A stretch of 64,000 bases of DNA, taken from positions 3,224,001 to 3,288,000 of the forward strand of contig NZ_CP003915.1 of NCBI RefSeq assembly GCF_000521505.1, written 5' to 3'. Below are positions 1 to 64,000 of the stretch, one piece after another; the first letter of the stretch is position 1, and each line of letters starts with the position of its first letter. Made by a program: the position numbers and the translations under genes. Under the pieces are notes generated by a model. That model did no database searches, was not told the DNA's origin, and saw only the letters and a program-made list of their open reading frames with translations. Origin of the DNA: Advenella mimigardefordensis DPN7. GTDB lineage: Bacteria > Pseudomonadota > Gammaproteobacteria > Burkholderiales > Burkholderiaceae_B.

Positions 1-147
1 CCCTTTGAGAGCCAAAGCGCGGCCAATAGCATGATGAAGCTGATCAGCATCAGATATAGAGACGGCTGGCTGACTGTGGATTACCCGCTCTGTATATCCA
101 TTTGTAAGCCATACGTTACTTAGTCCGGACTCTGTGTAGTGATGCAT
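1..147 (-). CDS. HTH antitoxin-like DNA-binding protein, N-terminal part only
   Basis: The gene runs off the left edge, so only about 49 N-terminal residues are visible. The start MHHYTESGLSNVWLTNGY, followed by a segment like SISDADQLHHAIGRALALKG, resembles the N-terminus of small Xre-type HTH proteins annotated as antitoxin-like regulators; this is family recollection, not a search. The expected HTH would lie outside the window. An ATG at 156 is possible, but AGGA at about 8 nt before the ATG at 147 favours the shorter start. The short ORF just upstream on the same strand could be its partner. The strand, frame and lack of stops are seen; the function is inferred. Confidence 0.6.
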   Translation of the reverse strand, partial: MHHYTESGLSNVWLTNGYTERVIHSQPAVSISDADQLHHAIGRALALKG

Positions 148-157
148 ATCATTCATC

Positions 158-349
158 CTAAAAAACGGTAATAACCGCTAAATAACCGCCGTTTTCTTCA
201 CGCTCAAGGGCGACTGCGACGTTAATTTGATCCGCCGCAAGGCCTGTTAAACGGTAGAAAGTCCTAGAGAAGCCAGATAATTCCGATAAAAAAAACCATG
301 ACTCCGTTATCCTGCTTGGGTACACACTAAGCCACTTCAATGTTACCAT
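158..349 (-). CDS. hypothetical protein, 63 aa, upstream of HTH gene
   Basis: A short ORF ends 10 nt before the antitoxin-like start on the same strand, so the two may be co-transcribed. It has a hydrophobic, aromatic-rich middle (SWFFLSELSGFSRTFYRL) and ends YLAVITVF, a beta-strand-like end seen in some small toxin folds. I do not recognise the family. It is short enough to be a truncated or degraded partner gene. The gene on the other strand starts at 340 or 382, so the two genes are divergent and nearly abutting. Confidence that it is expressed is modest. Confidence 0.4.
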   Translation of the reverse strand: MVTLKWLSVYPSRITESWFFLSELSGFSRTFYRLTGLAADQINVAVALEREENGGYLAVITVF

Positions 350-381
350 CAGTAATATTTAGACGCATTCTAGAAAATATC

Positions 382-807
382 ATGGTACAAGATATAATAC
401 CGGCCACGATACTGCACCAACAGGCAGAGGAAATCACTCGACTCATCAGATATGGAACGCCATATCTACGAAAAGATAGTTTTGAATATCGCCACTTATG
501 GCGGGACGCTGATCCTTTACATATTGTGGAAATTCTCGATGCAACTAACACCACCGACGCGGTGATAACCAGGCTTCTTGATTGCGCCGGCAAAGTGCTG
601 CGCAATCACAGGCTAATGCCGATCGGATCCAATGAACAAAGTTTCACGATTGACAGCTTAGGAAAATGCGTACATTTCGAGCTCGCCGTTACCGCACCCG
701 TCAAGGAAGTTTGCCGCATGAATTTCGAACTAGCGGATATGGTCGCTCGTGATATTGAAAAAATTCCGGATGGATTCCACGTTAGTTTTAAGTGGGCCGG
801 ACAATGA
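382..807 (+). CDS. hypothetical protein coupled to HEPN gene
   Basis: This 141-residue soluble protein is unrecognised. An in-frame ATG at 340 would give 155 residues but would overlap the divergent ORF. No signal peptide or membrane segment is visible. The C-terminal half alternates strand-like and helix-like stretches, ending DGFHVSFKWAGQ. It lacks the GSxxRG and D-x-D signature of MNT nucleotidyltransferases, the usual HEPN partner. Its stop overlaps the ATG of the downstream HEPN gene (ATGA at 804-807), so the pair is probably translationally coupled. By position it could be the antitoxin or adaptor of a two-gene defence or toxin-antitoxin module; this is inference from architecture only. 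Confidence 0.6.
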   Translation: MVQDIIPATILHQQAEEITRLIRYGTPYLRKDSFEYRHLWRDADPLHIVEILDATNTTDAVITRLLDCAGKVLRNHRLMPIGSNEQSFTIDSLGKCVHFELAVTAPVKEVCRMNFELADMVARDIEKIPDGFHVSFKWAGQ

Positions 808-1178
808 GTATTAACTATCGCGCGTTTGTAGACTACGCACGACAAAATCTCAAGGCAAGTCATAGTGAAATCAGTGTACGATGCGCGATCAGTCGTGCGT
901 ACTACTCAGCCTATCATCACGCTTTTCAATTTCATGCATCACTACCATCGCCAGGATCTCCTTCCCCCGAGAATTACGGCCGACATGAGCTCTTAATCCA
1001 GCAACTGATAAATCCAACCGTTCCCTCACAATCGGACCGTTTAAAATCAAGGTCCCTGGGCTATATTCTGCGTATTTTAAAAGGCAGACGAATGAAAGCC
1101 GACTATCAGCTGGATTTAGACATCGCACCAAGCGAGGCACATCAAACAATCATAGAAACAGATCGCTTAATGTCGTAG
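804..1178 (+). CDS. HEPN-domain protein (putative RNase/toxin-like)
   Basis: A 124-residue protein beginning MSINYRAFVDYARQNL. The core SRAYYSAYHHAF fits the HEPN signature, with R-x6-H in RAYYSAYH, and a later helix carries RMKADYQLD, a pattern common in HEPN proteins. HEPN domains are all-alpha and many are metal-independent RNases in toxin-antitoxin or abortive-infection systems. An upstream frame start at 792 is possible, but the ATG at 804, overlapping the previous stop, fits coupling best. The domain call is by motif; toxicity and RNase activity are inferred. The partner is not an MNT protein, which makes the pair unusual. Confidence 0.65.
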   Translation: MSINYRAFVDYARQNLKASHSEISVRCAISRAYYSAYHHAFQFHASLPSPGSPSPENYGRHELLIQQLINPTVPSQSDRLKSRSLGYILRILKGRRMKADYQLDLDIAPSEAHQTIIETDRLMS

Positions 1179-1296
1179 TCAGAATGGGCATCCAATGCGA
1201 ACACAATTGATCGCGCTTTGGCTCGACATCATATACGGGTTACCGCTGCCAACAATTGCCAATAGACCAGCACGAGCCTGCCCCGCCCCGTTAAGC

Positions 1297-1506
1297 TCAG
1301 GCTTGGCGCTTCCTGTCGATCAAGGCTTGCAGCTCGTCCATTACTTGCTGATGCAACATACCCGGCCGATTATCTACCACTGCTTCATGCACTGCGGCTC
1401 GAGACCATTTATCATACGCTTCCGGATCATTGGCAAGTATGTCGGCCGCATCGGCCTTTAGCTTTTCATCTACGCGGATGTGTAACATGGATGTTTGAGC
1501 GGCCAT
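1297..1506 (-). pseudogene. RelB/DinJ-family antitoxin with internal in-frame deletion
   Basis: The N-terminus MAAQTSMLHIRVDEKLKADA is the ribbon-helix-helix start of RelB/DinJ antitoxins, and the C-terminus (DPEAYDKW, HQQVMDELQALIDRKR) is the usual toxin-binding tail. The two are joined directly as ILAN-DPEAYD. Family members, as I recall them, have about 25 residues in between (a GLTVSDAVR-like second helix and the linker to GLP), so the central ribbon-helix-helix helix appears deleted in frame. AGGAG lies 7 nt upstream of this ATG. No RelE/YafQ-like toxin ORF follows on the minus strand before 1180. It is probably an orphan, non-DNA-binding remnant. Confidence 0.65.
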
Positions 1507-1953
1507 CGTCATTCTCCTGGCGTTGTATTTGTCATTATTATGTATTTCATGCGAGCCACATTCAAGAACCGAACACCAACAAGAGATACCGTTCTGAAAT
1601 TAAGAGTGAGAGTTTTGCTGCTTTTTCAACCATCAATTCGCGCACAGATAGCTTTTCTATCGTAAGCGCCAATGAATCCGATTTCCAGCTAAATTGTCGT
1701 GTACAGGCCAGTAGCTCAAAACGCGTAATGGACATAGGATTGCTGGACTGCCTGTATGCTATAAAAAGCACACACGTTCTTCAAATCTCAATAACCGCGC
1801 TATAAAATATTGATCATTCAACGCAATAAACGTGATAGGAATTACGACTACATGTGCAACATTTACATTCCGCTTCGCTCTATATTAGCCAATATTTGAG
1901 TGGTCTCGTCTGTACATTGTGTATGTTATTTTCCGTTAAACCGAGGTGAGAAG
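1507..1953. other. intergenic, no convincing gene
   Basis: This AT-rich stretch of about 450 bases lies between the relB-like remnant and the 1954 operon. Short ORFs exist on both strands (for example 69 codons on the minus strand at 1562-1771), but none has a good ribosome-binding site or a recognisable sequence. The right part (about 1890-1950) must carry the promoter of the following operon. I see only weak -10-like TATGTT at 1922-1927 with no well-spaced -35. Confidence 0.4.
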
Positions 1954-2172
1954 ATGCGTAAATCTCCTGAGACTATCGATCTTGTACCTGTTGGCAATGA
2001 GAACTTGTCCGCTACAGAGTTCATTGAGTTGGTGAAAACCAGTAAACATTTAATTAAAAAATCCGAGATTGTCCCCCCTGTCTTAGGGAAAAAGGACTTC
2101 GGTTCTTTTGATGTTAGTTACAACAGGCCGATTTATAAACCATTTTTTGGATTTAAACCAATTACGCGATGA
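1954..2172 (+). CDS. hypothetical small protein, first gene of two-gene operon
   Basis: A 72-residue soluble protein starting MRKSPETIDLVPVGNENLSA. The start is set by a strong GAGGTGAG at 1943-1950, just upstream of the ATG at 1954. It is rich in Lys, Pro and Phe near the C-terminus (KPFFGFKPITR), with a predicted helical middle (FIELVKTSKHLIKK). The family is unrecognised. The last codons overlap the next gene as ATGA (2169-2172), implying translational coupling with the coiled-coil membrane protein downstream. The pair may form a small membrane-associated complex; no function can be assigned. Confidence 0.6.
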   Translation: MRKSPETIDLVPVGNENLSATEFIELVKTSKHLIKKSEIVPPVLGKKDFGSFDVSYNRPIYKPFFGFKPITR

Positions 2173-2579
2173 GCAACATTCAGCCTAAAAACAATCAAAA
2201 CAGGGCCCCATTGAATGAAGCAACGCTTAATAGGCTTATCGATAATCAGGCTCGAGATCAGGAACTGAAAGCCAAGGAGCTAGCGATTCGGGAAAAGGAA
2301 ATCGAGCATCAGGCGAAGTTTGCCAGCAGGATGCTCGATGCTCAAATTGGAGATAGAACGTCGGAACGGGCCCACATCCAAACCACCGTTCGCTATCAAC
2401 TGATATTCCTTGGAATAGGGTTCGTAATTTTGATGGTGTTTTGTGCTTACGCCTTACATAATGGCAAGGACGCGCTAGTCGAAAAGGTCGTCACTATCAC
2501 AGCAAGTGTTGCGGCTGGAGCATTTGGCGGATATGGCTACCGGGCTTATAAGGAAAAACCGTCGGACCAGGAGCCTTAA
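2169..2579 (+). CDS. coiled-coil protein with C-terminal membrane segments
   Basis: A 136-residue protein. Residues about 15-65 form a charged, heptad-rich helix (RDQELKAKELAIREKEIEHQ). Two hydrophobic segments follow, at about 78-97 (LIFLGIGFVILMVFCAYAL) and about 105-125 (VTITASVAAGAFGGYGYRAY), joined by a short loop, so the coiled coil and both ends probably face the cytoplasm. It is coupled to the preceding gene by ATGA. The architecture resembles small accessory membrane proteins of genomic islands, but no family is recognised. The next gene (2705-3427) is convergent. Confidence 0.6.
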   Translation: MSNIQPKNNQNRAPLNEATLNRLIDNQARDQELKAKELAIREKEIEHQAKFASRMLDAQIGDRTSERAHIQTTVRYQLIFLGIGFVILMVFCAYALHNGKDALVEKVVTITASVAAGAFGGYGYRAYKEKPSDQEP

Positions 2580-2704
2580 ATTATCACGTACTGGGCGCAA
2601 AAACAAAAAAGCTAGCCGAGGATTGATATCTTAGGCCATGGCTGGCTTATTAACCTGAATCACTTTAACTCTGAATGCAAGCAAACAAGCGTTAAAAGTT
2701 CGTG

Positions 2705-3427
2705 CTAATCATCCATAAACTGGAGCATTTTCCGCGGGTGATTGATGAACGCTTTCATGACCTGGAACGTTTCGGTCTCTTCGTATGACACAGCTTGGAT
2801 GCCATCTGATGAACATTGGTAGATGATCGAATCCGGATAAGCCAACAGAATGGGCGAGTGAGTTGCGATCACAAACTGAGACCCGTCCTGTATGAGATCG
2901 TGAATACGGTATAGCGCGGCCAATTGACGTTGAGCAGACAATGCCGCTTCAGGTTCATCCAGAATATACAAACCATTCCCATGAAACTTATGCGTCAATA
3001 ACGCCATAAATGATTCGCCGTGCGACTGTTCATGCAAAGACGTCCCGCCGTAGTATGCCTCCACGTCAAGATTTTCAATTTCGGTTGCCACATTAAAAAA
3101 ACTTTCTGCTCGCAAAAAGAACCCCGTCTTAGGGCTCACGCCCTTGGCAATGCGCAGGTGATCCGCCAATGTGCTATGCGATGCCCTTGTGTTGAAATTG
3201 AAATTCTTCGTTCCACCCTCTGGATTGAACCTGTTTGCAACGGCGATTGCTTCCAACAAGGTCGACTTGCCTGATCCGTTTTCCCCGACGAAATAGGTTA
3301 TTTTTGGATGAAAATCCAAACGATTGAGGGATTTGATAATAGGTAAAGAATAAGGATACTCCTGACGTGATTGCACGGAGTCGTGACGAAATTCCAAATG
3401 GAGCAAAAACTGTTTTTTAATTACCAT
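2705..3427 (-). CDS. stand-alone AAA-family ATPase (ABC/SMC-like)
   Basis: A 240-residue P-loop ATPase of the AAA_21/AAA_23 class. Walker A is GENGSGKST (about residue 48), there is a signature-like HGESF, Walker B is LYILDEPEAAL and a switch histidine is IATHSP. This is the minimal nucleotide-binding fold shared by OLD, RecF and ABC-type ATPases, without a coiled-coil insertion or a fused nuclease. Such single-domain ATPases occur in many genomes, and in islands some partner with effectors. The nearest same-strand gene upstream is the 154-residue orphan at 3526-3990, with about 100 bp between. An ATPase role is firm from the motifs; a defence role is only contextual. Confidence 0.8.
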   Translation of the reverse strand: MVIKKQFLLHLEFRHDSVQSRQEYPYSLPIIKSLNRLDFHPKITYFVGENGSGKSTLLEAIAVANRFNPEGGTKNFNFNTRASHSTLADHLRIAKGVSPKTGFFLRAESFFNVATEIENLDVEAYYGGTSLHEQSHGESFMALLTHKFHGNGLYILDEPEAALSAQRQLAALYRIHDLIQDGSQFVIATHSPILLAYPDSIIYQCSSDGIQAVSYEETETFQVMKAFINHPRKMLQFMDD

Positions 3428-3525
3428 TAAAAAAAATGCTATGTCGATCGTTTAAGAATACGGATCATTTGTCAATGAAAAATCCGCTTTGCATTATTAC
3501 CGGACTGGGTACTCTGCAGCTTAAG

Positions 3526-3990
3526 CTAAGCGCGCTTGTGTTGCTCAATATAAAAATTAATATCATCTTCTGAATAGCCTAAGATTTCTCCTATTTCCCT
3601 TTCAACCGCTTCGCTATAACCTCTACTCCATGGAGGCTGCATCAATTCAACGAGTCTTAATGCTTTGTCTTTTGCACCAGGAACATATACCACTATATTC
3701 TCGTACGGCCCGTCGCCTAGCAAACTCAATATTCTGTTTTTCACTGCAGGAGGCAATTTCAACAAATTTTCATTCTCCTCAGCCCCAAACTTTATGGATT
3801 GAAATACTCCATCTTCAAGACATTTTTTCATCGTCTGGAAATGTTCTTGGGGATAATCGAAGGAAAAATAGGCTACCTCCTTTTTTCCAGCGAGCATCAG
3901 TTCTGCTTCTCGCAACTCATGGGGACCTATCTTTCCTTTTTTTTTACGATTTCCAAAACTCATTTTATTAAAAATATCAATAAAAAACAT
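3526..3990 (-). CDS. hypothetical protein, 154 aa
   Basis: A soluble, charged protein (FGNRKKKGKIGPHELREAEL near the start). It contains YFSFDYPQEHFQTMKKCLEDGVF, a possible ligand-binding or regulatory segment. No family is recognised. An internal ATG at 3963 is an equally possible start, because neither site has a clear Shine-Dalgarno. The codons are AT-rich compared with the housekeeping genes further right, consistent with acquired DNA. It is transcribed toward the AAA ATPase gene, with a gap of about 100 bp, so co-transcription is possible. Confidence 0.55.
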   Translation of the reverse strand: MFFIDIFNKMSFGNRKKKGKIGPHELREAELMLAGKKEVAYFSFDYPQEHFQTMKKCLEDGVFQSIKFGAEENENLLKLPPAVKNRILSLLGDGPYENIVVYVPGAKDKALRLVELMQPPWSRGYSEAVEREIGEILGYSEDDINFYIEQHKRA

Positions 3991-4191
3991 TAATGGGAAA
4001 ATAAAAATATGGGGGGCGTAAGATTATCGCTTTGACGATACATGCAATACGCCCCTCGAAGTTTCTCTTCTGTTAAAAATTTCCAGACAGTACCCGAATT
4101 GGGTTCACTGCGCTATAAAAGCGATTTATAGCATATGGTCGATTAACGTCAGATTAACATACTCTATTTTTCAACGGACCGCCTCCACTAA

Positions 4192-5178
4192 AAAAGCTAT
4201 CACCACTGCACCACCTGCAATCGCTATTTCCGCCATCGCTTTGTCGGTATTGAACCGCGTCGCCGTGCGACGCAGGCGTACCGGATAGAGGTCTTTGAAG
4301 CCCACGACGGCGGCGTCAGCCAGCGCAAACTGACTCGTACGCACCGCATTGGCAGCGCCACGGTTGAGCGCTGGTATCAGTCGTTCGTTAAGCAGCGGGT
4401 CTCGGAGTTGTCCGGGCGAAGCTGCCCGCAGATACTGGGCATCGATGAGCATTTCTTCAGCCGCAAGCACGGCTACGCGACCACGCTGGTCGATCTGAAG
4501 AACCATAAAGTCTTTGATGTGGTGCTGGGACGCTCAGAGGCCAGCCTGCGCAGCTTTCTGAAGCGCCTGCCCGGCAAGGAACAGGTGCGGGTGATTGTGA
4601 TGGATTTGTCCGAAACGTACCGCCAGATCGCCCGGCAGTATTTTCCGAATGCGATTATTGTGGCAGACCGGTTTCATGTGATTAGACTGGTGAATCAGCA
4701 TTTTATGCAGATCTGGAAGCAACATGATCCTGTCGGGCGCAGAAACCGGGGCCTGATCAGTCTGATGCGCCGTCATCACTGGAAGCTGAGTCGGGAGCAG
4801 AAGGAACGGCTAGAGCACTATCTGGCCCCGTATCCGGTACTCCGGTCACTGTACGCAGCACGCCAGCAATTGAACGGCTTTCTGGTGCAAAAGAATATTC
4901 GGGCCAAACAGATTAAAAGACTGCTGCCCCAATTGCTTAAGCTACTGGAGCAACTGGCCAGCAGCCCCGCACGGGCATTGGCTGGCACACTCCAATCATG
5001 GCTGGAGCCAATTGTGAGGATGTGGCGGTTTTCCAAATCTAACGGCATCACCGAAGGCTTCCATACTAAAATGGAAATGCTATCGCGTCGTGCGTTTGGG
5101 TTTAGGAATTTTGAGAATTACCGCTTGCGAGTACTGGCACAATGCGGTTGGAATGGAGTGATTAACAGAGTTTGGTGA
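4192..5178 (+). pseudogene. 5'-truncated ISL3-family (IS204/IS1001/IS1165) transposase
   Basis: The frame is open from 4192 (after TAA at 4189-4191) without an ATG until 4408. The upstream part clearly belongs to the protein: HHCTTCNRYFRHRFVGIE is the zinc-finger-like region and the next residues are typical HTH. From 4408 the DDE domain follows, with GIDEHFFSRKHGY (first D), VADRFHVIRLV (second D) and GITEGFHTKMEM with GFRNFENYRLR near the C-terminus (E). The N-terminal part of the zinc ribbon and the start codon are absent, so this is a 5'-deleted copy rather than an active gene. An internal ATG start at 4408 would give 256 residues. Confidence 0.8.
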
Positions 5179-5187
5179 ATGCCCATC
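4192..5187 (+). mobile_element. remnant of an ISL3-family insertion sequence
   Basis: This is an IS remnant holding the ISL3-type transposase frame described separately. The right side looks intact past the stop codon: TTTGGTGAATGCCCAT at 5171-5186 has the look of an ISL3 terminal repeat (family ends often contain a CACCAAA-type core on the other strand). No matching copy of that repeat was found to the left of the frame, so the left end and 5' coding part are missing. The exact limits cannot be set without target-site duplications, which I do not see. Confidence 0.6.
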
Positions 5188-5231
5188 CCCCGTTTATGGC
5201 GTAGAGCCTGCCCATGCGGGGCGCACAAAAC

Positions 5232-5266
5232 AAAAAAGGCTAGCCCCAAAATTGAGCTAACCTTTT
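5232..5266 (-). terminator. rho-independent terminator of the tRNA operon
   Basis: On the minus strand the sequence reads AAAAGGTTAGC, a short loop, then GCTAGCC followed by a T-run. The stem is 11 bp with one G-U pair. It begins 9 nt downstream of the tRNA-Asp 3' end, so it should end the Ala-Glu-Asp transcript. Confidence 0.75.
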
Positions 5267-5274
5267 GAATTCTT

Positions 5275-5351
5275 TGGCGGAGCGGACGGGACTCGAACCC
5301 GCGACCCCCGGCGTGACAGGCCGGTATTCTAACCAACTGAACTACCGCTCC
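5275..5351 (-). tRNA. tRNA-Asp (GTC)
   Basis: On the minus strand the 77-nt sequence starts GGAGCGGTAGTTCAG and ends with GTTCGAGTCCCGTCCGCTCC, G, and an encoded CCA. The acceptor stem GGAGCGG pairs with CCGCTCC. The anticodon loop is CTGTCAC, giving GTC. It is the last gene of the three-tRNA operon, and its 3' end faces the accessory region on the left, a classical integration site for genomic islands. Confidence 0.97.
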
Positions 5352-5397
5352 GCAGCGGTAAAACCTTTCAAACATCCTGCTTACGAAGCAAAGTGTC

Positions 5398-5473
5398 TGG
5401 CGTCCCCTAGGGGATTCGAACCCCTGTACCCACCGTGAAAGGGTGGTGTCCTAGGCCTCTAGACGAAGGGGAC
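5398..5473 (-). tRNA. tRNA-Glu (TTC)
   Basis: A 76-nt minus-strand gene starting GTCCCCTTCGTCTAGAGG, with anticodon loop CTTTCAC (TTC), T-arm GTTCGAATCCCC and encoded CCA at 5398-5400. The acceptor GTCCCCT pairs with AGGGGAC. It is the middle gene of the operon, about 46 bp from tRNA-Asp. Confidence 0.97.
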
Positions 5474-5610
5474 AGGACTGTACTAACTTTTCTCAAACCC
5501 GTATTTACGTTGGCTTGTAAACACTGCCTGAAACTTCTAACCAGTGATTTAAGAATCCAAGATTCTAGCATATCTTCCGGTCACTTGCCAACAACTTTTT
5601 GAAAGTTTTT

Positions 5611-5686
<76 letters not shown>

Positions 5687-5828
5687 ACACGTCTCAACTA
5701 ATGTTGTTTAGCGAAGAAGCGGAATTATGACTGCTTTTGCGCGCTTGTGCAAGTGTTTTTATCGATGCAATAAAAATACAACAATTTAGCCACATATTCA
5801 GACGCCTTCCCCGCCAATATTCCCGACT

Positions 5829-6677
5829 TTACGAGTCGCTTATCACAATCGCATTGCGAACGCGACGCCCCGCCAGCAAAACATCCGAGGCCGTAAGGCC
5901 GATGGGACCGGTCCCTTCTTTCACCAGCAGATCGGCCGCAGCACCGTGCAACCACACCGCACCCGATATAGCCTGAGCCGCTTCAATGCCTTGCGCCAGG
6001 CATGCCCCCAGCATGCCCGCCAGAACATCTCCTGTACCGCCCGAGGCCAGCCCGGGGTTGCCGGTATTGTTCACATGCGTATCGCCCTGTGGCGAGCAGA
6101 TGACGGTTTTATGGCCTTTCAGTACCGTCCAGGCATCGTATTTTCTGCTGATGGCCACGGCTGCACGCGCCCGGCCCTGTTGCACTTCCGCCACGTCACA
6201 ATCAAGCAATCGTGCCGCCTCCAAAGGATGCGGCGTGAGCACCAATACACGATTACGTGCGCCGGCGCCGATTTTGCCCTGTGCCAGCAACGTCAGGCCG
6301 TCAGCATCCAGCACCAGAGGCATATCAAACGTGGCCCGAAAGACCTGATACAACAGGCCCAGCGATTTCTCATCCAGTCCCATGCCTACCCCGGCGACGC
6401 ACACAGTCATCTGACCCGAACGCAGCAGTTGCTCGGCACGTTCCAGCATAAGCTCAGGATGCGCAAGGTCAACTGCAAAAGGCACATCATCAACGAAGCC
6501 GATTTTCACTTTACCGGCACCCTGCATCAGGGCAGCCCGGCCGGCCAGCAATGCCGCGCCCGTCATACCGGGCGCCCCGCCGATCACACCGACCGTGCCG
6601 AAGCTGCCCTTATGACTATCCGGCAAACGGGGGCGACACAGCGCGGGAAAATGTTGTCTTGCGTGTTCGATGCTCAT
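5829..6677 (-). CDS. nnrD: ADP-dependent (S)-NAD(P)H-hydrate dehydratase
   Basis: This 282-residue ribokinase-fold protein repairs NAD(P)HX, the hydrated form of NADH/NADPH, by ADP-dependent dehydration. Visible features are the N-terminal GTVGVIGGAPGMTGAALLAGRAAL loop, DADGLTLL, LTPHPLEAARLL, VLKGHKTVI, and the glycine-rich ATP/ADP site NTGNPGLASGGTGDVLAG with the catalytic Asp of the GTGD motif. The length suits the dehydratase domain alone; the NnrE epimerase domain (often fused) is not present here. AGGAG lies 7 nt before the ATG. It is a cytosolic housekeeping function and appears monocistronic. Confidence 0.9.
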   Translation of the reverse strand: MSIEHARQHFPALCRPRLPDSHKGSFGTVGVIGGAPGMTGAALLAGRAALMQGAGKVKIGFVDDVPFAVDLAHPELMLERAEQLLRSGQMTVCVAGVGMGLDEKSLGLLYQVFRATFDMPLVLDADGLTLLAQGKIGAGARNRVLVLTPHPLEAARLLDCDVAEVQQGRARAAVAISRKYDAWTVLKGHKTVICSPQGDTHVNNTGNPGLASGGTGDVLAGMLGACLAQGIEAAQAISGAVWLHGAAADLLVKEGTGPIGLTASDVLLAGRRVRNAIVISDS

Positions 6678-6969
6678 AGTGCTCCTTTGTCATTACAGGG
6701 ACCAGGCTAAACGCCCTTGCAGCACAACGACAGGCTTGCGCCGGCACCATAGCGGTCTGGGCATTTTTTGTCTTTCAGCGCAATGACAGCACAGTCGCAC
6801 GGGTCCGTCAAGGACCGCACTGGGTTCGACCAGCAAGCGGAATACTTAAGAGGTCAGCAGCACCCCGGGGAACACGCCCGATACAGCCCAATCACAACCG
6901 AAATACCAGCCCTCAACCGCTACCCGCAAGGCGGCAACGGGCGCGACGGCGCGACAGCATTTCCTGGTT

Positions 6970-7698
6970 TTATTTGCTTGCGGATCGCATCCGCTGACGG
7001 CTATTGATAATATGCATGCGCATGGCGGCACGGGCAGCATCGGCATCCTGTGCAGCAATGGCGTTGAAGATGGCCTCGTGCTCCATGTTCAGCCGTTGCT
7101 GGTACATGGCTTTTTCCTGATCGAAAATCGCCAGGCGACTACGCGGTATCGCGTGTTTACCCAGTTGGCGCAGCAGATCCAGAAAATGCGAATTGTGCGT
7201 GGACTTGGCAATCTGCTCATGAAACTGAAAGTCGACGTCCACAGAAATATCACGGGAAATATCTTCCTTAACCAGTGCACGCAAAATGCGCTCAAGTTCC
7301 GCCAGCTGTTCATCGGTGCGCCGCTGGGCGGCAAGACCTGCGGCCTCCGATTCCAGACACGCCCGCACCTCCAGCACCGCAGCCAGTTCCTGCGTGGTAC
7401 CGGGTGAAATGGTACTGCGGTCAAAAATCACATCTTTAACAGTCGGCTCGCGCACAAACGTGCCTACACCGTGCCGCGTTTCAACCAGACCACGCGCCTG
7501 CAATTGTGAAATCGCCTCGCGGATCACACTTCTGCTTACGCCGAAAGCCTCGACGAATTCAGATTCTGTCGGCAGTTTTTTCCCCACTTCCAGGCTACCC
7601 GACTGTATTTTTTCGGTCAGTTGCTCGACCACTTCATCAGAAAGCGTTCTGCCTCTTTTTTTAATTGGGCCGGCGTTAATCAATAGGCGGGTTGACAT
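6970..7698 (-). CDS. GntR/FadR-family regulator of the glucarate/galactarate genes
   Basis: A 242-residue FadR-type regulator. The N-terminal winged helix (about 25-90) includes SRSVIREAISQLQARGLVETR and GVGTFV. The C-terminal all-helical FCD ligand domain shows the Asp/His metal-site pattern (VDFQFHEQIAKSTHN and MEHEAIFNAI). A GTG at 7713 is an alternative start. It lies downstream of kdgD and garD on the same strand, so it is probably the pathway repressor and autoregulated through the operon. Sugar-acid-responsive FCD regulators typically bind TnGTnnnACnA-like sites; one candidate lies upstream of kdgD (10550-10560). Confidence 0.85.
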   Translation of the reverse strand: MSTRLLINAGPIKKRGRTLSDEVVEQLTEKIQSGSLEVGKKLPTESEFVEAFGVSRSVIREAISQLQARGLVETRHGVGTFVREPTVKDVIFDRSTISPGTTQELAAVLEVRACLESEAAGLAAQRRTDEQLAELERILRALVKEDISRDISVDVDFQFHEQIAKSTHNSHFLDLLRQLGKHAIPRSRLAIFDQEKAMYQQRLNMEHEAIFNAIAAQDADAARAAMRMHIINSRQRMRSASK

Positions 7699-7867
7699 AG
7701 GTACTGTGGTCACCGTGAGAATAGTTTGGTTACAGGTAGGGAAAGTATGATTTTAAAACGTTTTCCTCAAAAAACGGCCCGAACACCGCTGGCCTCCGGG
7801 ATTGTTCTGCGCCAGTAGAAAAATAACACACCTGCGGGCGCCCATCCCGGTGATCGAAACCGCACCT

Positions 7868-9439
7868 TCAGGTAACCGGCGCGGGATTGAACAAGACCAA
7901 AGAATTGTGCAATTTGAGCTTTTCGGCACAGGATTGCTGACGACCGCTGGCTATGGCAATCATCATATCAAACAGCTCCTGGCCAACCTGCTCAATGGTG
8001 GCCTGGCCCGTGGCAATCCGCCCCGCATTCAAATCCATCAGATCAAACCAGCGCCTTGCCAGGCTATCGCGGGTCGCCACTTTGATAACCGGTACTGCCG
8101 CCAGGCCATAGGGCGTACCCCTGCCCGTAGTAAAAACATGCAGATTCATGCCGGCAGCCAGTTGCAGGGTGCCACAAATAAAATCGCTGGCCGGCGTCGC
8201 CAGGAAATTGAGTCCCTTGCCGGCAACCCGTTCACCAGGCGCCACCACGCCGCTAATCGCCGAGGTGCCCGATTTCACAATCGAGCCCATCGCTTTTTCC
8301 ACAATATTGGACAAGCCGCCGCGTTTGTTGCCCGGACTGGTATTGGCGCTGCGATCTGCCCCGCCCCGCTTCAGGTAGTCGTCATACCACTGCATTTCAC
8401 GCAGCAATGCCTGGCCGATTTCCGGCGTGGCGGCGCGTGCGGTTAACTGGGCAATGCCATCACGCACTTCGGTCACTTCCGAGAACATGACTGTCGCGCC
8501 GGCCCGCACCAGCAGATCGGTCGCATACCCAACCACCGGATTGGCAGTCACGCCTGAAAAAGCATCGCTGCCGCCGCACTGCACGCCGACCACCAGTCCC
8601 GATAACGGACAGGGTTCCCGCTTACGCGCATTCAATTGGGCCAGACGCCTTTCGGCCTTTGCCATGATTGCCTCAATCATGCTCGCAAAGCCGACATTTT
8701 CTTCATCCTGCAGCGTAATCAGGTAGGGATCGTCCTGTGCAATAGGAATACTGCCTGCGGGAAACAATTTCGTTGCCTGCAGCTTTTCGCAGCCCAGACT
8801 CACCAGCAGAATCTGACCGCCGAAATTCGGGTTCAGACTCAGGTTCCGCAGGGTGCGAATCGGAATCTCGGCATGAGGGGCGTCGATCGCCACACCACAG
8901 CCATAACCGTGTTCCAGGTAGACCACATCATCTACATTCGGATAACGCGGCAATAATTCTTCGCGAATTTTGCGTACCGCAAATTCAACAACGCCGGTAA
9001 CGCATTGCACGGTTGCACTGATGGCCAGGATATTGCGGGTGCCAATCGTCCCATCAGCATTGCGATAGCCGTCGAACGTCAGGCCCGTTAATGGCGCTGC
9101 CTCACCTGGCTGACGTGTCGCCAATGGCAGATCATCCAGCGATGGTGCCTGCGGCATGCGCAGCATTGCCTCATTGATCCAGGTACCCGCGGCAACGTCG
9201 CTCAGCGCATGGCCGATGACCACGCCGTAGCGGATAACCGGTGCATCTTTGGGGATCGCCTGCAGCGCAACCTTGTGCCCCTGCGGCACCGCAGTCTGCA
9301 ATGTCAGCCCACAGGCAAAAACGGCACCAGCCGGCAACCCGCCTTCGTTGACAACGATAGCGACATTGTCCTGATCACTTATTCGAATATATAAAGGCTT
9401 AAGTGCCTCCTGACTCTGTTGTGTCTCTTCCAACTTCAT
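7868..9439 (-). CDS. garD: galactarate dehydratase (UxaA family)
   Basis: This 523-residue UxaA-family dehydratase has an N-terminal SAF domain (about 1-100, with [13 protein letters not shown] and VPQGHKVAL) and a large C-terminal domain ([67 protein letters not shown]). It is expected to convert meso-galactarate to 5-dehydro-4-deoxyglucarate with Fe2+. Altronate dehydratase is the nearest alternative, but the neighbouring kdgD uses exactly the galactarate/glucarate product. A GTG at 9445 is another possible start. It is encoded 115-120 bp after kdgD, with the GntR gene following. Confidence 0.85.
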
Positions 9440-9560
9440 CCTCACCGGTAAACGGACGAGTCCGGCCTGTTCATACCTGTGCTATGCCTCCCGCAAGCCG
9501 ACAGGCTTAGCGCAGATCCGAGGCGTTTTGACACCGGACCACAGACTCGCCTATAACAAA

Positions 9561-10472
9561 CTATTGAGCACCCAACTGATGAATCAGCGCAGCCAGCGCC
9601 TCACTCTCCTGTCGGCTCAGATTGGTCAGGGGCGCCCGCACGCCGCCGGCATCATGTCCGACAATTCTGGCACCTTCCTTCACAATACTGACCGCATAGC
9701 CCTTGCAGCGGTTGCGAATCGCTGAATACGGAATGAAAAATTCCGATAGCAGCCGGTCAACCGTTGTATGATCTCCCGCTACGATAGCACGATAAAAGTC
9801 CATCGCCGTTTTTGGAATGAAATTGAACACAGCCGATGAATAAACGGGTACACCCAGCGCCCGGTAGGCCGCCGCGTAAAACTCGGCAGTAGGCAGCCCA
9901 CCAAGATAAGACAGGCGATCACCCAGGCGACGACGGATCGTGACCATCAGTTCAATATCACCAATGCCATCCTTATAACCAACCAGGTTCGGGCAACGTT
10001 CGGCCAGTCGCTCCAGTTGATCGGCGTTAAGGCGGCACAATGACCGGTTATACACAATCACGCCCAGCCCTACGGCCTTGCATACCTGCTCTACATGCAG
10101 CGCCACACCATCCTGATCGGCTTCAGTCAGGTAATGCGGCATTAGCAGCAAACCCTGAGCCCCCGCCTTTTCTGCTGCCTGCGCATAGCGGATAGCCAGC
10201 CGGGTACCGCCCCCTGCCCCGGCGATGATCGGCACTTTACCTGCACATACCTCCACTGCAGTACGTATCACATTTGAATACTCTTCCGGTTCAAGCGAAA
10301 AGAACTCGCCCGTCCCGCCTGCCGCAAACAGTGCACTGGCACCATATGGCGCCAGCCATTCAAGCCGACGCGCATAGCCTTCGGCATTGAAATCACCCTG
10401 TTCATCAAAATCGGTAACCGGGAAGGAAAGCAATCCTTCGCTAACGGTCTGTTTCAATTCCTGTGGATTCAT
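9561..10472 (-). CDS. kdgD: 5-dehydro-4-deoxyglucarate dehydratase
   Basis: A 303-residue (beta/alpha)8 class I aldolase-fold enzyme of the DHDPS/NAL family. It decarboxylates and dehydrates 5-dehydro-4-deoxyglucarate to 2-ketoglutarate semialdehyde, feeding the TCA cycle after one oxidation. Visible motifs are [18 protein letters not shown] at the start of the barrel, GAGGGT, VIVYNRS (catalytic Tyr) and [11 protein letters not shown] (Schiff-base Lys). The start is supported by AGGG upstream. As first gene of the kdgD-garD-gntR operon it implies growth on galactarate and perhaps glucarate. The semialdehyde dehydrogenase and transporter of this route are not in the window. Confidence 0.9.
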
Positions 10473-10549
10473 GAGTACCCTGTCGTTGATAAAAAGAAAC
10501 GCAGCGCAAGTGCCGCAAGATATATGACAATCTGCTTATCATCTTTATG

Positions 10550-10560
10550 TTGTATGACAT
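10550..10560. promoter_or_regulatory. candidate FadR-type operator upstream of kdgD
   Basis: TTGTATGACAT contains the dyad TGT-ATG-ACA and resembles the FadR-subfamily pattern TnGTnnnACnA. It lies about 80 bp upstream of the kdgD start codon and 24 bp from a second TATGACA. The GntR protein encoded at the operon end is the obvious candidate ligand. Binding is inferred from sequence alone. Confidence 0.35.
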
Positions 10561-10677
10561 CTTATTTCATTTGTTCATGTCGGACAAGTAATTTGTGGCG
10601 GAATGTGGAAAAATGGCCGGCCTCACGCACCGAATCTCTGCATTTTTAACCTATCTCTCACATTTGGCCACCTTATC

Positions 10678-10734
10678 ATCACCCGGACATCCTCCCATCA
10701 CCCGGACATCCTCCCATCACCCGGACATCCTCCC
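10678..10734. repeat. three perfect tandem copies of a 19-mer
   Basis: ATCACCCGGACATCCTCCC occurs three times in a row without a mismatch (10678-10696, 10697-10715, 10716-10734). It lies in the kdgD-ogt intergenic region, outside coding sequence. The unit has no spacer, so this is a minisatellite-like expansion, not a CRISPR. Confidence 0.9.
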
Positions 10735-10890
10735 TTCCCTTGCGTTGGCTCAGCCAGCGCCCCAAAAGCATTGGTGCAAATACGGAATGATCACGTAAAA
10801 TCACAACATGAACATCTGTCCACAGTAAGATAGGGTTTGTTCGGCAACCCTCCCGCGCTCCGCCGCTACCGTTACTCGTTGTCATGGCCC

Positions 10891-11541
10891 ATGCTCAATA
10901 ACGAATTGTTCCCCCATCCCGCTTTCACCCTGCCTGCGGATACACTGGCGCGCCTGCAAGGCGGCGTTCACGCGCTCGGCAACAATCGCCTGACCGATAG
11001 CGCCGCCAGCAAGCCCTTGTATTACCGGTTTATAGACTCACCGGTAGGCCCCGTGATTATCATGTGCTCGGAAAAAGGCGTGGTGCTGCTGGAATTTCTG
11101 GAAACGATTGAGACAATCACCAAGGAAATCACCGATCTGCAAACCCGTTACGGCTTTGCCCTGAGCCGGCAGGATCATCCAGGCCTGGATGTGGTACAGC
11201 AACAGATTGATGAGTATTTCTCCGGCCGGCGACAAACATTTGCACTCGCGCTGGATGCGCCCGGTACCGCTTTTGACGAAACCGTCTGGGCCCATTTGCA
11301 GCGCATTCCATATGGCAGGACCTGCAGTTACGGTGCTCTGGCCAGGGAGATCGGCAATGGCGCGCACGCCCGTATCGTGGGTTCAGCCAACCATCGCAAC
11401 CGTATCAGCATTGTGATTCCCTGCCATCGGGTGATTGGCGCCGACGGCTCCTTAACCGGTTACGGCGGCGGGCTGCCGCGCAAGCGCTGGCTGCTGGAGT
11501 TCGAAAGCGTACAGGCCTGCTCTACCCCGCTTGCAATATGA
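10891..11541 (+). CDS. ogt: methylated-DNA--[protein]-cysteine S-methyltransferase
   Basis: This 216-residue suicide repair enzyme moves the alkyl group from O6-alkylguanine or O4-alkylthymine to its own cysteine. The N-terminal ribonuclease-like domain (about 45-120) is followed by the DNA-binding/catalytic domain with TVWAHLQRIPYGRTCSYG, the arginine-finger region and the active-site IPCHRVIG (Cys within PCHRV), then GYGGGLPRKRWLLEFE. No Ada N-terminal zinc domain is present, so it is Ogt/Ada-C-like. A TTG start at 10837 would add 18 unconserved residues; the ATG at 10891 is preferred. It is monocistronic between kdgD and cls. Confidence 0.9.
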   Translation: MLNNELFPHPAFTLPADTLARLQGGVHALGNNRLTDSAASKPLYYRFIDSPVGPVIIMCSEKGVVLLEFLETIETITKEITDLQTRYGFALSRQDHPGLDVVQQQIDEYFSGRRQTFALALDAPGTAFDETVWAHLQRIPYGRTCSYGALAREIGNGAHARIVGSANHRNRISIVIPCHRVIGADGSLTGYGGGLPRKRWLLEFESVQACSTPLAI

Positions 11542-11686
11542 CATTCATGATGCCTGTCCACGACCTGACGCCTGTGTCGCGAACGCGCCGCCGCTGTGCA
11601 TTCATCGTTATCGATACTGTGCAGGGTTGCCATCACAGCCGCAATGAATGGCCTGCAACCTCACCTCGCTGGCGGATGGTGCGCTG

Positions 11687-13219
11687 ATGATCCCGACATG
11701 GCTGACCGATGACTGGTTGTGGAACGGACTGTGGGCCATTTATATCATTGTGATCGGGCTATGGGTGGTGCTGCAAAAGCGACCTCCCGTGTCCACCCTC
11801 ACGTGGATCCTGTTTCTGAGCTTTGTGCCGGCGCTGGGCTTTGTGATTTATTATTTTTTCGGCCCGAAAAAAATCACCCGTAATAAAATTAATCGCAGCA
11901 TCAGCAAACATCTTATTGAACGGGACGACACACTATGGAATGTACGCATCCAGCCGTCTGGTTTGACCGAACAGCAACGCCCTATCCATGACCTGGCCCT
12001 GCAGATTACCCACTATCCGCTGAGCTACGCAACCAGTTATCAATTGCTATCGGGCGGTGAAAAAACCTACGACCGTATTTTCGAGGCGGTGCGCAAAGCC
12101 GAGCATTACATCTTTCTGGAATACTATATTTTTGAACAGGATCAAACCGGCACTACCCTGCGCGATCTGCTCACTGAGCGTGCACAGCAAGGCGTCAAAA
12201 TCTATCTGATTGCCGATGCCATTGGGTCGTTGCGCCTGAACCGCCGTTTCATGCGGCCATTGATCCAGGCCGGCGCCAGGCTGACCTTTTTTCATGACAT
12301 CAGCCTGAAGCATTTGCTGTCATTCATGAATTTGCGAAACCACCGCAAGATTGTGATCTGTGACGGCGCGGTAGCCTTTACCGGCGGCATCAATATCAGT
12401 GACCAGCAGGATCGGCGCCGCAACAAGCGGGCTTTTCACGACGTTCATCTGGAACTGACCGGCCCCGTCGTTTCCTGGCTCGAAACCATTTTTGTCGAAG
12501 ACTGGCACTATTCCACGCACGACCTGTCGGTCCGCCATATGCTGCGTGAACACTATCGTGATCGCCTGGAACGTCTGCAGGAACAGGCAGAAGACGATGC
12601 GGGCAAGGCCGCAGCCACCAGGCGCCTTGCCCCCGACAACGCAGACCAGGACAGCCAGCCGCCCCCACCCGCGCCACAATGGATTCGCACCCAGATCATT
12701 CCATCAGGACCGGACTTTGACTACGCCTCCATTTTGCGCGTGACCGTTGATGCCATCCAGCGTGCGCGCCATCGCGTCTATCTGACCACACCCTACTTCG
12801 TGCCGGACGCCACATCAGCGCAGGCGCTGACCTCTGCCTCTCTGCGTGGCGTCGATGTACGCATCCTGCTGCCTAAACGAACCGACAATTATGTCGTGAC
12901 CAAGGCAGCCCAATCCTGGTTTGACGATCTGGTGGCCTCGGGTATCCGGGTCTTCGAATATGGTCCCCGCATGCTGCATACCAAAAGCATGATCGTGGAT
13001 GACGACATTTCCTTCATCGGCTCGGCCAATTTTGATAACCGCAGCTTTTACCTGAACTTTGAAGTGAGCGTGTTGTGTTACGAACGCGCAGCAAACCAGG
13101 CGCTGCTGGAGGAATTCAATGCCTCCATGCAGCATGCGCAGGAAGTGCAACTAACCCATCAGCCCTTCTTTTCCAGGCTGAGCAAGGCGGTCGCTCGCCT
13201 GTTTTCGCCCCTGCTTTGA
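11687..13219 (+). CDS. cls: cardiolipin synthase (phospholipase D family)
   Basis: A 510-residue (from ATG 11687) or 523-residue (from ATG 11648) membrane enzyme that condenses two phosphatidylglycerols to cardiolipin and glycerol. Two N-terminal membrane helices (LWAIYIIVIGLWVVL and ILFLSFVPALGFVIYYFFGP) are followed by two PLD domains with HxK motifs: NHRKIVICDGAVAFTGGIN and LHTKSMIVDDDISFIGSANFDNRSF. A Pro/Gln-rich linker between the domains (about residues 310-345) is longer than usual. Neither start has a strong Shine-Dalgarno. It acts at the inner membrane. No operon partner is seen. Confidence 0.9.
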   Translation: MIPTWLTDDWLWNGLWAIYIIVIGLWVVLQKRPPVSTLTWILFLSFVPALGFVIYYFFGPKKITRNKINRSISKHLIERDDTLWNVRIQPSGLTEQQRPIHDLALQITHYPLSYATSYQLLSGGEKTYDRIFEAVRKAEHYIFLEYYIFEQDQTGTTLRDLLTERAQQGVKIYLIADAIGSLRLNRRFMRPLIQAGARLTFFHDISLKHLLSFMNLRNHRKIVICDGAVAFTGGINISDQQDRRRNKRAFHDVHLELTGPVVSWLETIFVEDWHYSTHDLSVRHMLREHYRDRLERLQEQAEDDAGKAAATRRLAPDNADQDSQPPPPAPQWIRTQIIPSGPDFDYASILRVTVDAIQRARHRVYLTTPYFVPDATSAQALTSASLRGVDVRILLPKRTDNYVVTKAAQSWFDDLVASGIRVFEYGPRMLHTKSMIVDDDISFIGSANFDNRSFYLNFEVSVLCYERAANQALLEEFNASMQHAQEVQLTHQPFFSRLSKAVARLFSPLL

Positions 13220-13379
13220 GCGGCAGGTACCCGCCGTGAATCAAATCGCCTGACGATCTCAGCGCCGACGCGACCATCCGGGGTATGACAGCAACGTCAC
13301 CGAAACCTGTAAGCCAGGCGTCACCGTGGTAACCTATACTCATTCTTCCATCCGTATTAATCGATTGAGATCGCCCACT

Positions 13380-13973
13380 ATGCCTACTTCTTCATCCAGC
13401 ACGTCAGCCACCGGCCACACAGACGCGACGTTCGACGCGGCCCTTACCGAAACCCTGCAGGATAGTACCTTTATTTTTGAAGGCAAAATCATCAAGGTAA
13501 CGGTCGACACCGTGGTCCTGCCCAACGGCAAAACAGCGACGCGCGAGGTGGTACGACACTGTGGCGCGGTCGCTGTGCTGGCCATCACGCCCGAAGACAA
13601 AGTCATCCTGGTCAGGCAGTTCCGCCACCCAACCGGCGGCCCGCTGCTGGAAATCCCGGCAGGCAAACTGGATGTCGACAATGAGCCGCCCGAACAATGT
13701 GCCTATCGTGAGCTGGCCGAAGAGACCCCCTATACGGCGGGCGGCATGACGCTGATACACACTTTTTATACGGCACCGGGCTTTTGCGATGAATTGATGT
13801 ACGTGTTTCGCGCCGAAGGCGTGCGCGAGGACAGCACCCTGAATGCCGATGACGATGAATTTGTGCAAACGGTATTGATGAGCCGCGACGAAGTGCGCCA
13901 CGCCATTGAAAAGCAGGAGATCCGTGATGCCAAAACACTGGTGGCATTACAATCGTGGTTGCTGGAAAAATAA
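13380..13973 (+). CDS. Nudix hydrolase, ADP-ribose pyrophosphatase-like
   Basis: A 197-residue protein of the ADP-ribose/ADP-sugar pyrophosphatase group: FEGKIIKVTVDTVVLPNGKT, VRHCGAVAVLAI, VRQFRHPTGGPLLEIPAGKLD and then the Nudix box. The box reads GKLDVDNEPPEQCAYRELAEETPY, with the usual Gly of EEtG replaced by Pro and a slightly different spacing. The E residues that bind Mg2+ (REL-EE) are present, so activity is likely. The first visible in-frame start is GTG at 13326, but the ATG at 13380 gives the usual N-terminus (a Ser/Thr-rich tail). A strong hairpin follows the stop. Confidence 0.85.
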   Translation: MPTSSSSTSATGHTDATFDAALTETLQDSTFIFEGKIIKVTVDTVVLPNGKTATREVVRHCGAVAVLAITPEDKVILVRQFRHPTGGPLLEIPAGKLDVDNEPPEQCAYRELAEETPYTAGGMTLIHTFYTAPGFCDELMYVFRAEGVREDSTLNADDDEFVQTVLMSRDEVRHAIEKQEIRDAKTLVALQSWLLEK

Positions 13974-13993
13974 TTAAGCGCCAGATGCATAGA

Positions 13994-14023
13994 CGAGCAT
14001 GCGGCACCTTCGCCGCATGCTCG
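13994..14023. terminator. 12-bp perfect hairpin between convergent genes
   Basis: CGAGCATGCGGC and GCCGCATGCTCG are exact inverted repeats around the loop ACCTTC. The hairpin sits 21 bp after the Nudix stop and 22 bp after the end of the opposing desuccinylase gene. It has no T-run on either strand, so it may act as a bidirectional pause or RNA-stabilising hairpin. Confidence 0.55.
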
Positions 14024-14044
14024 CCGCGCCAACAGCGCCATCTC

Positions 14045-15177
14045 TCAGGGTGAAAGCCCCACGCTGCCGATATCGTCGGGGCTGGACAGGCTAAGCAACT
14101 TGGTTTCAGTCTGCGCCAGACGTACACCCGCCGTCGCAAAAATAAAACCATCAACCGGCGCAGTGACGGGCGTCACCGTTAGCGCGACCGGATCCACGAT
14201 TTCAGCCAGCAACTGATCGCGTTGCACCCACTGCCCTGCCGCAACGTGATACACCACAATACCGGCACAAGGCGTAACCACATAGGCCAGCCCGCCCAGC
14301 GGATGTGGCTCGCAGCGCAATGGCGGCATAGGCGCTACCTCGGCTGCGGGTAGCTGCAGATAGCCCTGTTGATTCAAATACTGAACAAGCGCGTCTGCAT
14401 CATGCCGGGCGTACTCATGCGTCAGATCACGATCACCGCGCAATTCAACCGTCGCCGCAAAACAAGGCAGCGGAATGTTCGCTTCCGGATAGACGCTTTG
14501 CAATTTCAGCCAGGGGGTTGACACCATTTCATCAAACGAACATGACAGGGAGTCTTCGGCCAGCAACTGGCATTCGCTCTGCAAATAGCGGGCTAAGGGC
14601 TCGCCACGATCCCACACCTGCGGCAGAGTGTACACATGCATGACCGCTCGATTATCGCAATGCAGGTCCAGCACGATATCGGCGTCACATGCCATTTTCA
14701 ACAGCGTGATATGCAACTCGTCAATCAAACGGGCAGGCGCCATTGCGTCCAGCACATCCCGCATTTTGCCGCGAATCAATGCCAGATTGGCCTGGGCGTC
14801 TGCGCCTGGTTTTTCACGACTGTTCTGCAATGCGGTCAGCAGGTTCTCATAGAGCGGGACGCCGGTAAGACGATTGAAATTCTGTCCGGTAGGCAACTGG
14901 AAGCGGCCGATATGCTCATAAAAGACGCTTTGCGACAACCCGATAGGATTGCAAAACGGCACCAGGATAATTTCACAGGCAAGCGCGCCCTGCTTTTCCA
15001 GTTCCTGCAAGCGACGGTTCAGGTAAAAGGCCGCCAGCGAGCCGGGTAGCTCGTCTGCATGCAGGCTTGCCTGCATATACACCTTGCGGCCGGTATCGGT
15101 CGGCCCGAAATGAAAGGCATTGATTTCAAAGGAAGCACCAGGAGCGCTTAATGATAGAACATGTTTTTTTGCTGCAT
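14045..15177 (-). CDS. succinylglutamate desuccinylase/aspartoacylase-family protein, start region frameshifted
   Basis: A zinc carboxypeptidase-like enzyme (M14 fold, AstE/aspartoacylase family). Zinc-site motifs are visible: QASLHADELPG (HxxE), and VLDLHCDNRAVMHVY, plus TVELRGDRDL and a C-terminal barrel (CAGIVVYHVAAGQWV, VTAPVDGFIF). The in-frame part without an ATG begins upstream of 15082; a GTG at 15082 would lose the first strand. ATG at 15175-15177 overlaps the permease stop (TAATG), but it reaches this frame only by -1 slippage at A_AAA_AAC (15163-15169; the A7 tract is 15164-15170 on the plus strand). With slippage the product has about 377 residues. It probably deacylates an amino-acid derivative imported by the adjacent transporter. 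Confidence 0.75.
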
Positions 15178-15893
15178 TATGCTTCCGCCATATGTCGGGA
15201 ATTCAGATGAACCAGATAGCGCTGCTCGATTTTACGGAAGATAAAGACCAGCACAAAATTGAGCACCAGATAAATACACGCGGCTGCCGAATAGGCAATG
15301 AACGGCTGATAGGTATTGGTCACAAACAGGCTGGCCGCACCGGTAATTTCCATCATGGCCACCGTCGAGGCCAGCGCAGTGGAATGCATGGTCATGATCA
15401 CTTCGTTGCTGTAAGCCGGCAGTGCGCGCCGCAGGCTGGAGGGCAGAATAATGCGGCGCATGGCATTGCGGCGATTCATGCCGTAGGCGCGCGCCGCTTC
15501 GATTTCGCCTCTGTCGGTATTCTTGATCGCACCGGAAAAGATCACCGTTGAATAGGCAGCCGTATTCAGTGTCAGGGCAACCAGCACCCAGATGAAACCT
15601 TCCTTGAGAAAGCCGAAGCCGGGCTGCGACATGAGCTGGCCTACGAAGTTAAAACTGGGGATACCGTAATAAATAATATAAATCTGCACCAGTAGCGGTG
15701 TACCGGTAAAAAAGTAGGTAAAGGCATGCACCAGGCGCGCGGCCGGCGTATGCTGGCGCTGGTGAATCACCGACAGGGGAATGGCCATGCACAACCCTGT
15801 CACCACCGACAATGCCGTGAGCGTAAGCGTTAGCGGCGCTGCCTGCAAACAAGTGACCAGCGCATCCAGAAACAGGGAAATCGTTTCAGACAT
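15177..15893 (-). CDS. ABC transporter permease, polar amino acids
   Basis: A 238-residue HisM/ArtM-type permease with about five membrane helices. It shows TPLLVQIYIIYYGIPSF and the EAA loop EAARAYGMNRRNAMRRIILPSSLRRALP, the docking site for the ATPase. The upstream frame extension to 16043 is only an ORF artefact; the ATG at 15893 lies 8 nt inside the end of the preceding permease gene, showing coupling. It imports a polar amino acid together with the other permease and the binding protein at 17033. No ATP-binding gene is adjacent. Confidence 0.88.
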   Translation of the reverse strand: MSETISLFLDALVTCLQAAPLTLTLTALSVVTGLCMAIPLSVIHQRQHTPAARLVHAFTYFFTGTPLLVQIYIIYYGIPSFNFVGQLMSQPGFGFLKEGFIWVLVALTLNTAAYSTVIFSGAIKNTDRGEIEAARAYGMNRRNAMRRIILPSSLRRALPAYSNEVIMTMHSTALASTVAMMEITGAASLFVTNTYQPFIAYSAAACIYLVLNFVLVFIFRKIEQRYLVHLNSRHMAEA

Positions 15894-16593
15894 GCGCGTC
15901 CTCCCGAACAAAACCGCGCTGGTAATGTTTGTCCAGATAGCGGAAGACATACAGCGATACGGTTGTGAGCAGCAGGAACAACAGCGCCGAAACAGTGTTA
16001 AAGACAAAAGGCAGGTGTGTTGCACTACCGGCCTGCTGCGCAATACGCGTCATATCATCCAGGCCGATAATCGATACCAGCGCAGTGGCTTTGGTGAGCA
16101 CCAGCCAGTTATTGCGCACGCTGGGTAGTGCAAAGCGCATCATGAGTGGAAACGTAATGCGTCGCAGCACCTGCATTCCGCGCATGCCATAGGCGTGGCC
16201 CGCTTCGATTTGCCCATAGGGAATAGCCATAATGGCGCCACGGAAGGTTTCGGTGAAATAGGCGCCGAAAATAAACGACAGGGTCAGGACACCTGCAGCA
16301 AAAGGGCTGATTTCGAAATAATCCAGGTCCCAGGCCTCGGTAATGGCGTTCAGGCCGATTTGCGCACTGTAGTACACCATCAGCATCCAGATCAGGTCGG
16401 GCACACCACGCACCACACTGGAATAAAGCCAGCCAAGCCGAGACAGCAGGCGATTGCGCGACAGGCGCATATTGGCCCCCACCAACCCGATAATGACAGA
16501 AATCACCAGCGATAACACGGCAATTTCGAGTGTCAGTATGGCGCCCTGCAAAATGCGGGGCAAATACTGACCGATCAGACTTATTTCTTCCAT
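15886..16593 (-). CDS. ABC transporter permease, polar amino acids
   Basis: A 235-residue HisQ/ArtQ-type permease starting MEEISLIGQYLPRILQGAIL. It has transmembrane segments and the EAA motif EAGHAYGMRGMQVLRRITFPLMMRFALP. VVRGVPDLIWMLMVYY matches the P-x-L/I signature near the third helix. It is the first gene of the permease-permease-desuccinylase operon, divergent from the binding protein gene. ATP hydrolysis must be supplied by an ATPase encoded elsewhere. Confidence 0.88.
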   Translation of the reverse strand: MEEISLIGQYLPRILQGAILTLEIAVLSLVISVIIGLVGANMRLSRNRLLSRLGWLYSSVVRGVPDLIWMLMVYYSAQIGLNAITEAWDLDYFEISPFAAGVLTLSFIFGAYFTETFRGAIMAIPYGQIEAGHAYGMRGMQVLRRITFPLMMRFALPSVRNNWLVLTKATALVSIIGLDDMTRIAQQAGSATHLPFVFNTVSALLFLLLTTVSLYVFRYLDKHYQRGFVREDAHV

Positions 16594-17032
16594 CCTGTTT
16601 CCCATTACATGGCGCTGCGCATACTTTTTGACTATACACAACCCATTCGTTGCAGTGCCTGACGGGCAAAGAACATGATTATTGGCCGGCCAGCGCACGA
16701 TCATGCGCCCGGCTCCTGCTCCGGCCCCTAAGACCAGTGCGTTGGGGCCCCATTTTATCCGCCAAGCCGGCACTCGCGGCCATTATATAACCCCGGCCGC
16801 TGAAATAAACCGCCGGTTTTCCCTTAGCCCTTGTGCCGCCTGAGGGAAACTCCCTGTACATTTTCCGCCTGATGCTGGCATAATCTTCAATCCGGCTCAC
16901 CGCCCGCGGTGGAGCCACAACGCTGCAGACGGCAACAGATCGGCCACGCCGCCCTGCCTATTGGTTGTACCCGGCGCACACCGGTTGACTGTATTGTCGC
17001 TGCAGCACTGCTTACGTCATTTAGGAATATCC
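16594..17032. other. divergent promoter region of the amino-acid transporter
   Basis: 439 bases with no supported gene. Both the permease operon and the binding-protein gene must be transcribed from it. A GC-rich palindrome GGGGCCCC lies at about 16745-16752. A TTGACT at 16985-16990 has no good -10 at 17 bp. I see no convincing operator. Confidence 0.4.
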
Positions 17033-17821
17033 ATGAACCTGAAAAAACACGTTTTCGGAATCGGTCTGTGCGCGATCGCACTGGCGGTTTCCACCTCGGC
17101 TGTCGCGGCAGGCAAAACCATTCGCTTCGGTACTGACGCAACATACGCGCCTTTTGAGTCCACCAGTCCGTCCGGCGAAATTGTCGGTTTTGATATCGAC
17201 CTGGCCAAGGCCATGTGCGAAAAAATGCAAGCCAAATGCACCTTCCAGAATCAGGGCTGGGACGGCATTATCCCTGCCTTGCGCGCCAAGAAATTTGACG
17301 TGATTGCCTCGTCCATGAGCATTACACCGGAACGCGCCAAAGCAGTGCTGTTCACTCAGAAAATCTGGACCACACCGAATATGTTCGTCGCCAAAAAAGG
17401 TGCAACCTACCAATCTACCCCCGAAGGTCTCAAGGGCATCGATCTGGGTGTGCAGCAAGGCACCATCCAGGACAAATATGCGACCAAATATTTCAAAGAC
17501 ACCAATATCAAGCGGTATAAAACCCTGGAAGACGCCTATAACGACCTGACCACCGGCCGCGTCAACGCGGTATTTGCCGACGGCGGTGTGACCACGGAGT
17601 TCGTGAACAGCCCGGGCGGCAAAGACTTTCAGATTGTGGGTGATCCAATCCCCTCCTCTGCCGATGTCGAGATTTTCGGTCAGGGCACCGGTTTTGCCGT
17701 ACGCCCGAATGATACCGAACTCAAAGATGCCCTGAATAAGGCGTTTGATGAAATCCGCAAGGATGGCACTTATCAGAAAATTGCCGATAAATATTTCACT
17801 TACGATATTTACGGCGGTTGA
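17033..17821 (+). CDS. ABC transporter periplasmic amino-acid-binding protein
   Basis: A 262-residue protein of the SBP family 3 (HisJ/LAO/ArtJ type). The signal peptide (about 1-25, NLKKHVFGIGLCAIALAVSTSAVAAG) has a typical AVAA cleavage site. The mature part has FGTDATYAPFES, GFDIDLAKAMCEKM, WDGIIPALRAKKFDVIASSMSIT and GQGTGFAVRPND. Lysine/arginine/ornithine-type ligands are likely from family and neighbouring AstE-like enzyme, but specificity cannot be read from the sequence. AGGA is 8 nt before the ATG. It is divergent from the two permeases, with which it should work. Confidence 0.9.
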   Translation: MNLKKHVFGIGLCAIALAVSTSAVAAGKTIRFGTDATYAPFESTSPSGEIVGFDIDLAKAMCEKMQAKCTFQNQGWDGIIPALRAKKFDVIASSMSITPERAKAVLFTQKIWTTPNMFVAKKGATYQSTPEGLKGIDLGVQQGTIQDKYATKYFKDTNIKRYKTLEDAYNDLTTGRVNAVFADGGVTTEFVNSPGGKDFQIVGDPIPSSADVEIFGQGTGFAVRPNDTELKDALNKAFDEIRKDGTYQKIADKYFTYDIYGG

Positions 17822-17834
17822 TGAAGCAAACCGC

Positions 17835-17858
17835 GCGGCAGGCGAACAGGCTTGCCGC
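17835..17858 (+). terminator. possible terminator after the binding-protein gene
   Basis: GCGGCAGGC and GCTTGCCGC form a 9-bp stem with one G-U pair and a 6-nt loop, 14 bp after the stop codon. No long T-run follows, so efficiency is doubtful. It may separate the binding-protein transcript from bioB. Confidence 0.4.
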
Positions 17859-18104
17859 TGCTGATATTGTTGCGGCGGGTGAATGACGGTTGCGCCGCAC
17901 ATGCCACCGACAGCAATATCCCCCCAGCGCAGACCCCAATCCCGCCACGACCCGGGCCATAGCCTTTTCCGAAAGGGCCCCGCAAGCCCGACGCCCCATC
18001 ACTACGCTGTCACATATCACACCAACAAAACAGAAAATAAAAATAAATTCTTTTAATTTCTTTTAAAATCAATCAAAACGCCGCCATCACGCAATTAATT
18101 TAAA

Positions 18105-18133
18105 TTGCATCAATCATGTCGCTTGCGTAGCAT
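18105..18133 (+). promoter_or_regulatory. candidate sigma70 promoter of bioB
   Basis: TTGCAT at 18105-18110 and TAGCAT at 18128-18133 are separated by exactly 17 bp (4 of 6 matches to each consensus). An AT-rich tract lies upstream. The start codon of bioB is 77 bp further on. The overlapping dyad GCAATT-N6-AATTGC at 18091-18108 could be a repressor site, but a BirA or BioQ-type box is not evident. Confidence 0.3.
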
Positions 18134-18209
18134 ACCTTGTCATCGTCTCATTGATCTGCCCGTATCAGCCTTGCGGGAAGACACTATCTAAACAACAAGG
18201 AACGTAAGC

Positions 18210-19268
18210 ATGGATACCCTTTCATTGCACCCAGACCATGAACCCGCAGCCACCTGGACAGTCAGGTCCATTCTGGATCTATACCAATTACCCTTCATGG
18301 ATCTGCTGTTCCGCGCCCAGCAGGTGCATCGCGAACATCACGAAGCCAATGCCGTGCAACTGTCCAGCCTGCTCTCGATCAAGACAGGCGGTTGCCCCGA
18401 GGACTGTTCCTATTGCCCGCAGTCTTCCCGCTACGATACCTCTGTAGAGCGTGAAAAACTCATGCCGCTGGACGAGGTGGTGCAGGCGGCAACGCAGGCG
18501 AAAGCCGCGGGTGCGCAGCGCTTCTGCATGGGAGCCGCCTGGCGCAATCCCAAACCACATCAGGTGGATGCCGTTGCCGACATGATCCGGGCCGTCAAGG
18601 CGCTGGGGCTTGAAACCTGTGTCACACTGGGTATGCTGCGTGATGGCCAGGCTGAGCAACTGAAGCAGGCCGGGCTGGACTATTACAACCACAATCTGGA
18701 TACCTCGCCCGAATTTTACGGACAAATCATTACTACCCGTACCTATCAGGATCGCCTTGATACACTGGAGCGTGTGCGTGATGCCGGCATTCACGTATGT
18801 TGCGGCGGCATTGTCGGTCTGGGTGAATCGCGTCGCGAACGCGCCGGGCTGATCGCCCAGCTGGCCAATATGAACCCTTATCCGGAATCTGTCCCGATCA
18901 ACAATCTGGTCAAAGTACAGGGCACCCCTCTGGCCGACAATGAAGAGATCGACCCGTTCGAGTTCGTGCGTACCATTGCGGTAGCGCGCATTACCATGCC
19001 CCGGACATTCGTACGCCTGTCCGCCGGGCGCGAAGCCATGCCGGACAGCCTGCAGGCACTGTGCTTTATGGCCGGCGCCAATTCCATGTTCTACGGTGAA
19101 AAACTGCTCACTACCGGCAATCCGCAACTGCAGGCCGACCAGGCATTGTTTCAGCGTCTTGACCTTAAACCGGTAGGCCAGTATCAGCAAGATGAGCAAA
19201 CAGCCACCACCGCTAACGCTGCTGCCGGTTCATGCGCCTGCACCAGCCACGCTGTGGCGACATCCTGA
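18210..19268 (+). CDS. bioB: biotin synthase
   Basis: A 352-residue radical SAM enzyme that inserts sulfur into dethiobiotin. It has the CxxxCxxC cluster site in [13 protein letters not shown] (about residues 62-74), [36 protein letters not shown] and [11 protein letters not shown], which cover the [4Fe-4S] and [2Fe-2S] ligands (the latter using Cys and Arg). The C-terminal tail ([13 protein letters not shown]) is lengthened and Cys-containing. AAGGA precedes the ATG. It is not accompanied by bioA, bioF or bioD here, so biotin synthesis is split in the genome. Confidence 0.95.
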
Positions 19269-19330
19269 ACAGGCCGATCACGACACCACTTTATTAAATC
19301 CGATATCAACCCTTCATTAACAATTGAAAT

Positions 19331-20194
19331 ATGACCTACCTCATTCTCAGTATTCTTTGCAGTGTTGCCGTCTCGGTGCTGCTCAAGGTCGCTCGCCGTC
19401 AGGGTATTGATATCCGCCAGGCCATCGCTTTCAATTACGTCATGGCCTGCGGCCTTACCTGGTTCCTGCTTGCCCCCTCGCTGACCCCCACAGCCGGCCA
19501 CCCATTGCCATGGCTGCTGTTCGCCATACTGGGCATTATTTTGCCGGTACTGTTTATGATCATGTCACGTGGCGTGGAATATGCCGGTATTGTCCGGGCT
19601 GATGCCGCACAGCGGTTGTCCCTGTTTCTGACCGTGCTGGCTTCGTTCGTCCTGTTTGGCGAAGCCCTCTCGGTCAATCGCGGCCTGAGCCTGGCGCTGG
19701 CGTTTGCCGCTCTGTTCTGCCTGTTATGGAAACCGGCAGATGTCGCCGCTGGCGCCAGCGTGCGTCAAGGTGCGCTATACCTGTTTCTGATCTGGCTGGG
19801 TTACGGTGTGGTGGATATGCTGTTCAAACAGATCGCCAAAACCGGCACGGCCTTTTCCATCGGATTGTTCGTGTCATTTGTGCTTGCCGGCGTCATTATG
19901 TTTGCTTATCTGCTGATACGCCGCACTCAATGGAACGCTCGCAGCATCCTGGGCGGGCTCCTGCTGGGTCTGCTCAATTTCTGCAACATTCTTTTTTATA
20001 TCCGTGCTCACCAGACCTTCCATGAAAATCCAACACTGGTGTTCACGGTCATGAATATCGGCGTGATCAGCCTGGGCACCATCGTGGGCGCCATTCTGTT
20101 TCGCGAGAAAATCAGCCGTATCAATCTGCTGGGTATTGCACTTGCAATTGTCGCGGTACTTACGCTGTACTACTGGACAGTCATCAGCGGTTGA
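19331..20194 (+). CDS. EamA-type (DMT family) transporter
   Basis: A 287-residue membrane protein with about ten hydrophobic helices in two EamA-like repeats (MTYLILSILCSVAVSVLLKV at the start, then ADAAQRLSLFLTVLASFVLFGE, and ISLGTIVGAILFREKIS in the second half). Members export metabolites or drugs, and substrates are not readable from the sequence. It follows bioB on the same strand by 62 bp, so it may be in the same transcript. A biotin-related role is only positional. Confidence 0.8.
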   Translation: MTYLILSILCSVAVSVLLKVARRQGIDIRQAIAFNYVMACGLTWFLLAPSLTPTAGHPLPWLLFAILGIILPVLFMIMSRGVEYAGIVRADAAQRLSLFLTVLASFVLFGEALSVNRGLSLALAFAALFCLLWKPADVAAGASVRQGALYLFLIWLGYGVVDMLFKQIAKTGTAFSIGLFVSFVLAGVIMFAYLLIRRTQWNARSILGGLLLGLLNFCNILFYIRAHQTFHENPTLVFTVMNIGVISLGTIVGAILFREKISRINLLGIALAIVAVLTLYYWTVISG

Positions 20195-20263
20195 CGGCCA
20201 GGCAACGCCCCCCTGGGCAGGAAGCGCCGCCGGGCCGGTTGCCTGGCGAGATGCCTGCCCCCC

Positions 20264-21670
20264 TTACAGTACTTTGCCGGGGTTCATGATGCCATCGGGA
20301 TCAAACACCTGCTTGATCTGCCGCATCAATTTCAATTGCAATGGGTCTTTATGATGCAAAAAGGCATGGCGCTTCAGTTGTCCGATACCGTGTTCTGCAC
20401 TAATGCTGCCGCCGTACGCCATGACCTCTTCGAATACCGCATCGGCGATCCGGATTTCCCATTCAGCAGCCCAGCTCTTATCGGCGCCGGCCGGACGCGA
20501 CACGTTGTAATGCAAGTTCCCATCGCCAAAATGGCCGAAAATAAACAACCGGCAATCGGGACTGACCTTGCGTAACTGCACTTCTGCCGTTTTCACAAAG
20601 GCCGGAATCTGCTCTATGGGTAGTGAAATATCGTGCTTCAGATGCGGGCCGTCGGCACGCTGCGCCTCGGAAATTTCCTCACGCAAACGCCACAGCGCCT
20701 GCAATTGCGCCAACGAGGCTGACACCGCAGCATCCACACACAGTTCCTGCTCCAGCGCCTGGCCGATGACTTCTTCCAGCAACTGGGTCAATGCCTCTTC
20801 ATTGGCCGTATCGGCCAGTTCGATTAATACATAAGCCGGGTGACGATCGCCAAATGGCAGTTGCACGCCTTCGACGTGGGTTAATACCAGATCCAGGCAG
20901 GCATCGGTAAAAAACTCAAAGGCCTGCAAGCGTGGGCCGCAGGCGCCAAACACCAGGCGAAACAGTTCCAGCGCCTGCTGCTCGGACTCAACCGCAGCCA
21001 GCACCACACTCCGAACATGGGTCGGGGCATGCAGCCTGAGCGCGACGCCGGTGATCACGCCCAGCGTACCCTCGGAACCGATAAGCAACTGCTTCAGGTC
21101 ATAGCCGGTATTATCCTTGCGCAGGGTTTGCAGGCCATTGAATATTTCGCCATCAGGCAATACGGCTTCGATCCCCAATACGAGCTCACGGGCCATGCCG
21201 TAACGAACGACATTGACGCCGCCGGCATTGGTGGCAACGTTGCCGCCAATCTGCGATGAATCTTCAGCCGCCAGGCTCAGCGGCAGCAGGCGATCCTGCT
21301 CCTGCGCTGCGCGGCGCAAATTTCCCAGAATGCAGCCGGCATCGGCGACCAGCGTATTGGCGATGGTATCGATGGAACGGATCTGGTTCATGCGATCCAG
21401 CGACAGAATGATATTGTCGGGACGCGCATCGGGCGTGGCTGCGCCGCAAAGCCCGGTATTGCCGCCACGCGTCACCACCGGCACTTTGTACTGACTGCAT
21501 AGCCGCATGCATTGCGCAACCTGCTCGGTAGACACCGGACGCACCACCGCCTGCGCCTGGCCTTTATAGACGCCGCGCCAGTCGCTCAACCAAGGTTCGA
21601 TATCGGCAGCCTCGGTCTGCACAACATCCGGCCCCAGCGCAGCCTGCAATTTTTCAAGAAATTCCTGCAT
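20264..21670 (-). CDS. FAD-linked 2-hydroxyacid dehydrogenase (D-lactate/2-hydroxyglutarate type)
   Basis: A 468-residue flavoenzyme with FAD-binding-4 (VVRPVSTEQVAQC, TRGGNTGLCGAATPD, and ALGGNVATNAGGVNV-like IGGNVATNAGG) and the FAD-oxidase C-terminal domain, with HFGDGNLHYNV and SAEHGIG. It oxidises a D-2-hydroxy acid, passing electrons to quinone or an acceptor flavoprotein. D-2-hydroxyglutarate dehydrogenase and D-lactate dehydrogenase (Dld-type) are both compatible. AGGA lies before the ATG. The adjacent GntR gene upstream is on the same strand (gap of about 95 bp) and is the likely regulator. Confidence 0.85.
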   Translation of the reverse strand: MQEFLEKLQAALGPDVVQTEAADIEPWLSDWRGVYKGQAQAVVRPVSTEQVAQCMRLCSQYKVPVVTRGGNTGLCGAATPDARPDNIILSLDRMNQIRSIDTIANTLVADAGCILGNLRRAAQEQDRLLPLSLAAEDSSQIGGNVATNAGGVNVVRYGMARELVLGIEAVLPDGEIFNGLQTLRKDNTGYDLKQLLIGSEGTLGVITGVALRLHAPTHVRSVVLAAVESEQQALELFRLVFGACGPRLQAFEFFTDACLDLVLTHVEGVQLPFGDRHPAYVLIELADTANEEALTQLLEEVIGQALEQELCVDAAVSASLAQLQALWRLREEISEAQRADGPHLKHDISLPIEQIPAFVKTAEVQLRKVSPDCRLFIFGHFGDGNLHYNVSRPAGADKSWAAEWEIRIADAVFEEVMAYGGSISAEHGIGQLKRHAFLHHKDPLQLKLMRQIKQVFDPDGIMNPGKVL

Positions 21671-21764
21671 TGTCTTTCCTAATAGTGTTCAAGCCAACTG
21701 CGACAAATGCTTACGTTGCAGTCAGTATGATGACGAAAATAAACCATTTCTGATTCGGTGTGCC

Positions 21765-22541
21765 CTAACTGTTTGACTGGTGTATAAATGCACTGGTATC
21801 CAGCCCCAGCCGTTCACTCGCCTTGCGTAAGTGCGCCTGGGCCTGGCTGCGGGCCAGCTCCGGATCGTGCTGAAGAATGGCCTCCAGCACGCGCTCATGC
21901 TCGGCATGCACCTGCCTGGACAATGGGCTCGCGGCCAGCTCGCGCTCGCCCGGCTGTGCGCTTTGCTGCGTCTGCAATGCCTGCTCCGTCTGCAGCGTAT
22001 GAACGCGGGCAGCATGCACACTTTGGCGCCACTGCCGCCCCAGGTAAGCCAGCAGGTCGCGATAATGTGGGTTATGCGTTGCCTGGGCAATCGCCTGGTG
22101 AAACCCGACATCCCACTCCAGCGCCTCTTCTGGCTGATGCAGGCTTTTTTCCAGCGAGCGCAGAATATGCTGCATCTCGCGCAAGTCTTCGGCCGTGGCC
22201 CGCACGGCAGCCAGTGCCGCCGCCGCACCCTCGATTTCAAAGCGCAACTCGTAGATATGGCGCAAGGCATCGCGATCCACCCTATCTGGCACAGGCAGCA
22301 GAAACCCCTCATTGATATCACGGCTGAGCACCATGCAACCGGCACCCTGCCGGGTACGCACCAGCCCTTTGGTTCGCAGGCGTTCCGTAGCCTCGCGGAT
22401 GACCGCTGCGCTTACGGAAAACTCGCCAGCCAGCAGCTTACCCGAGGGAAGTTTCGTGCCCACAGGATAGACACCGTCAGCGATACGCTGCATCAGCGCA
22501 TCTGCGACGCGATCGGTCAGTGTAGAGGTGATCATTTGCAT
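21765..22541 (-). CDS. GntR/FadR-family regulator
   Basis: A 258-residue FCD-type regulator. The winged helix carries SAAVIREATERLRTKGLVRTRQGAGCMV. The FCD domain shows WDVGFHQAIAQATHN and HAEHERVLEAIL, the metal-binding Asp/His positions. It precedes the FAD-linked dehydrogenase gene on the same strand and probably regulates it in response to a hydroxy acid. A perfect inverted repeat sits just upstream of its start (22552-22570), consistent with autoregulation. Confidence 0.85.
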   Translation of the reverse strand: MQMITSTLTDRVADALMQRIADGVYPVGTKLPSGKLLAGEFSVSAAVIREATERLRTKGLVRTRQGAGCMVLSRDINEGFLLPVPDRVDRDALRHIYELRFEIEGAAAALAAVRATAEDLREMQHILRSLEKSLHQPEEALEWDVGFHQAIAQATHNPHYRDLLAYLGRQWRQSVHAARVHTLQTEQALQTQQSAQPGERELAASPLSRQVHAEHERVLEAILQHDPELARSQAQAHLRKASERLGLDTSAFIHQSNS

Positions 22542-22551
22542 AACGCAAATA

Positions 22552-22570
22552 TATCAGGTTATCTGATAAC
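22552..22570. promoter_or_regulatory. overlapping palindromes upstream of the GntR gene (operator candidate)
   Basis: TATCAG-N5-CTGATA (22552-22568) and the perfect GTTATC-T-GATAAC (22558-22570) overlap 11 bp upstream of the start codon. Such nested dyads suit FadR-type dimers. The site would also block the promoter region. Confidence 0.5.
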
Positions 22571-22692
22571 TTTTGAAGAATTTTCGGACTGAGAGGAAAA
22601 TTTTTTAGACGAATGCCTGGCTCAGTAGAAGCATCAACAACCGTCGCTACCCAAACCTATTGTCAACTTAGGCGAAATAAATACAACGACGG

Positions 22693-24213
22693 TTAGTTTT
22701 GCCGTGGCGCCGTCGGAGGCCGGGCAGCAGTTGAGCCCTTTTCCGTACCTTCATCCGTTGCGTCTTCGTTGGCGGCGCCTTCGCCCGAAGTCCCTTCCTC
22801 GGCCCCGTCGTCTGCTGCCATATCTTCTGCGGCCATTTCCTCTCCTGCCATGGCAAGATCCTCATCAGCCACGGAGTGATCCGTATCGGTTCGTTGCGGC
22901 AGGTTCAGTTCAGTAATCGGGTCGCCGGCCTGAATAATATCCAGCACTTTTTCCATGGCCTGCTCGTCAGATGAAATATCAATCGCTTCATCCACACGCG
23001 GATCCAGCGCAGTCGCCACAGGCGAGGCAGGTACGCTGACTGACATGGGCACAAAGGGCTCCGGATCCACCTTGTAGGTGCCCTTGACTTTTTCTTTGCG
23101 CACAAAGATGACCAGCGAGAAGGCTGCCAGCGAAGTATAAATATAGAACATGTGTGCGCCGCCAATGTCCATCAGCTTACCTACCAGCAACGGTCCAAGA
23201 CTGGCGCCTACGCCGTACGTCATCAGTAACACACCACTTAAGCCAACGCGCAGCGACGGGTCAACGTGCTCATTGGCAAAGGCGGTAGCCAGAGGATAAA
23301 TCGTAAACTGCAGGACACCGAAGATCGCCACCATCACCAGCATCACCGGATATGGCAAATGCCAGTAGCCATACAGCGGGATGGTCAGCACCCCCAGCAA
23401 AAGCGCGTTGAAGCGAATCATGTTCAGGCGATAAATGCGATCGGACAACCAGCCCATCGGCCATTGCGACAGCAGTCCGGCCATCACCGAGACCGACAGA
23501 AACACCGCCACCTGATCGGTATCCATCCCCTCTTTACTGGCATAAACCGGTCCCAGACCGTAAAAGGAACCGGTGATACTGCCCGCGATGAAGAGCACGA
23601 ACATGGACATCGGCACCAGTCGAATGAATACTTTGAGCTTGATTGGCGCATGCACCTGCAGGGCGGGATGGCTGCGTCGCGTAATGGCCACCGGGATCAG
23701 GCACAGCGCCATCGACATCGCAACCACATTGAGTGTGGTCAGATCTTCGGGTGAGAAAAACGACACGGTCATCTGGCCCAGCACCAGCCCCATGCCCGAC
23801 ATGACCATATAAAAGGCGAAAACACTGCCGCGCTGTTTCTGGTCGGCCTGATCATTCAGCCAGCTTTCCAGCACCATGTACTGCGTCACCATGGTGGCGC
23901 CGGTCAGAAATCGCAGAAATACCCAAACCGGCAACAGCGGCGTGATGGTCTGCGCCAGCACCAGCACCGTCACCATTGCAGCTGAAATGGCGTAAGCGCG
24001 GATATGCCCCACGCGCTGCACCAGTTTATGTCCGAAGCGCGCGCCCAGTACCTGGCCCGTGTAGAACGCAGCAATCAGCAAGCCGATCCAGACCTGGCTA
24101 ACCCCTTCATCGGTCAGGTGCAACGCGATGAAAGTGTTGTACAGACCCGTACCGAGAGACATCAGCAATGTCGCAAGATACAAAGAGAAAAAAGACAGAA
24201 AAAGGCTGATCAT
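22693..24213 (-). CDS. MFS transporter with acidic C-terminal tail
   Basis: A 506-residue major facilitator starting MISLFLSFFSLYLATLLMSL (the ORF can be opened upstream to 24291). Twelve helices are predicted, with GARFGHKLVQRVG resembling the loop 2-3 motif. The family looks like YcaD-type inner-membrane MFS proteins. The last about 90 residues are an acidic, Ala/Glu/Asp/Gly-rich low-complexity tail (AGEEMAAEDMAADDGAEEG), absent from most family members as far as I recall. Substrate unknown. Confidence 0.8.
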   Translation of the reverse strand: MISLFLSFFSLYLATLLMSLGTGLYNTFIALHLTDEGVSQVWIGLLIAAFYTGQVLGARFGHKLVQRVGHIRAYAISAAMVTVLVLAQTITPLLPVWVFLRFLTGATMVTQYMVLESWLNDQADQKQRGSVFAFYMVMSGMGLVLGQMTVSFFSPEDLTTLNVVAMSMALCLIPVAITRRSHPALQVHAPIKLKVFIRLVPMSMFVLFIAGSITGSFYGLGPVYASKEGMDTDQVAVFLSVSVMAGLLSQWPMGWLSDRIYRLNMIRFNALLLGVLTIPLYGYWHLPYPVMLVMVAIFGVLQFTIYPLATAFANEHVDPSLRVGLSGVLLMTYGVGASLGPLLVGKLMDIGGAHMFYIYTSLAAFSLVIFVRKEKVKGTYKVDPEPFVPMSVSVPASPVATALDPRVDEAIDISSDEQAMEKVLDIIQAGDPITELNLPQRTDTDHSVADEDLAMAGEEMAAEDMAADDGAEEGTSGEGAANEDATDEGTEKGSTAARPPTAPRQN

Positions 24214-24401
24214 TCTGAACCGACGAGAAAGACGGACGAAAAAAAACAACAAATGCAATAAAAAATCACTGCCTGCAGCCGGCCGGTTCAAGCCGGGCCG
24301 ACGGCTCTGCGATCAACGCAGCAATACAGGCTGAGTGACAAACTTACTAACGACAAACTTGCTAACGACCGGCGCAGGCTGCAGCGTCGGTCGGGTTGGA
24401 T

Positions 24402-24905
24402 TTATAGTTGGGAAAGAATCGTCTGGGTGCCGCTGATTTTGTATTCGCCACCCTCTTCGACATTCAGCTGCGTGACTACGCCATCTTCCAGAATGGCGGA
24501 ATAACGACGAGAACGGATACCCAGGCCGCGAGCGATCAGGTCCATTTCCAGACCCAGCGCTGTAGTCCAGATGGCAGCGCCATCGGCCAGCAGACGGATA
24601 ATGCCGGTTGCGCCTGTATCACGACCCCAGGCGCCCATCACGAACGCATCGTTAACGGCCACACACCAGATTTCGTCCACGCCTTTAGCCTTGATCTGCT
24701 CGGCATCACGAATGAAATCGACTACGTGCTTGTTCGTGCAGGTCGGGGTGAAAGCGCCAGGTACGGCAAAAAGCACAATTTTCTTACCTTTGACCAGCTC
24801 AGAAACCTTGAAGGCCTGCGGGCCGGCGCTCTGGCCATCTTCTGCGTTTTCAATGAACTCTGTGAGAGTACCGTCGGGTACCCGATCTCCAATGCTGATT
24901 GTCAT
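24402..24905 (-). CDS. peroxiredoxin (Prx5 type)
   Basis: A 167-residue thiol peroxidase that reduces H2O2 and organic peroxides. The peroxidatic Cys is in PGAFTPTCTNKHV (about residue 56), flanked by the conserved Pro and Thr. A second Cys in EIWCVAVND may resolve the intermediate; other Prx5 proteins depend on glutaredoxin. The C-terminal part GRDTGATGIIRLLADG fits. The ATG at 24905 is supported by the preceding GGAGTCAAT. Cytosolic, monocistronic. Confidence 0.9.
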   Translation of the reverse strand: MTISIGDRVPDGTLTEFIENAEDGQSAGPQAFKVSELVKGKKIVLFAVPGAFTPTCTNKHVVDFIRDAEQIKAKGVDEIWCVAVNDAFVMGAWGRDTGATGIIRLLADGAAIWTTALGLEMDLIARGLGIRSRRYSAILEDGVVTQLNVEEGGEYKISGTQTILSQL

Positions 24906-25177
24906 ATTGACTCCTGTCTGATTAAGCAAATGCGAGTGCAGTTAGTGTAACACCTGGCTCCGTAGCAAAGGCCAATTCCCCCACCCCTGCAACGTGCATA
25001 CCATAACATGCGCACATGACATAAATACCTACGCCGGCAGGTGGCGTTTTTCACAAGAAGTGTAAATAAAGGTATAGTTATCAGATATCGCGCTCTCGCT
25101 GGGAACGGGCTGCATCCCAATCCCGAGCCGGGCGCCTGTTCCATTTTATTTTCGCGGTCCCGAACCGCCTGTTGCGC

Positions 25178-25705
25178 ATGAAAAAAACACCCGTCGATTC
25201 CGACCTCCCGGCCCAGGCCACGTCCGCCGCATCTGCGCTCAGCCATCTGGATGAGGCTGGCCAGGTGCGCATGGTCGACGTCCTGGACAAGACCACCACA
25301 GCACGCACTGCCATTGCGCGCAGCGTGGTGCGCATGACACCACGCTCCTATACCGCCCTGAACGCCGCAGATAACAGCAAGGGCGAAGTACTCAATACGG
25401 CCCGCGTTGCCGGTGTACTGGCCGCCAAGCGCTGCGCTGAGCTGATTCCCATGTGCCATAGCCTGCCGCTAACGTTCGCAGGCATTGATTTTTCCCTGGA
25501 TGACCAGACACAATGCGTGACCATCCGCGCAACCTGTCGCAGTGACTATAAAACCGGCGTCGAAATGGAGGCACTCACCGCCTGTACGATTGCGGCACTC
25601 ACCATTTATGACATGTGCAAGGCGGCCGACAAAGGCATTATTATTGAAGATACCCGGCTTGAATATAAATCGGGTGGTAAAAGTGGAGAATGGCGTTGTG
25701 ATTAA
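25178..25705 (+). CDS. moaC: cyclic pyranopterin monophosphate synthase
   Basis: A 175-residue enzyme that, with MoaA, converts GTP to cyclic pyranopterin monophosphate, the first stable Moco intermediate. The conserved parts are KGEVLNTARVAGVLAAKRC, ELIPMCHSLPLT, TGVEMEALTACTIAALTIYDMCKAADKG and LEYKSGGKSGEW. A TTG two codons earlier (25172) is possible. It is the first gene of moaC-moaD-moaE-moaB-moeA. It overlaps moaD by 8 nt. Confidence 0.95.
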   Translation: MKKTPVDSDLPAQATSAASALSHLDEAGQVRMVDVLDKTTTARTAIARSVVRMTPRSYTALNAADNSKGEVLNTARVAGVLAAKRCAELIPMCHSLPLTFAGIDFSLDDQTQCVTIRATCRSDYKTGVEMEALTACTIAALTIYDMCKAADKGIIIEDTRLEYKSGGKSGEWRCD

Positions 25706-25937
25706 TGTGCTTTATTTCGCCCGCATTGCCGAACTCACCGGCAAGCGTACAGAACAATTGGCGCTGCCCGCTCCGGTCACCGTCACCGCCTGGCTGGCAC
25801 AATTGCACGAAGCCTACCCGGCACTCGCAGATGTGAGCGTACTCAAAGTAGCCATCAACAAAAAACACGCCCAGGCCGACACGCTCATTCAGGATCGCGA
25901 TGAAGTGGCGATCTTCGAACCCGTAACCGGAGGTTGA
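25698..25937 (+). CDS. moaD: molybdopterin synthase small (sulfur carrier) subunit
   Basis: A 79-residue ubiquitin-fold protein. It starts from GTG at 25698, with GGAG at 25684-25687; the start lies inside the end of moaC. The sequence INVLYFARIAELTGKR and the C-terminal EPVTGG end in the Gly-Gly that is adenylated and thiocarboxylated. It supplies sulfur to MoaE. One base separates its stop from moaE. Confidence 0.92.
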   Translation: MINVLYFARIAELTGKRTEQLALPAPVTVTAWLAQLHEAYPALADVSVLKVAINKKHAQADTLIQDRDEVAIFEPVTGG

Positions 25938-25938
25938 T

Positions 25939-26442
25939 ATGATTGCTGTGCAGCACGCCGATTTCGATGCCGGACAACTGATTCGCGACCTGCATGAACG
26001 CAGTGACGGTCAGGCCGGCGCCGTCGCCTCTTTCGTGGGCTACGTGCGCGATTACTCGGCATCGCAACAAACACAGGAACTCTTTCTTGAACACTACCCG
26101 GGCATGTGCGAGCAGGAACTGGCCGATATTGCACAGCAGGCCGCGCAGCGCTGGGATATTGTCCAAAGCACCATCGTGCATCGGGTAGGCGCCCTGTCAC
26201 GCCAGCAACAAATTGTCTTTGTGGGTGTTGCCAGCGCCCATCGCGGTGAAGCGTTTGCCGCCTGCGAGTTCATCATGGACGCACTCAAAACCCGGGCGCC
26301 GTTCTGGAAGCGGGAAACGCTGGCCGATGGCAAGGCATTCTGGGTACAGGCGCGCGGCAGCGACCAGCAACGCCTGCAGAAATGGACCGAACCACAAGCT
26401 ACCACGCAAGCAGATTCACCTGAGCAGGAACAACATCAATGA
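25939..26442 (+). CDS. moaE: molybdopterin synthase large subunit
   Basis: A 167-residue protein that inserts two sulfurs into cyclic pyranopterin to form molybdopterin. GAVASFVGYVRDYS, LFLEHYPGMCEQELADIA, IVHRVGALSRQQQIVFVGVAS HR-type segment and LKTRAPFWKRE with the catalytic Lys are present. The C-terminus carries an extra Gln/Glu-rich tail. Its end overlaps moaB by ATGA. Confidence 0.93.
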   Translation: MIAVQHADFDAGQLIRDLHERSDGQAGAVASFVGYVRDYSASQQTQELFLEHYPGMCEQELADIAQQAAQRWDIVQSTIVHRVGALSRQQQIVFVGVASAHRGEAFAACEFIMDALKTRAPFWKRETLADGKAFWVQARGSDQQRLQKWTEPQATTQADSPEQEQHQ

Positions 26443-26963
26443 AGTCGCTTACCGAAAAAGACAGCAAAGTCGCACTACAGATTGCCATTCTGACCATCCA
26501 CGATACCCGGCTACCGGAAAACGACAGTTCGGGCCGCTATCTGGCCGACGCCGTTGGCCAAAGTGGTCACCACGTAGCCGGGCGGGCCATTTGCCCGGAC
26601 AATCGCTACGCCATCCGCAAGCAGCTGTCAGACTGGATTCTGGACGAAAACATCCACGCCATTATTACCAATGGCGGTACCGGCATGCGCGACAAGAATG
26701 CCACACTGGCAGCCGTTACACCGTTGCTCGATACACAAATCGCCGGTTTTGGAGAATTGTTCCGCGCCTATTCGTTTGCCGACATCGGCTCGTCGGGCCT
26801 GCAATCGAACGCGCTGGGTGGCAAAGCCAACAACACGCTGATTTTCTGTCTGCCGGGCTCGACCGATGCCTGCCGCCTGGGCTGGGAAAAAATTCTGCGC
26901 GAGCAATTCGACAGCCATCACCAGCCCTGCAATTTCGCATCGGCTTATGCCAAGCGTGATTAA
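26439..26963 (+). CDS. moaB: molybdenum cofactor adenylyltransferase-like protein
   Basis: A 174-residue MoaB/Mog-fold protein: IAILTIHDTRLPENDSSGRYL, ITNGGTGMRDKN and FCLPGSTDACRL are the pterin/nucleotide-binding motifs. In bacteria this family adenylates molybdopterin (as MogA) or assists it. It is coupled to moaE by overlapping ATGA and lies 49 bp before moeA. Confidence 0.92.
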   Translation: MKSLTEKDSKVALQIAILTIHDTRLPENDSSGRYLADAVGQSGHHVAGRAICPDNRYAIRKQLSDWILDENIHAIITNGGTGMRDKNATLAAVTPLLDTQIAGFGELFRAYSFADIGSSGLQSNALGGKANNTLIFCLPGSTDACRLGWEKILREQFDSHHQPCNFASAYAKRD

Positions 26964-27012
26964 ATCGCAAGCGCCATTATTTATTTGAGACAAGATCACA
27001 GGAAACACCACT

Positions 27013-28221
27013 ATGCTTGATTTTGATACCGCGCAGCAGCGGCTGCTGGATCTGCCTATCGCCGCGATTGCCGTGGAAACCGTCAGCCTGCAACAAGCAC
27101 TCGGACGCGTGCTGGCACAGGACGTGGTGGCCACACTGGACATGCCGTCTGCAGACAACAGCTCCATGGACGGTTACGCGTTGCGCCTGCAGGATTATGT
27201 GCCGGGCGCGACCCTGCCCGTGCAACAGCGCGTCTTTGCCGGACAGGCACCACAGCCGCAAGAACCGGGAACCGTTTCCCGTATTTTTACCGGCAGCCTG
27301 ATCCCCGACGGTGCCGATACCGTCGTCATTCAGGAAGTCTGCAAGGAAGAGGATGGGCAGGTCACCATCTCCGAGGCCCCGACTCTGGGCCAGAACATCC
27401 GCCGCCAGGGCGAAGATACGCGCGCCGGCAGCGTTATCCTTGAGCAGGGCACACTACTGGGCGCGGCTGAAATCAACCTTATCGCCACCCAGGGCATTGC
27501 CACACTGAGTGTATACCGTCAGCTCAAAGTCGGTATTCTGACAACCGGTGACGAACTGGTACCTGTGGGACAGCCCCGGGAATCCTCACAAATTTTCAAT
27601 TCCAACGCCCCCATGCTGACCGCCCTGTTTCAGACAATGGGCGCTCAGGTTAAACACGCCCTGCATGCCATGGATGATCTGGATGCGACCCGCGAAGCAT
27701 TGAACACACTGTTTGCCGACTGCGATCTGGTTATCAGCGTAGGCGGCGTATCGGTAGGGGAAAAGGATCTGGTCAAGCCGGCGCTCGAAGCACTGGGGGC
27801 CAGCCTGGATTTCTGGCGCGTGAAAATGAAGCCGGGAAAACCGGTGGCCTTGTCCAGCGTGAACAATGTACCGGTGATCTGCCTGCCTGGCAACCCGGTT
27901 TCCGCTTATACCGTGCTGGCGGTACTGGTCTCGCCTCTGATTCGCAAGCTACAGGGACGCAGCCAATGTCTGCCGCTACGTATCCAGGCTACCCTGAAAA
28001 CAGACAAGGTTTTTAATGAAACCCGTGATGAATTTCTGCGTGTTCGCATCACGCAGGATACGGAAACCGGGCTGCTGATGGCTGAACCCTATGAACGTCA
28101 GGGATCCGGCATAAGCTCTTCCCTGCCCTGGGCCAATGCCTTTGCCCGTGTACCGGCCGTGCAAAAATACACCGGCGGTGACCGGGTATGGGTCTACCTC
28201 AAGGAAGACTGGATTCGCTAA
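27013..28221 (+). CDS. moeA: molybdopterin molybdenumtransferase
   Basis: A 402-residue enzyme that uses molybdate to exchange Mo for AMP on the adenylated cofactor. It shows MPSADNSSMDGYAL, RRQGEDTRAGS, ILTTGDELVPVGQ, SVGGVSVGEKDLVK and LPGNPVSAYTVL, all family motifs. AGGA is upstream of the ATG. It is the last plus-strand moa gene; mobA and moaA converge with it from the minus strand. Confidence 0.95.
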   Translation: MLDFDTAQQRLLDLPIAAIAVETVSLQQALGRVLAQDVVATLDMPSADNSSMDGYALRLQDYVPGATLPVQQRVFAGQAPQPQEPGTVSRIFTGSLIPDGADTVVIQEVCKEEDGQVTISEAPTLGQNIRRQGEDTRAGSVILEQGTLLGAAEINLIATQGIATLSVYRQLKVGILTTGDELVPVGQPRESSQIFNSNAPMLTALFQTMGAQVKHALHAMDDLDATREALNTLFADCDLVISVGGVSVGEKDLVKPALEALGASLDFWRVKMKPGKPVALSSVNNVPVICLPGNPVSAYTVLAVLVSPLIRKLQGRSQCLPLRIQATLKTDKVFNETRDEFLRVRITQDTETGLLMAEPYERQGSGISSSLPWANAFARVPAVQKYTGGDRVWVYLKEDWIR

Positions 28222-28241
28222 CCTGGCCCGCTCAGGCACCG

Positions 28242-28865
28242 TCAGAGTGGCGTTACGCTGGCCTGGGCAAGGGCCAGTTCCTCTGGCGTATTAACGTTCA
28301 GAAAGGCCTGCGCATGATCGAATATCACACGCACCGCCTGCTGTGATTCCAGCCAGGGCAGCACTGCGCGACGACCGCCTTGCAGGTAAGCCCTCAGGGT
28401 CGCCAGCGTATGGGTATGCAATAGCAAACAGATGGAATGATCACGCGCGCCCGCATGGGCAAAGGCAATCTGCCCGCCCTGGGCGATCAGCGTCGCATAC
28501 AGGTGTGTCACATAATCATTCGGCAAGGCCGGCATATCGCAACCGGCCGCCACCAGCCACGGCGTCGTAACATGAGGCGCGGCCGCAAGCAGACCTGCCA
28601 GCGGACCCTGGCTGCCATCGAACTCCGGCGGATCCGCCACGACCTGACCGTATTGGCGGTACTGTTCCTGATGCTGGTTGGCGCTGATCAGCACATGGGC
28701 AACATGCGGCTGCAACGCCCTTAGTACATATTCAACCAGAGGATGATCGTGGAGCTGGACCAGTCCTTTATCCACCCCACCCAGGCGTCGGCCCTGGCCG
28801 CCGGCCAGTATCAATGCCGTCACCTCCCGGGGCGCAAGCTGTGCCGGCTGCGATATGGCGGTCAT
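28242..28865 (-). CDS. mobA: molybdenum cofactor guanylyltransferase
   Basis: A 207-residue nucleotidyltransferase that adds GMP to Mo-molybdopterin to give MGD, the cofactor of formate dehydrogenase. It has the LILAGGQGRRLGGVDKGLV signature, LVEYVLRAL and VAAGCDMPALPNDYV (metal-binding Asp). It starts 2 nt after the stop of moaA. Ends 20 bp from moeA, convergent. Confidence 0.93.
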   Translation of the reverse strand: MTAISQPAQLAPREVTALILAGGQGRRLGGVDKGLVQLHDHPLVEYVLRALQPHVAHVLISANQHQEQYRQYGQVVADPPEFDGSQGPLAGLLAAAPHVTTPWLVAAGCDMPALPNDYVTHLYATLIAQGGQIAFAHAGARDHSICLLLHTHTLATLRAYLQGGRRAVLPWLESQQAVRVIFDHAQAFLNVNTPEELALAQASVTPL

Positions 28866-28867
28866 GC

Positions 28868-29974
28868 TCAGCCTCCGATATAGCTCATTTCTATTTTTTT
28901 CTTCGTACCACTTGTACCGCTTATCTGATCACGCAATTCGGAGTAGCGGTCTGCCCTGCCGGTCCAGATACCGGCCAGCGTACAGGCAATCTCATGATCG
29001 GTTGCCGCTGAACGCAATAAGGCACGCAAGTCAAAACCCTGATCGGCGAACAGACAGGTGAACAATTTACCCTCAGGCGACATACGCAATCGGGTACAGT
29101 CGCCACAGAATGCATGAGTCACACTTGTGATCAGACCCACCTCTCCGCCGCCATCTTTGTAACGCCAGCGTCTGGCCACTTCCCCCGGATAGTTGGCATG
29201 CACCGGTTCCAGTTCGAATCGGCTCTGCAACTGTTGCAGGATTTCCCGGCCACCAACCACATCTGTCATATCCCAGTGGTTGGTCACGCCCACATCCATA
29301 AATTCAATAAACCGTAGAATATGACCGCTATGACGGAAATACTCAGCCATTGGCACGATCTGGTGTTCATTCACACCTTTTTTCACCACCATATTGATCT
29401 TGATCGGTGCAATGCCTGCCTGCTGTGCGGCGTCGATACCGGCCAGCACCTGATCCACATGAATTTTGGTATCACTCATCTGGCGGAACAAATCAGGATC
29501 CAGCGCGTCCAGACTGACGGTAATTCGCTCCAGCCCCGCATCACGCAAGGGTACGGCCATACGCTGCAACAGCGTGCCATTGGTGGTCAGCGCGATGTCC
29601 AGTGGCTTATCTTCAAGATCCCTGATCTGCGCCAGCATGGCAATCAGGCGGGTCATTTCCTTGCGCAGCAGCGGTTCGCCGCCGGTAATACGCAATTTAT
29701 TAACGCCCAGTTGCGCAAACAAACGCGCCATGCGGGTAATTTCTTCAAACGACAGAATCTGACTATGCGGCAGAAATACGTGGTCGCTGCCAAACTGGTC
29801 GCGCGGCATACAGTAAGAACACCGAAAATTGCACTTGTCTGTAATTGAGATACGCAAGTCACGCAGGGCGCGGCCCAACTGGTCTACGACGGGCCTGCCG
29901 GGTATATAGTCCGCCTGCGGCAAGGGCCTTTCTGCCCTTTTTCGGATATCGGTTATTGGAATAATATTAGTCAT
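28868..29974 (-). CDS. moaA: GTP 3',8-cyclase
   Basis: A 368-residue radical SAM protein, the first enzyme of Moco synthesis. The N-terminal cluster is [37 protein letters not shown] follows, and the C-terminal cluster is in [20 protein letters not shown]. The conserved C-terminal Gly-Gly tail (YIGG) is intact. The start overlaps the end of the upstream regulator gene by 8 nt, so moaA is coupled to it. Confidence 0.95.
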
Positions 29975-31043
29975 TAAAGGCTTCGTCTAATGTCTGGATT
30001 TTCCCAGCCTCAGTTGCATCATACCCTACCAGTTGCCCGAGAAATTGCTGGTAATCCTGACTGCGCATAAAATGGATGAATTTTTCCACGTTAATCTGCT
30101 GCAAATTATTACGATGGAGTGCGAAAAAATAGCGCTCGCGCACCAGCGGAATAAAATCCAGGCCAAAACGGTGGGCAGCCGTCTGCACACCAATGCCCAC
30201 ATCGGCCATGCCACTTGCAATATGGGCCGCAATGGCCATATGCGTGAACTCGCTGTCTTCAAAACCACTCACTGCAGATGTCTGGATGTTCTCTTCCTGC
30301 AGCATCAGTCCTATCAGAAAACGCGTACTTGAGCCTGGCTGACGATTCACAAATCGAACGTCATCACGTGCCAGATCGCGGACCGACTGGATTTGCTTTG
30401 GATTGCCCGGTTTGACGAAAAGCCCGGTATTGCGTACGGCCAGATGAATCAGCAAATGCGTGTCGCTATTGAGCCAGGGCGAGTAACGATCCAGTATCGG
30501 TTTTTCGAACTTGCCGATAGGCACCTGAAACCCCGCCAGTTCACATTCGTTCTGCTCCAGCGCCGCCAGCGCTTCGATCGCCGTACGATAGCGCAGCTCC
30601 AGAAGAGGCTGCGGCGAATTCATACGCTGGGTCAGCCCTTCCACGGCAAAGCCATGACTGGCATGCAGACGCACATTCGGCGTGTGCTCCGGAATGAGTT
30701 TTTCCAGTTCTTCCTGTGATTCGGAGGCCAGGCTTTCCAGGGTGGGCGACAGCCGCGCCTGAATGCGGCGATTAGCCCACACCAGCCGTCGGGCAAATTC
30801 GGATAGCTCCGTTCCCTTACGCCGCTTGGTAATAAGCAGCGGCACACCGAAAACCTCCTCAAACTGCCGCAACACGCCCCAGGCATGACGATAGGAATGT
30901 CCACAGGTTTCGCTGGCTGCCACGATATTGCCACTCACATCAATTTCAGCCAGCAAGCCCAGCAGCATGGAAAGCGACAGGGTTTTACCTTCCTGGGTAT
31001 CGATGGTCCACTCAGGGTTTATCCTGATCGAAAACGGGTACAT
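29967..31043 (-). CDS. ModE/LysR-like regulator with molybdate- or ligand-binding-like domain
   Basis: A 358-residue regulator. The N-terminus is a winged helix of the ModE type ([54 protein letters not shown]) followed by a periplasmic-binding-protein-like domain (PBP_like-2, about residues 105-330: [31 protein letters not shown]). Such proteins control Moco-dependent oxidoreductases in related bacteria. It is divergent from fdsG, so it is a good candidate formate dehydrogenase regulator, but it could also sense molybdate. The class is firm; the ligand is inferred. Confidence 0.75.
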
Positions 31044-31244
31044 AATGCAATCTCCCTCTGGCGTTTCCTCACCATTATATGTGTTATTAATTTCATATTG
31101 AAAATATATCTGAAGTAGCTACTATTGAGCCTATAAGCATATTTGTCAATTGGGAATTGAATATAAAATACTTTGCGGTGCTGCAGCATTTTATTATGAT
31201 TCTGGTTGCATATAAATTAGATCCAACACGTATCGGAGACAGCC

Positions 31245-31796
31245 ATGTCCAAAACGGGCATTTCCTCACCTTTCATTCAGTCGGTCGACAACAAGATCCG
31301 AAAAATGATTCCATTGACACCAGAAACGCCTCATTCGCGTGCCGTGTCAGCCAGTCTGGTCAAACTGGGCAACCTGCCCGGAGCACTCATGCCGGTGTTG
31401 CATGACATCCAGGACACGCTGGGTTTTATTCCTCCGGAATGCATTGATCAAATTGGCCAGGCGTTGAATTTATCGCGTGCCGAAGTGCATGGCGTCATCA
31501 CCTTTTACCCTCATTTTCACACCACCCCCAAAGGGGCCGTACACATTGAAGTGTGTCGCGCCGAATCCTGTCAGGCCATGGGCTCGGCCAGGCTTGAAGC
31601 CCATATCCGTCAGGCTACCGGCTGTGACATGAATAGCACCAGTGCCGATGGCCAGGTGTCAGTTGACGCGGTTTATTGCCTGGGGTTGTGTGCCCAGTCG
31701 CCCAACATTATGATCAACGGTGAACCCTGTGCGCACGTCACACCGGAATCGTTTGATGAGTTGTATCGTGAACACACGGAGGCTGTCTCTGTATGA
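31245..31796 (+). CDS. fdsG: NAD-dependent formate dehydrogenase gamma subunit
   Basis: A 183-residue thioredoxin-like [2Fe-2S] protein homologous to NuoE. Cluster ligands are CRAESCQAMGS and CLGLCAQSPNIMING. It relays electrons between FdsB and FdsA. GGAG precedes the ATG, and the stop overlaps fdsB as ATGA. A stretch of AT-rich sequence (31044-31244) between this gene and the divergent regulator must hold the operon promoter. Confidence 0.92.
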   Translation: MSKTGISSPFIQSVDNKIRKMIPLTPETPHSRAVSASLVKLGNLPGALMPVLHDIQDTLGFIPPECIDQIGQALNLSRAEVHGVITFYPHFHTTPKGAVHIEVCRAESCQAMGSARLEAHIRQATGCDMNSTSADGQVSVDAVYCLGLCAQSPNIMINGEPCAHVTPESFDELYREHTEAVSV

Positions 31797-33352
31797 CTAT
31801 TCGAATCTTCATTCCCGCTGATGCAGCCGCGATTGCCGCCGGCGCAGAACGTGTGGTAACAGCCATTCGCAAGGAAGCCGAACAGCGCAACCTGGATATT
31901 ACCGTGGTGCGTAACGGCTCCCGCGGATTGTTATGGCTGGAACCCATGATCGAAGTGCAAACAGACAGTGGCCGCGTGGCTTACGGTCCGGTCAAACCGG
32001 GCGACGTCGCGTCCCTGTTCGATGCCGATTTTCTGCATGGCGGCCAGCACGCGTTATCGCATGGCCTCACCGAAGAAATACCGTTCCTGAAAAACCAGGA
32101 GCGCCTGACCTTTGCGCGGGTTGGCATTACCGATCCGCTGTCGGTCAAAGACTATATGGCTCACGACGGGTTTGCAGGGCTGGCCAAAGCCCTCACCATG
32201 GTGCCTGCCGATATCGTGCAGGAAGTGACCGATTCCGGTCTGCGCGGCCGGGGCGGTGCGGCGTTCCCTACCGGCATCAAATGGAAAACCGTTCTGGGTA
32301 CGCCCGCGCAGCAGAAATATATTGTTTGCAATGCCGACGAAGGCGACTCCGGCACCTTCTCCGATCGCATGCTGATGGAAGGGGATCCCTTGTGCCTGAT
32401 CGAAGGCATGACCATCGCCGGGCTGGCAACCGGTGCTACTCAGGGATACATTTACATTCGTTCAGAATACCCGCATGCGATTGCCGCGTTAAACCGTGCC
32501 ATCGGTGCAGCAACGCTTGCCAACTGGCTGGGAGAAAACATCCAGGGCAGCGATAAGTCCTTTTTTCTTGAAGTCCGCAAGGGCGCCGGCGCCTATATCT
32601 GCGGCGAAGAAACCTCGCTGCTGGATTCGCTCGAAGGCAAGCGTGGTCTGGTGCGCGCCAAACCGCCGCTGCCGGCCATCAAGGGCCTTTTCGGCAAACC
32701 CACGGTCATCAATAATGTGATTTCGCTGGCATCGGTTCCGTACATTCTCGCCAACGGCGGCCAGGCGTATGCCAACTTCGGCATGGGCCGCTCCAAAGGC
32801 ACGCTGCCGTTTCAGCTGGCGGGCAATCTGCGCCACGGCGGCTTAGTAGAAAAAGCCTTTGGCCTGACCCTGCGCGAACTGCTTTATGATTATGGCGGCG
32901 GTAGTGCCAGCGGTCGACCCATCAAAGCGGTACAGGTTGGCGGCCCGCTGGGCGCATACCTGCCGGAATCGCAATGGGATGTGCCGATGGATTACGAAGC
33001 CTACATGAAAGTGTCGGCCATGATCGGTCACGGTGGGATTGTCGCGTTCGATGATACGGCCAAAATGAATGAGCTGGCCCGTTACGCCATGGAGTTCTGT
33101 GCGGTCGAGTCCTGTGGAAAATGCACGCCCTGTCGTATCGGCTCCACTCGCGGCACCGAAGTGATAGACCGCATCAGCGCCAACGAAAATCGTCAGGAAA
33201 ATGTAGAACTGCTGCGCGATTTGTGCGATACCATGCTGGGCGGCTCGCTATGCGCCCTGGGCGGCATGACTCCCTACCCTGTCCTGTCCGCCCTGCAGCA
33301 CTTCCCTGCCGATTTTGGCATTGAAGCGAGCACAGAAACCGAACATTCATAA
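31793..33352 (+). CDS. fdsB: NAD-dependent formate dehydrogenase beta subunit
   Basis: A 519-residue diaphorase subunit (NuoF type) with a short NuoE-like N-terminal extension. The FMN/NAD part has GRGGAAFPTGIKWKT, CNADEGDSGTFSDRML and GAYICGEETSLLDSLEGKRG; the [4Fe-4S] site is ESCGKCTPCRIGSTR. It takes electrons from FdsG/FdsA to reduce NAD+. ATGA coupling to fdsG. Confidence 0.93.
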   Translation: MTIRIFIPADAAAIAAGAERVVTAIRKEAEQRNLDITVVRNGSRGLLWLEPMIEVQTDSGRVAYGPVKPGDVASLFDADFLHGGQHALSHGLTEEIPFLKNQERLTFARVGITDPLSVKDYMAHDGFAGLAKALTMVPADIVQEVTDSGLRGRGGAAFPTGIKWKTVLGTPAQQKYIVCNADEGDSGTFSDRMLMEGDPLCLIEGMTIAGLATGATQGYIYIRSEYPHAIAALNRAIGAATLANWLGENIQGSDKSFFLEVRKGAGAYICGEETSLLDSLEGKRGLVRAKPPLPAIKGLFGKPTVINNVISLASVPYILANGGQAYANFGMGRSKGTLPFQLAGNLRHGGLVEKAFGLTLRELLYDYGGGSASGRPIKAVQVGGPLGAYLPESQWDVPMDYEAYMKVSAMIGHGGIVAFDDTAKMNELARYAMEFCAVESCGKCTPCRIGSTRGTEVIDRISANENRQENVELLRDLCDTMLGGSLCALGGMTPYPVLSALQHFPADFGIEASTETEHS

Positions 33353-33398
33353 ACCAAAACAATAATTATCCGCTGCCGCAACCGGCAAGGAGAGCCAA

Positions 33399-36272
33399 AT
33401 GTTAGAAACCGTCGTCAAACGTGATATCGATCTGGGTACACCCGAGAGCATTTCCGACAAACTGGTTTCCGTCACCATTGACGGTTACGACATCTCAGTG
33501 CCTGAAGGCACATCGGTCATGCGCGCTGCGGCGCTCAATGGCGTGAACATCCCCAAACTGTGCGCCACCGACAGCATCGAAGCCTTCGGCTCATGCCGCT
33601 TGTGCCTGGTCGAAATCGAAGGCCGTCGCGGTTACCCGGCCTCCTGTACCACCCCGGTAGAAGAAGGTATGGTAATCCGCACCGAAACACCCAAGCTGCA
33701 TCAGCTGCGACGCGGCGTCATGGAATTGTATATTTCCGATCACCCCCTGGATTGCCTGACCTGCCCGTCCAATGGTGACTGCGAGCTGCAGGATATGGCA
33801 GGTGTGGTTGGCCTGCGCAACGTACGCTATGGCTACGAAGGCGCCAACCACCTGAAAGACCAGAAGGATGAATCCAATCCGTATTTCACTTATGATCCGA
33901 GCAAATGCATTGTCTGCAACCGCTGCGTCCGCGCCTGCGAAGAAACGCAGGGAACCTTTGCCCTGACCATTTCCGGTAAAGGATTTGCCTCACGCGTTTC
34001 TCCCGGCCAGAGTCAGTCGTTCATGGACAGTGAATGCGTGTCCTGCGGCGCCTGCGTGCAGGCCTGCCCAACCGCAACACTGGAAGACAAAAGCATTATC
34101 GAACTGGGTCAGGCCGATCATGCTGTCATCACCACCTGCGCCTATTGCGGGGTGGGTTGTGGGTTCAAGGCCGAAATGAAAGGCGAGACCGTGGTTCGCA
34201 TGACGCCCTGGAAAGACGGCCAGGCCAACCGTGGTCACTCCTGCGTCAAGGGGCGTTTTGCCTGGAGCTACGCAACCCACAAGGAACGCATTACCAAACC
34301 CATGATTCGCAAAAGTATCTCCGACCCATGGACCGAAGTATCGTGGGACGAAGCCATTGGTTATGCGGCCAGCGAATTCAAGCGCCTGCAGAGCAAGTAT
34401 GGACGTGATTCCGTAGGCGGCATCACCTCATCGCGCTGTACCAATGAAGAAACCTGGCTGGTGCAAAAACTGGTGCGCGCCGCCTTCAATACCAATAACG
34501 TGGACACCTGCGCCCGCGTCTGTCACTCACCTACCGGCTATGGCCTGAAGACAACACTGGGCGAATCCGCCGGTACGCAGACATTTGATTCGGTCATGTT
34601 CACCGATGTGGTGATCGTCATGGGTGCAAACCCAAGCGCCGCTCACCCGGTTTTCGCATCACGCCTGAAAAAACGCCTGCGTCAGGGCGCGCGCCTGATC
34701 GTTATTGATCCGCGCCAGACCGAACTGGTCAGCTCACCACACATTCGTGCCGATTACCATCTGCAGGTGCGTCCGGGCACCAACGTCGCGCTGCTGTCAG
34801 CCTTGTCTCACGTGATCGCAACCGAGAATCTGATCGACCTGGATTTTGTCCGCGAACGTTGTGAAGAAAAGGCGTTCAAGGAATGGCTGGATTTTGTCAG
34901 CCTGCCGGAAAATTCACCAGAAGCCATGCAGGAAGAAACCGGCGTGCCGGCCGAGCAAATTCGTGGCGCAGCCCGACTGTTCGCCACCGGCGGCAACGGC
35001 TCCATCTATTATGGACTGGGCGTAACAGAGCACAGCCAGGGCTCCACCACCGTGATGGCGATCGCTAACCTGGCCATGGCCACCGGCAATATCGGCCGTG
35101 AAGGCGTAGGGGTCAATCCACTGCGCGGGCAGAATAACGTACAGGGTTCCTGCGACATGGGTTCATTCCCGCACGAGCTGCCTGGCTATCGCCATATTTC
35201 CGATAACGTCACCCGTCACGAATTTGAACAAGCCTGGAATGTCACATTGCAGCCCGAACCCGGCCTGCGCATCCCGAATATGTTCGATGCCGCGCTGGAA
35301 GGCACGTTCAAGGGACTGTACTGCCAGGGTGAAGACATTGTGCAATCGGATCCGGACACCCAGCATGTGGCCGCATCACTGTCTGCCATGGAGTGCGTGG
35401 TGATCCAGGATATTTTCCTGAATGAAACCGCCAAGTACGCGCATGTCTTCCTGCCTGGCTCAACCTTCCTGGAAAAAGACGGCACGTTTACCAACGCAGA
35501 ACGACGTATTTCACGGGTGCGCAAGGTCATGGAACCGGCCAGCGGCATGGCAGACTGGGAAATCACCTGCGCCCTGTCCAATGCGCTGGGCTATCCGATG
35601 AACTACACCCACCCATCCGAAATCATGGACGAAATCGCGGCACTGACGCCTACCTTTACCGGAGTCTCGTTCGATCTCATCACAAAAATGGGTAGTGTGC
35701 AGTGGCCCTGCAATGAAGAAGCGCCGGAAGGCACACCGATCATGCACATTGACGAATTCGTACGCGGCAAAGGCAAGTTCATGATTACCAAGTACATTCC
35801 AACGGACGAAAGAAGCACGCGTAAATTTCCATTGCTCTTTACAACCGGACGGATTCTGTCGCAATACAACGTGGGTGCGCAAACGCGTAGAACGCCGAAT
35901 GTGGCATGGCATTCCGAAGACGTGCTGGAAATTCACCCGGTTGACGCCGAGGATCGCGGTATCAGCCAGGGCGACTGGGTCGGCATCCAGAGCCGTGCCG
36001 GTGAAACGGTATTGCGGGCCGACGTCACAACACGGGTTCAGCCGGGCGTGGTTTACACCACCTTCCACTTCCCTGAATCCGGTGCGAACGTGGTCACCAC
36101 CGATAACTCGGACTGGGCCACCAATTGCCCTGAGTACAAGGTCACTGCAGTACAGGTTACCCGCGTCACGCAGCCATCGGCCTGGCAGAACAAATGGTCC
36201 GAATTCAATCGTGAACAGCGCGCACTTCTGAAAAATCGTGTCACGATGGATGAAACATCGGTAACCAGCTAA
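33399..36272 (+). CDS. fdsA: NAD-dependent formate dehydrogenase catalytic alpha subunit
   Basis: A 957-residue molybdoenzyme that oxidises formate to CO2. The order is an N-terminal [2Fe-2S] domain (SCRLCLVEIEG), a His-Cys [4Fe-4S] motif HPLDCLTCPSNGDCELQ, two 4Fe-4S clusters (CIVCNRCVRACEETQ; CVSCGACVQACPTAT), then the bis-MGD domain starting CAYCGVGC, with VDTCARVCHSPTGYG carrying the Mo-ligand Cys and adjacent catalytic His. The C-terminal molybdopterin-binding domain is complete. AAGGAG precedes the ATG. Cytosolic: no Tat signal. Confidence 0.95.
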   Translation: MLETVVKRDIDLGTPESISDKLVSVTIDGYDISVPEGTSVMRAAALNGVNIPKLCATDSIEAFGSCRLCLVEIEGRRGYPASCTTPVEEGMVIRTETPKLHQLRRGVMELYISDHPLDCLTCPSNGDCELQDMAGVVGLRNVRYGYEGANHLKDQKDESNPYFTYDPSKCIVCNRCVRACEETQGTFALTISGKGFASRVSPGQSQSFMDSECVSCGACVQACPTATLEDKSIIELGQADHAVITTCAYCGVGCGFKAEMKGETVVRMTPWKDGQANRGHSCVKGRFAWSYATHKERITKPMIRKSISDPWTEVSWDEAIGYAASEFKRLQSKYGRDSVGGITSSRCTNEETWLVQKLVRAAFNTNNVDTCARVCHSPTGYGLKTTLGESAGTQTFDSVMFTDVVIVMGANPSAAHPVFASRLKKRLRQGARLIVIDPRQTELVSSPHIRADYHLQVRPGTNVALLSALSHVIATENLIDLDFVRERCEEKAFKEWLDFVSLPENSPEAMQEETGVPAEQIRGAARLFATGGNGSIYYGLGVTEHSQGSTTVMAIANLAMATGNIGREGVGVNPLRGQNNVQGSCDMGSFPHELPGYRHISDNVTRHEFEQAWNVTLQPEPGLRIPNMFDAALEGTFKGLYCQGEDIVQSDPDTQHVAASLSAMECVVIQDIFLNETAKYAHVFLPGSTFLEKDGTFTNAERRISRVRKVMEPASGMADWEITCALSNALGYPMNYTHPSEIMDEIAALTPTFTGVSFDLITKMGSVQWPCNEEAPEGTPIMHIDEFVRGKGKFMITKYIPTDERSTRKFPLLFTTGRILSQYNVGAQTRRTPNVAWHSEDVLEIHPVDAEDRGISQGDWVGIQSRAGETVLRADVTTRVQPGVVYTTFHFPESGANVVTTDNSDWATNCPEYKVTAVQVTRVTQPSAWQNKWSEFNREQRALLKNRVTMDETSVTS

Positions 36273-36290
36273 CGACAGGATTTCTTCTTG

Positions 36291-37238
36291 ATGGATAAGG
36301 TCGTCATCCCTGATTCAACGGCCGCCTTAAAGGGCAGTGCTCTGGCTGAGCCGGCTGCACTGTCCGCAGCTGTAGAGCGCAGCCGTCACCTGCGCGTCAA
36401 CCGCGTGCGCGATGGGATTCTGCAATCACAAACCGAGAACGATGCGGTTGCGGTTGAAACACCGGTAGCTGTTGAATTCAATGAAATCAATCATGCTGTC
36501 ATGCTGGCCACCCCGGACGATCTGGAAGATTTTGTCTGGGGTTTTTGCCTGACTGAAGGCATTGTGCGCTCGTCCGATGACATTCGTGATATCGAACAGG
36601 AACGCACAGCGCTGGGCATCATTATGCATGTCCAGATCAGCCCCGCATGCATGCAGTTTCTCAAAGAGCGACGCCGGCAAATGGCCGGCCGCACCGCCTG
36701 CGGCCTTTGCGGCGTTGAAACGCTGGCCGCGGTGCGCAGACTACCACCGGTGGCGCCCCCCAGTCGCACCGGCAACGCCTACCTATCGGTCAATGAACCT
36801 CCCGCGCAACATCATGACCTGCACGCCAAACCAGCAGGCATGACGCTGGTACAACTGCTCCAGGCCATGGACGCGCTGCGCGCGCAACAAGCGCTGCACC
36901 AGGAAACCGGCGCTACCCATGCCGCCGCCTGGGTGGCTGCCGGCAGCCAGAGCCCGTCTTTCATCAGGGAAGACGTAGGCCGTCATAACGCACTGGACAA
37001 AACCATCGGTGCCCTGCTGCGCAACAGCCAACCCATCGGCCAGGGCGCACTATTGGTATCGAGTCGCGCCAGCTTTGAGATGGTACAGAAAGCTGCAATG
37101 GCAGGCTGTCCGGTACTGGCGGCGGTCTCGGCACCCACTTCGGCAGCAATTGCGCTGGCCGAAGAAACCGGCATCACGCTGCTGGGCTTTACGCGCGGTC
37201 AGCAGGCCACCATCTACGCACATCCACAACGCTTTTAA
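36291..37238 (+). CDS. fdhD: formate dehydrogenase sulfurtransferase FdhD
   Basis: A 315-residue protein, called FdsC when encoded in fds operons, that delivers sulfur from the cysteine desulfurase IscS to the MGD cofactor so the formate dehydrogenase becomes active. It has TEGIVRS, GRTACGLCGVETLA (the persulfide Cys motif), REDVGRHNALDKTIG and SSRASFEMVQKAAMAGCPVL. A TTG one codon earlier is possible; ATG is used. It follows fdsA by 18 nt. Confidence 0.93.
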   Translation: MDKVVIPDSTAALKGSALAEPAALSAAVERSRHLRVNRVRDGILQSQTENDAVAVETPVAVEFNEINHAVMLATPDDLEDFVWGFCLTEGIVRSSDDIRDIEQERTALGIIMHVQISPACMQFLKERRRQMAGRTACGLCGVETLAAVRRLPPVAPPSRTGNAYLSVNEPPAQHHDLHAKPAGMTLVQLLQAMDALRAQQALHQETGATHAAAWVAAGSQSPSFIREDVGRHNALDKTIGALLRNSQPIGQGALLVSSRASFEMVQKAAMAGCPVLAAVSAPTSAAIALAEETGITLLGFTRGQQATIYAHPQRF

Positions 37239-37264
37239 TTATTATCGGATAAAGGTAAAAGACC

Positions 37265-37567
37265 ATGACCTCTCCACATGTATTCAATACAACTGCAATG
37301 CTCATCAAAATGGCAAACCAGATCGCCAGTTTTTTCGAAGCCCTGCCCGATAAAGAGGAAGGCCTGCAAAGCGTCTACCAGCATATCCGCAAGTTCTGGG
37401 AACCACGCATGCGTACCGCCCTGCTCGATTTTCTGGAACAGCATCCGGACGGGCAGGACGGAGAAATAGCCCTTTCAGCGTTCGCGCTGGAAGCCATCAA
37501 TAACCACAAGGCAGACCTCAAACCAGCAGAACCAACCACGCCATCAGCTACACCCGTTGCACCATAA
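37265..37567 (+). CDS. fdsD: formate dehydrogenase delta (accessory) subunit
   Basis: A 100-residue soluble protein, with LIKMANQIASFFEALPDKEEG, RKFWEPRMRTALLDFLEQHPDG and a Pro/Thr-rich C-terminal tail. This is FdsD, found with fdsGBAC operons and needed for or associated with the enzyme; its exact role is not established to my knowledge. It is in the operon with no gap for a promoter. Confidence 0.88.
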   Translation: MTSPHVFNTTAMLIKMANQIASFFEALPDKEEGLQSVYQHIRKFWEPRMRTALLDFLEQHPDGQDGEIALSAFALEAINNHKADLKPAEPTTPSATPVAP

Positions 37568-37610
37568 GGCCATCACGGCCCTACATAATCCATAATCCAA
37601 GGAGACACTT

Positions 37611-39011
37611 ATGAATCAAGCCGTTACCCGTGGCGGATTCTTCAGTAAGGAGCGGATCACAGCCGGTCCTGGTTTTAATAGGTGGATGGTTCCGCCTGCG
37701 GCATTAGCCATCCATCTATGTATCGGACAGGCCTATGCCTTTTCCGTATTCAATAAACCAATGACCCAGTTGCTGGGTATTTCCGAATCGGCGCCAGATG
37801 ACTGGACCATTCCGCAGTTGGGCTGGATTTTCAGTATTGCCATTGTTTTTCTCGGCCTGTCTGCTGCCTTTGCCGGCAAGTGGCTGGAAGAAGTAGGCCC
37901 ACGTAAAGCGATGTTCACCGCTGCCTGCTGCTTCGGTGGTGGCTTTATGGTAGCCGCGCTGGGCCTGCAACTGCATCAGTTATGGATGGTCTATTTCGGC
38001 TATGGCGTCCTGGGCGGCATCGGCCTGGGCGTGGGCTATGTCTCGCCTGTCTCGACACTGATTAAATGGTTTCCCGACAGACGCGGCATGGCCACCGGCA
38101 TGGCCATTATGGGTTTTGGCGGCGGCGCCATGATCGCCTCGCCGCTGTCACTTAAACTGATGAACGCCTTCAAGTCCGAAACCTCCATGGGGGTAACCGA
38201 GACCTTTCTGGTACTGGGTATCGTGTACTTTATCTACATGTGCATAGGCGCGCTCGCCGTACGTATTCCGCCTGCAGACTGGAAGCCTGAAGGCTGGACA
38301 CCGCCGGTACAGCAAAATGCCATGATCTCCCGCAATCACGTACACATTGACCGCGCGATCAAGACCCCTCAGTTCTGGCTTCTGTGGTGGGCGCTGTGCC
38401 TGAACGTGACCGCCGGTATCGGTGTACTTGGCCAGGCATCACTCATGATTCAGGAGAGCTTCCAGGGCATGATCACGGCAGCGGCGGCGGCCGGCTTTGT
38501 GGGCTTGTTGTCACTGGCCAATATGAGCGGACGCTTCCTGTGGTCAACCGTCTCGGACTATATCGGTCGTAAGGTGACCTACGGCACCTTCTTTGTTCTG
38601 GGCACGATTCTGTATCTGCTGGTGCCGGGCATGGGCACAGCGGGCCACGTGACCCTTTTTGTGCTGTTCTATCTGGTGATCCTGTCCATGTATGGCGGCG
38701 GCTTCTCCACAGTGCCCGCCTATCTGGCCGACCTTTTCGGCACACGTTATGTGGGTGGCATCCATGGCCGCCTGCTGACAGCCTGGTCGGCTGCAGGTAT
38801 TTTCGGTCCGGTGCTGGTCAATTACATTCGTGATTATCAGCTGCAAATGGGCATCCCGCGTTCCGACGTGTATATCTACACCATGTACGTGATGGCCGGG
38901 TTGCTGGTCATCGGTTTCATCTGCAATATGATGATCCGTCCGGTCAGTGCCGAGCATCATATGTCGGCAGAAAACATTGCTGCCGAGCCGATTGCGGCTG
39001 GCGCCAAATAA
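37611..39011 (+). CDS. MFS transporter, oxalate/formate antiporter family
   Basis: A 466-residue OFA-type carrier with twelve helices (FNRWMVPPAALAIHLCIGQAYAFSVF at the start, LGVGYVSPVSTLIKWFPDRRGMATGMAIMGFG in loop 2-3/TM4, and GGFSTVPAYLADLFGTRYVGGIHGRLLTAWS in the C half). Members exchange oxalate for formate or transport related anions. In this operon, downstream of fdsD by about 43 bp, formate (or oxalate) import is the natural guess. GGAG is 7 nt upstream of the ATG. Confidence 0.88.
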   Translation: MNQAVTRGGFFSKERITAGPGFNRWMVPPAALAIHLCIGQAYAFSVFNKPMTQLLGISESAPDDWTIPQLGWIFSIAIVFLGLSAAFAGKWLEEVGPRKAMFTAACCFGGGFMVAALGLQLHQLWMVYFGYGVLGGIGLGVGYVSPVSTLIKWFPDRRGMATGMAIMGFGGGAMIASPLSLKLMNAFKSETSMGVTETFLVLGIVYFIYMCIGALAVRIPPADWKPEGWTPPVQQNAMISRNHVHIDRAIKTPQFWLLWWALCLNVTAGIGVLGQASLMIQESFQGMITAAAAAGFVGLLSLANMSGRFLWSTVSDYIGRKVTYGTFFVLGTILYLLVPGMGTAGHVTLFVLFYLVILSMYGGGFSTVPAYLADLFGTRYVGGIHGRLLTAWSAAGIFGPVLVNYIRDYQLQMGIPRSDVYIYTMYVMAGLLVIGFICNMMIRPVSAEHHMSAENIAAEPIAAGAK

Positions 39012-39025
39012 CAGGGAGTGCATAA

Positions 39026-39151
39026 ATGGAAAATACGACTCAACGAAAAACCCCGGTCGCGCTGATCGTGGCTTTCTGGCTGCTGGTTGGCATCCCGCTG
39101 GTATGGGGTGTCTCCAACACCATCATTACTGCCGCAGCCTTGTTCAAATAA
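39026..39151 (+). CDS. 41-aa single-membrane-segment protein, MFS small subunit-like
   Basis: This short gene lies 14 nt after the MFS carrier stop. It starts MENTTQRKTPVALIVAFW (ATG at 39026, with GGGAG at 39013-39017) and ends TAAALFK. It has one hydrophobic segment of about 22 residues (VALIVAFWLLVGIPLVWGV) flanked by a positively charged N-terminus, so the C-terminus is probably outside. Small single-TM proteins in this position are annotated in related genomes as MFS transporter small subunits. A terminator follows at 39235. Its function is not known from the sequence. Confidence 0.8.
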   Translation: MENTTQRKTPVALIVAFWLLVGIPLVWGVSNTIITAAALFK

Positions 39152-39234
39152 TCACCTGACGGTAACCGGACCCCCGGCGGCGTGCATACGCTGGCCGCCC
39201 GGGCATATCTGGCCACCGCCGTCAATTGCTCCGT

Positions 39235-39271
39235 AACGCCGCAAAAAAGCACTGCTTGTTGCGGCGTTTTT
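39235..39271 (+). terminator. rho-independent terminator of the fds operon
   Basis: AACGCCGCAA (39235-39244) and TTGCGGCGTT (39259-39268) form a perfect 10-bp stem with a 14-nt loop, and the T-run TTTTT at 39267-39271 follows. It ends the transcript after the MFS carrier and small protein. Confidence 0.85.
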
Positions 39272-39272
39272 C

Positions 39273-39278
39273 TATAAT
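39273..39278 (+). promoter_or_regulatory. perfect -10 box upstream of the response-regulator gene
   Basis: TATAAT occurs 51 bp before the response-regulator ATG, directly after the fds terminator. No matching -35 is found at 17 bp; the terminator stem occupies that place. Weak, but it supports an independent transcript starting here. Confidence 0.35.
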
Positions 39279-39329
39279 GTGAGCACAGCTTGAGGCGTAT
39301 CGCGCCCGGCCTTTGTTCAAGGAACCCTC

Positions 39330-40025
39330 ATGAGCACTCACAAGCGCGTCCTTCTGGTCGAAGACGACATCAGTATTGCGGCCAATATCTGCAGCTACCT
39401 GGAAAAGAAAAACTATATGGTGGATGTCGCCTATGAAGGCAATGCCGCTATTTCCCTGCTTGGTCAGTATGTCTTTGACGCGGTTGTGCTGGATCTCGGA
39501 CTACCCGGCAAAAACGGCTTTGACGTGCTGCAATACATCCGTAACCAGGCCATGCTCAGCACCCCGGTGGTTATTCTCACCGCACGCGATGATCTGCAGG
39601 ACAAACTCACCGGTTTTTCCCTGGGCACCGATGATTATCTGACCAAACCGTTTTCCCTGAGTGAGCTGGAGGCGCGGGTGAATGCACTCATCAAGCGCGC
39701 CACCGGCAATGTCGCCAATCCGGTGCGACGCTGGGGCCAGATCGAGATCGATACGCGTTCGCACATTGTTTCCATCAAGGGCCTGCCGATACATCTGACG
39801 CGCAAATCCTACGACATTCTGAGTACCTTCGTGCAGCATCCCGGTGAAGTCATTACCAAAGAGCGCTTCGAGAGTCTGTTGTGGGCCGATGATCCGAAAT
39901 CCTCGGACGCCCTGCGCAGTCAGATTCATTTGCTGCGCAAGGCGCTGGCCGAACACGATTGTGATGTCATTGAAACGGTCCATGGCACCGGATGGCGTCT
40001 TGGCAAAGCGGAAGAACCAACATGA
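39330..40025 (+). CDS. OmpR-family response regulator
   Basis: A 231-residue protein with a receiver domain (LLVEDDISIAANIC acidic pocket, AVVLDLGLPGKNGFDVL phospho-Asp, VVILTARDDLQDK, DDYLTKPFSLSELEARV switch Lys) and a C-terminal winged helix (about 130-228) of OmpR/PhoB type with RSQIHLLRKAL and ETVHGTGWRLG. It is coupled to the kinase gene by ATGA (40022-40025). The signal and targets are not evident from neighbours. Confidence 0.92.
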   Translation: MSTHKRVLLVEDDISIAANICSYLEKKNYMVDVAYEGNAAISLLGQYVFDAVVLDLGLPGKNGFDVLQYIRNQAMLSTPVVILTARDDLQDKLTGFSLGTDDYLTKPFSLSELEARVNALIKRATGNVANPVRRWGQIEIDTRSHIVSIKGLPIHLTRKSYDILSTFVQHPGEVITKERFESLLWADDPKSSDALRSQIHLLRKALAEHDCDVIETVHGTGWRLGKAEEPT

Positions 40026-41344
40026 AAAGCCGCGGCTCATTGTCCTTAACGCAACGCATGGCGCTGGCACTGACCGGCGCCGTCACGCTTTTTGTCGTGG
40101 TCCTGTGCATCCTGTCGCTCTGGGCGTTCGACAGTATGGAAGACAATCTGGTGGACTCCACCCTGCTGGCTGAAAGGGACCGCATTGTTGCGCTGGACAC
40201 CCATCAGGCCAATCCCACCGGTGCCGGCGTGCAGGAAAGTCTGAACCAGCCTATCCGACGCTGGGACATTGCCACGCCCGGAGACGAGAACCAGTTGCCA
40301 CCCATGTTGCGCAACCTGGACGTTGGTGCACACTTCATGCATCCGGGCGACGATACCTGGCACGTACTGGTTTTTATGCGGGATGAAGGCAAAACGGTCC
40401 TGCTTTACGACGCAACCCTCAATGAGCGCCGCGTGCATGACTTTGCCCTCATCGTCATTATGGCAGGCCTGCTCTGCATCGGCCTATCGTATTTTCTGGC
40501 GCGCAGTGTCTCCAGGCGCATTACCGATCCGGTACAAAGCCTGACCCAGACCCTGTCCACGTGGGCGCCCGGCGCATCAAACCTCTCACCCAGCCGAAAT
40601 GACGAAGTGGGTCGCCTGATCGAAGCGTTCAACCGAATGCAAAGCCAGGTGGAAAAATCCATTGCGCAGGAAAAGGAGTTTTCTGCCAATCTGAATCATG
40701 AAATACGTACACCACTTACCACGATTCGCACCGATGCCGAACTGGCGCTGGAAGACGCCCAGATACTTGACGAAACCCGCATGCGATTAAAGCGTACCAT
40801 CAGCAATGTGGATCTGATTACCGACACACTGGAGAGTACCGTTCATCTGAAAACACAGGCGCGGCAAAACCCTGAGCCGGTCAACCTGCACGATTGCCTT
40901 GAAAATGCCTGGAGCACCAGCACCGGTGATGATGAGCTGATCAACTTGCAACTGGTCAACCAGTTGCTGCCGGGCGAAGTCATGACGGTTAATCGCTATG
41001 CGATGCAGATGATTATGCGCAACCTGATTCGCAACGCCCTGGAACATGCAGATGCCACGACCCTGACGGTCTATCTGTCGGGCACACGACTGTATTTCGA
41101 AGATAATGGCAAGGGTATTGCCCAGGCCGATCTGCCCCGAATTTTTGAACGTTATTATAGTGGGCACACACGTGATACACAGCCTGCAGAAGACGACAGC
41201 CTCCTTGCGGAGGCACCGCAGCGCCGCGGGTTGGGCCTGGCTATTGTGCAACACATTTGTGAACTGGAACACTGGACCATCCGCGCCGAATCGTCCACTC
41301 AGCCGGGTGCGTCCATGACGCGCTTTATATTGCAGGTATCATAA
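40022..41344 (+). CDS. sensor histidine kinase of the two-component pair
   Basis: A 440-residue membrane kinase. Two helices (ALTGAVTLFVVVLCILSLWAF near residue 20; IVIMAGLLCIGLSYFLA near 150) bracket a periplasmic sensor of about 100 residues. HAMP, then the H-box LNHEIRTPLTTIRTDAEL (phospho-His), and HATPase with LIRNALEHA (N box), FEDNGKGI (G1), GLGLAIV (G2). It phosphorylates the preceding regulator. Overlap with it is 4 nt. Confidence 0.92.
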   Translation: MKSRGSLSLTQRMALALTGAVTLFVVVLCILSLWAFDSMEDNLVDSTLLAERDRIVALDTHQANPTGAGVQESLNQPIRRWDIATPGDENQLPPMLRNLDVGAHFMHPGDDTWHVLVFMRDEGKTVLLYDATLNERRVHDFALIVIMAGLLCIGLSYFLARSVSRRITDPVQSLTQTLSTWAPGASNLSPSRNDEVGRLIEAFNRMQSQVEKSIAQEKEFSANLNHEIRTPLTTIRTDAELALEDAQILDETRMRLKRTISNVDLITDTLESTVHLKTQARQNPEPVNLHDCLENAWSTSTGDDELINLQLVNQLLPGEVMTVNRYAMQMIMRNLIRNALEHADATTLTVYLSGTRLYFEDNGKGIAQADLPRIFERYYSGHTRDTQPAEDDSLLAEAPQRRGLGLAIVQHICELEHWTIRAESSTQPGASMTRFILQVS

Positions 41345-41444
41345 GCGGGCTGACCGTATTGACGCCACGGCCATACCCTGTTGCCATACCATGCAAATTC
41401 GCCTCAGGCCTGCCTGCGGGCGAATCGCCATGTTGAAAACGGCT

Positions 41445-41472
41445 AAAAACGGGCGAAAAACAAAACGCCCGA
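41445..41472 (-). terminator. rho-independent terminator of the universal stress gene
   Basis: On the minus strand CGGGCG and CGCCCG form a 6-bp stem around a 10-nt loop, followed by a TTTTT run. It starts just downstream of the stop codon at 41473. Confidence 0.6.
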
Positions 41473-41940
41473 TTAACTGCCGCTTTGCTCTTTCAGCCGA
41501 TACACCAATACCGATGTATGGGCCAGCGACAGCACTTTGGTTGTCACGCTACCGAGCAGCAGGCGGGATAGCCCGCTGCGACCGTGGCTGGCGATATAAA
41601 TAAGATCGCAGCCATTTTCCTTGGCTGCTTCGACAATACCGTCAGCAACACTGTAATTGGAAATGATGAGCGAGGTTGCTTTTACATTTGCAGTCTGGGC
41701 TCGATCCAGCACCGGCTTCAGATAAGACTCGGCCTCCTTGCGCGCAGCCTCTTCATAGTCACCATCAGAGATGGCGTAGGAAGCGGCCATGCCGTCAAAA
41801 CCGATCAATGTTGAAAAGGGTTGCGTCACATTGATGGCGATCACCTCGGCGCTGTTCTGCCGTGCAAAGCAAATGCCTGAATTGGCTGCCCGCGCAGAAA
41901 TGTCCGAACCGTCGATAGGGAGAAGAATTTTATTGAACAT
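41473..41940 (-). CDS. universal stress protein (UspA family)
   Basis: A 155-residue protein with the nucleotide-binding motif IASHGRSGLSRLLLGSVTTKVL (G-x2-G-x9-G-S) and N-terminal ILLPIDGSDISARA. It is an ATP-binding stress protein of the UspA fold; the exact role is not known. It ends in a terminator. The small phosphatase-like gene upstream on the same strand (gap of 11 bp) is probably in the same operon. Confidence 0.9.
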   Translation of the reverse strand: MFNKILLPIDGSDISARAANSGICFARQNSAEVIAINVTQPFSTLIGFDGMAASYAISDGDYEEAARKEAESYLKPVLDRAQTANVKATSLIISNYSVADGIVEAAKENGCDLIYIASHGRSGLSRLLLGSVTTKVLSLAHTSVLVYRLKEQSGS

Positions 41941-41951
41941 AGTGGGACTCC

Positions 41952-42305
41952 TTAAGACTGCGATGTTTCCTGTTTAGCCGCATTATATAAATGCGTGCAC
42001 CGCGTACCCGAGCGGCAGTATGCCAGCACCGGTGCGGGTAAGGTGTCAAGATATTGGCGAAAAGCCCTGACGTCATCGGGTGTAATGGCGCCACTGACGA
42101 CAGGCTGATAAACCACCGTCAGACCAGCCTGCTCACCGGCTTTGATCACATCGGCCGAAGCCGGCTGCGAGTCACCACCTTCATAATCGGGACGGTTGAT
42201 AATGACACTGCGATAGCCCGCTGCCTTGACAGCGGCCATATCTTCAGCGCCCAGCTGAGGCGCGACCGCCAGCGTGTCACTTAACGGGGTAATGGGTGTT
42301 GACAT
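41952..42305 (-). CDS. beta-lactamase hydrolase-like protein, phosphatase/sulfurtransferase fold (DUF442)
   Basis: A 117-residue protein. A Cys-x5-Arg loop is visible as AYCRSGTRCTHLY, preceded by the family core (AVAPQLGAEDMAAVKAAGYRSVIINRP). Members of this TIGR01244-type family are annotated as sulfur transferases or phosphatase-like proteins; in sulfide metabolism a homologous domain is fused to a metallo-beta-lactamase (Blh). Here it stands alone, in an operon with UspA. Activity is inferred from the loop only. Confidence 0.8.
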   Translation of the reverse strand: MSTPITPLSDTLAVAPQLGAEDMAAVKAAGYRSVIINRPDYEGGDSQPASADVIKAGEQAGLTVVYQPVVSGAITPDDVRAFRQYLDTLPAPVLAYCRSGTRCTHLYNAAKQETSQS

Positions 42306-42579
42306 ATGTCCTCACAGAGTGTCGGGCAGAAACGCGGCTGGATATACAGCGAACAGAAACCAGCTCCGACAGTTTGATGCCAGGGCATCATGATTGAAGA
42401 TTGCCTGAACTGCCATTTGCCACCTGATCACAGCTGAAATAGCGTGCAGCAAAGGAGCGAAATAGGACAGCGGCCCGAAATGATTTTATGCCAGTTTAAC
42501 GCAGCATCTGATACAAATTTAACCCAATATCTATAAAATAGCATCAGTAATTTCACCACGATCTGATTTAAAACAGTAA

Positions 42580-43137
42580 ATGACTGATTTCTTCCGCGTT
42601 CGTCCGGCAACCGCTCAGGACATGTCTGCCGTCGCGCAAATTTATGCCTGGCATGTACTGCACGGCATTGCGACTTTTGAAGAAACCGTACCAGATCAAA
42701 ACCAAATGCTTGAGCGTTTTACCCAGATCACCGCACAGGGTTATCCCTATATCGTTGCGGAAAAAGACGGCGAGGTTATCGGCTATGCATACGCATCTTC
42801 GTTTCGACCACGCATAGCCTATCGCTATACAGTTGAGAATGCCATTTATCTGCGCCATGATCTCGGACGCATGGGTGCAGGATCCCAATTGCTGGCTGAA
42901 TTGATCCGACTCTGCGAGGCGGGCCCCTGGCGCCAGATGATCGCCGTGATCGGCAATAGCGCCAATGCCGGGTCCATAGCGGTACACCGCAAGGCCGGCT
43001 TTGAAATGATTGGTACGCTGCGCGCGACCGGCTTCAAACACGGCCAGTGGGTTGATACGGTCATGATGCAGCGCGCCCTGTCAGGCGGCGCCCAGACGCT
43101 ACCCGATAACACGGACACAAGCCCGCTCGCGCCCTAG
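42580..43137 (+). CDS. GNAT N-acetyltransferase (phosphinothricin acetyltransferase-like)
   Basis: A 185-residue acetyl-CoA-dependent acyltransferase: RPATAQDMSAVAQIYAWHVLHGIATFEE at the start, HDLGRMGAGSQLLAELIRLC (acetyl-CoA loop, motif A), IGNSANAGSIAVHRKAGFEMIG and HGQWVDTVMMQR. The group includes Pat/Bar-like enzymes acetylating glutamate-like substrates. The substrate is unknown here. About 270 bp of non-coding DNA precede it. It is convergent with the deacetylase gene, 10 bp away. Confidence 0.88.
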   Translation: MTDFFRVRPATAQDMSAVAQIYAWHVLHGIATFEETVPDQNQMLERFTQITAQGYPYIVAEKDGEVIGYAYASSFRPRIAYRYTVENAIYLRHDLGRMGAGSQLLAELIRLCEAGPWRQMIAVIGNSANAGSIAVHRKAGFEMIGTLRATGFKHGQWVDTVMMQRALSGGAQTLPDNTDTSPLAP

Positions 43138-43147
43138 CGTTCGGCAC

Positions 43148-43960
43148 TCAGGTTGGATAGCGTGCCAGCCGAGTGGCCTGCGCGGTGAGCAATTGCCCAA
43201 AGGCATCGCTTTTGAGGAACGCGAATTCCGCCGCCCGCTGCTCGCCAATACTATCTTTCGGATCGACACCATCTGCCGGATGGCACATAATGACAATCCG
43301 CTCTCCGGCTTCGGCCAGCCACTCCCGCATATGCTGCTCGAAACGGGCGCTGCCACCAGCCAGCGCGTAGATACCGGCAAAATCGTCGTTATAGGGAAAA
43401 TCAATACGCTGCAGGCGTCGACGCAGCGCACTACTGCCCAGCAGCGCGATCAGCCGCGCCTTCCATTGCAAGCCCCGGGCCAGCGAAGCATTGCGCATCG
43501 CCGTAGAGCGCACCCAGAAATCATCACAATCGTAACGCCGAATCAGCACATCCATCAGCGCGTCACGGATTTGCGGAAACTGGTGAACATGCTGATGACC
43601 GTCAAAAAAATCCGGCTCGCGTTTCATATGCTTTTCAAACAGATCGCATTGGCGTTCAATGGAGCGCACTAAAATGGCCGGCTTCAGCCGGCGCAGCCAT
43701 GCACTCACCATCAGGCGCGACAGGGGCTGGTGAAAATGAGTATCCTGTCCCAGTTGCTCGGTGAAATTAATATGCAAGCCGATGTCAATATCCAGGCCGC
43801 GCAACTGGTGCGCGCCTGCTGCCCACGCATCCGCCTGCGTCAGGCAACTGGTGGCACTGATCCGGTGCGCGGCAGCCAGTTGAAAGACAGCCTGATTGAC
43901 GTACTCATTCAAACCGAAATCATCAACGCAGAGGGTAAGCTGTTTTTTCTTGTGTGCCAT
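43148..43960 (-). CDS. YdjC/HpnK (ChbG)-family carbohydrate deacetylase
   Basis: A 270-residue deacetylase with metal-site motifs LCVDDFGLNEYVNQAV (DD), IGLHINFTE and DGHQHVHQFPQIR, and a C-terminal IVIMCHPADGVD. YdjC-fold enzymes remove N-acetyl groups from sugars; members include ChbG, HpnK and NaxD, the last of which deacetylates undecaprenyl-linked N-acetylgalactosamine for lipid A modification. It is encoded downstream of a GT2 enzyme on the same strand, which supports a NaxD-like role. Substrate inferred. Confidence 0.85.
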   Translation of the reverse strand: MAHKKKQLTLCVDDFGLNEYVNQAVFQLAAAHRISATSCLTQADAWAAGAHQLRGLDIDIGLHINFTEQLGQDTHFHQPLSRLMVSAWLRRLKPAILVRSIERQCDLFEKHMKREPDFFDGHQHVHQFPQIRDALMDVLIRRYDCDDFWVRSTAMRNASLARGLQWKARLIALLGSSALRRRLQRIDFPYNDDFAGIYALAGGSARFEQHMREWLAEAGERIVIMCHPADGVDPKDSIGEQRAAEFAFLKSDAFGQLLTAQATRLARYPT

Positions 43961-44032
43961 ATCGCATTCTGTCCCGGTTGGTTATTTCAGATAAGCCATT
44001 GCTGATACACCTTCTACCAGACAATACCCCTA

Positions 44033-45184
44033 TCATAAACCGTCGGACAGATGTCCTGGTGTGGAATCCCTGTCTACAGGATGCAGATCTGCATTGAACA
44101 CGCGTGGCGAACCCTGAACCAGACCCTGGCCCATTTGCCGGCTCACAATAAACAGTGGTCGACGTTTTACTTCTTCGTAGATATGCGCCACATATTCGCC
44201 CACCATCCCAACCGAGATCAGAATAATACCCGCCAGAAAACTCTGAGCCACGATCAGTGTGGAATAGCCACGCACCGGGTTGCCAATCATCAAATATTCG
44301 AAGACAACATACAAACCGTATAACAGTGCCAGACCGGCCAGCAGCATACCGCCGAACATGGCTACGCGTAACGGCCAGGTGGTGAATGCCGTCAGGCCCT
44401 GCAGGCCATGACCGATCAGACGGAACAAACTGAAACTGGATGCACCGAAGCGCCGTTCATCCGGCTGGTAATACACCGCTTGCGTGCGGAAACCCACCCA
44501 CGCATACAGCCCTTTCATAAAGCGCGTACGTTCAGGCAACTGACACAGCGCCTGCACGACCTTACGATCAAGCAAACGAAAATCGCAGGCATCGGGCTGG
44601 ATCCTGACCTTGCCGGTGCCTTTCATCAGAAAATAGAATAAGCGTGTGCCTATGCGCTTGAGCAGCCGCTCATCGTCACGCGCTTCACGTACTGCATAAA
44701 CCATATCTATGCCCTGCTCCCAATGCGCAACCATACGGGCAATGAGTGCAGGGGGATGCTGCAAGTCGGCATCCATCGTGACAACGACCTGGCCCATTGC
44801 CAGCTCCAGCCCCGCGCTCAACGCGGCCTCTTTGCCGAAATTGCGTGACAATTGCAGATAGCGCACGCGAGCGTCGCGCCGGCAAAACTCGCTCATGAAC
44901 TCCGGCGTATCATCGCTGCTACCGTCATCTACAACAATGATCTCCAGACATGCAAATGCATCATGCAGCAACACGATCAACATGGGCAGCAGGATGCGCA
45001 GGCTACGCGCCTCGTTCAGGGCCGGGATAACACAACTGACCGACGCCTCTGTGGCCTTGCGCACGCGCGGCATAGCGACCGGCGCCACAGGTACGTCGCC
45101 GGCGGCCGCCCGCACGTCGCTATGGCTCTCTTGCGGGCATTGCCGCATCTCTCGGTGTCTGGAATACACGGTCATTTTGGTCAT
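44033..45184 (-). CDS. GT2 glycosyltransferase, polyprenyl-phosphate sugar type
   Basis: A 383-residue protein. The GT-A fold region has SCVIPALNEARSLRILLPML, VVDDGSSDDTPEF (UDP-binding), TMDADLQHPPALIARM (DxD) and RFMKGLYAWVGFRTQAVYYQPDERRFG. The C-terminal part has two membrane helices (LRVAMFGGMLLAGLALLYGLYVVF; LIVAQSFLAGIILISVGMVGEYVAHIY). It transfers a sugar to undecaprenyl phosphate (DPM/GtrB/ArnC type). It sits next to the YdjC deacetylase, 72 bp upstream in the same operon. A start at 45202 (non-ATG) is an alternative. Confidence 0.86.
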   Translation of the reverse strand: MTKMTVYSRHREMRQCPQESHSDVRAAAGDVPVAPVAMPRVRKATEASVSCVIPALNEARSLRILLPMLIVLLHDAFACLEIIVVDDGSSDDTPEFMSEFCRRDARVRYLQLSRNFGKEAALSAGLELAMGQVVVTMDADLQHPPALIARMVAHWEQGIDMVYAVREARDDERLLKRIGTRLFYFLMKGTGKVRIQPDACDFRLLDRKVVQALCQLPERTRFMKGLYAWVGFRTQAVYYQPDERRFGASSFSLFRLIGHGLQGLTAFTTWPLRVAMFGGMLLAGLALLYGLYVVFEYLMIGNPVRGYSTLIVAQSFLAGIILISVGMVGEYVAHIYEEVKRRPLFIVSRQMGQGLVQGSPRVFNADLHPVDRDSTPGHLSDGL

Positions 45185-45332
45185 TAAAGCGCAGAAAACC
45201 AAACTATAGGACCGGGGACGTTAAATTTCCGTGAAATTGCCAGGCGTGCTATTGGCAGCGCAACAACAGTCGGTGCCAGGCAAAAAAAGGCAATGCCCTA
45301 TCGACACCTTGCCAGCGAGTGGCGGGTGCCCA

Positions 45333-46055
45333 TCAGGCGGCAGGCGGAGGGTTGGTGAGCTTGCGCCATAAACTGAGACCACCGGCAGCCTGATCCAGCC
45401 CATCCAGATAAGCGGCGTGCTCAGCAATCTCCGCCTCTGTGGCCACTTCGACCCTCAGAATACTGGCATCAAACGTTGCCACCGCCGGCTGGCCTGCCTC
45501 CTGGCGCGGCTGATCGCTGTGTTCCATGACCAGGCCAAACTGGCCACGGGTCATCGCCAGCCAGACTTCAGCCAGCAGCTCGGCATCCAGCAAGGCGCCG
45601 TGCAGGGTCCGGTGCGCGTTGGAAACACCCAGCCGCTCGCACAACATATCCAGACTGTTGCGCTTGCCCGGGTACTGTTCCCGCGCCATGGCCAGGGTAT
45701 CGTGAATTGCCGCCGCACTCTGATCCAGCGGTGGCATGCCCACCCGGGCAAACTCCGCATTCATGAACTTGACGTCAAACGCGGCATTATGAATGTAAAT
45801 TTCTGTCCCTTTCAGGTATTCAAAAATACGCGCTGCTTCATCTTCAAAGCGATTGAACTGGGACAGAAATTCAGTGGTCAGCCCGTGCACTTCAAGCGCG
45901 CCGGGCGAGCTTTCCCTGTCAGGATTGAAATAAATATGCAGATTATTCCCGGTGAACTGACGGTCGATCAGTTCCACACACCCGAGTTCGACGATCCGGT
46001 CGCCTTCGGCCGGATCAAAGCCGGTGGTTTCCGTATCGAGAATAATTTGTCGCAT
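45333..46055 (-). CDS. dnaQ: DNA polymerase III epsilon subunit (proofreading exonuclease)
   Basis: A 240-residue DEDDh 3'-5' exonuclease: RQIILDTETTGFD (Exo I, D-x-E), IYIHNAAFDVKFM (Exo II), and HRTLHGALLDAELLAEVWLAM (Exo III with the H and D). The C-terminal tail binds the alpha subunit. A frame extension to a TTG at 46064 is not needed; AAGGA lies upstream of the ATG. It is encoded 12 nt after fabI, likely co-transcribed. Confidence 0.94.
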   Translation of the reverse strand: MRQIILDTETTGFDPAEGDRIVELGCVELIDRQFTGNNLHIYFNPDRESSPGALEVHGLTTEFLSQFNRFEDEAARIFEYLKGTEIYIHNAAFDVKFMNAEFARVGMPPLDQSAAAIHDTLAMAREQYPGKRNSLDMLCERLGVSNAHRTLHGALLDAELLAEVWLAMTRGQFGLVMEHSDQPRQEAGQPAVATFDASILRVEVATEAEIAEHAAYLDGLDQAAGGLSLWRKLTNPPPAA

Positions 46056-46067
46056 TGCCTGCAATCC

Positions 46068-46850
46068 TTACGCCATGCCCGGGACAATGGTAGAGAACCC
46101 TGCGTCCACATGCACAATTTCACCTGTAATACCGGCAGCCAGGTCGGACAGCAAAAATGCTGCCGTATTGCCCACATCTTCAATAGTCACGTTGCGTTTG
46201 AGCGGTGCATGGGCCGAAACAAAATTAAGGATAGAAGAAAAATCCTTGATGCCGCTGGCAGCCAGTGTTTTGATCGGGCCGGCAGAAATACCGTTAGCAC
46301 GCATGCCTTCGGCGCCCAGTGCCGTGGCCAGATAGCGAACACTGGCTTCCAGTGAGGCTTTGGCCAGACCCATGGTATTGTAGTTAGGCACGACCTTTTC
46401 CGCACCCAGATAGGTCAGCGTCAGCACTGAGCCCTGGCGTGCCTTGAGCAAAGGCAACGCTGCCTTGGCCAGGGCAGGAAAGCTGTACACTGAAATATCA
46501 TGGGCAATGCGGAAGTTTTCACGGGACAGCCCGTCCAGGAAGTTGCCCGCAATCGCTTCACGAGGTGCAAAGCCGATAGAGTGCACCAGCCCGTCGAGCC
46601 CGTCCCAATGTTGCGCCAGCTGCTCAAACGTGGCGTCAATCTGCGCATCTTCAGCGACATCACAGGGAATCACAATATTGCTGCCAAAATCAGCGGCAAA
46701 TTCGGTTACGCGGTCCTTGAAACGGTCTCCCACGTAGGTAAACGCCAGTTCAGCCCCCTGTGCCTTGCATGCGGCAGCAATGCCGTAGGCGATTGAACGG
46801 TTCGAAATGACGCCCGTGACCAGGATTCGTTTATTTGCAAGAAAGCCCAT
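46068..46850 (-). CDS. fabI: enoyl-[acyl-carrier-protein] reductase (NADH)
   Basis: A 260-residue short-chain dehydrogenase completing fatty-acid elongation. NAD motif [20 protein letters not shown], then [42 protein letters not shown] (catalytic Tyr-x6-Lys) and [18 protein letters not shown] (a triclosan-sensitive FabI type). The ATG at 46850 has AGGA 7 nt upstream. The frame opens to 47015 but without homology. Confidence 0.94.
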
Positions 46851-46953
46851 TTGCTGTCCTAATTGTTTTTCAATGACGGCCATTATAAAAAAAATGCGCA
46901 ATGCAAAGGCATTGCGCAGTGTTTCCGGAAGATTTAGCGTTGACCTGTCGCCA

Positions 46954-48705
46954 TTAACCGCGGATCGCCGTACCTGGCAGACGCAGGCGCAAACCTGCTT
47001 TGAGACCTTCGGCACCGATATTATTCAGTGCCTTCAGATCATCAACCGTGGTGCCATAGCGTTTAGCCAGTGAGTACAGGGTTTCGCCCTGAGTTACAAA
47101 ATGCTCGGGCGGACGTGTTGCCGAAGCCGCACGAGGCTGATAGGCTGCCGCACGTACTGCCGGTGCAGCCTGCTGAGCCATCGCAGGTGCACGCACCGTT
47201 GCGGTAGCCGGGCGTACGGCACCCTGATAGCCTGTGGGCGCGGTCTGGGCAACGTAACGTACCGATTCACGATTGACAGGCGGCGTACGAACCTCGTTCT
47301 GGGCAACCAGCGCGGCCAGCGGATCATCGCCTGCCGCAGGCGCATTACGCGGCGCCGGCTGATTGCCTCCTGTGTCCCACACCACTGCACGCGGGGTCGC
47401 CCCAGAAGAACTACGTGTATTGCTTGCAACCTGACGCGACTCCAGCGCAGCACCGGAGGTCTGGCGTAGGGTCGACGTCGGCGCATTGCCAGCGTAAGCG
47501 CGTGGCTCGATCACAGGCGTGACAGCAGCAGGTGAAACGGGCGGCGGACTATTGTCTGCCAGCATGCTGTCAGAATCACGTCGGTTGCCGTCAGGCGCCG
47601 TTGGCGGCAGACCGCGAGGGACAATCGAATCGGTGTCGAAGTCACGCTGCACCGGCAGCATGAGTGTACGTGAAGAGAGTGCAACGCTCTGGCGGGACGA
47701 ATAGCCGTTCAGCGATTTGAGTTTGCTCAGCGAAATGCCATGCGCCTGGGCAATGGCCGCGAGCGACTCACCAGGAGCCGGCTGATAGCCTTTATAGGTT
47801 GCCAGCGGACCCGAATAGTTAGCCAGATTCTTTTTGTACGTTTTGACTGCCGACACCGGCAACAGAATATTAGGATCGTGCGAAGCCAGCAGCGTCGGTC
47901 GGTTGAACGACGGGTTCAGCTCCTTGAAATCGGCCACAGAGATGCCTGCCAGGCGCGCCATGACAGCAACGTCAATATCCTTGGAACGCTTTACTTGCTC
48001 AAAATAAGGTTTGTCCGGAATCGCAGGCAGTGTAATACCGTACTTGGCCGGATTCGCCACGATATTGCGAATGGCCATGAGCTTGGGCACATAATTGCGT
48101 GTCTCGGACGGCATTCTCAGATCCAGATACCCGCCACCACTGGAACGTGCACGGGCGCGCTGCACGGCACCCTCGCCCCAGTTGTAGGAGGCCAGTGCCA
48201 AGTGCCAGTCATTGCCCTGGAATGTATACAAATAGGACAGATAATCGAGCGCGGCGCGGGTGGACTCGACCGGATCGCGCCTATCGTCTTTCCACCAGTC
48301 CTGCTTCAGATTGTAATGGGTGCCGGTGCTGGGAATAAACTGCCACAAACCTGCCGCCCGGGAACGGGACAATGCCTGAGCGTTATAGGCGCTCTCAACG
48401 AATGGCAGCAGCGCCAGTTCGGTAGGCATATTGCGTTTTTCAAGCTCTTTCGTAATGTGGTAAATGTACTTGCCCGAGCGGGAAGCCATGGTTTGGACAG
48501 AACCCGGGCGGGCAGCGTAGTAGTTGGTCCAATAAGCGACTTTTTCATCCTGCAGGGGGGGCATATCGAAGCCCTTGCGTACGCGATCCCAGACATCGCG
48601 ATTCGGGCCATGGTAACTGACCTTATCGCTGTATTTGCCCCCGGATGAGGCGCAACCGGTCAGCGCGACAACACAACCCACCAGAAAAAATCGTACTAAT
48701 TTCAT
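46954..48705 (-). CDS. mltD: membrane-bound lytic murein transglycosylase D with LysM domains
   Basis: A 583-residue outer-membrane lipoprotein. The signal ends at a lipobox ([12 protein letters not shown]). The SLT catalytic domain (about 95-250) includes [34 protein letters not shown], with the catalytic Glu in PFVES. LysM 1 is at about 330-375 ([27 protein letters not shown]), a Pro/Thr/Ala-rich linker of about 140 residues follows, and LysM 2 closes the protein ([26 protein letters not shown]). It cleaves peptidoglycan glycan strands. The start at 48705 fits the signal; ORF extension to 49146 is an artefact. GloB is upstream on the same strand. Confidence 0.93.
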
Positions 48706-48715
48706 ATAGTCTGTC

Positions 48716-49492
48716 TCAGAAATGGTTTTTCCACTCACGTAATACTTCAAGTACATTCTCTGGGTGGGCCAGAGCATGACCAATATGCTGTTCGGCTGCG
48801 CTAATAACAACCGGTTCATCCGTTCGCATGAAAGGATTGGTTTTGAGTTCGTGTTCCAGCGATGTTGGAACGGTAGCCTGATTGCTGGTGCGCAATGTTT
48901 CTGCTTCGCGCTGCCATTGCTCCAGATCAGGGTTGTGCGGATCGACGGTGCGTGCCCAGCGGATATTCCCCAAGGTGTATTCGTGAGCACAGTAGACGGA
49001 CGTATTGTGAGGCAATTTTCTAAATTTATCAAGGCTTTGTTGCATTTGTCTAGAATTTCCTTCAAATAGTCTGCCGCAGCCTGTCGCGAACAGGGTATCG
49101 CCGCAAAACAGCACATTTCGCCCATCAACCTGCCCAAAGTAGGCAATATGATCCAGCGTATGCCCGGGAACTTCCAAAACAGTAAACTGCCCTAATATAT
49201 TCAGATTGACGTGATCCCCTTCCCTGAGTGTTACATTGCGACAGGGAATGGCGGGCCCCGGCGGGCCATAAACCGTCGCTCCGGTCTGCTGAACCAGCTC
49301 GGCTACGCCGCCGACATGATCGGCGTGGTGGTGAGTGAGGAGAATATTTCTCAGGGTTAACCCTTGATCGCGCAGGTATGCCAGCACCGGAGCCGCATCA
49401 CCCGGATCAACGACAGTCGCCTGATCAGCCTGTACAATTGCCCAGATATAATTGTCGCTGAACGCGCTGATCGGCCAGATTTTTGTAGTCAT
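48716..49492 (-). CDS. gloB: hydroxyacylglutathione hydrolase (glyoxalase II)
   Basis: A 258-residue metallo-beta-lactamase-fold enzyme that hydrolyses S-D-lactoylglutathione to lactate and glutathione. The zinc site is LLTHHHADHVGGVAEL (THxHxDH), then GHTLDHIAYFG, FCGDTLFATGCGRLFEG and YCAHEYTLGN. It is followed by mltD with a short gap. Cytosolic. Confidence 0.93.
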   Translation of the reverse strand: MTTKIWPISAFSDNYIWAIVQADQATVVDPGDAAPVLAYLRDQGLTLRNILLTHHHADHVGGVAELVQQTGATVYGPPGPAIPCRNVTLREGDHVNLNILGQFTVLEVPGHTLDHIAYFGQVDGRNVLFCGDTLFATGCGRLFEGNSRQMQQSLDKFRKLPHNTSVYCAHEYTLGNIRWARTVDPHNPDLEQWQREAETLRTSNQATVPTSLEHELKTNPFMRTDEPVVISAAEQHIGHALAHPENVLEVLREWKNHF

Positions 49493-49538
49493 CAGATAGT
49501 CACTTTACTTAAGGTGCCGCATTTATACCGAGGAATCA

Positions 49539-50327
49539 GTGAAACAAATCCATTCGCGAATTATCAATCTGGCAGATTGGTTCAATACGGACCCGGGACA
49601 GCGCGTCATACAGTGGGAATCATCAAAATTCGATCAGATCGTGGCCGACTCTTTCGGATTCAACGCGGTCCAGGTCGGGCTGCCTGACTGGAATTTTTTG
49701 CATCATAACAGAATGCGCACCAAAATCATTCTGACAGATGACCGCTTTAAAAATTGCCTCCACTATCCCAACACGCATTTTGTCCAGGCGCAGCTGGACG
49801 CCCTGCCGCTGGCTTCCAATTCCATCGATTTGCTCATTCTGCCCCATATTCTGGAATGCGCGGATAATCCGCACGTGGTGTTGCGGGAAGCAGAAAGAGT
49901 ATTGGTCCACGAAGGCCGCCTGATTATCTCGGGCTTCAACCCCTGGAGCCTGTGGGGGCTGCGCTCGCGCATGCCCCTGCGCAAGCCATGGATGCCCGTG
50001 GCCGCATCACGCCAGGTATCGGTCACCCGCCTGAAGGACTGGATGAAATTGCTCTCATTTGAGGTAGACCGGGGCTACTTTGGCTGTTACACTCCCGCCT
50101 GCAATACGGAGCGGTGGCTGAACCGGTGGGACTTCATGAACAAGGCGGGTGATCGATGGTGGCCCGTGGCCGGCGCCGTGTACCTGCTGGCTGCGGTCAA
50201 ACGCACCCATGGCATCACACTGATCGGCCCCTCCTGGAAAGGCAAGAAGAAGAAAAAATTCGCCCGCGGCGAAGCCGCCATATCCCGTCGCGAAGTACGT
50301 CAGCTTTTTAAAGAACCACATGGATAA
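49539..50327 (+). CDS. class I SAM-dependent methyltransferase
   Basis: A 262-residue protein starting from GTG at 49539 (AGGA 5 nt before). The Rossmann part has [65 protein letters not shown] (motifs post I to III). The C-terminal half is a basic region ending [14 protein letters not shown]. The methyl acceptor is not known. It overlaps rnhA by 8 nt, an arrangement that may couple the two. Confidence 0.85.
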
Positions 50328-50784
50328 ACCACAAGTCAATATCTGGACAGACGGCGCCTGCAAAGGCAACCCCGGCCCCGGCGGCTGGGGCGTACTGTTA
50401 CGCCAGGGCCCGCATGAAAAAACCCTTTTCGGCGGCGAGGCGCAAACCACCAACAATCGTATGGAAATGATGGCCGTCGTAGAAGCGTTGCGGGCATTGA
50501 AACGCAGTTGCAATGTCACCCTGCATGTGGACTCGCAATACGTTCAGAAGGGCATCTGTGAATGGATGACAGGCTGGCAGGCGCGCAACTGGAAGACGGC
50601 CGATAAAAAGCCGGTCAAAAACGTCGACCTGTGGCTATTGCTCAATGAACAGATTGCCCGGCACGATGTCACCTGGAAGTGGGTCAAAGGCCATGCCGGT
50701 GACCCCGGTAACGAGCGGGCTGACCAACTGGCCAACCAGGGCGTGGAGCTGGTTCGGAAACAGAAACCCGCGGCGCAGGTTTAA
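50320..50784 (+). CDS. rnhA: ribonuclease HI
   Basis: A 154-residue endonuclease that degrades RNA in RNA-DNA hybrids. Catalytic residues are in [16 protein letters not shown] (Asp), [10 protein letters not shown] (Glu), [10 protein letters not shown] (Asp) and [16 protein letters not shown] (His and Asp), with the basic protrusion [13 protein letters not shown]. Cytosolic housekeeping enzyme. Its start lies within the methyltransferase end. Confidence 0.95.
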
Positions 50785-50826
50785 GGCAGAGGGCCCGATG
50801 CCGGGCAGGTCTCACGGCGGCCGGCC

Positions 50827-50945
50827 TCTCCCGGTTAGTCTCTCCCCGGTTAGTCTCTCCCCGGTTAGTCTCTCCCCGGTTAGTCTCTCCCCGGTTAGTC
50901 TCACTCAGGTCAGGCTCACTCCAATTGATCTTACTCCGCCTGATC
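50827..50945. repeat. array of 15-bp tandem repeats, decaying at the right
   Basis: The unit TCTCCCCGGTTAGTC occurs four times exactly (50841-50900) after a 14-nt copy, and three more diverged 15-nt units continue to 50945. It lies between rnhA and the VOC gene. The last unit runs into the VOC stop codon region. It can be read in several frames (for example Val-Ser-Leu-Ser-Pro repeats), but I see no start signals. Confidence 0.9.
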
Positions 50946-51290
50946 CGACCAAACGGCAAGCTCATGACCATCCGGGTCGGCAAAATGAAAACGCCGCCCG
51001 CCAGGAAACGCGAACACGGGTTTAACAATCCGGCCTCCGGCGCGCTCGATACGTGCCTGCATTTGCGCCAGATCATCCGCATATAGTATGACCAGGGGGC
51101 CGCCGGGGCTGATGGGCTCGCCCTGGGCGAAGCCACCCGTGAAACGGCCGTCGGTGAATTCGCTGTAATGAGGGCCATAGTCCTTGAAGGTCCAGCCAAA
51201 AGCGTCGGCATAAAACGAGCATGAACGGGCGATGTCGCTGACGGTAAACTCAATATAGTCGAGCTTCCCGTTTTTGTCCTGAGGGTTCAT
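50931..51290 (-). CDS. VOC family protein (glyoxalase/bleomycin resistance-like)
   Basis: A 119-residue protein with the vicinal-oxygen-chelate fold: KLDYIEFTVSDIARSCSFYADAFGWTFKDYG, then FAQGEPISPGGPLVILYADDLAQMQARIERAGGRI and FPGGRRFHFADPDGHELAVWSD. AGGAG is 8 nt before the ATG at 51290; a GTG is 9 nt further upstream. The substrate is unknown. The C-terminal stop region lies in the decaying repeat array. Confidence 0.88.
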   Translation of the reverse strand: MNPQDKNGKLDYIEFTVSDIARSCSFYADAFGWTFKDYGPHYSEFTDGRFTGGFAQGEPISPGGPLVILYADDLAQMQARIERAGGRIVKPVFAFPGGRRFHFADPDGHELAVWSDQAE

Positions 51291-51380
51291 ATCCTGCACT
51301 CCTGTTTATCAGGGCATGCGTGTCACACCCTGCAATAAAGTTGGCCGGCTACCCGGGCCTGGTCAGGCACGCTTTACCGA

Positions 51381-51608
51381 TCAGTCGCAACCCATGCGAC
51401 GCGCTCTTTCCCGATGTGCGTCGGCGCGCTGGTCGGCACTGTTGCGGGAGAGGAAATTGTCCCCTGCGCCGGGTGCCGGCGCCATCATGATGCGTGAGTT
51501 AAGACGCCCGCATTCCGCATTTTTTGAATGATCGGTACCGGTTGAGCAGGCGGCGATCAGCCCCAGCCCGATGATGCAGATCACGCGACCTGCCGTATTT
51601 TTAAACAT
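51381..51608 (-). CDS. small lipoprotein, 75 aa
   Basis: A signal peptide with lipobox (VICIIGLGLIAACST) begins at the ATG at 51608; the mature part is about 55 residues with several Arg, ending RRMGCD. The family is unrecognised. Its gene follows another small lipoprotein gene on the same strand, with a gap of 14 bp. Both probably anchor at the outer or inner membrane. Confidence 0.7.
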   Translation of the reverse strand: MFKNTAGRVICIIGLGLIAACSTGTDHSKNAECGRLNSRIMMAPAPGAGDNFLSRNSADQRADAHRERARRMGCD

Positions 51609-51622
51609 AACGATCCTGTGGT

Positions 51623-51910
51623 TCAACCGAAAGTGCAAAGCTTTTTAACGCTTTGTGTTCGTAATTGCTGCAGGCGAAACTGCGCTGCAGAGATGGAGGA
51701 CTGCTTCTGGCTCTCATCCGGTCCGAATAGGGCGTCACTGCCGCGCAATTGATCAACAATCAGGTTTAGCTTATCGCTTTCGCGTCCGATCTGCTTGCAG
51801 CTCATCGCCTCCAACTGTGAATCGGACAACGGCGCGACCACCGGCGGAACGGCACATGCAGCCAGCAGCGAGCATGTGCCGGCAAGCAACAACAGGGTTT
51901 TTCTCATCAT
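51623..51910 (-). CDS. small lipoprotein, 95 aa
   Basis: A signal peptide with lipobox LLLLAGTCSLLAACAV from ATG at 51910 (two ATGs in a row). The mature part has LSDSQLEAMSCKQIGRESDKLN and a C-terminal helical region, with three further Cys residues. No family is recognised. It is upstream of the other lipoprotein gene and probably in the same operon. Confidence 0.7.
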   Translation of the reverse strand: MMRKTLLLLAGTCSLLAACAVPPVVAPLSDSQLEAMSCKQIGRESDKLNLIVDQLRGSDALFGPDESQKQSSISAAQFRLQQLRTQSVKKLCTFG

Positions 51911-52173
51911 GCAATATCCAGACAAAGTAACCGAATGCACTGCGTGATCAGCAAAAGCTGGAATCGCAGACACCAGGCAGGATTAAGTATCTGGTATTTT
52001 ATAGGCTCCCTGCCACGCTGTCACATATCGGCAGCGAATGCAGGCAGAAAACCGACGCCAGCGCAAGCGCACTGTGTCGGCGCCTGTCTACGTTGCACCG
52101 GACCGAAGCCTTGCGCACGGCAGGTATGCTGGGTGACGATGTAGCGAGCACCCCACCTGCACTTCAGACAACC

Positions 52174-52527
52174 CTATACACTCAGCACCGGAATGAACCC
52201 GCCGTATATCATGCGCTTGCCATCGAACGGCGCAGGATTGGCGTCAGGCTGCATCCGTGGATCTTCCATCATCTTCTTCATGCCCACATCGTGTACCTCT
52301 TTGGAAGGCCAGGTAATCCACGCAAACACCACTGTTTCATCGGGCTTGCATTGCACCGCCATGGGAAAGGAAGTGAGCTTGCCCTCTGGCACCTCGTCTC
52401 CCCAGCACTCGACTACACTCAATGCACCCAGCTCCTTGAAAATCTCCGCAGCCATGGTGGCATGTTTAATATATTCCTCACGTTTGGCGTTCGGCACCGC
52501 AGCAACAAAACCATCGACATATTTCAT
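52174..52527 (-). CDS. DUF1428 family protein
   Basis: A 117-residue alpha/beta dimeric barrel-like protein: MKYVDGFVAAVPNAKREEYIKHA, VVECWGDEVPEGKLTSFPMAVQC, VVFAWITWPSKEVHDVGMKKMMEDPRM and PFDGKRMIYGGF. DUF1428 members are ferredoxin-like, of unknown biochemical role. It is monocistronic, with 338 bp of non-coding sequence to the next gene. Confidence 0.9.
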   Translation of the reverse strand: MKYVDGFVAAVPNAKREEYIKHATMAAEIFKELGALSVVECWGDEVPEGKLTSFPMAVQCKPDETVVFAWITWPSKEVHDVGMKKMMEDPRMQPDANPAPFDGKRMIYGGFIPVLSV

Positions 52528-52865
52528 GTGTATTCTCCCTTGGTATGTGAGCGACAGACGCTGTCGTCTACAACCACAGTATGCGGATAAACCGTTAGGC
52601 TGAACATAGGCTGATACGACAACATCAGGGGAGAAATACGACAGTTGTCATAACGTCCGGCATCCCAGGGTACACGGGGTTACCACGGCTCGGGTCATGC
52701 ACGGACACACCGTCCCCTGACCCGCCCGAGCCCCAAAATCTTGCAAAATGTAAAAAATCGGTATTGTCTTTATGATGTCATTTGAGTGGGTTATTTCTAG
52801 ACTGAAAAAACTGCCCTACTCGTGCGAGACACCTCACCCGAGGATTGGCTGACCCGAAAATAAAC
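52528..52865. other. intergenic before the type VI accessory operon
   Basis: 338 bases without a supported gene. A -35-like TTGTCT occurs at about 52766 but has no clear -10 partner. The DUF1428 gene is transcribed away; the 52866 gene starts at the right edge. Confidence 0.35.
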
Positions 52866-53420
52866 ATGACAGACGAAAGACCGCATATCGAACGTTTACA
52901 GCATCGCGCCAGCAGAATGATCTGGCTGGGTTTTGCAGCGATCCCGTTTTCCCTGCTCAGCATGTATCCGGTTCTCGTCCATCCAGGGGAATCCGTTTAC
53001 GCGCCCATCCTGCTCCTATGCGCGCCGCTTGTAGTGGCAGCGCTTTTGTTTGGTCTGGGATTACGCGTATCGCACCGCGCCCTGCAGTTGAACAATACGC
53101 GCAACACCCGTATCCTGAAAAACAGCGAAATGCGCAGCTTGCTATTGGTTAGCATAGAGGACACGCATCATGTCATTAACAGCAAGCCGGTATTGCGCCT
53201 GAGCTTGTCCGACCCGCAAGCGCCGCATCGACAATACAAAATCACCGAACCCGTTTCCGCACTACACTTGCGTGATCTGCAGGCGGGCAAGGCGGTGCCG
53301 GTGCTATTTCTGGACGACGGACGCGAATTGCGACTGGGACTGGATCCGCAGTCCTCGCAACAGGACTGGGGCTTTCTGTCCCGATTCATTCGTGAAGAAC
53401 AACAACAAGCAGCAGCGTGA
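52866..53420 (+). CDS. two-TM membrane protein of the T6SS accessory locus
   Basis: A 184-residue protein. Two hydrophobic segments (about 17-37, MIWLGFAAIPFSLLSMYPVL; about 48-68, PILLLCAPLVVAALLFGLGL) precede a cytosolic beta-rich domain (SLLLVSIEDTHHVINSKPVL; GKAVPVLFLDD). The second part is distantly similar to that of the protein at 61492. It lies 79 bp upstream of the DUF3540 gene and is likely in the T6SS accessory operon. The function is unknown. Confidence 0.65.
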   Translation: MTDERPHIERLQHRASRMIWLGFAAIPFSLLSMYPVLVHPGESVYAPILLLCAPLVVAALLFGLGLRVSHRALQLNNTRNTRILKNSEMRSLLLVSIEDTHHVINSKPVLRLSLSDPQAPHRQYKITEPVSALHLRDLQAGKAVPVLFLDDGRELRLGLDPQSSQQDWGFLSRFIREEQQQAAA

Positions 53421-53499
53421 AATCAAATTGTCATATCGATGTCGTAATGCTTTGCGACAATAGACGGCATTATCCACTTACCCGTACAGGAGTCAATGA

Positions 53500-54150
53500 A
53501 TGCTGGTGACCCGCCCTCAACTACCGGCCTACGATCCGATACAGCTCGTGGGCCAGGTCCTCAGTATTGATAATGGCATTTGTACGGTACACTGCGACGG
53601 TGCCAACTGGCATTGCACCCGGGCGCTCAGTTGTCTGGTCGAACCGCAAATCGGAGATGAAGTCCTGATCAGCGGTCCGGATCGCGATCGCGTTTTCTTG
53701 CTTGCCATCATTGCCCGCCCTGAAAACACGACCGTCACACTCTCGGTAACCGGGGATATGGCGATCCGCAGCGAAGCGGGCGCCGTGAGCGTGCATTCAG
53801 CAAAGCTGACCCATATCCACAGTGATCAGGCGGTCAAGCTGACTGCTCCAAGCCATGAGCAGGAAAACGATTCGGCCATCATGAAGATAGGCCAGATGAA
53901 CTATCTGGGAAAAAAACTCGACGCCGTCGTCGGCAGCACAGACTTTTTCTCGAATGTGATCGGACTGATGTCGGACAGCTTCAAAAGCGTGGCGCGGCTT
54001 TGTTTCCGACATGTCAAGGAAGTCGATCACGTCAGGGCACAGACCATCGACTACGAAGCAGAGAAACTGACCCGGGTACATGGTGGCTATACCACCCTGA
54101 CCGCACAGGAAGTCATGAAAATCAACGGCGATCAGATTCACATGAGTTGA
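53500..54150 (+). CDS. DUF3540 domain protein (T6SS-associated)
   Basis: A 216-residue protein with an N-terminal OB-like region (VGQVLSIDNGICTVHCDGANWHCTRALSCLVEPQIGDEVLI) and a C-terminal region with beta-helix-like repeats (TLSVTGDMAIRSEAGAVSVHSAKLTHIHS; AQEVMKINGDQIHMS). DUF3540 genes occur next to vgrG, DUF2169 and PAAR-like genes. AGGAG at 53488-53492 supports the ATG. The protein may be a structural or chaperone-like partner of the tip. No experimental role is known to me. Confidence 0.85.
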   Translation: MLVTRPQLPAYDPIQLVGQVLSIDNGICTVHCDGANWHCTRALSCLVEPQIGDEVLISGPDRDRVFLLAIIARPENTTVTLSVTGDMAIRSEAGAVSVHSAKLTHIHSDQAVKLTAPSHEQENDSAIMKIGQMNYLGKKLDAVVGSTDFFSNVIGLMSDSFKSVARLCFRHVKEVDHVRAQTIDYEAEKLTRVHGGYTTLTAQEVMKINGDQIHMS

Positions 54151-54153
54151 TCC

Positions 54154-54165
54154 CCACGTACGTGG
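54154..54165. repeat. 12-bp perfect palindrome
   Basis: CCACGTACGTGG, 15 bp before the DUF2169 start codon. It may be a small operator or simply a loop-less dyad. No further copies were found in the operon. Confidence 0.5.
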
Positions 54166-54179
54166 TTCGATAAGCAATA

Positions 54180-56939
54180 ATGAAAACAGTCAAACCTCTA
54201 CGACTGGGCGTCTTAACCCGCCCATTCGGGTTACAGGAAAAAAGCTATCTGGGTGTCGTCGTATATGCGCTGGTGGATTTCAATGGCGAATCCCCGAAAC
54301 TCGTACCCGATGCCGAGCTGACCACTCATCTTTTGCAGGACATGGATTGCGAAGGTATTCTGGATCTCGTTCTGCCAAAACCTGTACCGGAGTTTCTTGT
54401 CAGCGGCAACGCCTATACCGCACATCAGCAGGATAAAACGCGTTGCGCGGTACGGGTACAGGTAGACAAACTGGAAAAAAGTTTGCTGGTTTCCGGCGAG
54501 CGCTACTGGCTGAACGGTACCATGACCTCACCCCAGGCATTCGATGAAATGCCTGTCAGCTGGAGCCATGCATACGGGGGTGCGGATTTCGCCGAAAACC
54601 CGGCCGGCAAGGGTCGCGATCGGGAGTGGATCAATGGCAGCTGGGTGCGGCGCTTACCCAACGTAGAGGCGCCCGCCAGTACCATGCATCGACAGGATCA
54701 GGCAATACTTCCTGCCTCTTTCGGCCCGGTCCTTTTGACACGCCCACGCCGTTACTCGCAGGTAGGCACGTTCAGCCAGGAATGGATGCAAAACGACATG
54801 AACGCATTCTTCCCCGATATGGACCCTCGGCTGTTCAACGCAGCCGAACCCGATCAACGCTGGCCAGACCGCGATAGCTTGCCTTTAGGCGCATCGTTTC
54901 GCATATGGAATATGCATCCCGAACAGCATTGCTGGAGCGGCATCCTGCCTGACTGGAAGGCGAGATGCTTCGTATTGCAGCAAATGTCCAGTGCCAGAGA
55001 ACCGGAACACGAAGCATTCCTGGAGGTCGACCTGAGGCCGACCACAGTATGGTTCTTGCCGAATATCCGGCACGCTATTCTGATGTATCATGGCGCGTTG
55101 CCCGTTGCACAGTCCTACGCGGAAGACGCGTTGGCCATACTGCCGGCCATGGAACTGCCGGACCAGCCAAAAACCAAGTCCTATTACCGACAGATTTTTG
55201 ATCAGCGCAACGACATGGAAACGGGCGCCCTGTATACCTTGCGTGATCGTGACCTGATTCCCAAATCCATCATGGGAGACTGGCTGGATACCAAGCCCCA
55301 GTTGCAAAGCCCATTCCTGGACAACGCGCATAAATTCGAGCAGCGCAAAAGAGCGCAGATCCGTGCCTTTCTGAATAAACATGGCACGAGCCTTCCGGAC
55401 AGCGAACGCGATGAGCTCAATGCGCTGGTTCCCGAGTTTGTCGGTCCGCCCTTTCCCGCAGATCCGGAGCATATGCCCGAATTGCACGAACGGATGCAAA
55501 AACTCAAGGCCGATGCGATGGCACAATTGGAAGCGCAAAAACAGAGCGCGCGCCAACAATTGTCGGAACTGAATGCCGTCGACCCGCAACACACCGGATC
55601 GAAGGACGCCGAAGGGGCTGCGCCCGCACTGGACGCCGCGCAGATTGAAGAGATCGGCAGGCACATTGATTCGCCCGCCCCGGCCGATCGTCAACAAATG
55701 CAGGATGCTTTCGGAGAATTAACGAAACAGCAGGAAAAGCTCGAAGCCGACTGGGAAAAATGGTCACAGCAACACGGAGACCCGGATAATACGACGACAA
55801 AACTGAAAGACATGAAGCAGCAGCGGGAGCAATCACGCAAGCAACTGGGGAAAATCAATCTGTATTCGGCGCACCTGATCGGCGGAAAAATCATTGTCGA
55901 CAGCCATGTCGCTGACAAAAAACGGTCCGAAGCACAACAACGTTATGCTGAAGGACAGTCCATGCAGGACATGAATCTTGCCGGCGCAAATCTGTCAAAC
56001 CTGGAATTTGTCGATGCAGACATCTCGGGTTCGGACTTATCCGGCGCCGATCTGACCGGTGCTGTCTTTCGGCGTTGCAATCTTACAAATGTCATCCTCA
56101 GCAGAGCCTCTATCCAGGACGCAAGCTTTACCGATTGCGAATTGAACGGCACTAACCTGGGCGAAACCCAGGTTGAAAGAAGCAATTTCTCCGGCTCCAG
56201 ACTGAAAAATGTCATTTTGCACAAAACCGAATTTTCCCGTTGCGATTTCCGGCAAACCCGGTGGCAGGATATCCTGAACAATACGCATGCGCGATTCTCG
56301 GCATGCCGCTTTGATGCATCCAGCGCCGACAAAACTGTTTTCGTGCAGTGCCACTTTGAAAATAGCAGCTTTTATCAGGCAAAATTCTCACAGACTATCT
56401 TCCAGCAAACGACACTGGTCAATGTGAATTTCGAACAATCGCAGCAGAAAAGCGCCGGATTTGTTGCCTGCGATATGGACACCATTAACTTTTCGCAAGC
56501 GCGGCTTGATGGCGTATCGTTCATATACAAGCTGAACATTCGGCACTGCGCATTCCGGGAAACCAGACTAAAAGGCTGCAGCTTCAAGGGCACCGTCCTG
56601 CACGGCATCCAGGCTCAGAAGGCTCGCCTGCAGTACTGCGACCTGACACTGGCCGATCTGCGCTACGCCGACTTCACGGGCGCAGATATGCATCATTGCG
56701 TGCTCAAATCCGCCAATCTTCGCGATAGTCTTTTTAATCAGGCCGACTTCACCTCCGCTATTTTGACCAAGGCGGATTTGCGCGGTGCGGATCTGCGTTA
56801 TGCGAACTTTTGTACAGCCGACATTTCCGAAGTACGCATGGATAACACAACCTTGATCGAAAATATCTACACCGAGCATACCAAGCGCTATCCGCTATAC
56901 CGGGAACCATTCGCACAACAGGATGGCGCACGCCCATGA
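54180..56939 (+). CDS. DUF2169 protein with C-terminal pentapeptide repeats
   Basis: A 919-residue protein. The N-terminal DUF2169 domain (about 10-310) has PVSWSHAYGGADFAENPAGKG, PRLFNAAEPDQRWPDRDSLPLGASFRIWNMHPE and LWRVDLRPTTVWFLP-like segments. A Gln/Glu-rich coiled coil (about 400-560: AQLEAQKQSARQQLSEL, QQEKLEADWEKWSQQH) follows. Pentapeptide repeats fill about 590-900 (SGADLTGAVFRRCNLTNVIL). DUF2169 proteins are linked to T6SS tips and act as adaptors/chaperones in several genomes; the repeats form a quadrilateral beta-helix. Its stop overlaps the next gene by ATGA. Confidence 0.88.
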   Translation: MKTVKPLRLGVLTRPFGLQEKSYLGVVVYALVDFNGESPKLVPDAELTTHLLQDMDCEGILDLVLPKPVPEFLVSGNAYTAHQQDKTRCAVRVQVDKLEKSLLVSGERYWLNGTMTSPQAFDEMPVSWSHAYGGADFAENPAGKGRDREWINGSWVRRLPNVEAPASTMHRQDQAILPASFGPVLLTRPRRYSQVGTFSQEWMQNDMNAFFPDMDPRLFNAAEPDQRWPDRDSLPLGASFRIWNMHPEQHCWSGILPDWKARCFVLQQMSSAREPEHEAFLEVDLRPTTVWFLPNIRHAILMYHGALPVAQSYAEDALAILPAMELPDQPKTKSYYRQIFDQRNDMETGALYTLRDRDLIPKSIMGDWLDTKPQLQSPFLDNAHKFEQRKRAQIRAFLNKHGTSLPDSERDELNALVPEFVGPPFPADPEHMPELHERMQKLKADAMAQLEAQKQSARQQLSELNAVDPQHTGSKDAEGAAPALDAAQIEEIGRHIDSPAPADRQQMQDAFGELTKQQEKLEADWEKWSQQHGDPDNTTTKLKDMKQQREQSRKQLGKINLYSAHLIGGKIIVDSHVADKKRSEAQQRYAEGQSMQDMNLAGANLSNLEFVDADISGSDLSGADLTGAVFRRCNLTNVILSRASIQDASFTDCELNGTNLGETQVERSNFSGSRLKNVILHKTEFSRCDFRQTRWQDILNNTHARFSACRFDASSADKTVFVQCHFENSSFYQAKFSQTIFQQTTLVNVNFEQSQQKSAGFVACDMDTINFSQARLDGVSFIYKLNIRHCAFRETRLKGCSFKGTVLHGIQAQKARLQYCDLTLADLRYADFTGADMHHCVLKSANLRDSLFNQADFTSAILTKADLRGADLRYANFCTADISEVRMDNTTLIENIYTEHTKRYPLYREPFAQQDGARP

Positions 56940-58006
56940 TTTCGCCCTCGACCCGCCAACAGTTCTTTGACTGCCTTGATAGTTACGAGCCGATACAGGA
57001 AAAAAATTTTGCCGGTCTTTCCCTTGGAAACACAGAGCTGTCGGGTCGCGTTTTCGAAAAGGTCGATTTCACCGGAGCCGACTTTAGCGGATCGCGCCTG
57101 GATAACATCGTTTTCACCAACTGCCGCTTTGACAGCAGCGTTTTTGAACGCGCAGACTTGCTGCGTTGCCTGTTTTCGGGATGTGAGCTAACCGCAAGCC
57201 GTTTCTCCCATGCCTCGCTCAGGGAATGTTCCATTGTCGAAAGCCAACTGGCAAAAGCGCTTTTCTCAGAAGCAATCCTGGATAGCTGCACCTTCGGCCA
57301 GACGAACCTGAGCGCCGCCATTCTGTCGCAAACGGAATGCAAAAAAACGACTTTTTTCGAAACCGATCTGACGCAGACCGATTTTGTCGGTAGTACGTTT
57401 GAAATCAGCGTCTTTTTCCGCAACGACCTGAGACAGACACGGTTCGATGATTGCTATTTCGAAAAAACCGTTATGAACGAAACCCTGCTCGCCGGGCAAC
57501 GTTTCACCGGACTGACGTTTCAGCACTGTCCTTTCGTCAAGAGCGATTTGAAGCAGGCCATTTTCCAGGACTGTTACCTTGCCGGATGCAATTTCCAGGA
57601 AAGTCAGCTGAACAACGCCCTATTCAGCGCATGCGATTGCACCAATGCCATATTCATCGAGTCAGACGCGCCGTCAGTCCGGTTTTCGGACACCCAGCTA
57701 TCGCAAAGCATGTGGATACAGGCCGTGGCCACCGACGCCCACTTCACAGACTGTAATATGACAGAAAGCATCCTGCATGAAGCTAATTGTGAAAACGCCC
57801 GGTGGAACCGTTCGGATCTGACCCGGGCCGATTTTTCCCGAGCCAATCTGCGCCATACTCAGTTTGAATCAGTCACACTGCGTGACACGCTATTTCATCG
57901 GGCCCTGGTTTCCGACGGCGCATTGCTACGCAAACCTGGCGCTTTGCCGCAACGAGATTACCTGCATGAGGCCGAGCTATGGACGCAACAGGCAAGGTCC
58001 CGATGA
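56936..58006 (+). CDS. pentapeptide repeat protein
   Basis: A 356-residue protein that is almost entirely pentapeptide repeats, such as ADFSGSRLDNIVFTNCRF, TNLSAAILSQTECKKTTFF and ADFSRANLRHTQFESVTL. Such proteins fold as right-handed quadrilateral beta-helices. It starts with the ATGA overlap to the DUF2169 gene, implying a joint complex. A pairing of PPR-fused adaptor and free PPR protein is typical for DUF2169 loci. No enzymatic motif is visible. Confidence 0.88.
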   Translation: MISPSTRQQFFDCLDSYEPIQEKNFAGLSLGNTELSGRVFEKVDFTGADFSGSRLDNIVFTNCRFDSSVFERADLLRCLFSGCELTASRFSHASLRECSIVESQLAKALFSEAILDSCTFGQTNLSAAILSQTECKKTTFFETDLTQTDFVGSTFEISVFFRNDLRQTRFDDCYFEKTVMNETLLAGQRFTGLTFQHCPFVKSDLKQAIFQDCYLAGCNFQESQLNNALFSACDCTNAIFIESDAPSVRFSDTQLSQSMWIQAVATDAHFTDCNMTESILHEANCENARWNRSDLTRADFSRANLRHTQFESVTLRDTLFHRALVSDGALLRKPGALPQRDYLHEAELWTQQARSR

Positions 58007-58039
58007 CCATCCCGCGTTGATCGTCTGAGTGACAGGAAG

Positions 58040-58087
58040 CAACGCCTCGCAGCCAGGCTCGCGCAACAGGTTTCGGGAAAGGCGTTG
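58040..58087. terminator. possible bidirectional terminator, convergent T6SS genes
   Basis: CAACGCCT (58040-58047) and AGGCGTTG (58080-58087) pair across a 32-nt loop. It lies between the ends of the pentapeptide gene (58006) and of the vgrG-linked gene (58089). The long loop makes it a weak call. Confidence 0.3.
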
Positions 58088-58088
58088 T

Positions 58089-58463
58089 TCAGGCAAAAAC
58101 AAAAATCCGGTTAGGGGACGGGATCAGATTGGTGGACAAAACGCCATTGATAATATTGCTCAAACCCATGGAAATCCAGCGACAAACCGGTAAGGCACCG
58201 GAAAACACCCGGAAGCTGACATTGATGAATTTGGTCGCAAAGCATTTGACCACGGGCACCAGCACGCCCAATATCCCGGTTTCATTGGCCCAGGTTATCA
58301 TCGTAGGCATGGGGCAGCACTCCAAATCCAGCCCGGGCGTAAACACCCGGGAAAGCGGATTGGGGATCATGGTGATTTTAGGACCAAAATTGGGGCGAGG
58401 CCCCAGTATCATCACATCGACCAGCGTCACACTTGATCCGATTCGGCCCTGTAAAATTGGCAT
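58089..58463 (-). CDS. unknown 124-aa protein in PAAR/cargo position downstream of vgrG
   Basis: It begins 14 nt after the vgrG stop, with GGAG 10 nt upstream of ATG, so it is a real co-transcribed gene. The sequence (MPILQGRIGSSVTLVDVMIL, PRPNFGPKITMIPNPLSRVF, CRWISMGLSNIINGVLST, PSPNRIFVFA) is Gly/Pro/hydrophobic and beta-rich, without a clear signal peptide. A PAAR or DUF4150 protein is expected here, and short beta-rich sequence fits, but I do not find a definite PAAR signature. It could also be a small effector, adaptor or membrane-inserting toxin. The other strand has an ORF (58129-58467) with no start signal. Confidence 0.7.
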   Translation of the reverse strand: MPILQGRIGSSVTLVDVMILGPRPNFGPKITMIPNPLSRVFTPGLDLECCPMPTMITWANETGILGVLVPVVKCFATKFINVSFRVFSGALPVCRWISMGLSNIINGVLSTNLIPSPNRIFVFA

Positions 58464-58477
58464 TTAATTGTTCTCCG

Positions 58478-60904
58478 TCAAGCAAATAGTTTCAAACCGG
58501 CAAGGGTAACGCCCAGGCCCTGTAATGTGGTTTTCGCGGCTGTTGTTTTCAGATCGATCCCGTCCGCCTTCCAACTCGCCCCGCTAACATCGACTTTCAC
58601 CGCCTGATTGCTGAACTTCAGTCCCGTTAAGGCCAGATTCAAGCCGTCCAGCTGCATGGCGATACCCCGGAGCGCGACTCGAAGCGGCTGTACTTGAATT
58701 GCCAGGCTCGAATAACCAAAATTCACCGCCCAGGTCACCGATACCTTGATCGGCATTACGTCATAGCCAAGAATCGTAACCGCCTTGTAATCGATACCGG
58801 AAACGGTGGTGTCCCTGCCAGCCTTATAGTTATTGACTGCGTGCGAGGTCACATTTTTTATCTCGCCGCTGGACGCGGTAATCGTATACTTTTTGCACAG
58901 GATCTCAAAGTCCTGTTTCGTTGCATCAAAAAGCACCTTTCCTCCGTGCTTCGACGTAAAGGTATTTTCATACGTATGTGTCGCCGCGCCCGTTACCGTG
59001 ACATCTTCTGTCTCTGCAACGGTGCGCGTCAGTTTGTTTTTGTAGTGCAGCGTCGCAGCCTCTTTCACGTCCTGATGCAGCGTACCGTCTATGGTGTGGT
59101 GTTCATTCGATTTCACATAAACGGTATTGGTGCCTTCCTCGACTCGAAAAACATTATTGCCGGTGATGATCTTTGTTGTCGCGCCACCCTTGATATGGTC
59201 TGTCAGGCCAGAAGCAGTAATGTCTCTATGCACACCCGCGTCAAACGTTTCCTTTTCATGTCCGACAATATGCGTAGTGCGGGTGCCCGTTACATCCCGC
59301 GTCTCAGTCTCGCCCACCGTCGTTTTCAAATTGGCGCCTACGGTGACCGTCAGATTGCGTACCACGTTCAACACCATATCCAGCTGCGCACGCATATCCA
59401 CCAGTTCCTGGCCCAGCTTATCTTCGAAGATCATCTGGTTACGCATGCTGGGATCGCCGAATACAGACTGGCTGCGAAAGCCACTCTGCGTTGCATTGGC
59501 CGGCAACGATACCGGCGGCATGTTCTGCGCGTTATACACCCGCCCCAGAATCACCGGCCGATCCGGATTTCCGCCGATAAAATCAACCACCACTTCGTCG
59601 TTGATACGCGGCAGTTGCAGTCCGCCGAAACCACCACCTGCCCATGGGCTGGATACACGAATCCAGCAAGAGCTGTTCTCGTCCCCGGTCGCCTGGCGAT
59701 CCCAGTGGAACATGACCTTGATACGGCCATATTGATCGGTCCACAACTCTTCACCCGCAGGCCCGACGACACGAGCCGTTTGCGGCCCACTGGTTTTGGG
59801 CTGAGGCGTTACGCGGGGCGCGCGAAATTGAATATTGGATGGCAAGGCACGGAAGATCACTTCAAAATGATCCTCTTGTTCAGTACCGGTAGAATAACCG
59901 GCCACGCTCATGTTATAGCTGGCCGATACACAAAGGTATTCGCGGTTTTCGGTACGACGGGGATGGTTACGCAGCTTGAAATTGCGTCCAGGCTCTACAG
60001 CGCGGATATTGCAGATGCCAAGCACCTGCTCTCTTGCGCCCTGTATTTCCTGTAGTCGCAGACGAGCATATTTTTCACCGTGGTCGGCTTCCTGGTACCC
60101 GCCCTGCCACTCGTAGATTTCCAGCTTGTCGGTGTTGGCCGTTTCGGCATTCTTGCTGGTCGAATCCAGACGTGCGCTCGGCTTGCGGAAATCGTAGTCA
60201 ACCGTGGCGTAGCCGCCCGGCGTGATCTGCGCCTGTACATGCCAGTCTGAGACGAATTCTTCATGCGCCAGCATGTGCATCTGGCCATCGTAGAACGTAT
60301 AGGTATCGTGACCGGGCGCGGGCTCATGCGTAGACATATCGTCTGTCAGCACCAGTGTGTGCTCGCCGTTCTCATGACGGAACCAGTAATAGATACCCTC
60401 ATGCTCCATCAATCGACTGACAAAATCGAAATCTGATTCCTGATACTGTACGCAATATTCCCAATTGCGATACGACTCGGTCAGATTGTATTCCACCGGG
60501 AAGCTGTAAGCACCCAGCACCTGCTTGAGAATATCAACCACCGATTTATTCTGGAAAATGCGATTATCTCTGGATTGAGTCAGATACCAGAGAGACGGTC
60601 TTACGGTCGCGCGATAAACATAATATTCGGAATTGAGTAATTCACGCCCCACCAGCTCGAACCGGATGATCTGGCCATTCAGGTAATGCGGTGCACCGCT
60701 GGCGGTTTCCACCTGCAATGTGAGTGGCTTGCCCAGCAGCGACCGGACATCCAGCATATAGGTTTTAGCGACCAGTTCGACATTGAACTCAAATAATTCC
60801 GAGAGCCCGGCCTGCCCTTTCATGCTTTTGAAGTGAAGCACCTCGGGCATCGGTGTATGCGCGATAACGGGCCGGTTCTGTAACTGAGGGATATCCATGT
60901 TCAT
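58478..60904 (-). CDS. vgrG: type VI secretion system tip protein VgrG
   Basis: An 808-residue spike protein. The N-terminal gp27-like part (about 20-340) includes FKSMKGQAGLSELFEFNVELVAK and MEHEGIYYWFRHENGEHTL. The gp5-like OB domain (about 385-475) has YGRIKVMFHWDRQ, SCWIRVSSPWAGGGFGGLQLPRINDEVVVDFIGGNPDRPVILGRVYN. The beta-helix needle follows to about 700, then a region of about 90 residues (YKAVTILGYDVMP to the end) is predicted mostly amphipathic and may be a cargo or extension domain. Trimeric tip of the injection device. An ATG at 60898 with GAGAG before it is an alternative start. Confidence 0.93.
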   Translation of the reverse strand: MNMDIPQLQNRPVIAHTPMPEVLHFKSMKGQAGLSELFEFNVELVAKTYMLDVRSLLGKPLTLQVETASGAPHYLNGQIIRFELVGRELLNSEYYVYRATVRPSLWYLTQSRDNRIFQNKSVVDILKQVLGAYSFPVEYNLTESYRNWEYCVQYQESDFDFVSRLMEHEGIYYWFRHENGEHTLVLTDDMSTHEPAPGHDTYTFYDGQMHMLAHEEFVSDWHVQAQITPGGYATVDYDFRKPSARLDSTSKNAETANTDKLEIYEWQGGYQEADHGEKYARLRLQEIQGAREQVLGICNIRAVEPGRNFKLRNHPRRTENREYLCVSASYNMSVAGYSTGTEQEDHFEVIFRALPSNIQFRAPRVTPQPKTSGPQTARVVGPAGEELWTDQYGRIKVMFHWDRQATGDENSSCWIRVSSPWAGGGFGGLQLPRINDEVVVDFIGGNPDRPVILGRVYNAQNMPPVSLPANATQSGFRSQSVFGDPSMRNQMIFEDKLGQELVDMRAQLDMVLNVVRNLTVTVGANLKTTVGETETRDVTGTRTTHIVGHEKETFDAGVHRDITASGLTDHIKGGATTKIITGNNVFRVEEGTNTVYVKSNEHHTIDGTLHQDVKEAATLHYKNKLTRTVAETEDVTVTGAATHTYENTFTSKHGGKVLFDATKQDFEILCKKYTITASSGEIKNVTSHAVNNYKAGRDTTVSGIDYKAVTILGYDVMPIKVSVTWAVNFGYSSLAIQVQPLRVALRGIAMQLDGLNLALTGLKFSNQAVKVDVSGASWKADGIDLKTTAAKTTLQGLGVTLAGLKLFA

Positions 60905-61491
60905 CTCTCGCGCTGGGCGCGTGCTGGTCGATCAAAAAAAGGGGCGGATTTGCGTGTATGAGCGATGCTCATCGTTTGTGATCAGGACTGCCTGTCAAAT
61001 GGGCCTCTGTCCAACATGATCAATAGTCAGCTATTGCAGTTGCTATTGATTCATCTGATCGGGACAGCACAAATCATAGGCAGGCTTTATGTCAGAATAA
61101 TTACCTGAATAAGTCGTCATCCCTTGGGTAAGCGCCTATACGCCCGCAAACCACCGTATAACACGCTGACAGCAGCGGCGCGCACCATAGAAGGAACACA
61201 CTTTTACATATGAAATATTCTCTAATATATGAAATGAGGCATAAAAGCAGCATTCCCGTGCACTTTGACCAGACCGGACCGGACGCTTCGTCGTGTCGTT
61301 CGGAAGTCGCCACTGACCAATTCTGAAGTGCAGCCATTGATTCAATCAGCAACGATTTAACCTGCTCTGATAGCAGTATGTACTGTTATTATTTCTGTCA
61401 TATTACTGACGTAATATGATGATGATTGTTTCGGCATCCTCCCTGTACTACAACGATTGTCGGATACAGATATCGCGGTGAACTTACGTTT
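60905..61491. other. divergent intergenic region, vgrG and a membrane protein
   Basis: 587 bases with no supported gene. CAATAG-N4-CTATTG at 61021-61036, followed by a further CTATTG at 61043-61048, is a dyad about 120-145 bp from the vgrG start. A minus-strand ORF of 83 codons (61101-61352) has no family features and no strong start. Promoters for both flanking genes must lie here. Confidence 0.4.
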
Positions 61492-61950
61492 ATGTCCAAT
61501 ACAAAAAGTACTGCCCGCCTGGGCTGGAAATTATTTGCTCTTTCCTGGATCCCCTTTATTGGAATCTTTTCCTATGTCTTCTATCCAGTAGAAGATTGGC
61601 TACCGCCGATTTCGATATATTGTCTGGTGATCTCAATGAGCATGATGCTCGGCGGCATCATATTGATTCTTATATCGCTATCGGCTGGCGCCAGCGATAA
61701 TCGACGGGTCCGCGAGACCGGCGAGCGTGGCCAGGCCACTATCCTGTCGGTGGAAGATTCAGGTACCCGGATCAATGATCATTTCGTATTAAACGTGGGT
61801 GTTCGCATTACACCCACTTTCGGCCCGGCCTTCGAGACCGTATGCAGCCAGGTTATTCCAATCTACCATATGGCGCAGATCCAGAAAAACAATACGGTGA
61901 ACGTGCTGTACCTGAAAGAGACACAGGAAGCAGTGATTGATTTTGATTGA
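61492..61950 (+). CDS. two-TM membrane protein, paralogue of the 52866 protein
   Basis: A 152-residue protein with two hydrophobic segments (about 9-30, LGWKLFALSWIPFIGIFSYVF; about 41-64, IYCLVISMSMMLGGIILILISL) and a cytosolic domain ATILSVEDSGTRINDHFVL, with PTFGPAFETVCSQVIPIYHMAQI and VNVLYLKETQEAVIDFD. The SxEDxxxxIN and VNVLY positions match the 52866 protein. Divergent from vgrG. Function unknown; possibly an immunity or accessory protein of the tip locus. Confidence 0.65.
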   Translation: MSNTKSTARLGWKLFALSWIPFIGIFSYVFYPVEDWLPPISIYCLVISMSMMLGGIILILISLSAGASDNRRVRETGERGQATILSVEDSGTRINDHFVLNVGVRITPTFGPAFETVCSQVIPIYHMAQIQKNNTVNVLYLKETQEAVIDFD

Positions 61951-62359
61951 TGGGTTGCCTTAGAATCCGGTATCTGAAGCTGTAAGCTGAAAGCAGAACC
62001 GGGTTGCAGAGCATAGTACCCATGCTCTTCAGATTGTCCTGCGGACGATAGGAAAATGGCCAGAGCGCAGTTGCCAGAAAGAGGCGACAAAAAATAGAAA
62101 AAAACAGAGGCAAAAAAAAGAGACCTTTAACACCACTGACAGGCCCTGCTTGCTGCGTATGGGATTTGAGCCTGCCACCGGATTAAAGGTCCAGACAAAT
62201 AGTATTGCTGTGATCGGTTATTTACCTTGATCTGGGTAAATTTTTTTGCATTTTTTGCAAAAAAATGGCGATATTTTTTTCTCTATGTTGACCGAATGCC
62301 ATCGAAACGACTCATCCGCTGACACAACGTGCGCCAGCGAAAGTGCACACGGCTTTTTA
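61951..62359. other. intergenic AT-rich region with inverted repeat
   Basis: 409 bases. A perfect 10-bp inverted repeat (TTTTTTTGCA / TGCAAAAAAA, 62241-62265, loop of 5) lies within a T/A-rich tract. No protein-coding gene with a credible start is seen. The nearest gene, the dehydrogenase, ends at 62360 on the minus strand. Confidence 0.45.
62241..62265. repeat. 10-bp perfect inverted repeat, 5-nt loop
   Basis: TTTTTTTGCA (62241-62250), TTTTT, TGCAAAAAAA (62256-62265). On the minus strand it could serve as a terminator-like hairpin for the dehydrogenase gene, 95 bp downstream of its stop, but the stem is almost only A-T pairs. Confidence 0.6.
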
Positions 62360-63292
62360 TCAGGCCACACCCTCCCAGGCCTTCCGAATCACGGCGGCAC
62401 TGGCGGCCAGTGCATCCTCCTCGCGTGACGACAGGGCCGGCATATAGGTTTCCAGCACCCCTTCCCTGCTCAATAGCGAGGGTAGCGACAATGTCGTCTC
62501 ATACGCCTCAATATGAGATCCGATAGGCACGACCAGTCTTTCATTGTTCAGGATCGTACTGGTAATGTGCGCCGTGACCATACCAATGCCCAGTTGACTG
62601 GCGCCGGTGCCTTCAATAATGCTGATATTGGCAAACCGGACTTCTTCTTCGATTTTATTCTGGAATGCCTCACAATCCTTTTCATTGACATCCAGCACGC
62701 GCGCCAGCGGCACACCGCCGATACGGACTCCAGACCAGATAAACACCTGAGACGTACCGTGTTCACCCAGGACCATCGCTTCAACGGCAGAAGGATGCAC
62801 GCCTGCGTGACGGGCGATATGAAATCGCATGCGCTGAGAATCGAGCAATGTGCCCGAACTGAGCACATGCGCACCGTTGCTGTAGTGGCGCGCCACCTCG
62901 GCCAGTGGGTCTGGCGGATCGGTTACCACCAGAATAATGGCCCCCGGCGCGACCGCATTAATCTTCGGAATGATGTCCTGGTAGATTTTTGCATTATCCT
63001 CCAGCAGCCGCAAGCGACCAGCGTCGTCACTGCGATCGGTCGCACCACCGGTTTTTTCATTCACGCCTACCGTGACAATTACCAGATGACACCGGTCCAG
63101 ATCTTCATAGTGTCCCGCCCGTACATGAACGGCCGGCAACAAGGTGGCCCCATATTGAATGTCCGTTGCCATTCCCTGCGCCCTTTTGTGATTGCGATTA
63201 ACCAGGACAATCTCGCGAGCGCCTCCCGCATAAACCAGGGAAGTTAAGCAGGCACGCCCTACCGCACCAGCACCAATCAAACCGATCTTCAT
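62360..63292 (-). CDS. L-lactate/malate dehydrogenase family protein
   Basis: A 310-residue NAD-dependent enzyme: MKIGLIGAGAVGRACLTSLVYAG (Rossmann), HLVIVTVGVN, IILVVTDPPDPLAEVARHYSNG, SGTLLDSQRMRFHIARHAGVHPSAVEAMVLGEHG (catalytic His in GEHG), and RFANISIIEGTGASQLGIG. The GEHG-TS order suits L-lactate dehydrogenase. The substrate loop VNEKTGGATDRSDDAGRLRLLEDN is longer than usual, with the Arg of RLRLL at the Asp-Arg-x-x-L position. Oxaloacetate or pyruvate analogues are both possible. ATG 63292 is preferred over 63310. Confidence 0.82.
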   Translation of the reverse strand: MKIGLIGAGAVGRACLTSLVYAGGAREIVLVNRNHKRAQGMATDIQYGATLLPAVHVRAGHYEDLDRCHLVIVTVGVNEKTGGATDRSDDAGRLRLLEDNAKIYQDIIPKINAVAPGAIILVVTDPPDPLAEVARHYSNGAHVLSSGTLLDSQRMRFHIARHAGVHPSAVEAMVLGEHGTSQVFIWSGVRIGGVPLARVLDVNEKDCEAFQNKIEEEVRFANISIIEGTGASQLGIGMVTAHITSTILNNERLVVPIGSHIEAYETTLSLPSLLSREGVLETYMPALSSREEDALAASAAVIRKAWEGVA

Positions 63293-63515
63293 ACCGACTC
63301 TCCGTTGCATTACGCTAAAAGCAATCTGCCCAGTTTATCGCAGCAACACATACCGGTTGTATGCATTCGTGTTAAAACACAATTGAATAATAAATACAAT
63401 TAGGCATTTATCTGCCTCGTGATCCATCAGCCTGCTTGCCACTGCGGCTGATGATAACGCCGAGAACCGATTTCCAACCTGAACAGCACTGCTGCTGGCC
63501 ACAGAGGTGACCGCC

Positions 63516-64000
63516 ATGAAATTCCGTGTTTTTATGCTGGTTGTGATTGGTTTTATCACGCTCTCGATTATCGCCGGTGCGGTCTGGCTCCTGTCGCTCC
63601 CGGTACCGGGCAGCCACACGCCTGCGCCCGGGCCAGATCAGGACGAGTATGCAACAACGCTTGCTGCTCTTGCTCCGGCTGAACACCGGCGCCCTCTCAT
63701 TGCCATTATCGGGATCAACGACGCCACCGAAACCACAGACTACCTGATGCCCTATGGCATTCTCAAGCGCGCCGATATTGCCGATGTGATGACGCTTGCC
63801 ACGCATGACGGACCGGTCAGCCTATATCCGGCCCTCACCGTGCAGCCTGACACCACTGTCGCACAGTTTGATCGCCGCTATCCGGATGGCGCAGACTATG
63901 TCATCGTGCCGGCGATGAGTCGTGACGATGACCCTGCCGTTATGGCATGGCTGCAGCAACAGAAAGCCAAAGGAGCCATTATTATCGGCGTCTGCGCAGG
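63516..64000 (+). CDS. membrane-anchored DJ-1/PfpI family protein, 3' end missing
   Basis: An ORF open from ATG 63516 to the right edge (161 residues visible). One N-terminal helix (MKFRVFMLVVIGFITLSIIAGAVWLL) looks like a signal anchor. A Pro-rich linker precedes a globular part (RRPLIAIIGINDATETTDYLMPYGIL, DYVIVPAMSRDDDPAVMAWLQQQKAKGAIIIGVCAG), and the GVCAG end is the nucleophile-elbow Cys of DJ-1/PfpI. Related domains include the amidotransferase-like part of AraC-type regulators; the C-terminus is needed to decide. Confidence 0.75.
   Translation, partial: MKFRVFMLVVIGFITLSIIAGAVWLLSLPVPGSHTPAPGPDQDEYATTLAALAPAEHRRPLIAIIGINDATETTDYLMPYGILKRADIADVMTLATHDGPVSLYPALTVQPDTTVAQFDRRYPDGADYVIVPAMSRDDDPAVMAWLQQQKAKGAIIIGVCA

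Follow-up and report, generated by a model that had tools for sequence, protein, structure and literature searches.

The window, a 64,000-nucleotide stretch of Advenella mimigardefordensis DPN7 (NZ_CP003915.1, positions 3,224,001 to 3,288,000), contains at 52845 to 61950 what is, judged from its protein families, a full Class III Tvp cassette ("synteny type C"). Taken as a whole, the locus is very probably one chaperoned version of the spike of the cell's type VI secretion system (T6SS). We observed the gene content, the protein families, conservation across six Advenella genomes, and, at other sites of the genome, a complete T6SS core; the assembly steps come from studies of Serratia and of Vibrio/Pseudomonas relatives. 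The cassette alone is mostly known, this kind of system having been published in 2025-2026. In some close relatives, the tip seems to consist of three different proteins, not three copies of one.

Gene content of the cassette

The cassette comprises two convergent operons. On the plus strand, the two-TM protein TM2a (52845..53420; 191 aa from a TTG at 52845, 184 aa from an ATG at 52866) is followed by the DUF3540 gene tvpC (53500..54150; 216 aa; PF12059, E = 2.5e-71) and by tvpAB (54180..56939; 919 aa), which encodes a DUF2169 domain (PF09937, E = 3.3e-65), a middle region, and a C-terminal pentapeptide-repeat domain (PF00805, E = 8.6e-47). The free pentapeptide-repeat gene tvpB (56936..58006; 356 aa; PF00805, E = 2.1e-43) overlaps tvpAB by 4 bp (ATGA, 56936 versus 56939). 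On the minus strand are vgrG (58478..60904; 808 aa; TIGR03361, E = 4.8e-176), with a gp27/gp5 hub and a long C-terminal extension, and paar (58089..58463; 124 aa), a predicted divergent DUF4150/Tox-PAAR-like tip of the PIPY family. TM2b (61426..61950, plus strand), with a C-terminal five-strand domain, lies divergent to vgrG, just beyond the range of the earlier note. The genes named there (two-TM, DUF3540, DUF2169-pentapeptide, pentapeptide, vgrG, and the 124-aa ORF) are all present at the stated positions, as is the ATGA coupling of the last two plus-strand genes, and the profile searches that it proposed bear out the DUF2169 and DUF3540 assignments. TvpAB also matches the solved DUF2169 structure 8vth (E = 7.5e-13). 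The TvpC profile gave weak matches to solved structures (E 0.13-0.20), four of four being spike or tail-tip chains, to which we give no weight.

The features that define Class III are present: a DUF2169 protein with a C-terminal pentapeptide extension, a DUF3540 TvpC, a free pentapeptide TvpB, a small PAAR-like tip without an effector domain, and a long VgrG, the usual Class III length being 700-800 aa. VgrG residues 721-765 are hydrophobic (hydropathy +0.73), and compared with the VgrG of locus L137 the hub is 96% identical and the region from residue 680 to the end 36%. Against the Advenella incenata orthologues (L136), dN/dS was 0.06-0.26 across all seven genes. With values of 0.06 for the 124-aa ORF and of 0.26 and 0.15 for the pair of membrane proteins, the small ORFs evolve like genuine genes. 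Promoter and terminator scans stayed near chance (11 versus 9.3, 13 versus 11.1).

A predicted divergent PAAR-like tip

The 124-aa protein, an "unknown" in the earlier note, is predicted to be a derived PAAR-like (DUF4150/PIPY-family) tip, and we file it as a PIPY-family homologue without the motif. Searched alone against Pfam, it had no match at E <= 0.1; its orthologue in L047 reached PF13665 at 0.051, below the cut-off, and the one canonical paralogue checked did so at 1e-34. A profile from four canonical paralogues, with the protein itself excluded from the seed, recovered it at E = 4e-28, a value reached after iteration (up to four rounds at E <= 1e-3). Alignment A3 gives the columns common to the protein and its canonical relatives, and the A3 profile matches the solved T6SS Rhs chain 8qjc (E = 1.6e-8). 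The AlphaFold2 model (pLDDT 32.5) is too low in confidence to show a conical beta fold. In the motif region the protein reads GPRPNF, in place of the P(I/V)P(Y/F) that marks a PIPY domain in the part of PMC11883445 drawn on here. That motif is common but not universal in the family, matching 96 of 141 labelled members (81 of 120 after duplicate removal).

Genomic context and supply of TvpC

The earlier note saw no tssA-M core. This holds within the window, but the genome encodes a complete core, TssA-M, at two loci: TssA, B, C, D (Hcp), E, and F at C1:4.386-4.393 Mb and TssG, H, J, K, L, and M at C1:0.720-0.733 Mb, TssI being VgrG. The proposed link of the cassette to vgrG stood up in relatives, with VgrG in the same fetched stretch in 129 of 136 distinct TvpAB loci, which were chosen by DUF2169 or DUF3540 and not by vgrG. 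This count uses ORFs of at least 600 aa (147 loci, of which 136 differ in the last 500 residues), a cut that leaves out Class I proteins and split ORFs such as that of L040. VgrG was missing from the fetched stretch in seven loci: L017, L038, and L044 are tip-only cassettes, in L060 the edge of the stretch falls within tvpAB, the L092 contig ends about 1 kb past tvpAB, and the others are L109 and L211. Gene labels were picked without overlap, which makes the PIPY count at least 127; the PIPY ORFs in L049 and L102 were lost to an overlapping pick.

The convergent cassette occurs in six of the seven DUF2169-bearing Advenella genomes, each time with its own TvpC and a divergent PIPY. Among 268 genomes of the family, 90 carry both DUF2169 and DUF3540, 4 DUF2169 only, and 1 DUF3540 only. 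An Advenella genome can have as many as five TvpAB cassettes, against two TvpC genes; the genome under study has 2 DUF3540 versus 5 DUF2169. Its other four TvpAB cassettes have no local TvpC and would need the core-encoded TvpC in trans. The window TvpC is 36-40% identical to Advenella core-type TvpC and 61-98% to its orthologues; the cassette may carry its own copy because its tip protein is divergent.

Membrane proteins beside vgrG

Iterated profiles place TM2a and TM2b in one family. TM2a has two hydrophobic segments (26-44 and 55-73) and a C-terminal domain; the TM2b model (pLDDT 78.5) has two long helices and five strands, and hydropathy marks one segment only. Foldseek found no PDB match to this model at E <= 0.001, and the TM2 members scanned had no Pfam family over cut-off. 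In the Advenella convergent cassettes, TM2b is labelled in six of six and TM2a in four (the window, L037, L040, and L045). In the 136 TvpAB loci, 45 TM2 genes are placed after vgrG and before tvpAB, or the reverse, in the same orientation. In 57 loci no TM2 was labelled, although a few of these have an unlabelled small ORF there, and 8 loci have two or more. Of the cassette types described below, the trio type has a labelled TM2 in 17 of 19 cases and the triple-vgrG type in 0 of 11.

Divergence was compared across the 40 loci in which vgrG, TM2, and tvpAB follow one another in that order as single copies and VgrG measures 770-860 aa, a phylogenetically uneven sample with many Variovorax. TM2 distances followed those of the last 130 VgrG residues (rho 0.78; partial 0.69, reached by 0 of 2000 permutations); the correlation was lower for the hub, at 0.55, and for the neighbouring DUF2169 domain, at 0.35. 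Because their divergence follows the variable VgrG tip, the TM2 proteins are the best immunity candidate for the cassette, a function suggested by context. Both a Vai1-like position beside vgrG and co-divergence with the tip are present. Serratia Vai1 is predicted to be periplasmic, whereas by charge most TM2 members have a cytoplasmic body, and Vai1 is reported to have a DUF3192 domain. Two Serratia TM2 members gave no DUF3192 match even at E <= 10, so that TM2 is probably not Vai1, from which it is set apart by Vai1's reported domain and not by its sequence.

TM2 distances are likewise correlated with those of the proximal VgrG extension (partial 0.51) and the TvpAB pentapeptide domain (partial 0.60), equally significantly, and so TM2 could be part of tip assembly. 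It is possible, though doubtful, that TM2 is a membrane-anchored accessory for docking of the capped spike at the membrane complex and that the cassette delivers only Hcp cargo. Co-divergence with the pentapeptide domain as well as the tip and the occurrence of TM2 in many genera agree with such a role, and charge places the body of 73 of 89 distinct members in the cytoplasm, as fits a partner inside the attacker. However, the 57 loci where TM2 is not labelled, including all 11 triple-vgrG cassettes, its duplication or more in 8 loci, and distances that follow the conserved hub less closely than the variable tip argue against a docking part. Immunity remains our preferred reading of TM2.

Short VgrG with three-gene sets and triple vgrG

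In relatives whose VgrG is truly short, extra genes follow it in 22 of 23 loci, three in 14 and one in 7. L076 has two intact extra genes and a stretch of about 1 kb without a long ORF; the first trio gene of L041, split into two ORFs, was counted as one. The three-gene sets are similar in profile to the tip region that the short VgrG lacks (hhalign as high as 95%, controls at most 1.2%), with 26 trio proteins of 131-179 aa in the Advenella profile, Bordetella-type profiles from 7 loci, a third type from one locus (3 proteins), and 5 single proteins as input. Position order is kept within sets (168/168 and 126/126 positional matches), as assessed in 8 of 10 Advenella sets (without L041 and the second L048 set, whose first or third ORF is short) and 7 of 8 Bordetella-type sets (without L076). 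In a quick tree of 99 rows, the sets occupy two separate places; most simply, they arose twice. The letter make-up of L106 and L132 is flagged in this tree, and its label "long" covers L130, with a VgrG of 528 aa, and L133, with a VgrG cut by the contig end.

Another clade has three different vgrG genes per cassette (11 cassettes), with hubs 41-54% identical and a single TvpAB, TvpB, and PIPY; the third VgrG has Rhs repeats in all four examined of the 11. VgrG heterotrimers, with different VgrG chains in one trimer, are known, whereas each of the present cassettes retains three old vgrG paralogues. We propose that the trio sets and the triple vgrG genes encode putative heterotrimeric spikes.

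Alternatively, the extension proteins would be three separate effectors or effector/immunity genes and not spike subunits. The trio genes sit after vgrG, a frequent place of cargo genes, five scanned trio proteins had no family over cut-off, only 5 of 18 matched the VgrG extension by direct BLAST at E <= 1e-3, and the Bordetella-type sets have long N-terminal halves outside the VgrG match. We nevertheless consider this unlikely, given that profiles tie the trio proteins to the VgrG C-terminal region, that in our survey the genes adjoin tvpAB only where VgrG lacks that region or vgrG is absent, and that three genes with conserved positions occur in two tree places.

Two related ideas were dropped. 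Single proteins of about 460 aa (7 loci) were considered as homotrimeric extensions under a single "one or three" law, and their profile is unrelated to the VgrG tip (hhalign 0.6%). A common 1-2-3 order for Advenella and Bordetella-type sets was also considered, and the positions do not clearly map (best hhalign 39%). Ten class-wide loci outside the family with long TvpAB-type DUF2169 gave no clear trio. L220 has two unassigned ORFs (199 and 300 aa) before tvpAB at the contig start, and L224 has an unassigned 862-aa ORF.

Proposed mechanism

The window cassette most likely chaperones a VgrG-PIPY spike. By analogy, DUF2169 would shield the hydrophobic PAAR-like tip, which TvpAB and TvpB would wrap; the cap would form first on TvpC, a VgrG mimic, and the real VgrG would then replace TvpC, so that the Hcp tube can grow and fire. 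In Serratia, the PAAR-like protein occurs in a complex with TvpAB, TvpB, and TvpC, and later replacement of TvpC by VgrG is inferred there (sections of PMC13373197, 2026, used here); DUF2169 was proposed as chaperone of the PAAR-like (PIPY) tip (excerpts of PMC11883445, 2025). Domain scans of the cassette genes and of 8 flanking ORFs gave no effector domain. As no separate toxin gene was recognised, killing may be done by the spike: toxicity would then lie in the VgrG tip, which is hydrophobic and variable, together with the PAAR-like cap, and the TM2 proteins would be the immunity. Two of the flanking ORFs belong to known families and six to none, which leaves room for a toxin of a novel family.

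The earlier note called the function of such cassettes in tip assembly poorly defined and pictured a scaffold loading cargo on VgrG. The first statement is superseded by the chaperone role described in the passages of PMC13373197 and PMC11883445 used here; because of the same findings, TvpAB is best read as a tip-wrapping chaperone and not as a scaffold for separate cargo. Loading of a separate cargo protein onto VgrG by TvpAB and TvpB seems improbable. In other classes, delivery of PAAR-domain effectors depends on DUF2169 proteins (Tde2, according to the part of PMC13373197 cited; Pseudomonas aeruginosa and Vibrio parahaemolyticus, in that of PMC11883445), but no cargo gene was recognised beside tvpAB, the tip has no effector domain, and the Serratia counterparts of these proteins cap a PAAR without an effector (PMC13373197, same sections). 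The idea of a T6SS tip cassette belonging with vgrG was thus kept, the poorly defined function and the scaffold role were not, and the absence of a core applies to the window only. A decayed, disused relic is very improbable: in relative G047 the tvpAB of this cassette is split in two ORFs and other T6SS genes are split too, perhaps by assembly error or decay, but all window frames are open and dN/dS is low in all seven genes.

Relation to known systems

The closest system in the sources as excerpted is the Class III Tvp of Serratia marcescens Db10 (PMC13373197), with the same protein set (TvpAB, TvpB, TvpC, Paar1, VgrG1), a VgrG of 786 aa versus 808 aa, and likewise a small membrane protein beside vgrG. 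The window differs in having two convergent operons away from the core, a divergent tip without the PIPY motif, a second, core-encoded TvpC in the genome, and two flanking TM2-family proteins that are probably not the DUF3192-bearing Vai1. Synteny type C, as the PMC11883445 excerpts describe it, groups vgrG, DUF4150, DUF2169-pentapeptide, and DUF3540 as in the window, whereas Advenella cassettes often have no DUF3540 and may have a short VgrG with three extension genes. In Burkholderia glumae T6SS group_5 (PMC8747328, in part), bglu_2g07420/07410 resemble the window in pairing DUF2169-pentapeptide with a downstream pentapeptide gene; both are needed for the T6SS phenotype, and they lie inside a plant pathogen's core cluster, in contrast to the orphan cassette here. 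The split vgrG of Acinetobacter (PMC6838775, in part) has N- and C-terminal domains in separate genes, like the relatives here, in which the C-terminal-type genes number three, differ from one another, and come after a short VgrG within a Tvp cassette. The trios, the triple vgrG, and the occurrence of as many as five TvpAB cassettes alongside two TvpC genes have no counterpart in the portions of the published Tvp/DUF2169 descriptions drawn on here.

Possible breaking of spike symmetry

On the whole we lean towards a wider reading, in which several Tvp Class III lineages genetically broke the three-fold symmetry of the T6SS spike. Either a short VgrG base would be capped by three different, position-conserved proteins (two tree places), or three different full VgrGs, the third with an Rhs effector, would give exactly one effector per spike. 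Jointly with this, the Advenella tip sets without vgrG would be interchangeable heads for a common short VgrG, several of which would draw in trans on a single core-encoded TvpC. The asymmetric cap, with one TvpAB, one TvpB, and one PAAR per trimer as read from published models available in part, may be the reason that asymmetry pays.

The window shows that the Tvp chaperone system also occurs in orphan cassettes that have their own TvpC and a putative PAAR-like tip without the PIPY motif. Its relatives make testable TvpC as an exchangeable template, which here would be shared in trans, the VgrG tip as a toxin with adjacent membrane immunity (conserved hub, variable tip, co-varying TM2), and the spike as a heterotrimer, which, if true, would change the view of spike-effector stoichiometry.

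Composition of the window cassette

In the window, a plus-strand set of four genes converges on a minus-strand pair. The plus-strand set begins with an ORF for a two-TM protein (52845 or 52866 to 53420), followed by the DUF3540 gene tvpC (53500-54150; PF12059, 2.5e-71), by tvpAB, which encodes a 919-aa protein with DUF2169 and pentapeptide repeats (54180-56939; PF09937, 3.3e-65, and PF00805, 8.6e-47), and by tvpB, which encodes a free pentapeptide protein and overlaps tvpAB by 4 bp (56936-58006; PF00805, 2.1e-43). The minus strand carries a gene for an 808-aa VgrG (58478-60904; TIGR03361, 4.8e-176) and a 124-aa ORF that starts 14 bp 3' of it (58089-58463). These are the genes that the earlier note had listed, all confirmed here, and on their profile matches the family assignments of the DUF3540, DUF2169, pentapeptide, and VgrG genes are beyond doubt. 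The named loci closest to the window DUF3540 are from Advenella (A. kashmirensis W13003, 98%; A. incenata, 94%). The only families found in eight flanking ORFs scanned for effectors were a glyoxalase and a DUF1428 protein; the other six had no family. The window also contains two tandem repeats, a 15-bp unit in 5.2 copies with 98% matches (50826-50902), 3' of a 154-aa ORF (50320-50784), and a 19-bp unit in 3.1 perfect copies (10677-10734).

Tvp systems were defined, and Class III studied in Serratia marcescens, in PMC13373197. Class III comprises TvpAB, TvpB, TvpC, a long VgrG, and a small PAAR of the DUF4150 type. TvpC is described as the base for cap formation, and its replacement by VgrG was inferred there. 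In that study, target-cell depolarization depends on VgrG1, a separate effector was not found, and Vai1, whose gene adjoins vgrG1, is protective. The DUF2169 structure has been solved, with the same gene set termed synteny type C (PMC11883445), and the pentapeptide parts are required in Burkholderia glumae (PMC8747328). Because the window cassette shows the Class III features that we tested at the sequence level, we assign it to Class III Tvp, an already-known kind, with a putative derived tip protein. The previous interpretation, a large scaffold that may load a cargo on VgrG, is supported in part.

The 124-aa protein as a predicted derived tip

A Pfam scan assigned the window 124-aa protein to no family, and structure prediction gave no usable model. 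Four further DUF2169-pentapeptide cassettes in the window genome each contain a small PIPYP-containing protein; the one checked, from locus L018, is a Tox-PAAR-like protein (PF13665, 1e-34). A profile from these four paralogues, iterated over 8499 ORFs, recruited the 124-aa protein at 4e-28, a value reached after iteration, along with five of its orthologues from other Advenella genomes. One orthologue (L047) matched PF13665 at 0.051, under the cut-off. Alignment of 34 members of this PIPY family, which are small PAAR-like tips, revealed seven invariant columns, most in the C-terminal half, and places GPRPNF of the 124-aa protein at the motif region versus PIPYPN. The PIPY motif expression, matched by 81 of 120 distinct family members, does not match the window protein. 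Among solved structures, the family profile hits a T6SS Rhs chain (8qjc, 1.6e-8). A dN/dS of 0.06 indicates purifying selection on the 124-aa gene. These comparisons identify the 124-aa protein as a predicted, derived PIPY-family tip.

Core genes, vgrG association, and possible TvpC sharing in trans

No tss genes had been visible to the earlier note, which holds for the window and fails for the 4.76-Mb, two-contig genome. TssA, B, C, Hcp, E, and F are encoded at 4.385-4.393 Mb of contig C1, in a run ended by a second DUF3540 gene, and TssG, H, J, K, L, M, and TagF at 0.720-0.734 Mb, together with an FHA gene whose match is under the family cut-off.

We sampled DUF2169- and DUF3540-centered stretches from family genomes plus 80 named loci and labeled them with custom profiles. 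Among 136 distinct TvpAB loci, the stretch contained VgrG in 129, PIPY in at least 127, TvpB in 124, TvpC in 84, TM2 membrane proteins in 79, and any profiled core gene in 38. The link to VgrG had been expected to weaken if the pentapeptide operon occurred equally often without vgrG; the 129 loci with VgrG therefore leave it standing. Across 268 family genomes, DUF2169 and DUF3540 are both present in 90, DUF2169 only in 4, and DUF3540 only in 1. The window genome also encodes two long VgrGs with no Tvp cassette in the stretch (L022:2335-8310, 1991 aa; L023:4432-10329, 1965 aa).

The window genome has five DUF2169 versus two DUF3540 genes. In six Advenella genomes, one DUF3540 gene ends the tssA-F cluster with no adjoining cassette, and the second lies within the window-type cassette, which has its own TvpC and its own divergent PIPY in all six. 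DUF3540 is found in none of the remaining fetched TvpAB cassettes (4, 4, 2, 3, 1, and 2 per genome). Window-type TvpC is 36 to 40% identical to the core type. In a seventh genome (L034), tssF is followed by a single run, tvpC-vgrG-TM2-tvpAB-tvpB-PIPY, a layout that is probably ancestral. We infer that one TvpC serves several cassettes.

TM2 membrane proteins and the VgrG tip

Three separately seeded profiles converge on a single family, TM2, for both window membrane proteins (52845/52866-53420 and 61426-61950). Of the family members in the 136 distinct loci, 45 are encoded between vgrG and tvpAB and share their strand; 8 loci have two or more members. In 40 loci with the order vgrG-TM2-tvpAB, TM2 distances correlate with those of the last 130 VgrG residues at rho 0.78, versus 0.55 for the hub and 0.35 for the DUF2169 domain. 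The partial correlation with the VgrG tip, given hub and DUF2169 domain, is 0.69, reached by 0 of 2000 permutations. TM2 distances also follow two further regions, with partial correlations of 0.51 for the proximal VgrG extension and 0.60 for the pentapeptide domain. Window VgrG and that of L137 are 96% identical in the hub and 36% in the distal part, and such a conserved hub with a variable distal part is, in sequence terms, the pattern of a polymorphic weapon. TM2 is present in 17 of 19 cassettes with a three-gene tip set and in none of 11 triple-vgrG cassettes.

We lean slightly toward TM2 being the immunity protein of the spike tip. Against this, the TM2 body is cytoplasmic by charge in 73 of 89 members, a structural match search gave none, and the Serratia TM2 members scanned lack DUF3192, the domain of Vai1.

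Putative divided and multiplied spikes in relatives

VgrGs no longer than 668 aa are encoded upstream of tvpAB at 25 loci. In L108 and L133 this VgrG is truncated by the end of the stretch or contig, and the counts use the other 23 loci. Three extra genes lie between vgrG and tvpAB in 14 of these (including L041, where the first gene is present as two ORFs), one in 7, and none in L130, while L076 has two and an approximately 1-kb gap. In 101 rows with longer VgrGs, two or more unlabeled ORFs occur in L043 only (75 to 98 aa, triple-vgrG cassette) and one in eight (63 to 193 aa). Genome G047 (L040, L041, L042, L117) has tvpAB, tvpB, tssF, and the first tip gene each split into two ORFs, by either sequencing error or decay.

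In tight operons, a short VgrG (662 to 668 aa) is followed by three tip-like proteins, mostly of about 165 aa (L020:6825-10262, L051:10183-13710, L046:10230-13773, L036:10405-14086); the third protein of the L020 set is shorter (135 versus 164 aa), and a 93-bp gap separates its gene from tvpAB. Three stretches contain a tip set, TvpAB, TvpB, and PIPY with vgrG absent (L017:7882-13575, L038:8069-13733, L044:7758-13570), and these share genomes G000, G046, and G048 with the short-vgrG sets of L020, L036, and L046. Genome G050 (L048) has two adjacent tip sets, one without its own same-strand vgrG.

Window VgrG aligns past the short-VgrG stop into the first extension gene of L020 (C1:4119824-4121998 of the window genome, one TAA inside). 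By profile comparison, the three-gene sets show relatedness to the VgrG C-terminal region. Against this region, hhalign gave 95% for Pelistega-type and 78% for Advenella sets; for the Bordetella type it gave 61% at one position and at best 4% and 18% at the other two, versus no more than 1.2% for controls and 0.3% for column shuffles. Bordetella and Pelistega are the probable genera of the two types so named. BLAST directly linked 5 of 18 extension proteins to the VgrG extension. Summed lengths (662+165, Advenella; 517+300, Pelistega type) approximate the 780 to 830 aa of many undivided VgrGs. The best partner across loci always came from the matching position, in all 168 comparisons for Advenella (8 of 10 sets) and all 126 for the Bordetella type (7 of 8 sets), and each trio position is a separate lineage; comparing positions between these two types showed no clear correspondence. 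In a quick tree built from the DUF2169 region, strongly supported branches force two changes in the three-gene state. These are most simply two gains, the change count being the same for gain or loss, and tip sets may have been exchanged.

The single-gene loci have one 455- to 607-aa protein between a short VgrG (531 to 579 aa) and tvpAB (L059:10401-11810, L064:10040-11452, L090:9970-11364, L112:9976-11376, L113:7663-9030, L110:9701-11524; in L111, an unlabeled 499-aa ORF). Five of these proteins of about 460 aa, from the seven loci, were unrelated to the VgrG tip by profile, and one submitted to Pfam had no family above cut-off. Six sequences appear strand rich with hydrophobic stretches, and the protein is possibly a spike-borne effector.

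Triple-vgrG cassettes, in which three distinct VgrGs surround PIPY, TvpAB, and TvpB, occur at L019:920-15951 and ten further loci. The order VgrG-PIPY-VgrG-TvpAB-TvpB-VgrG is found in ten, counting L049, where the PIPY ORF was found but lost to an overlapping label; the eleventh (L131) is cut before the first VgrG. The three hubs of a cassette are 41 to 54% identical (ten cassettes), and in the four of 11 cassettes examined the third VgrG is fused to Rhs repeats. In L042 the third VgrG has only 583 aa and is perhaps broken.

Proposed heterotrimeric spikes

The three-gene sets and triple-vgrG cassettes would fit heterotrimeric spikes, because there are three genes, at two places in the tree, position specific and replacing a missing trimeric part, and because a three-VgrG solution also exists. 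In the published model of the TvpC trimer, TvpB and TvpAB touch different faces; an asymmetric trimer would therefore make sense. In Acinetobacter, separate genes for the N- and C-terminal parts of VgrG have been described (PMC6838775). Among the records listed by our literature searches, with most subscription papers outside their coverage, there was no report of three-gene tips. The wider family probably holds a new spike architecture.
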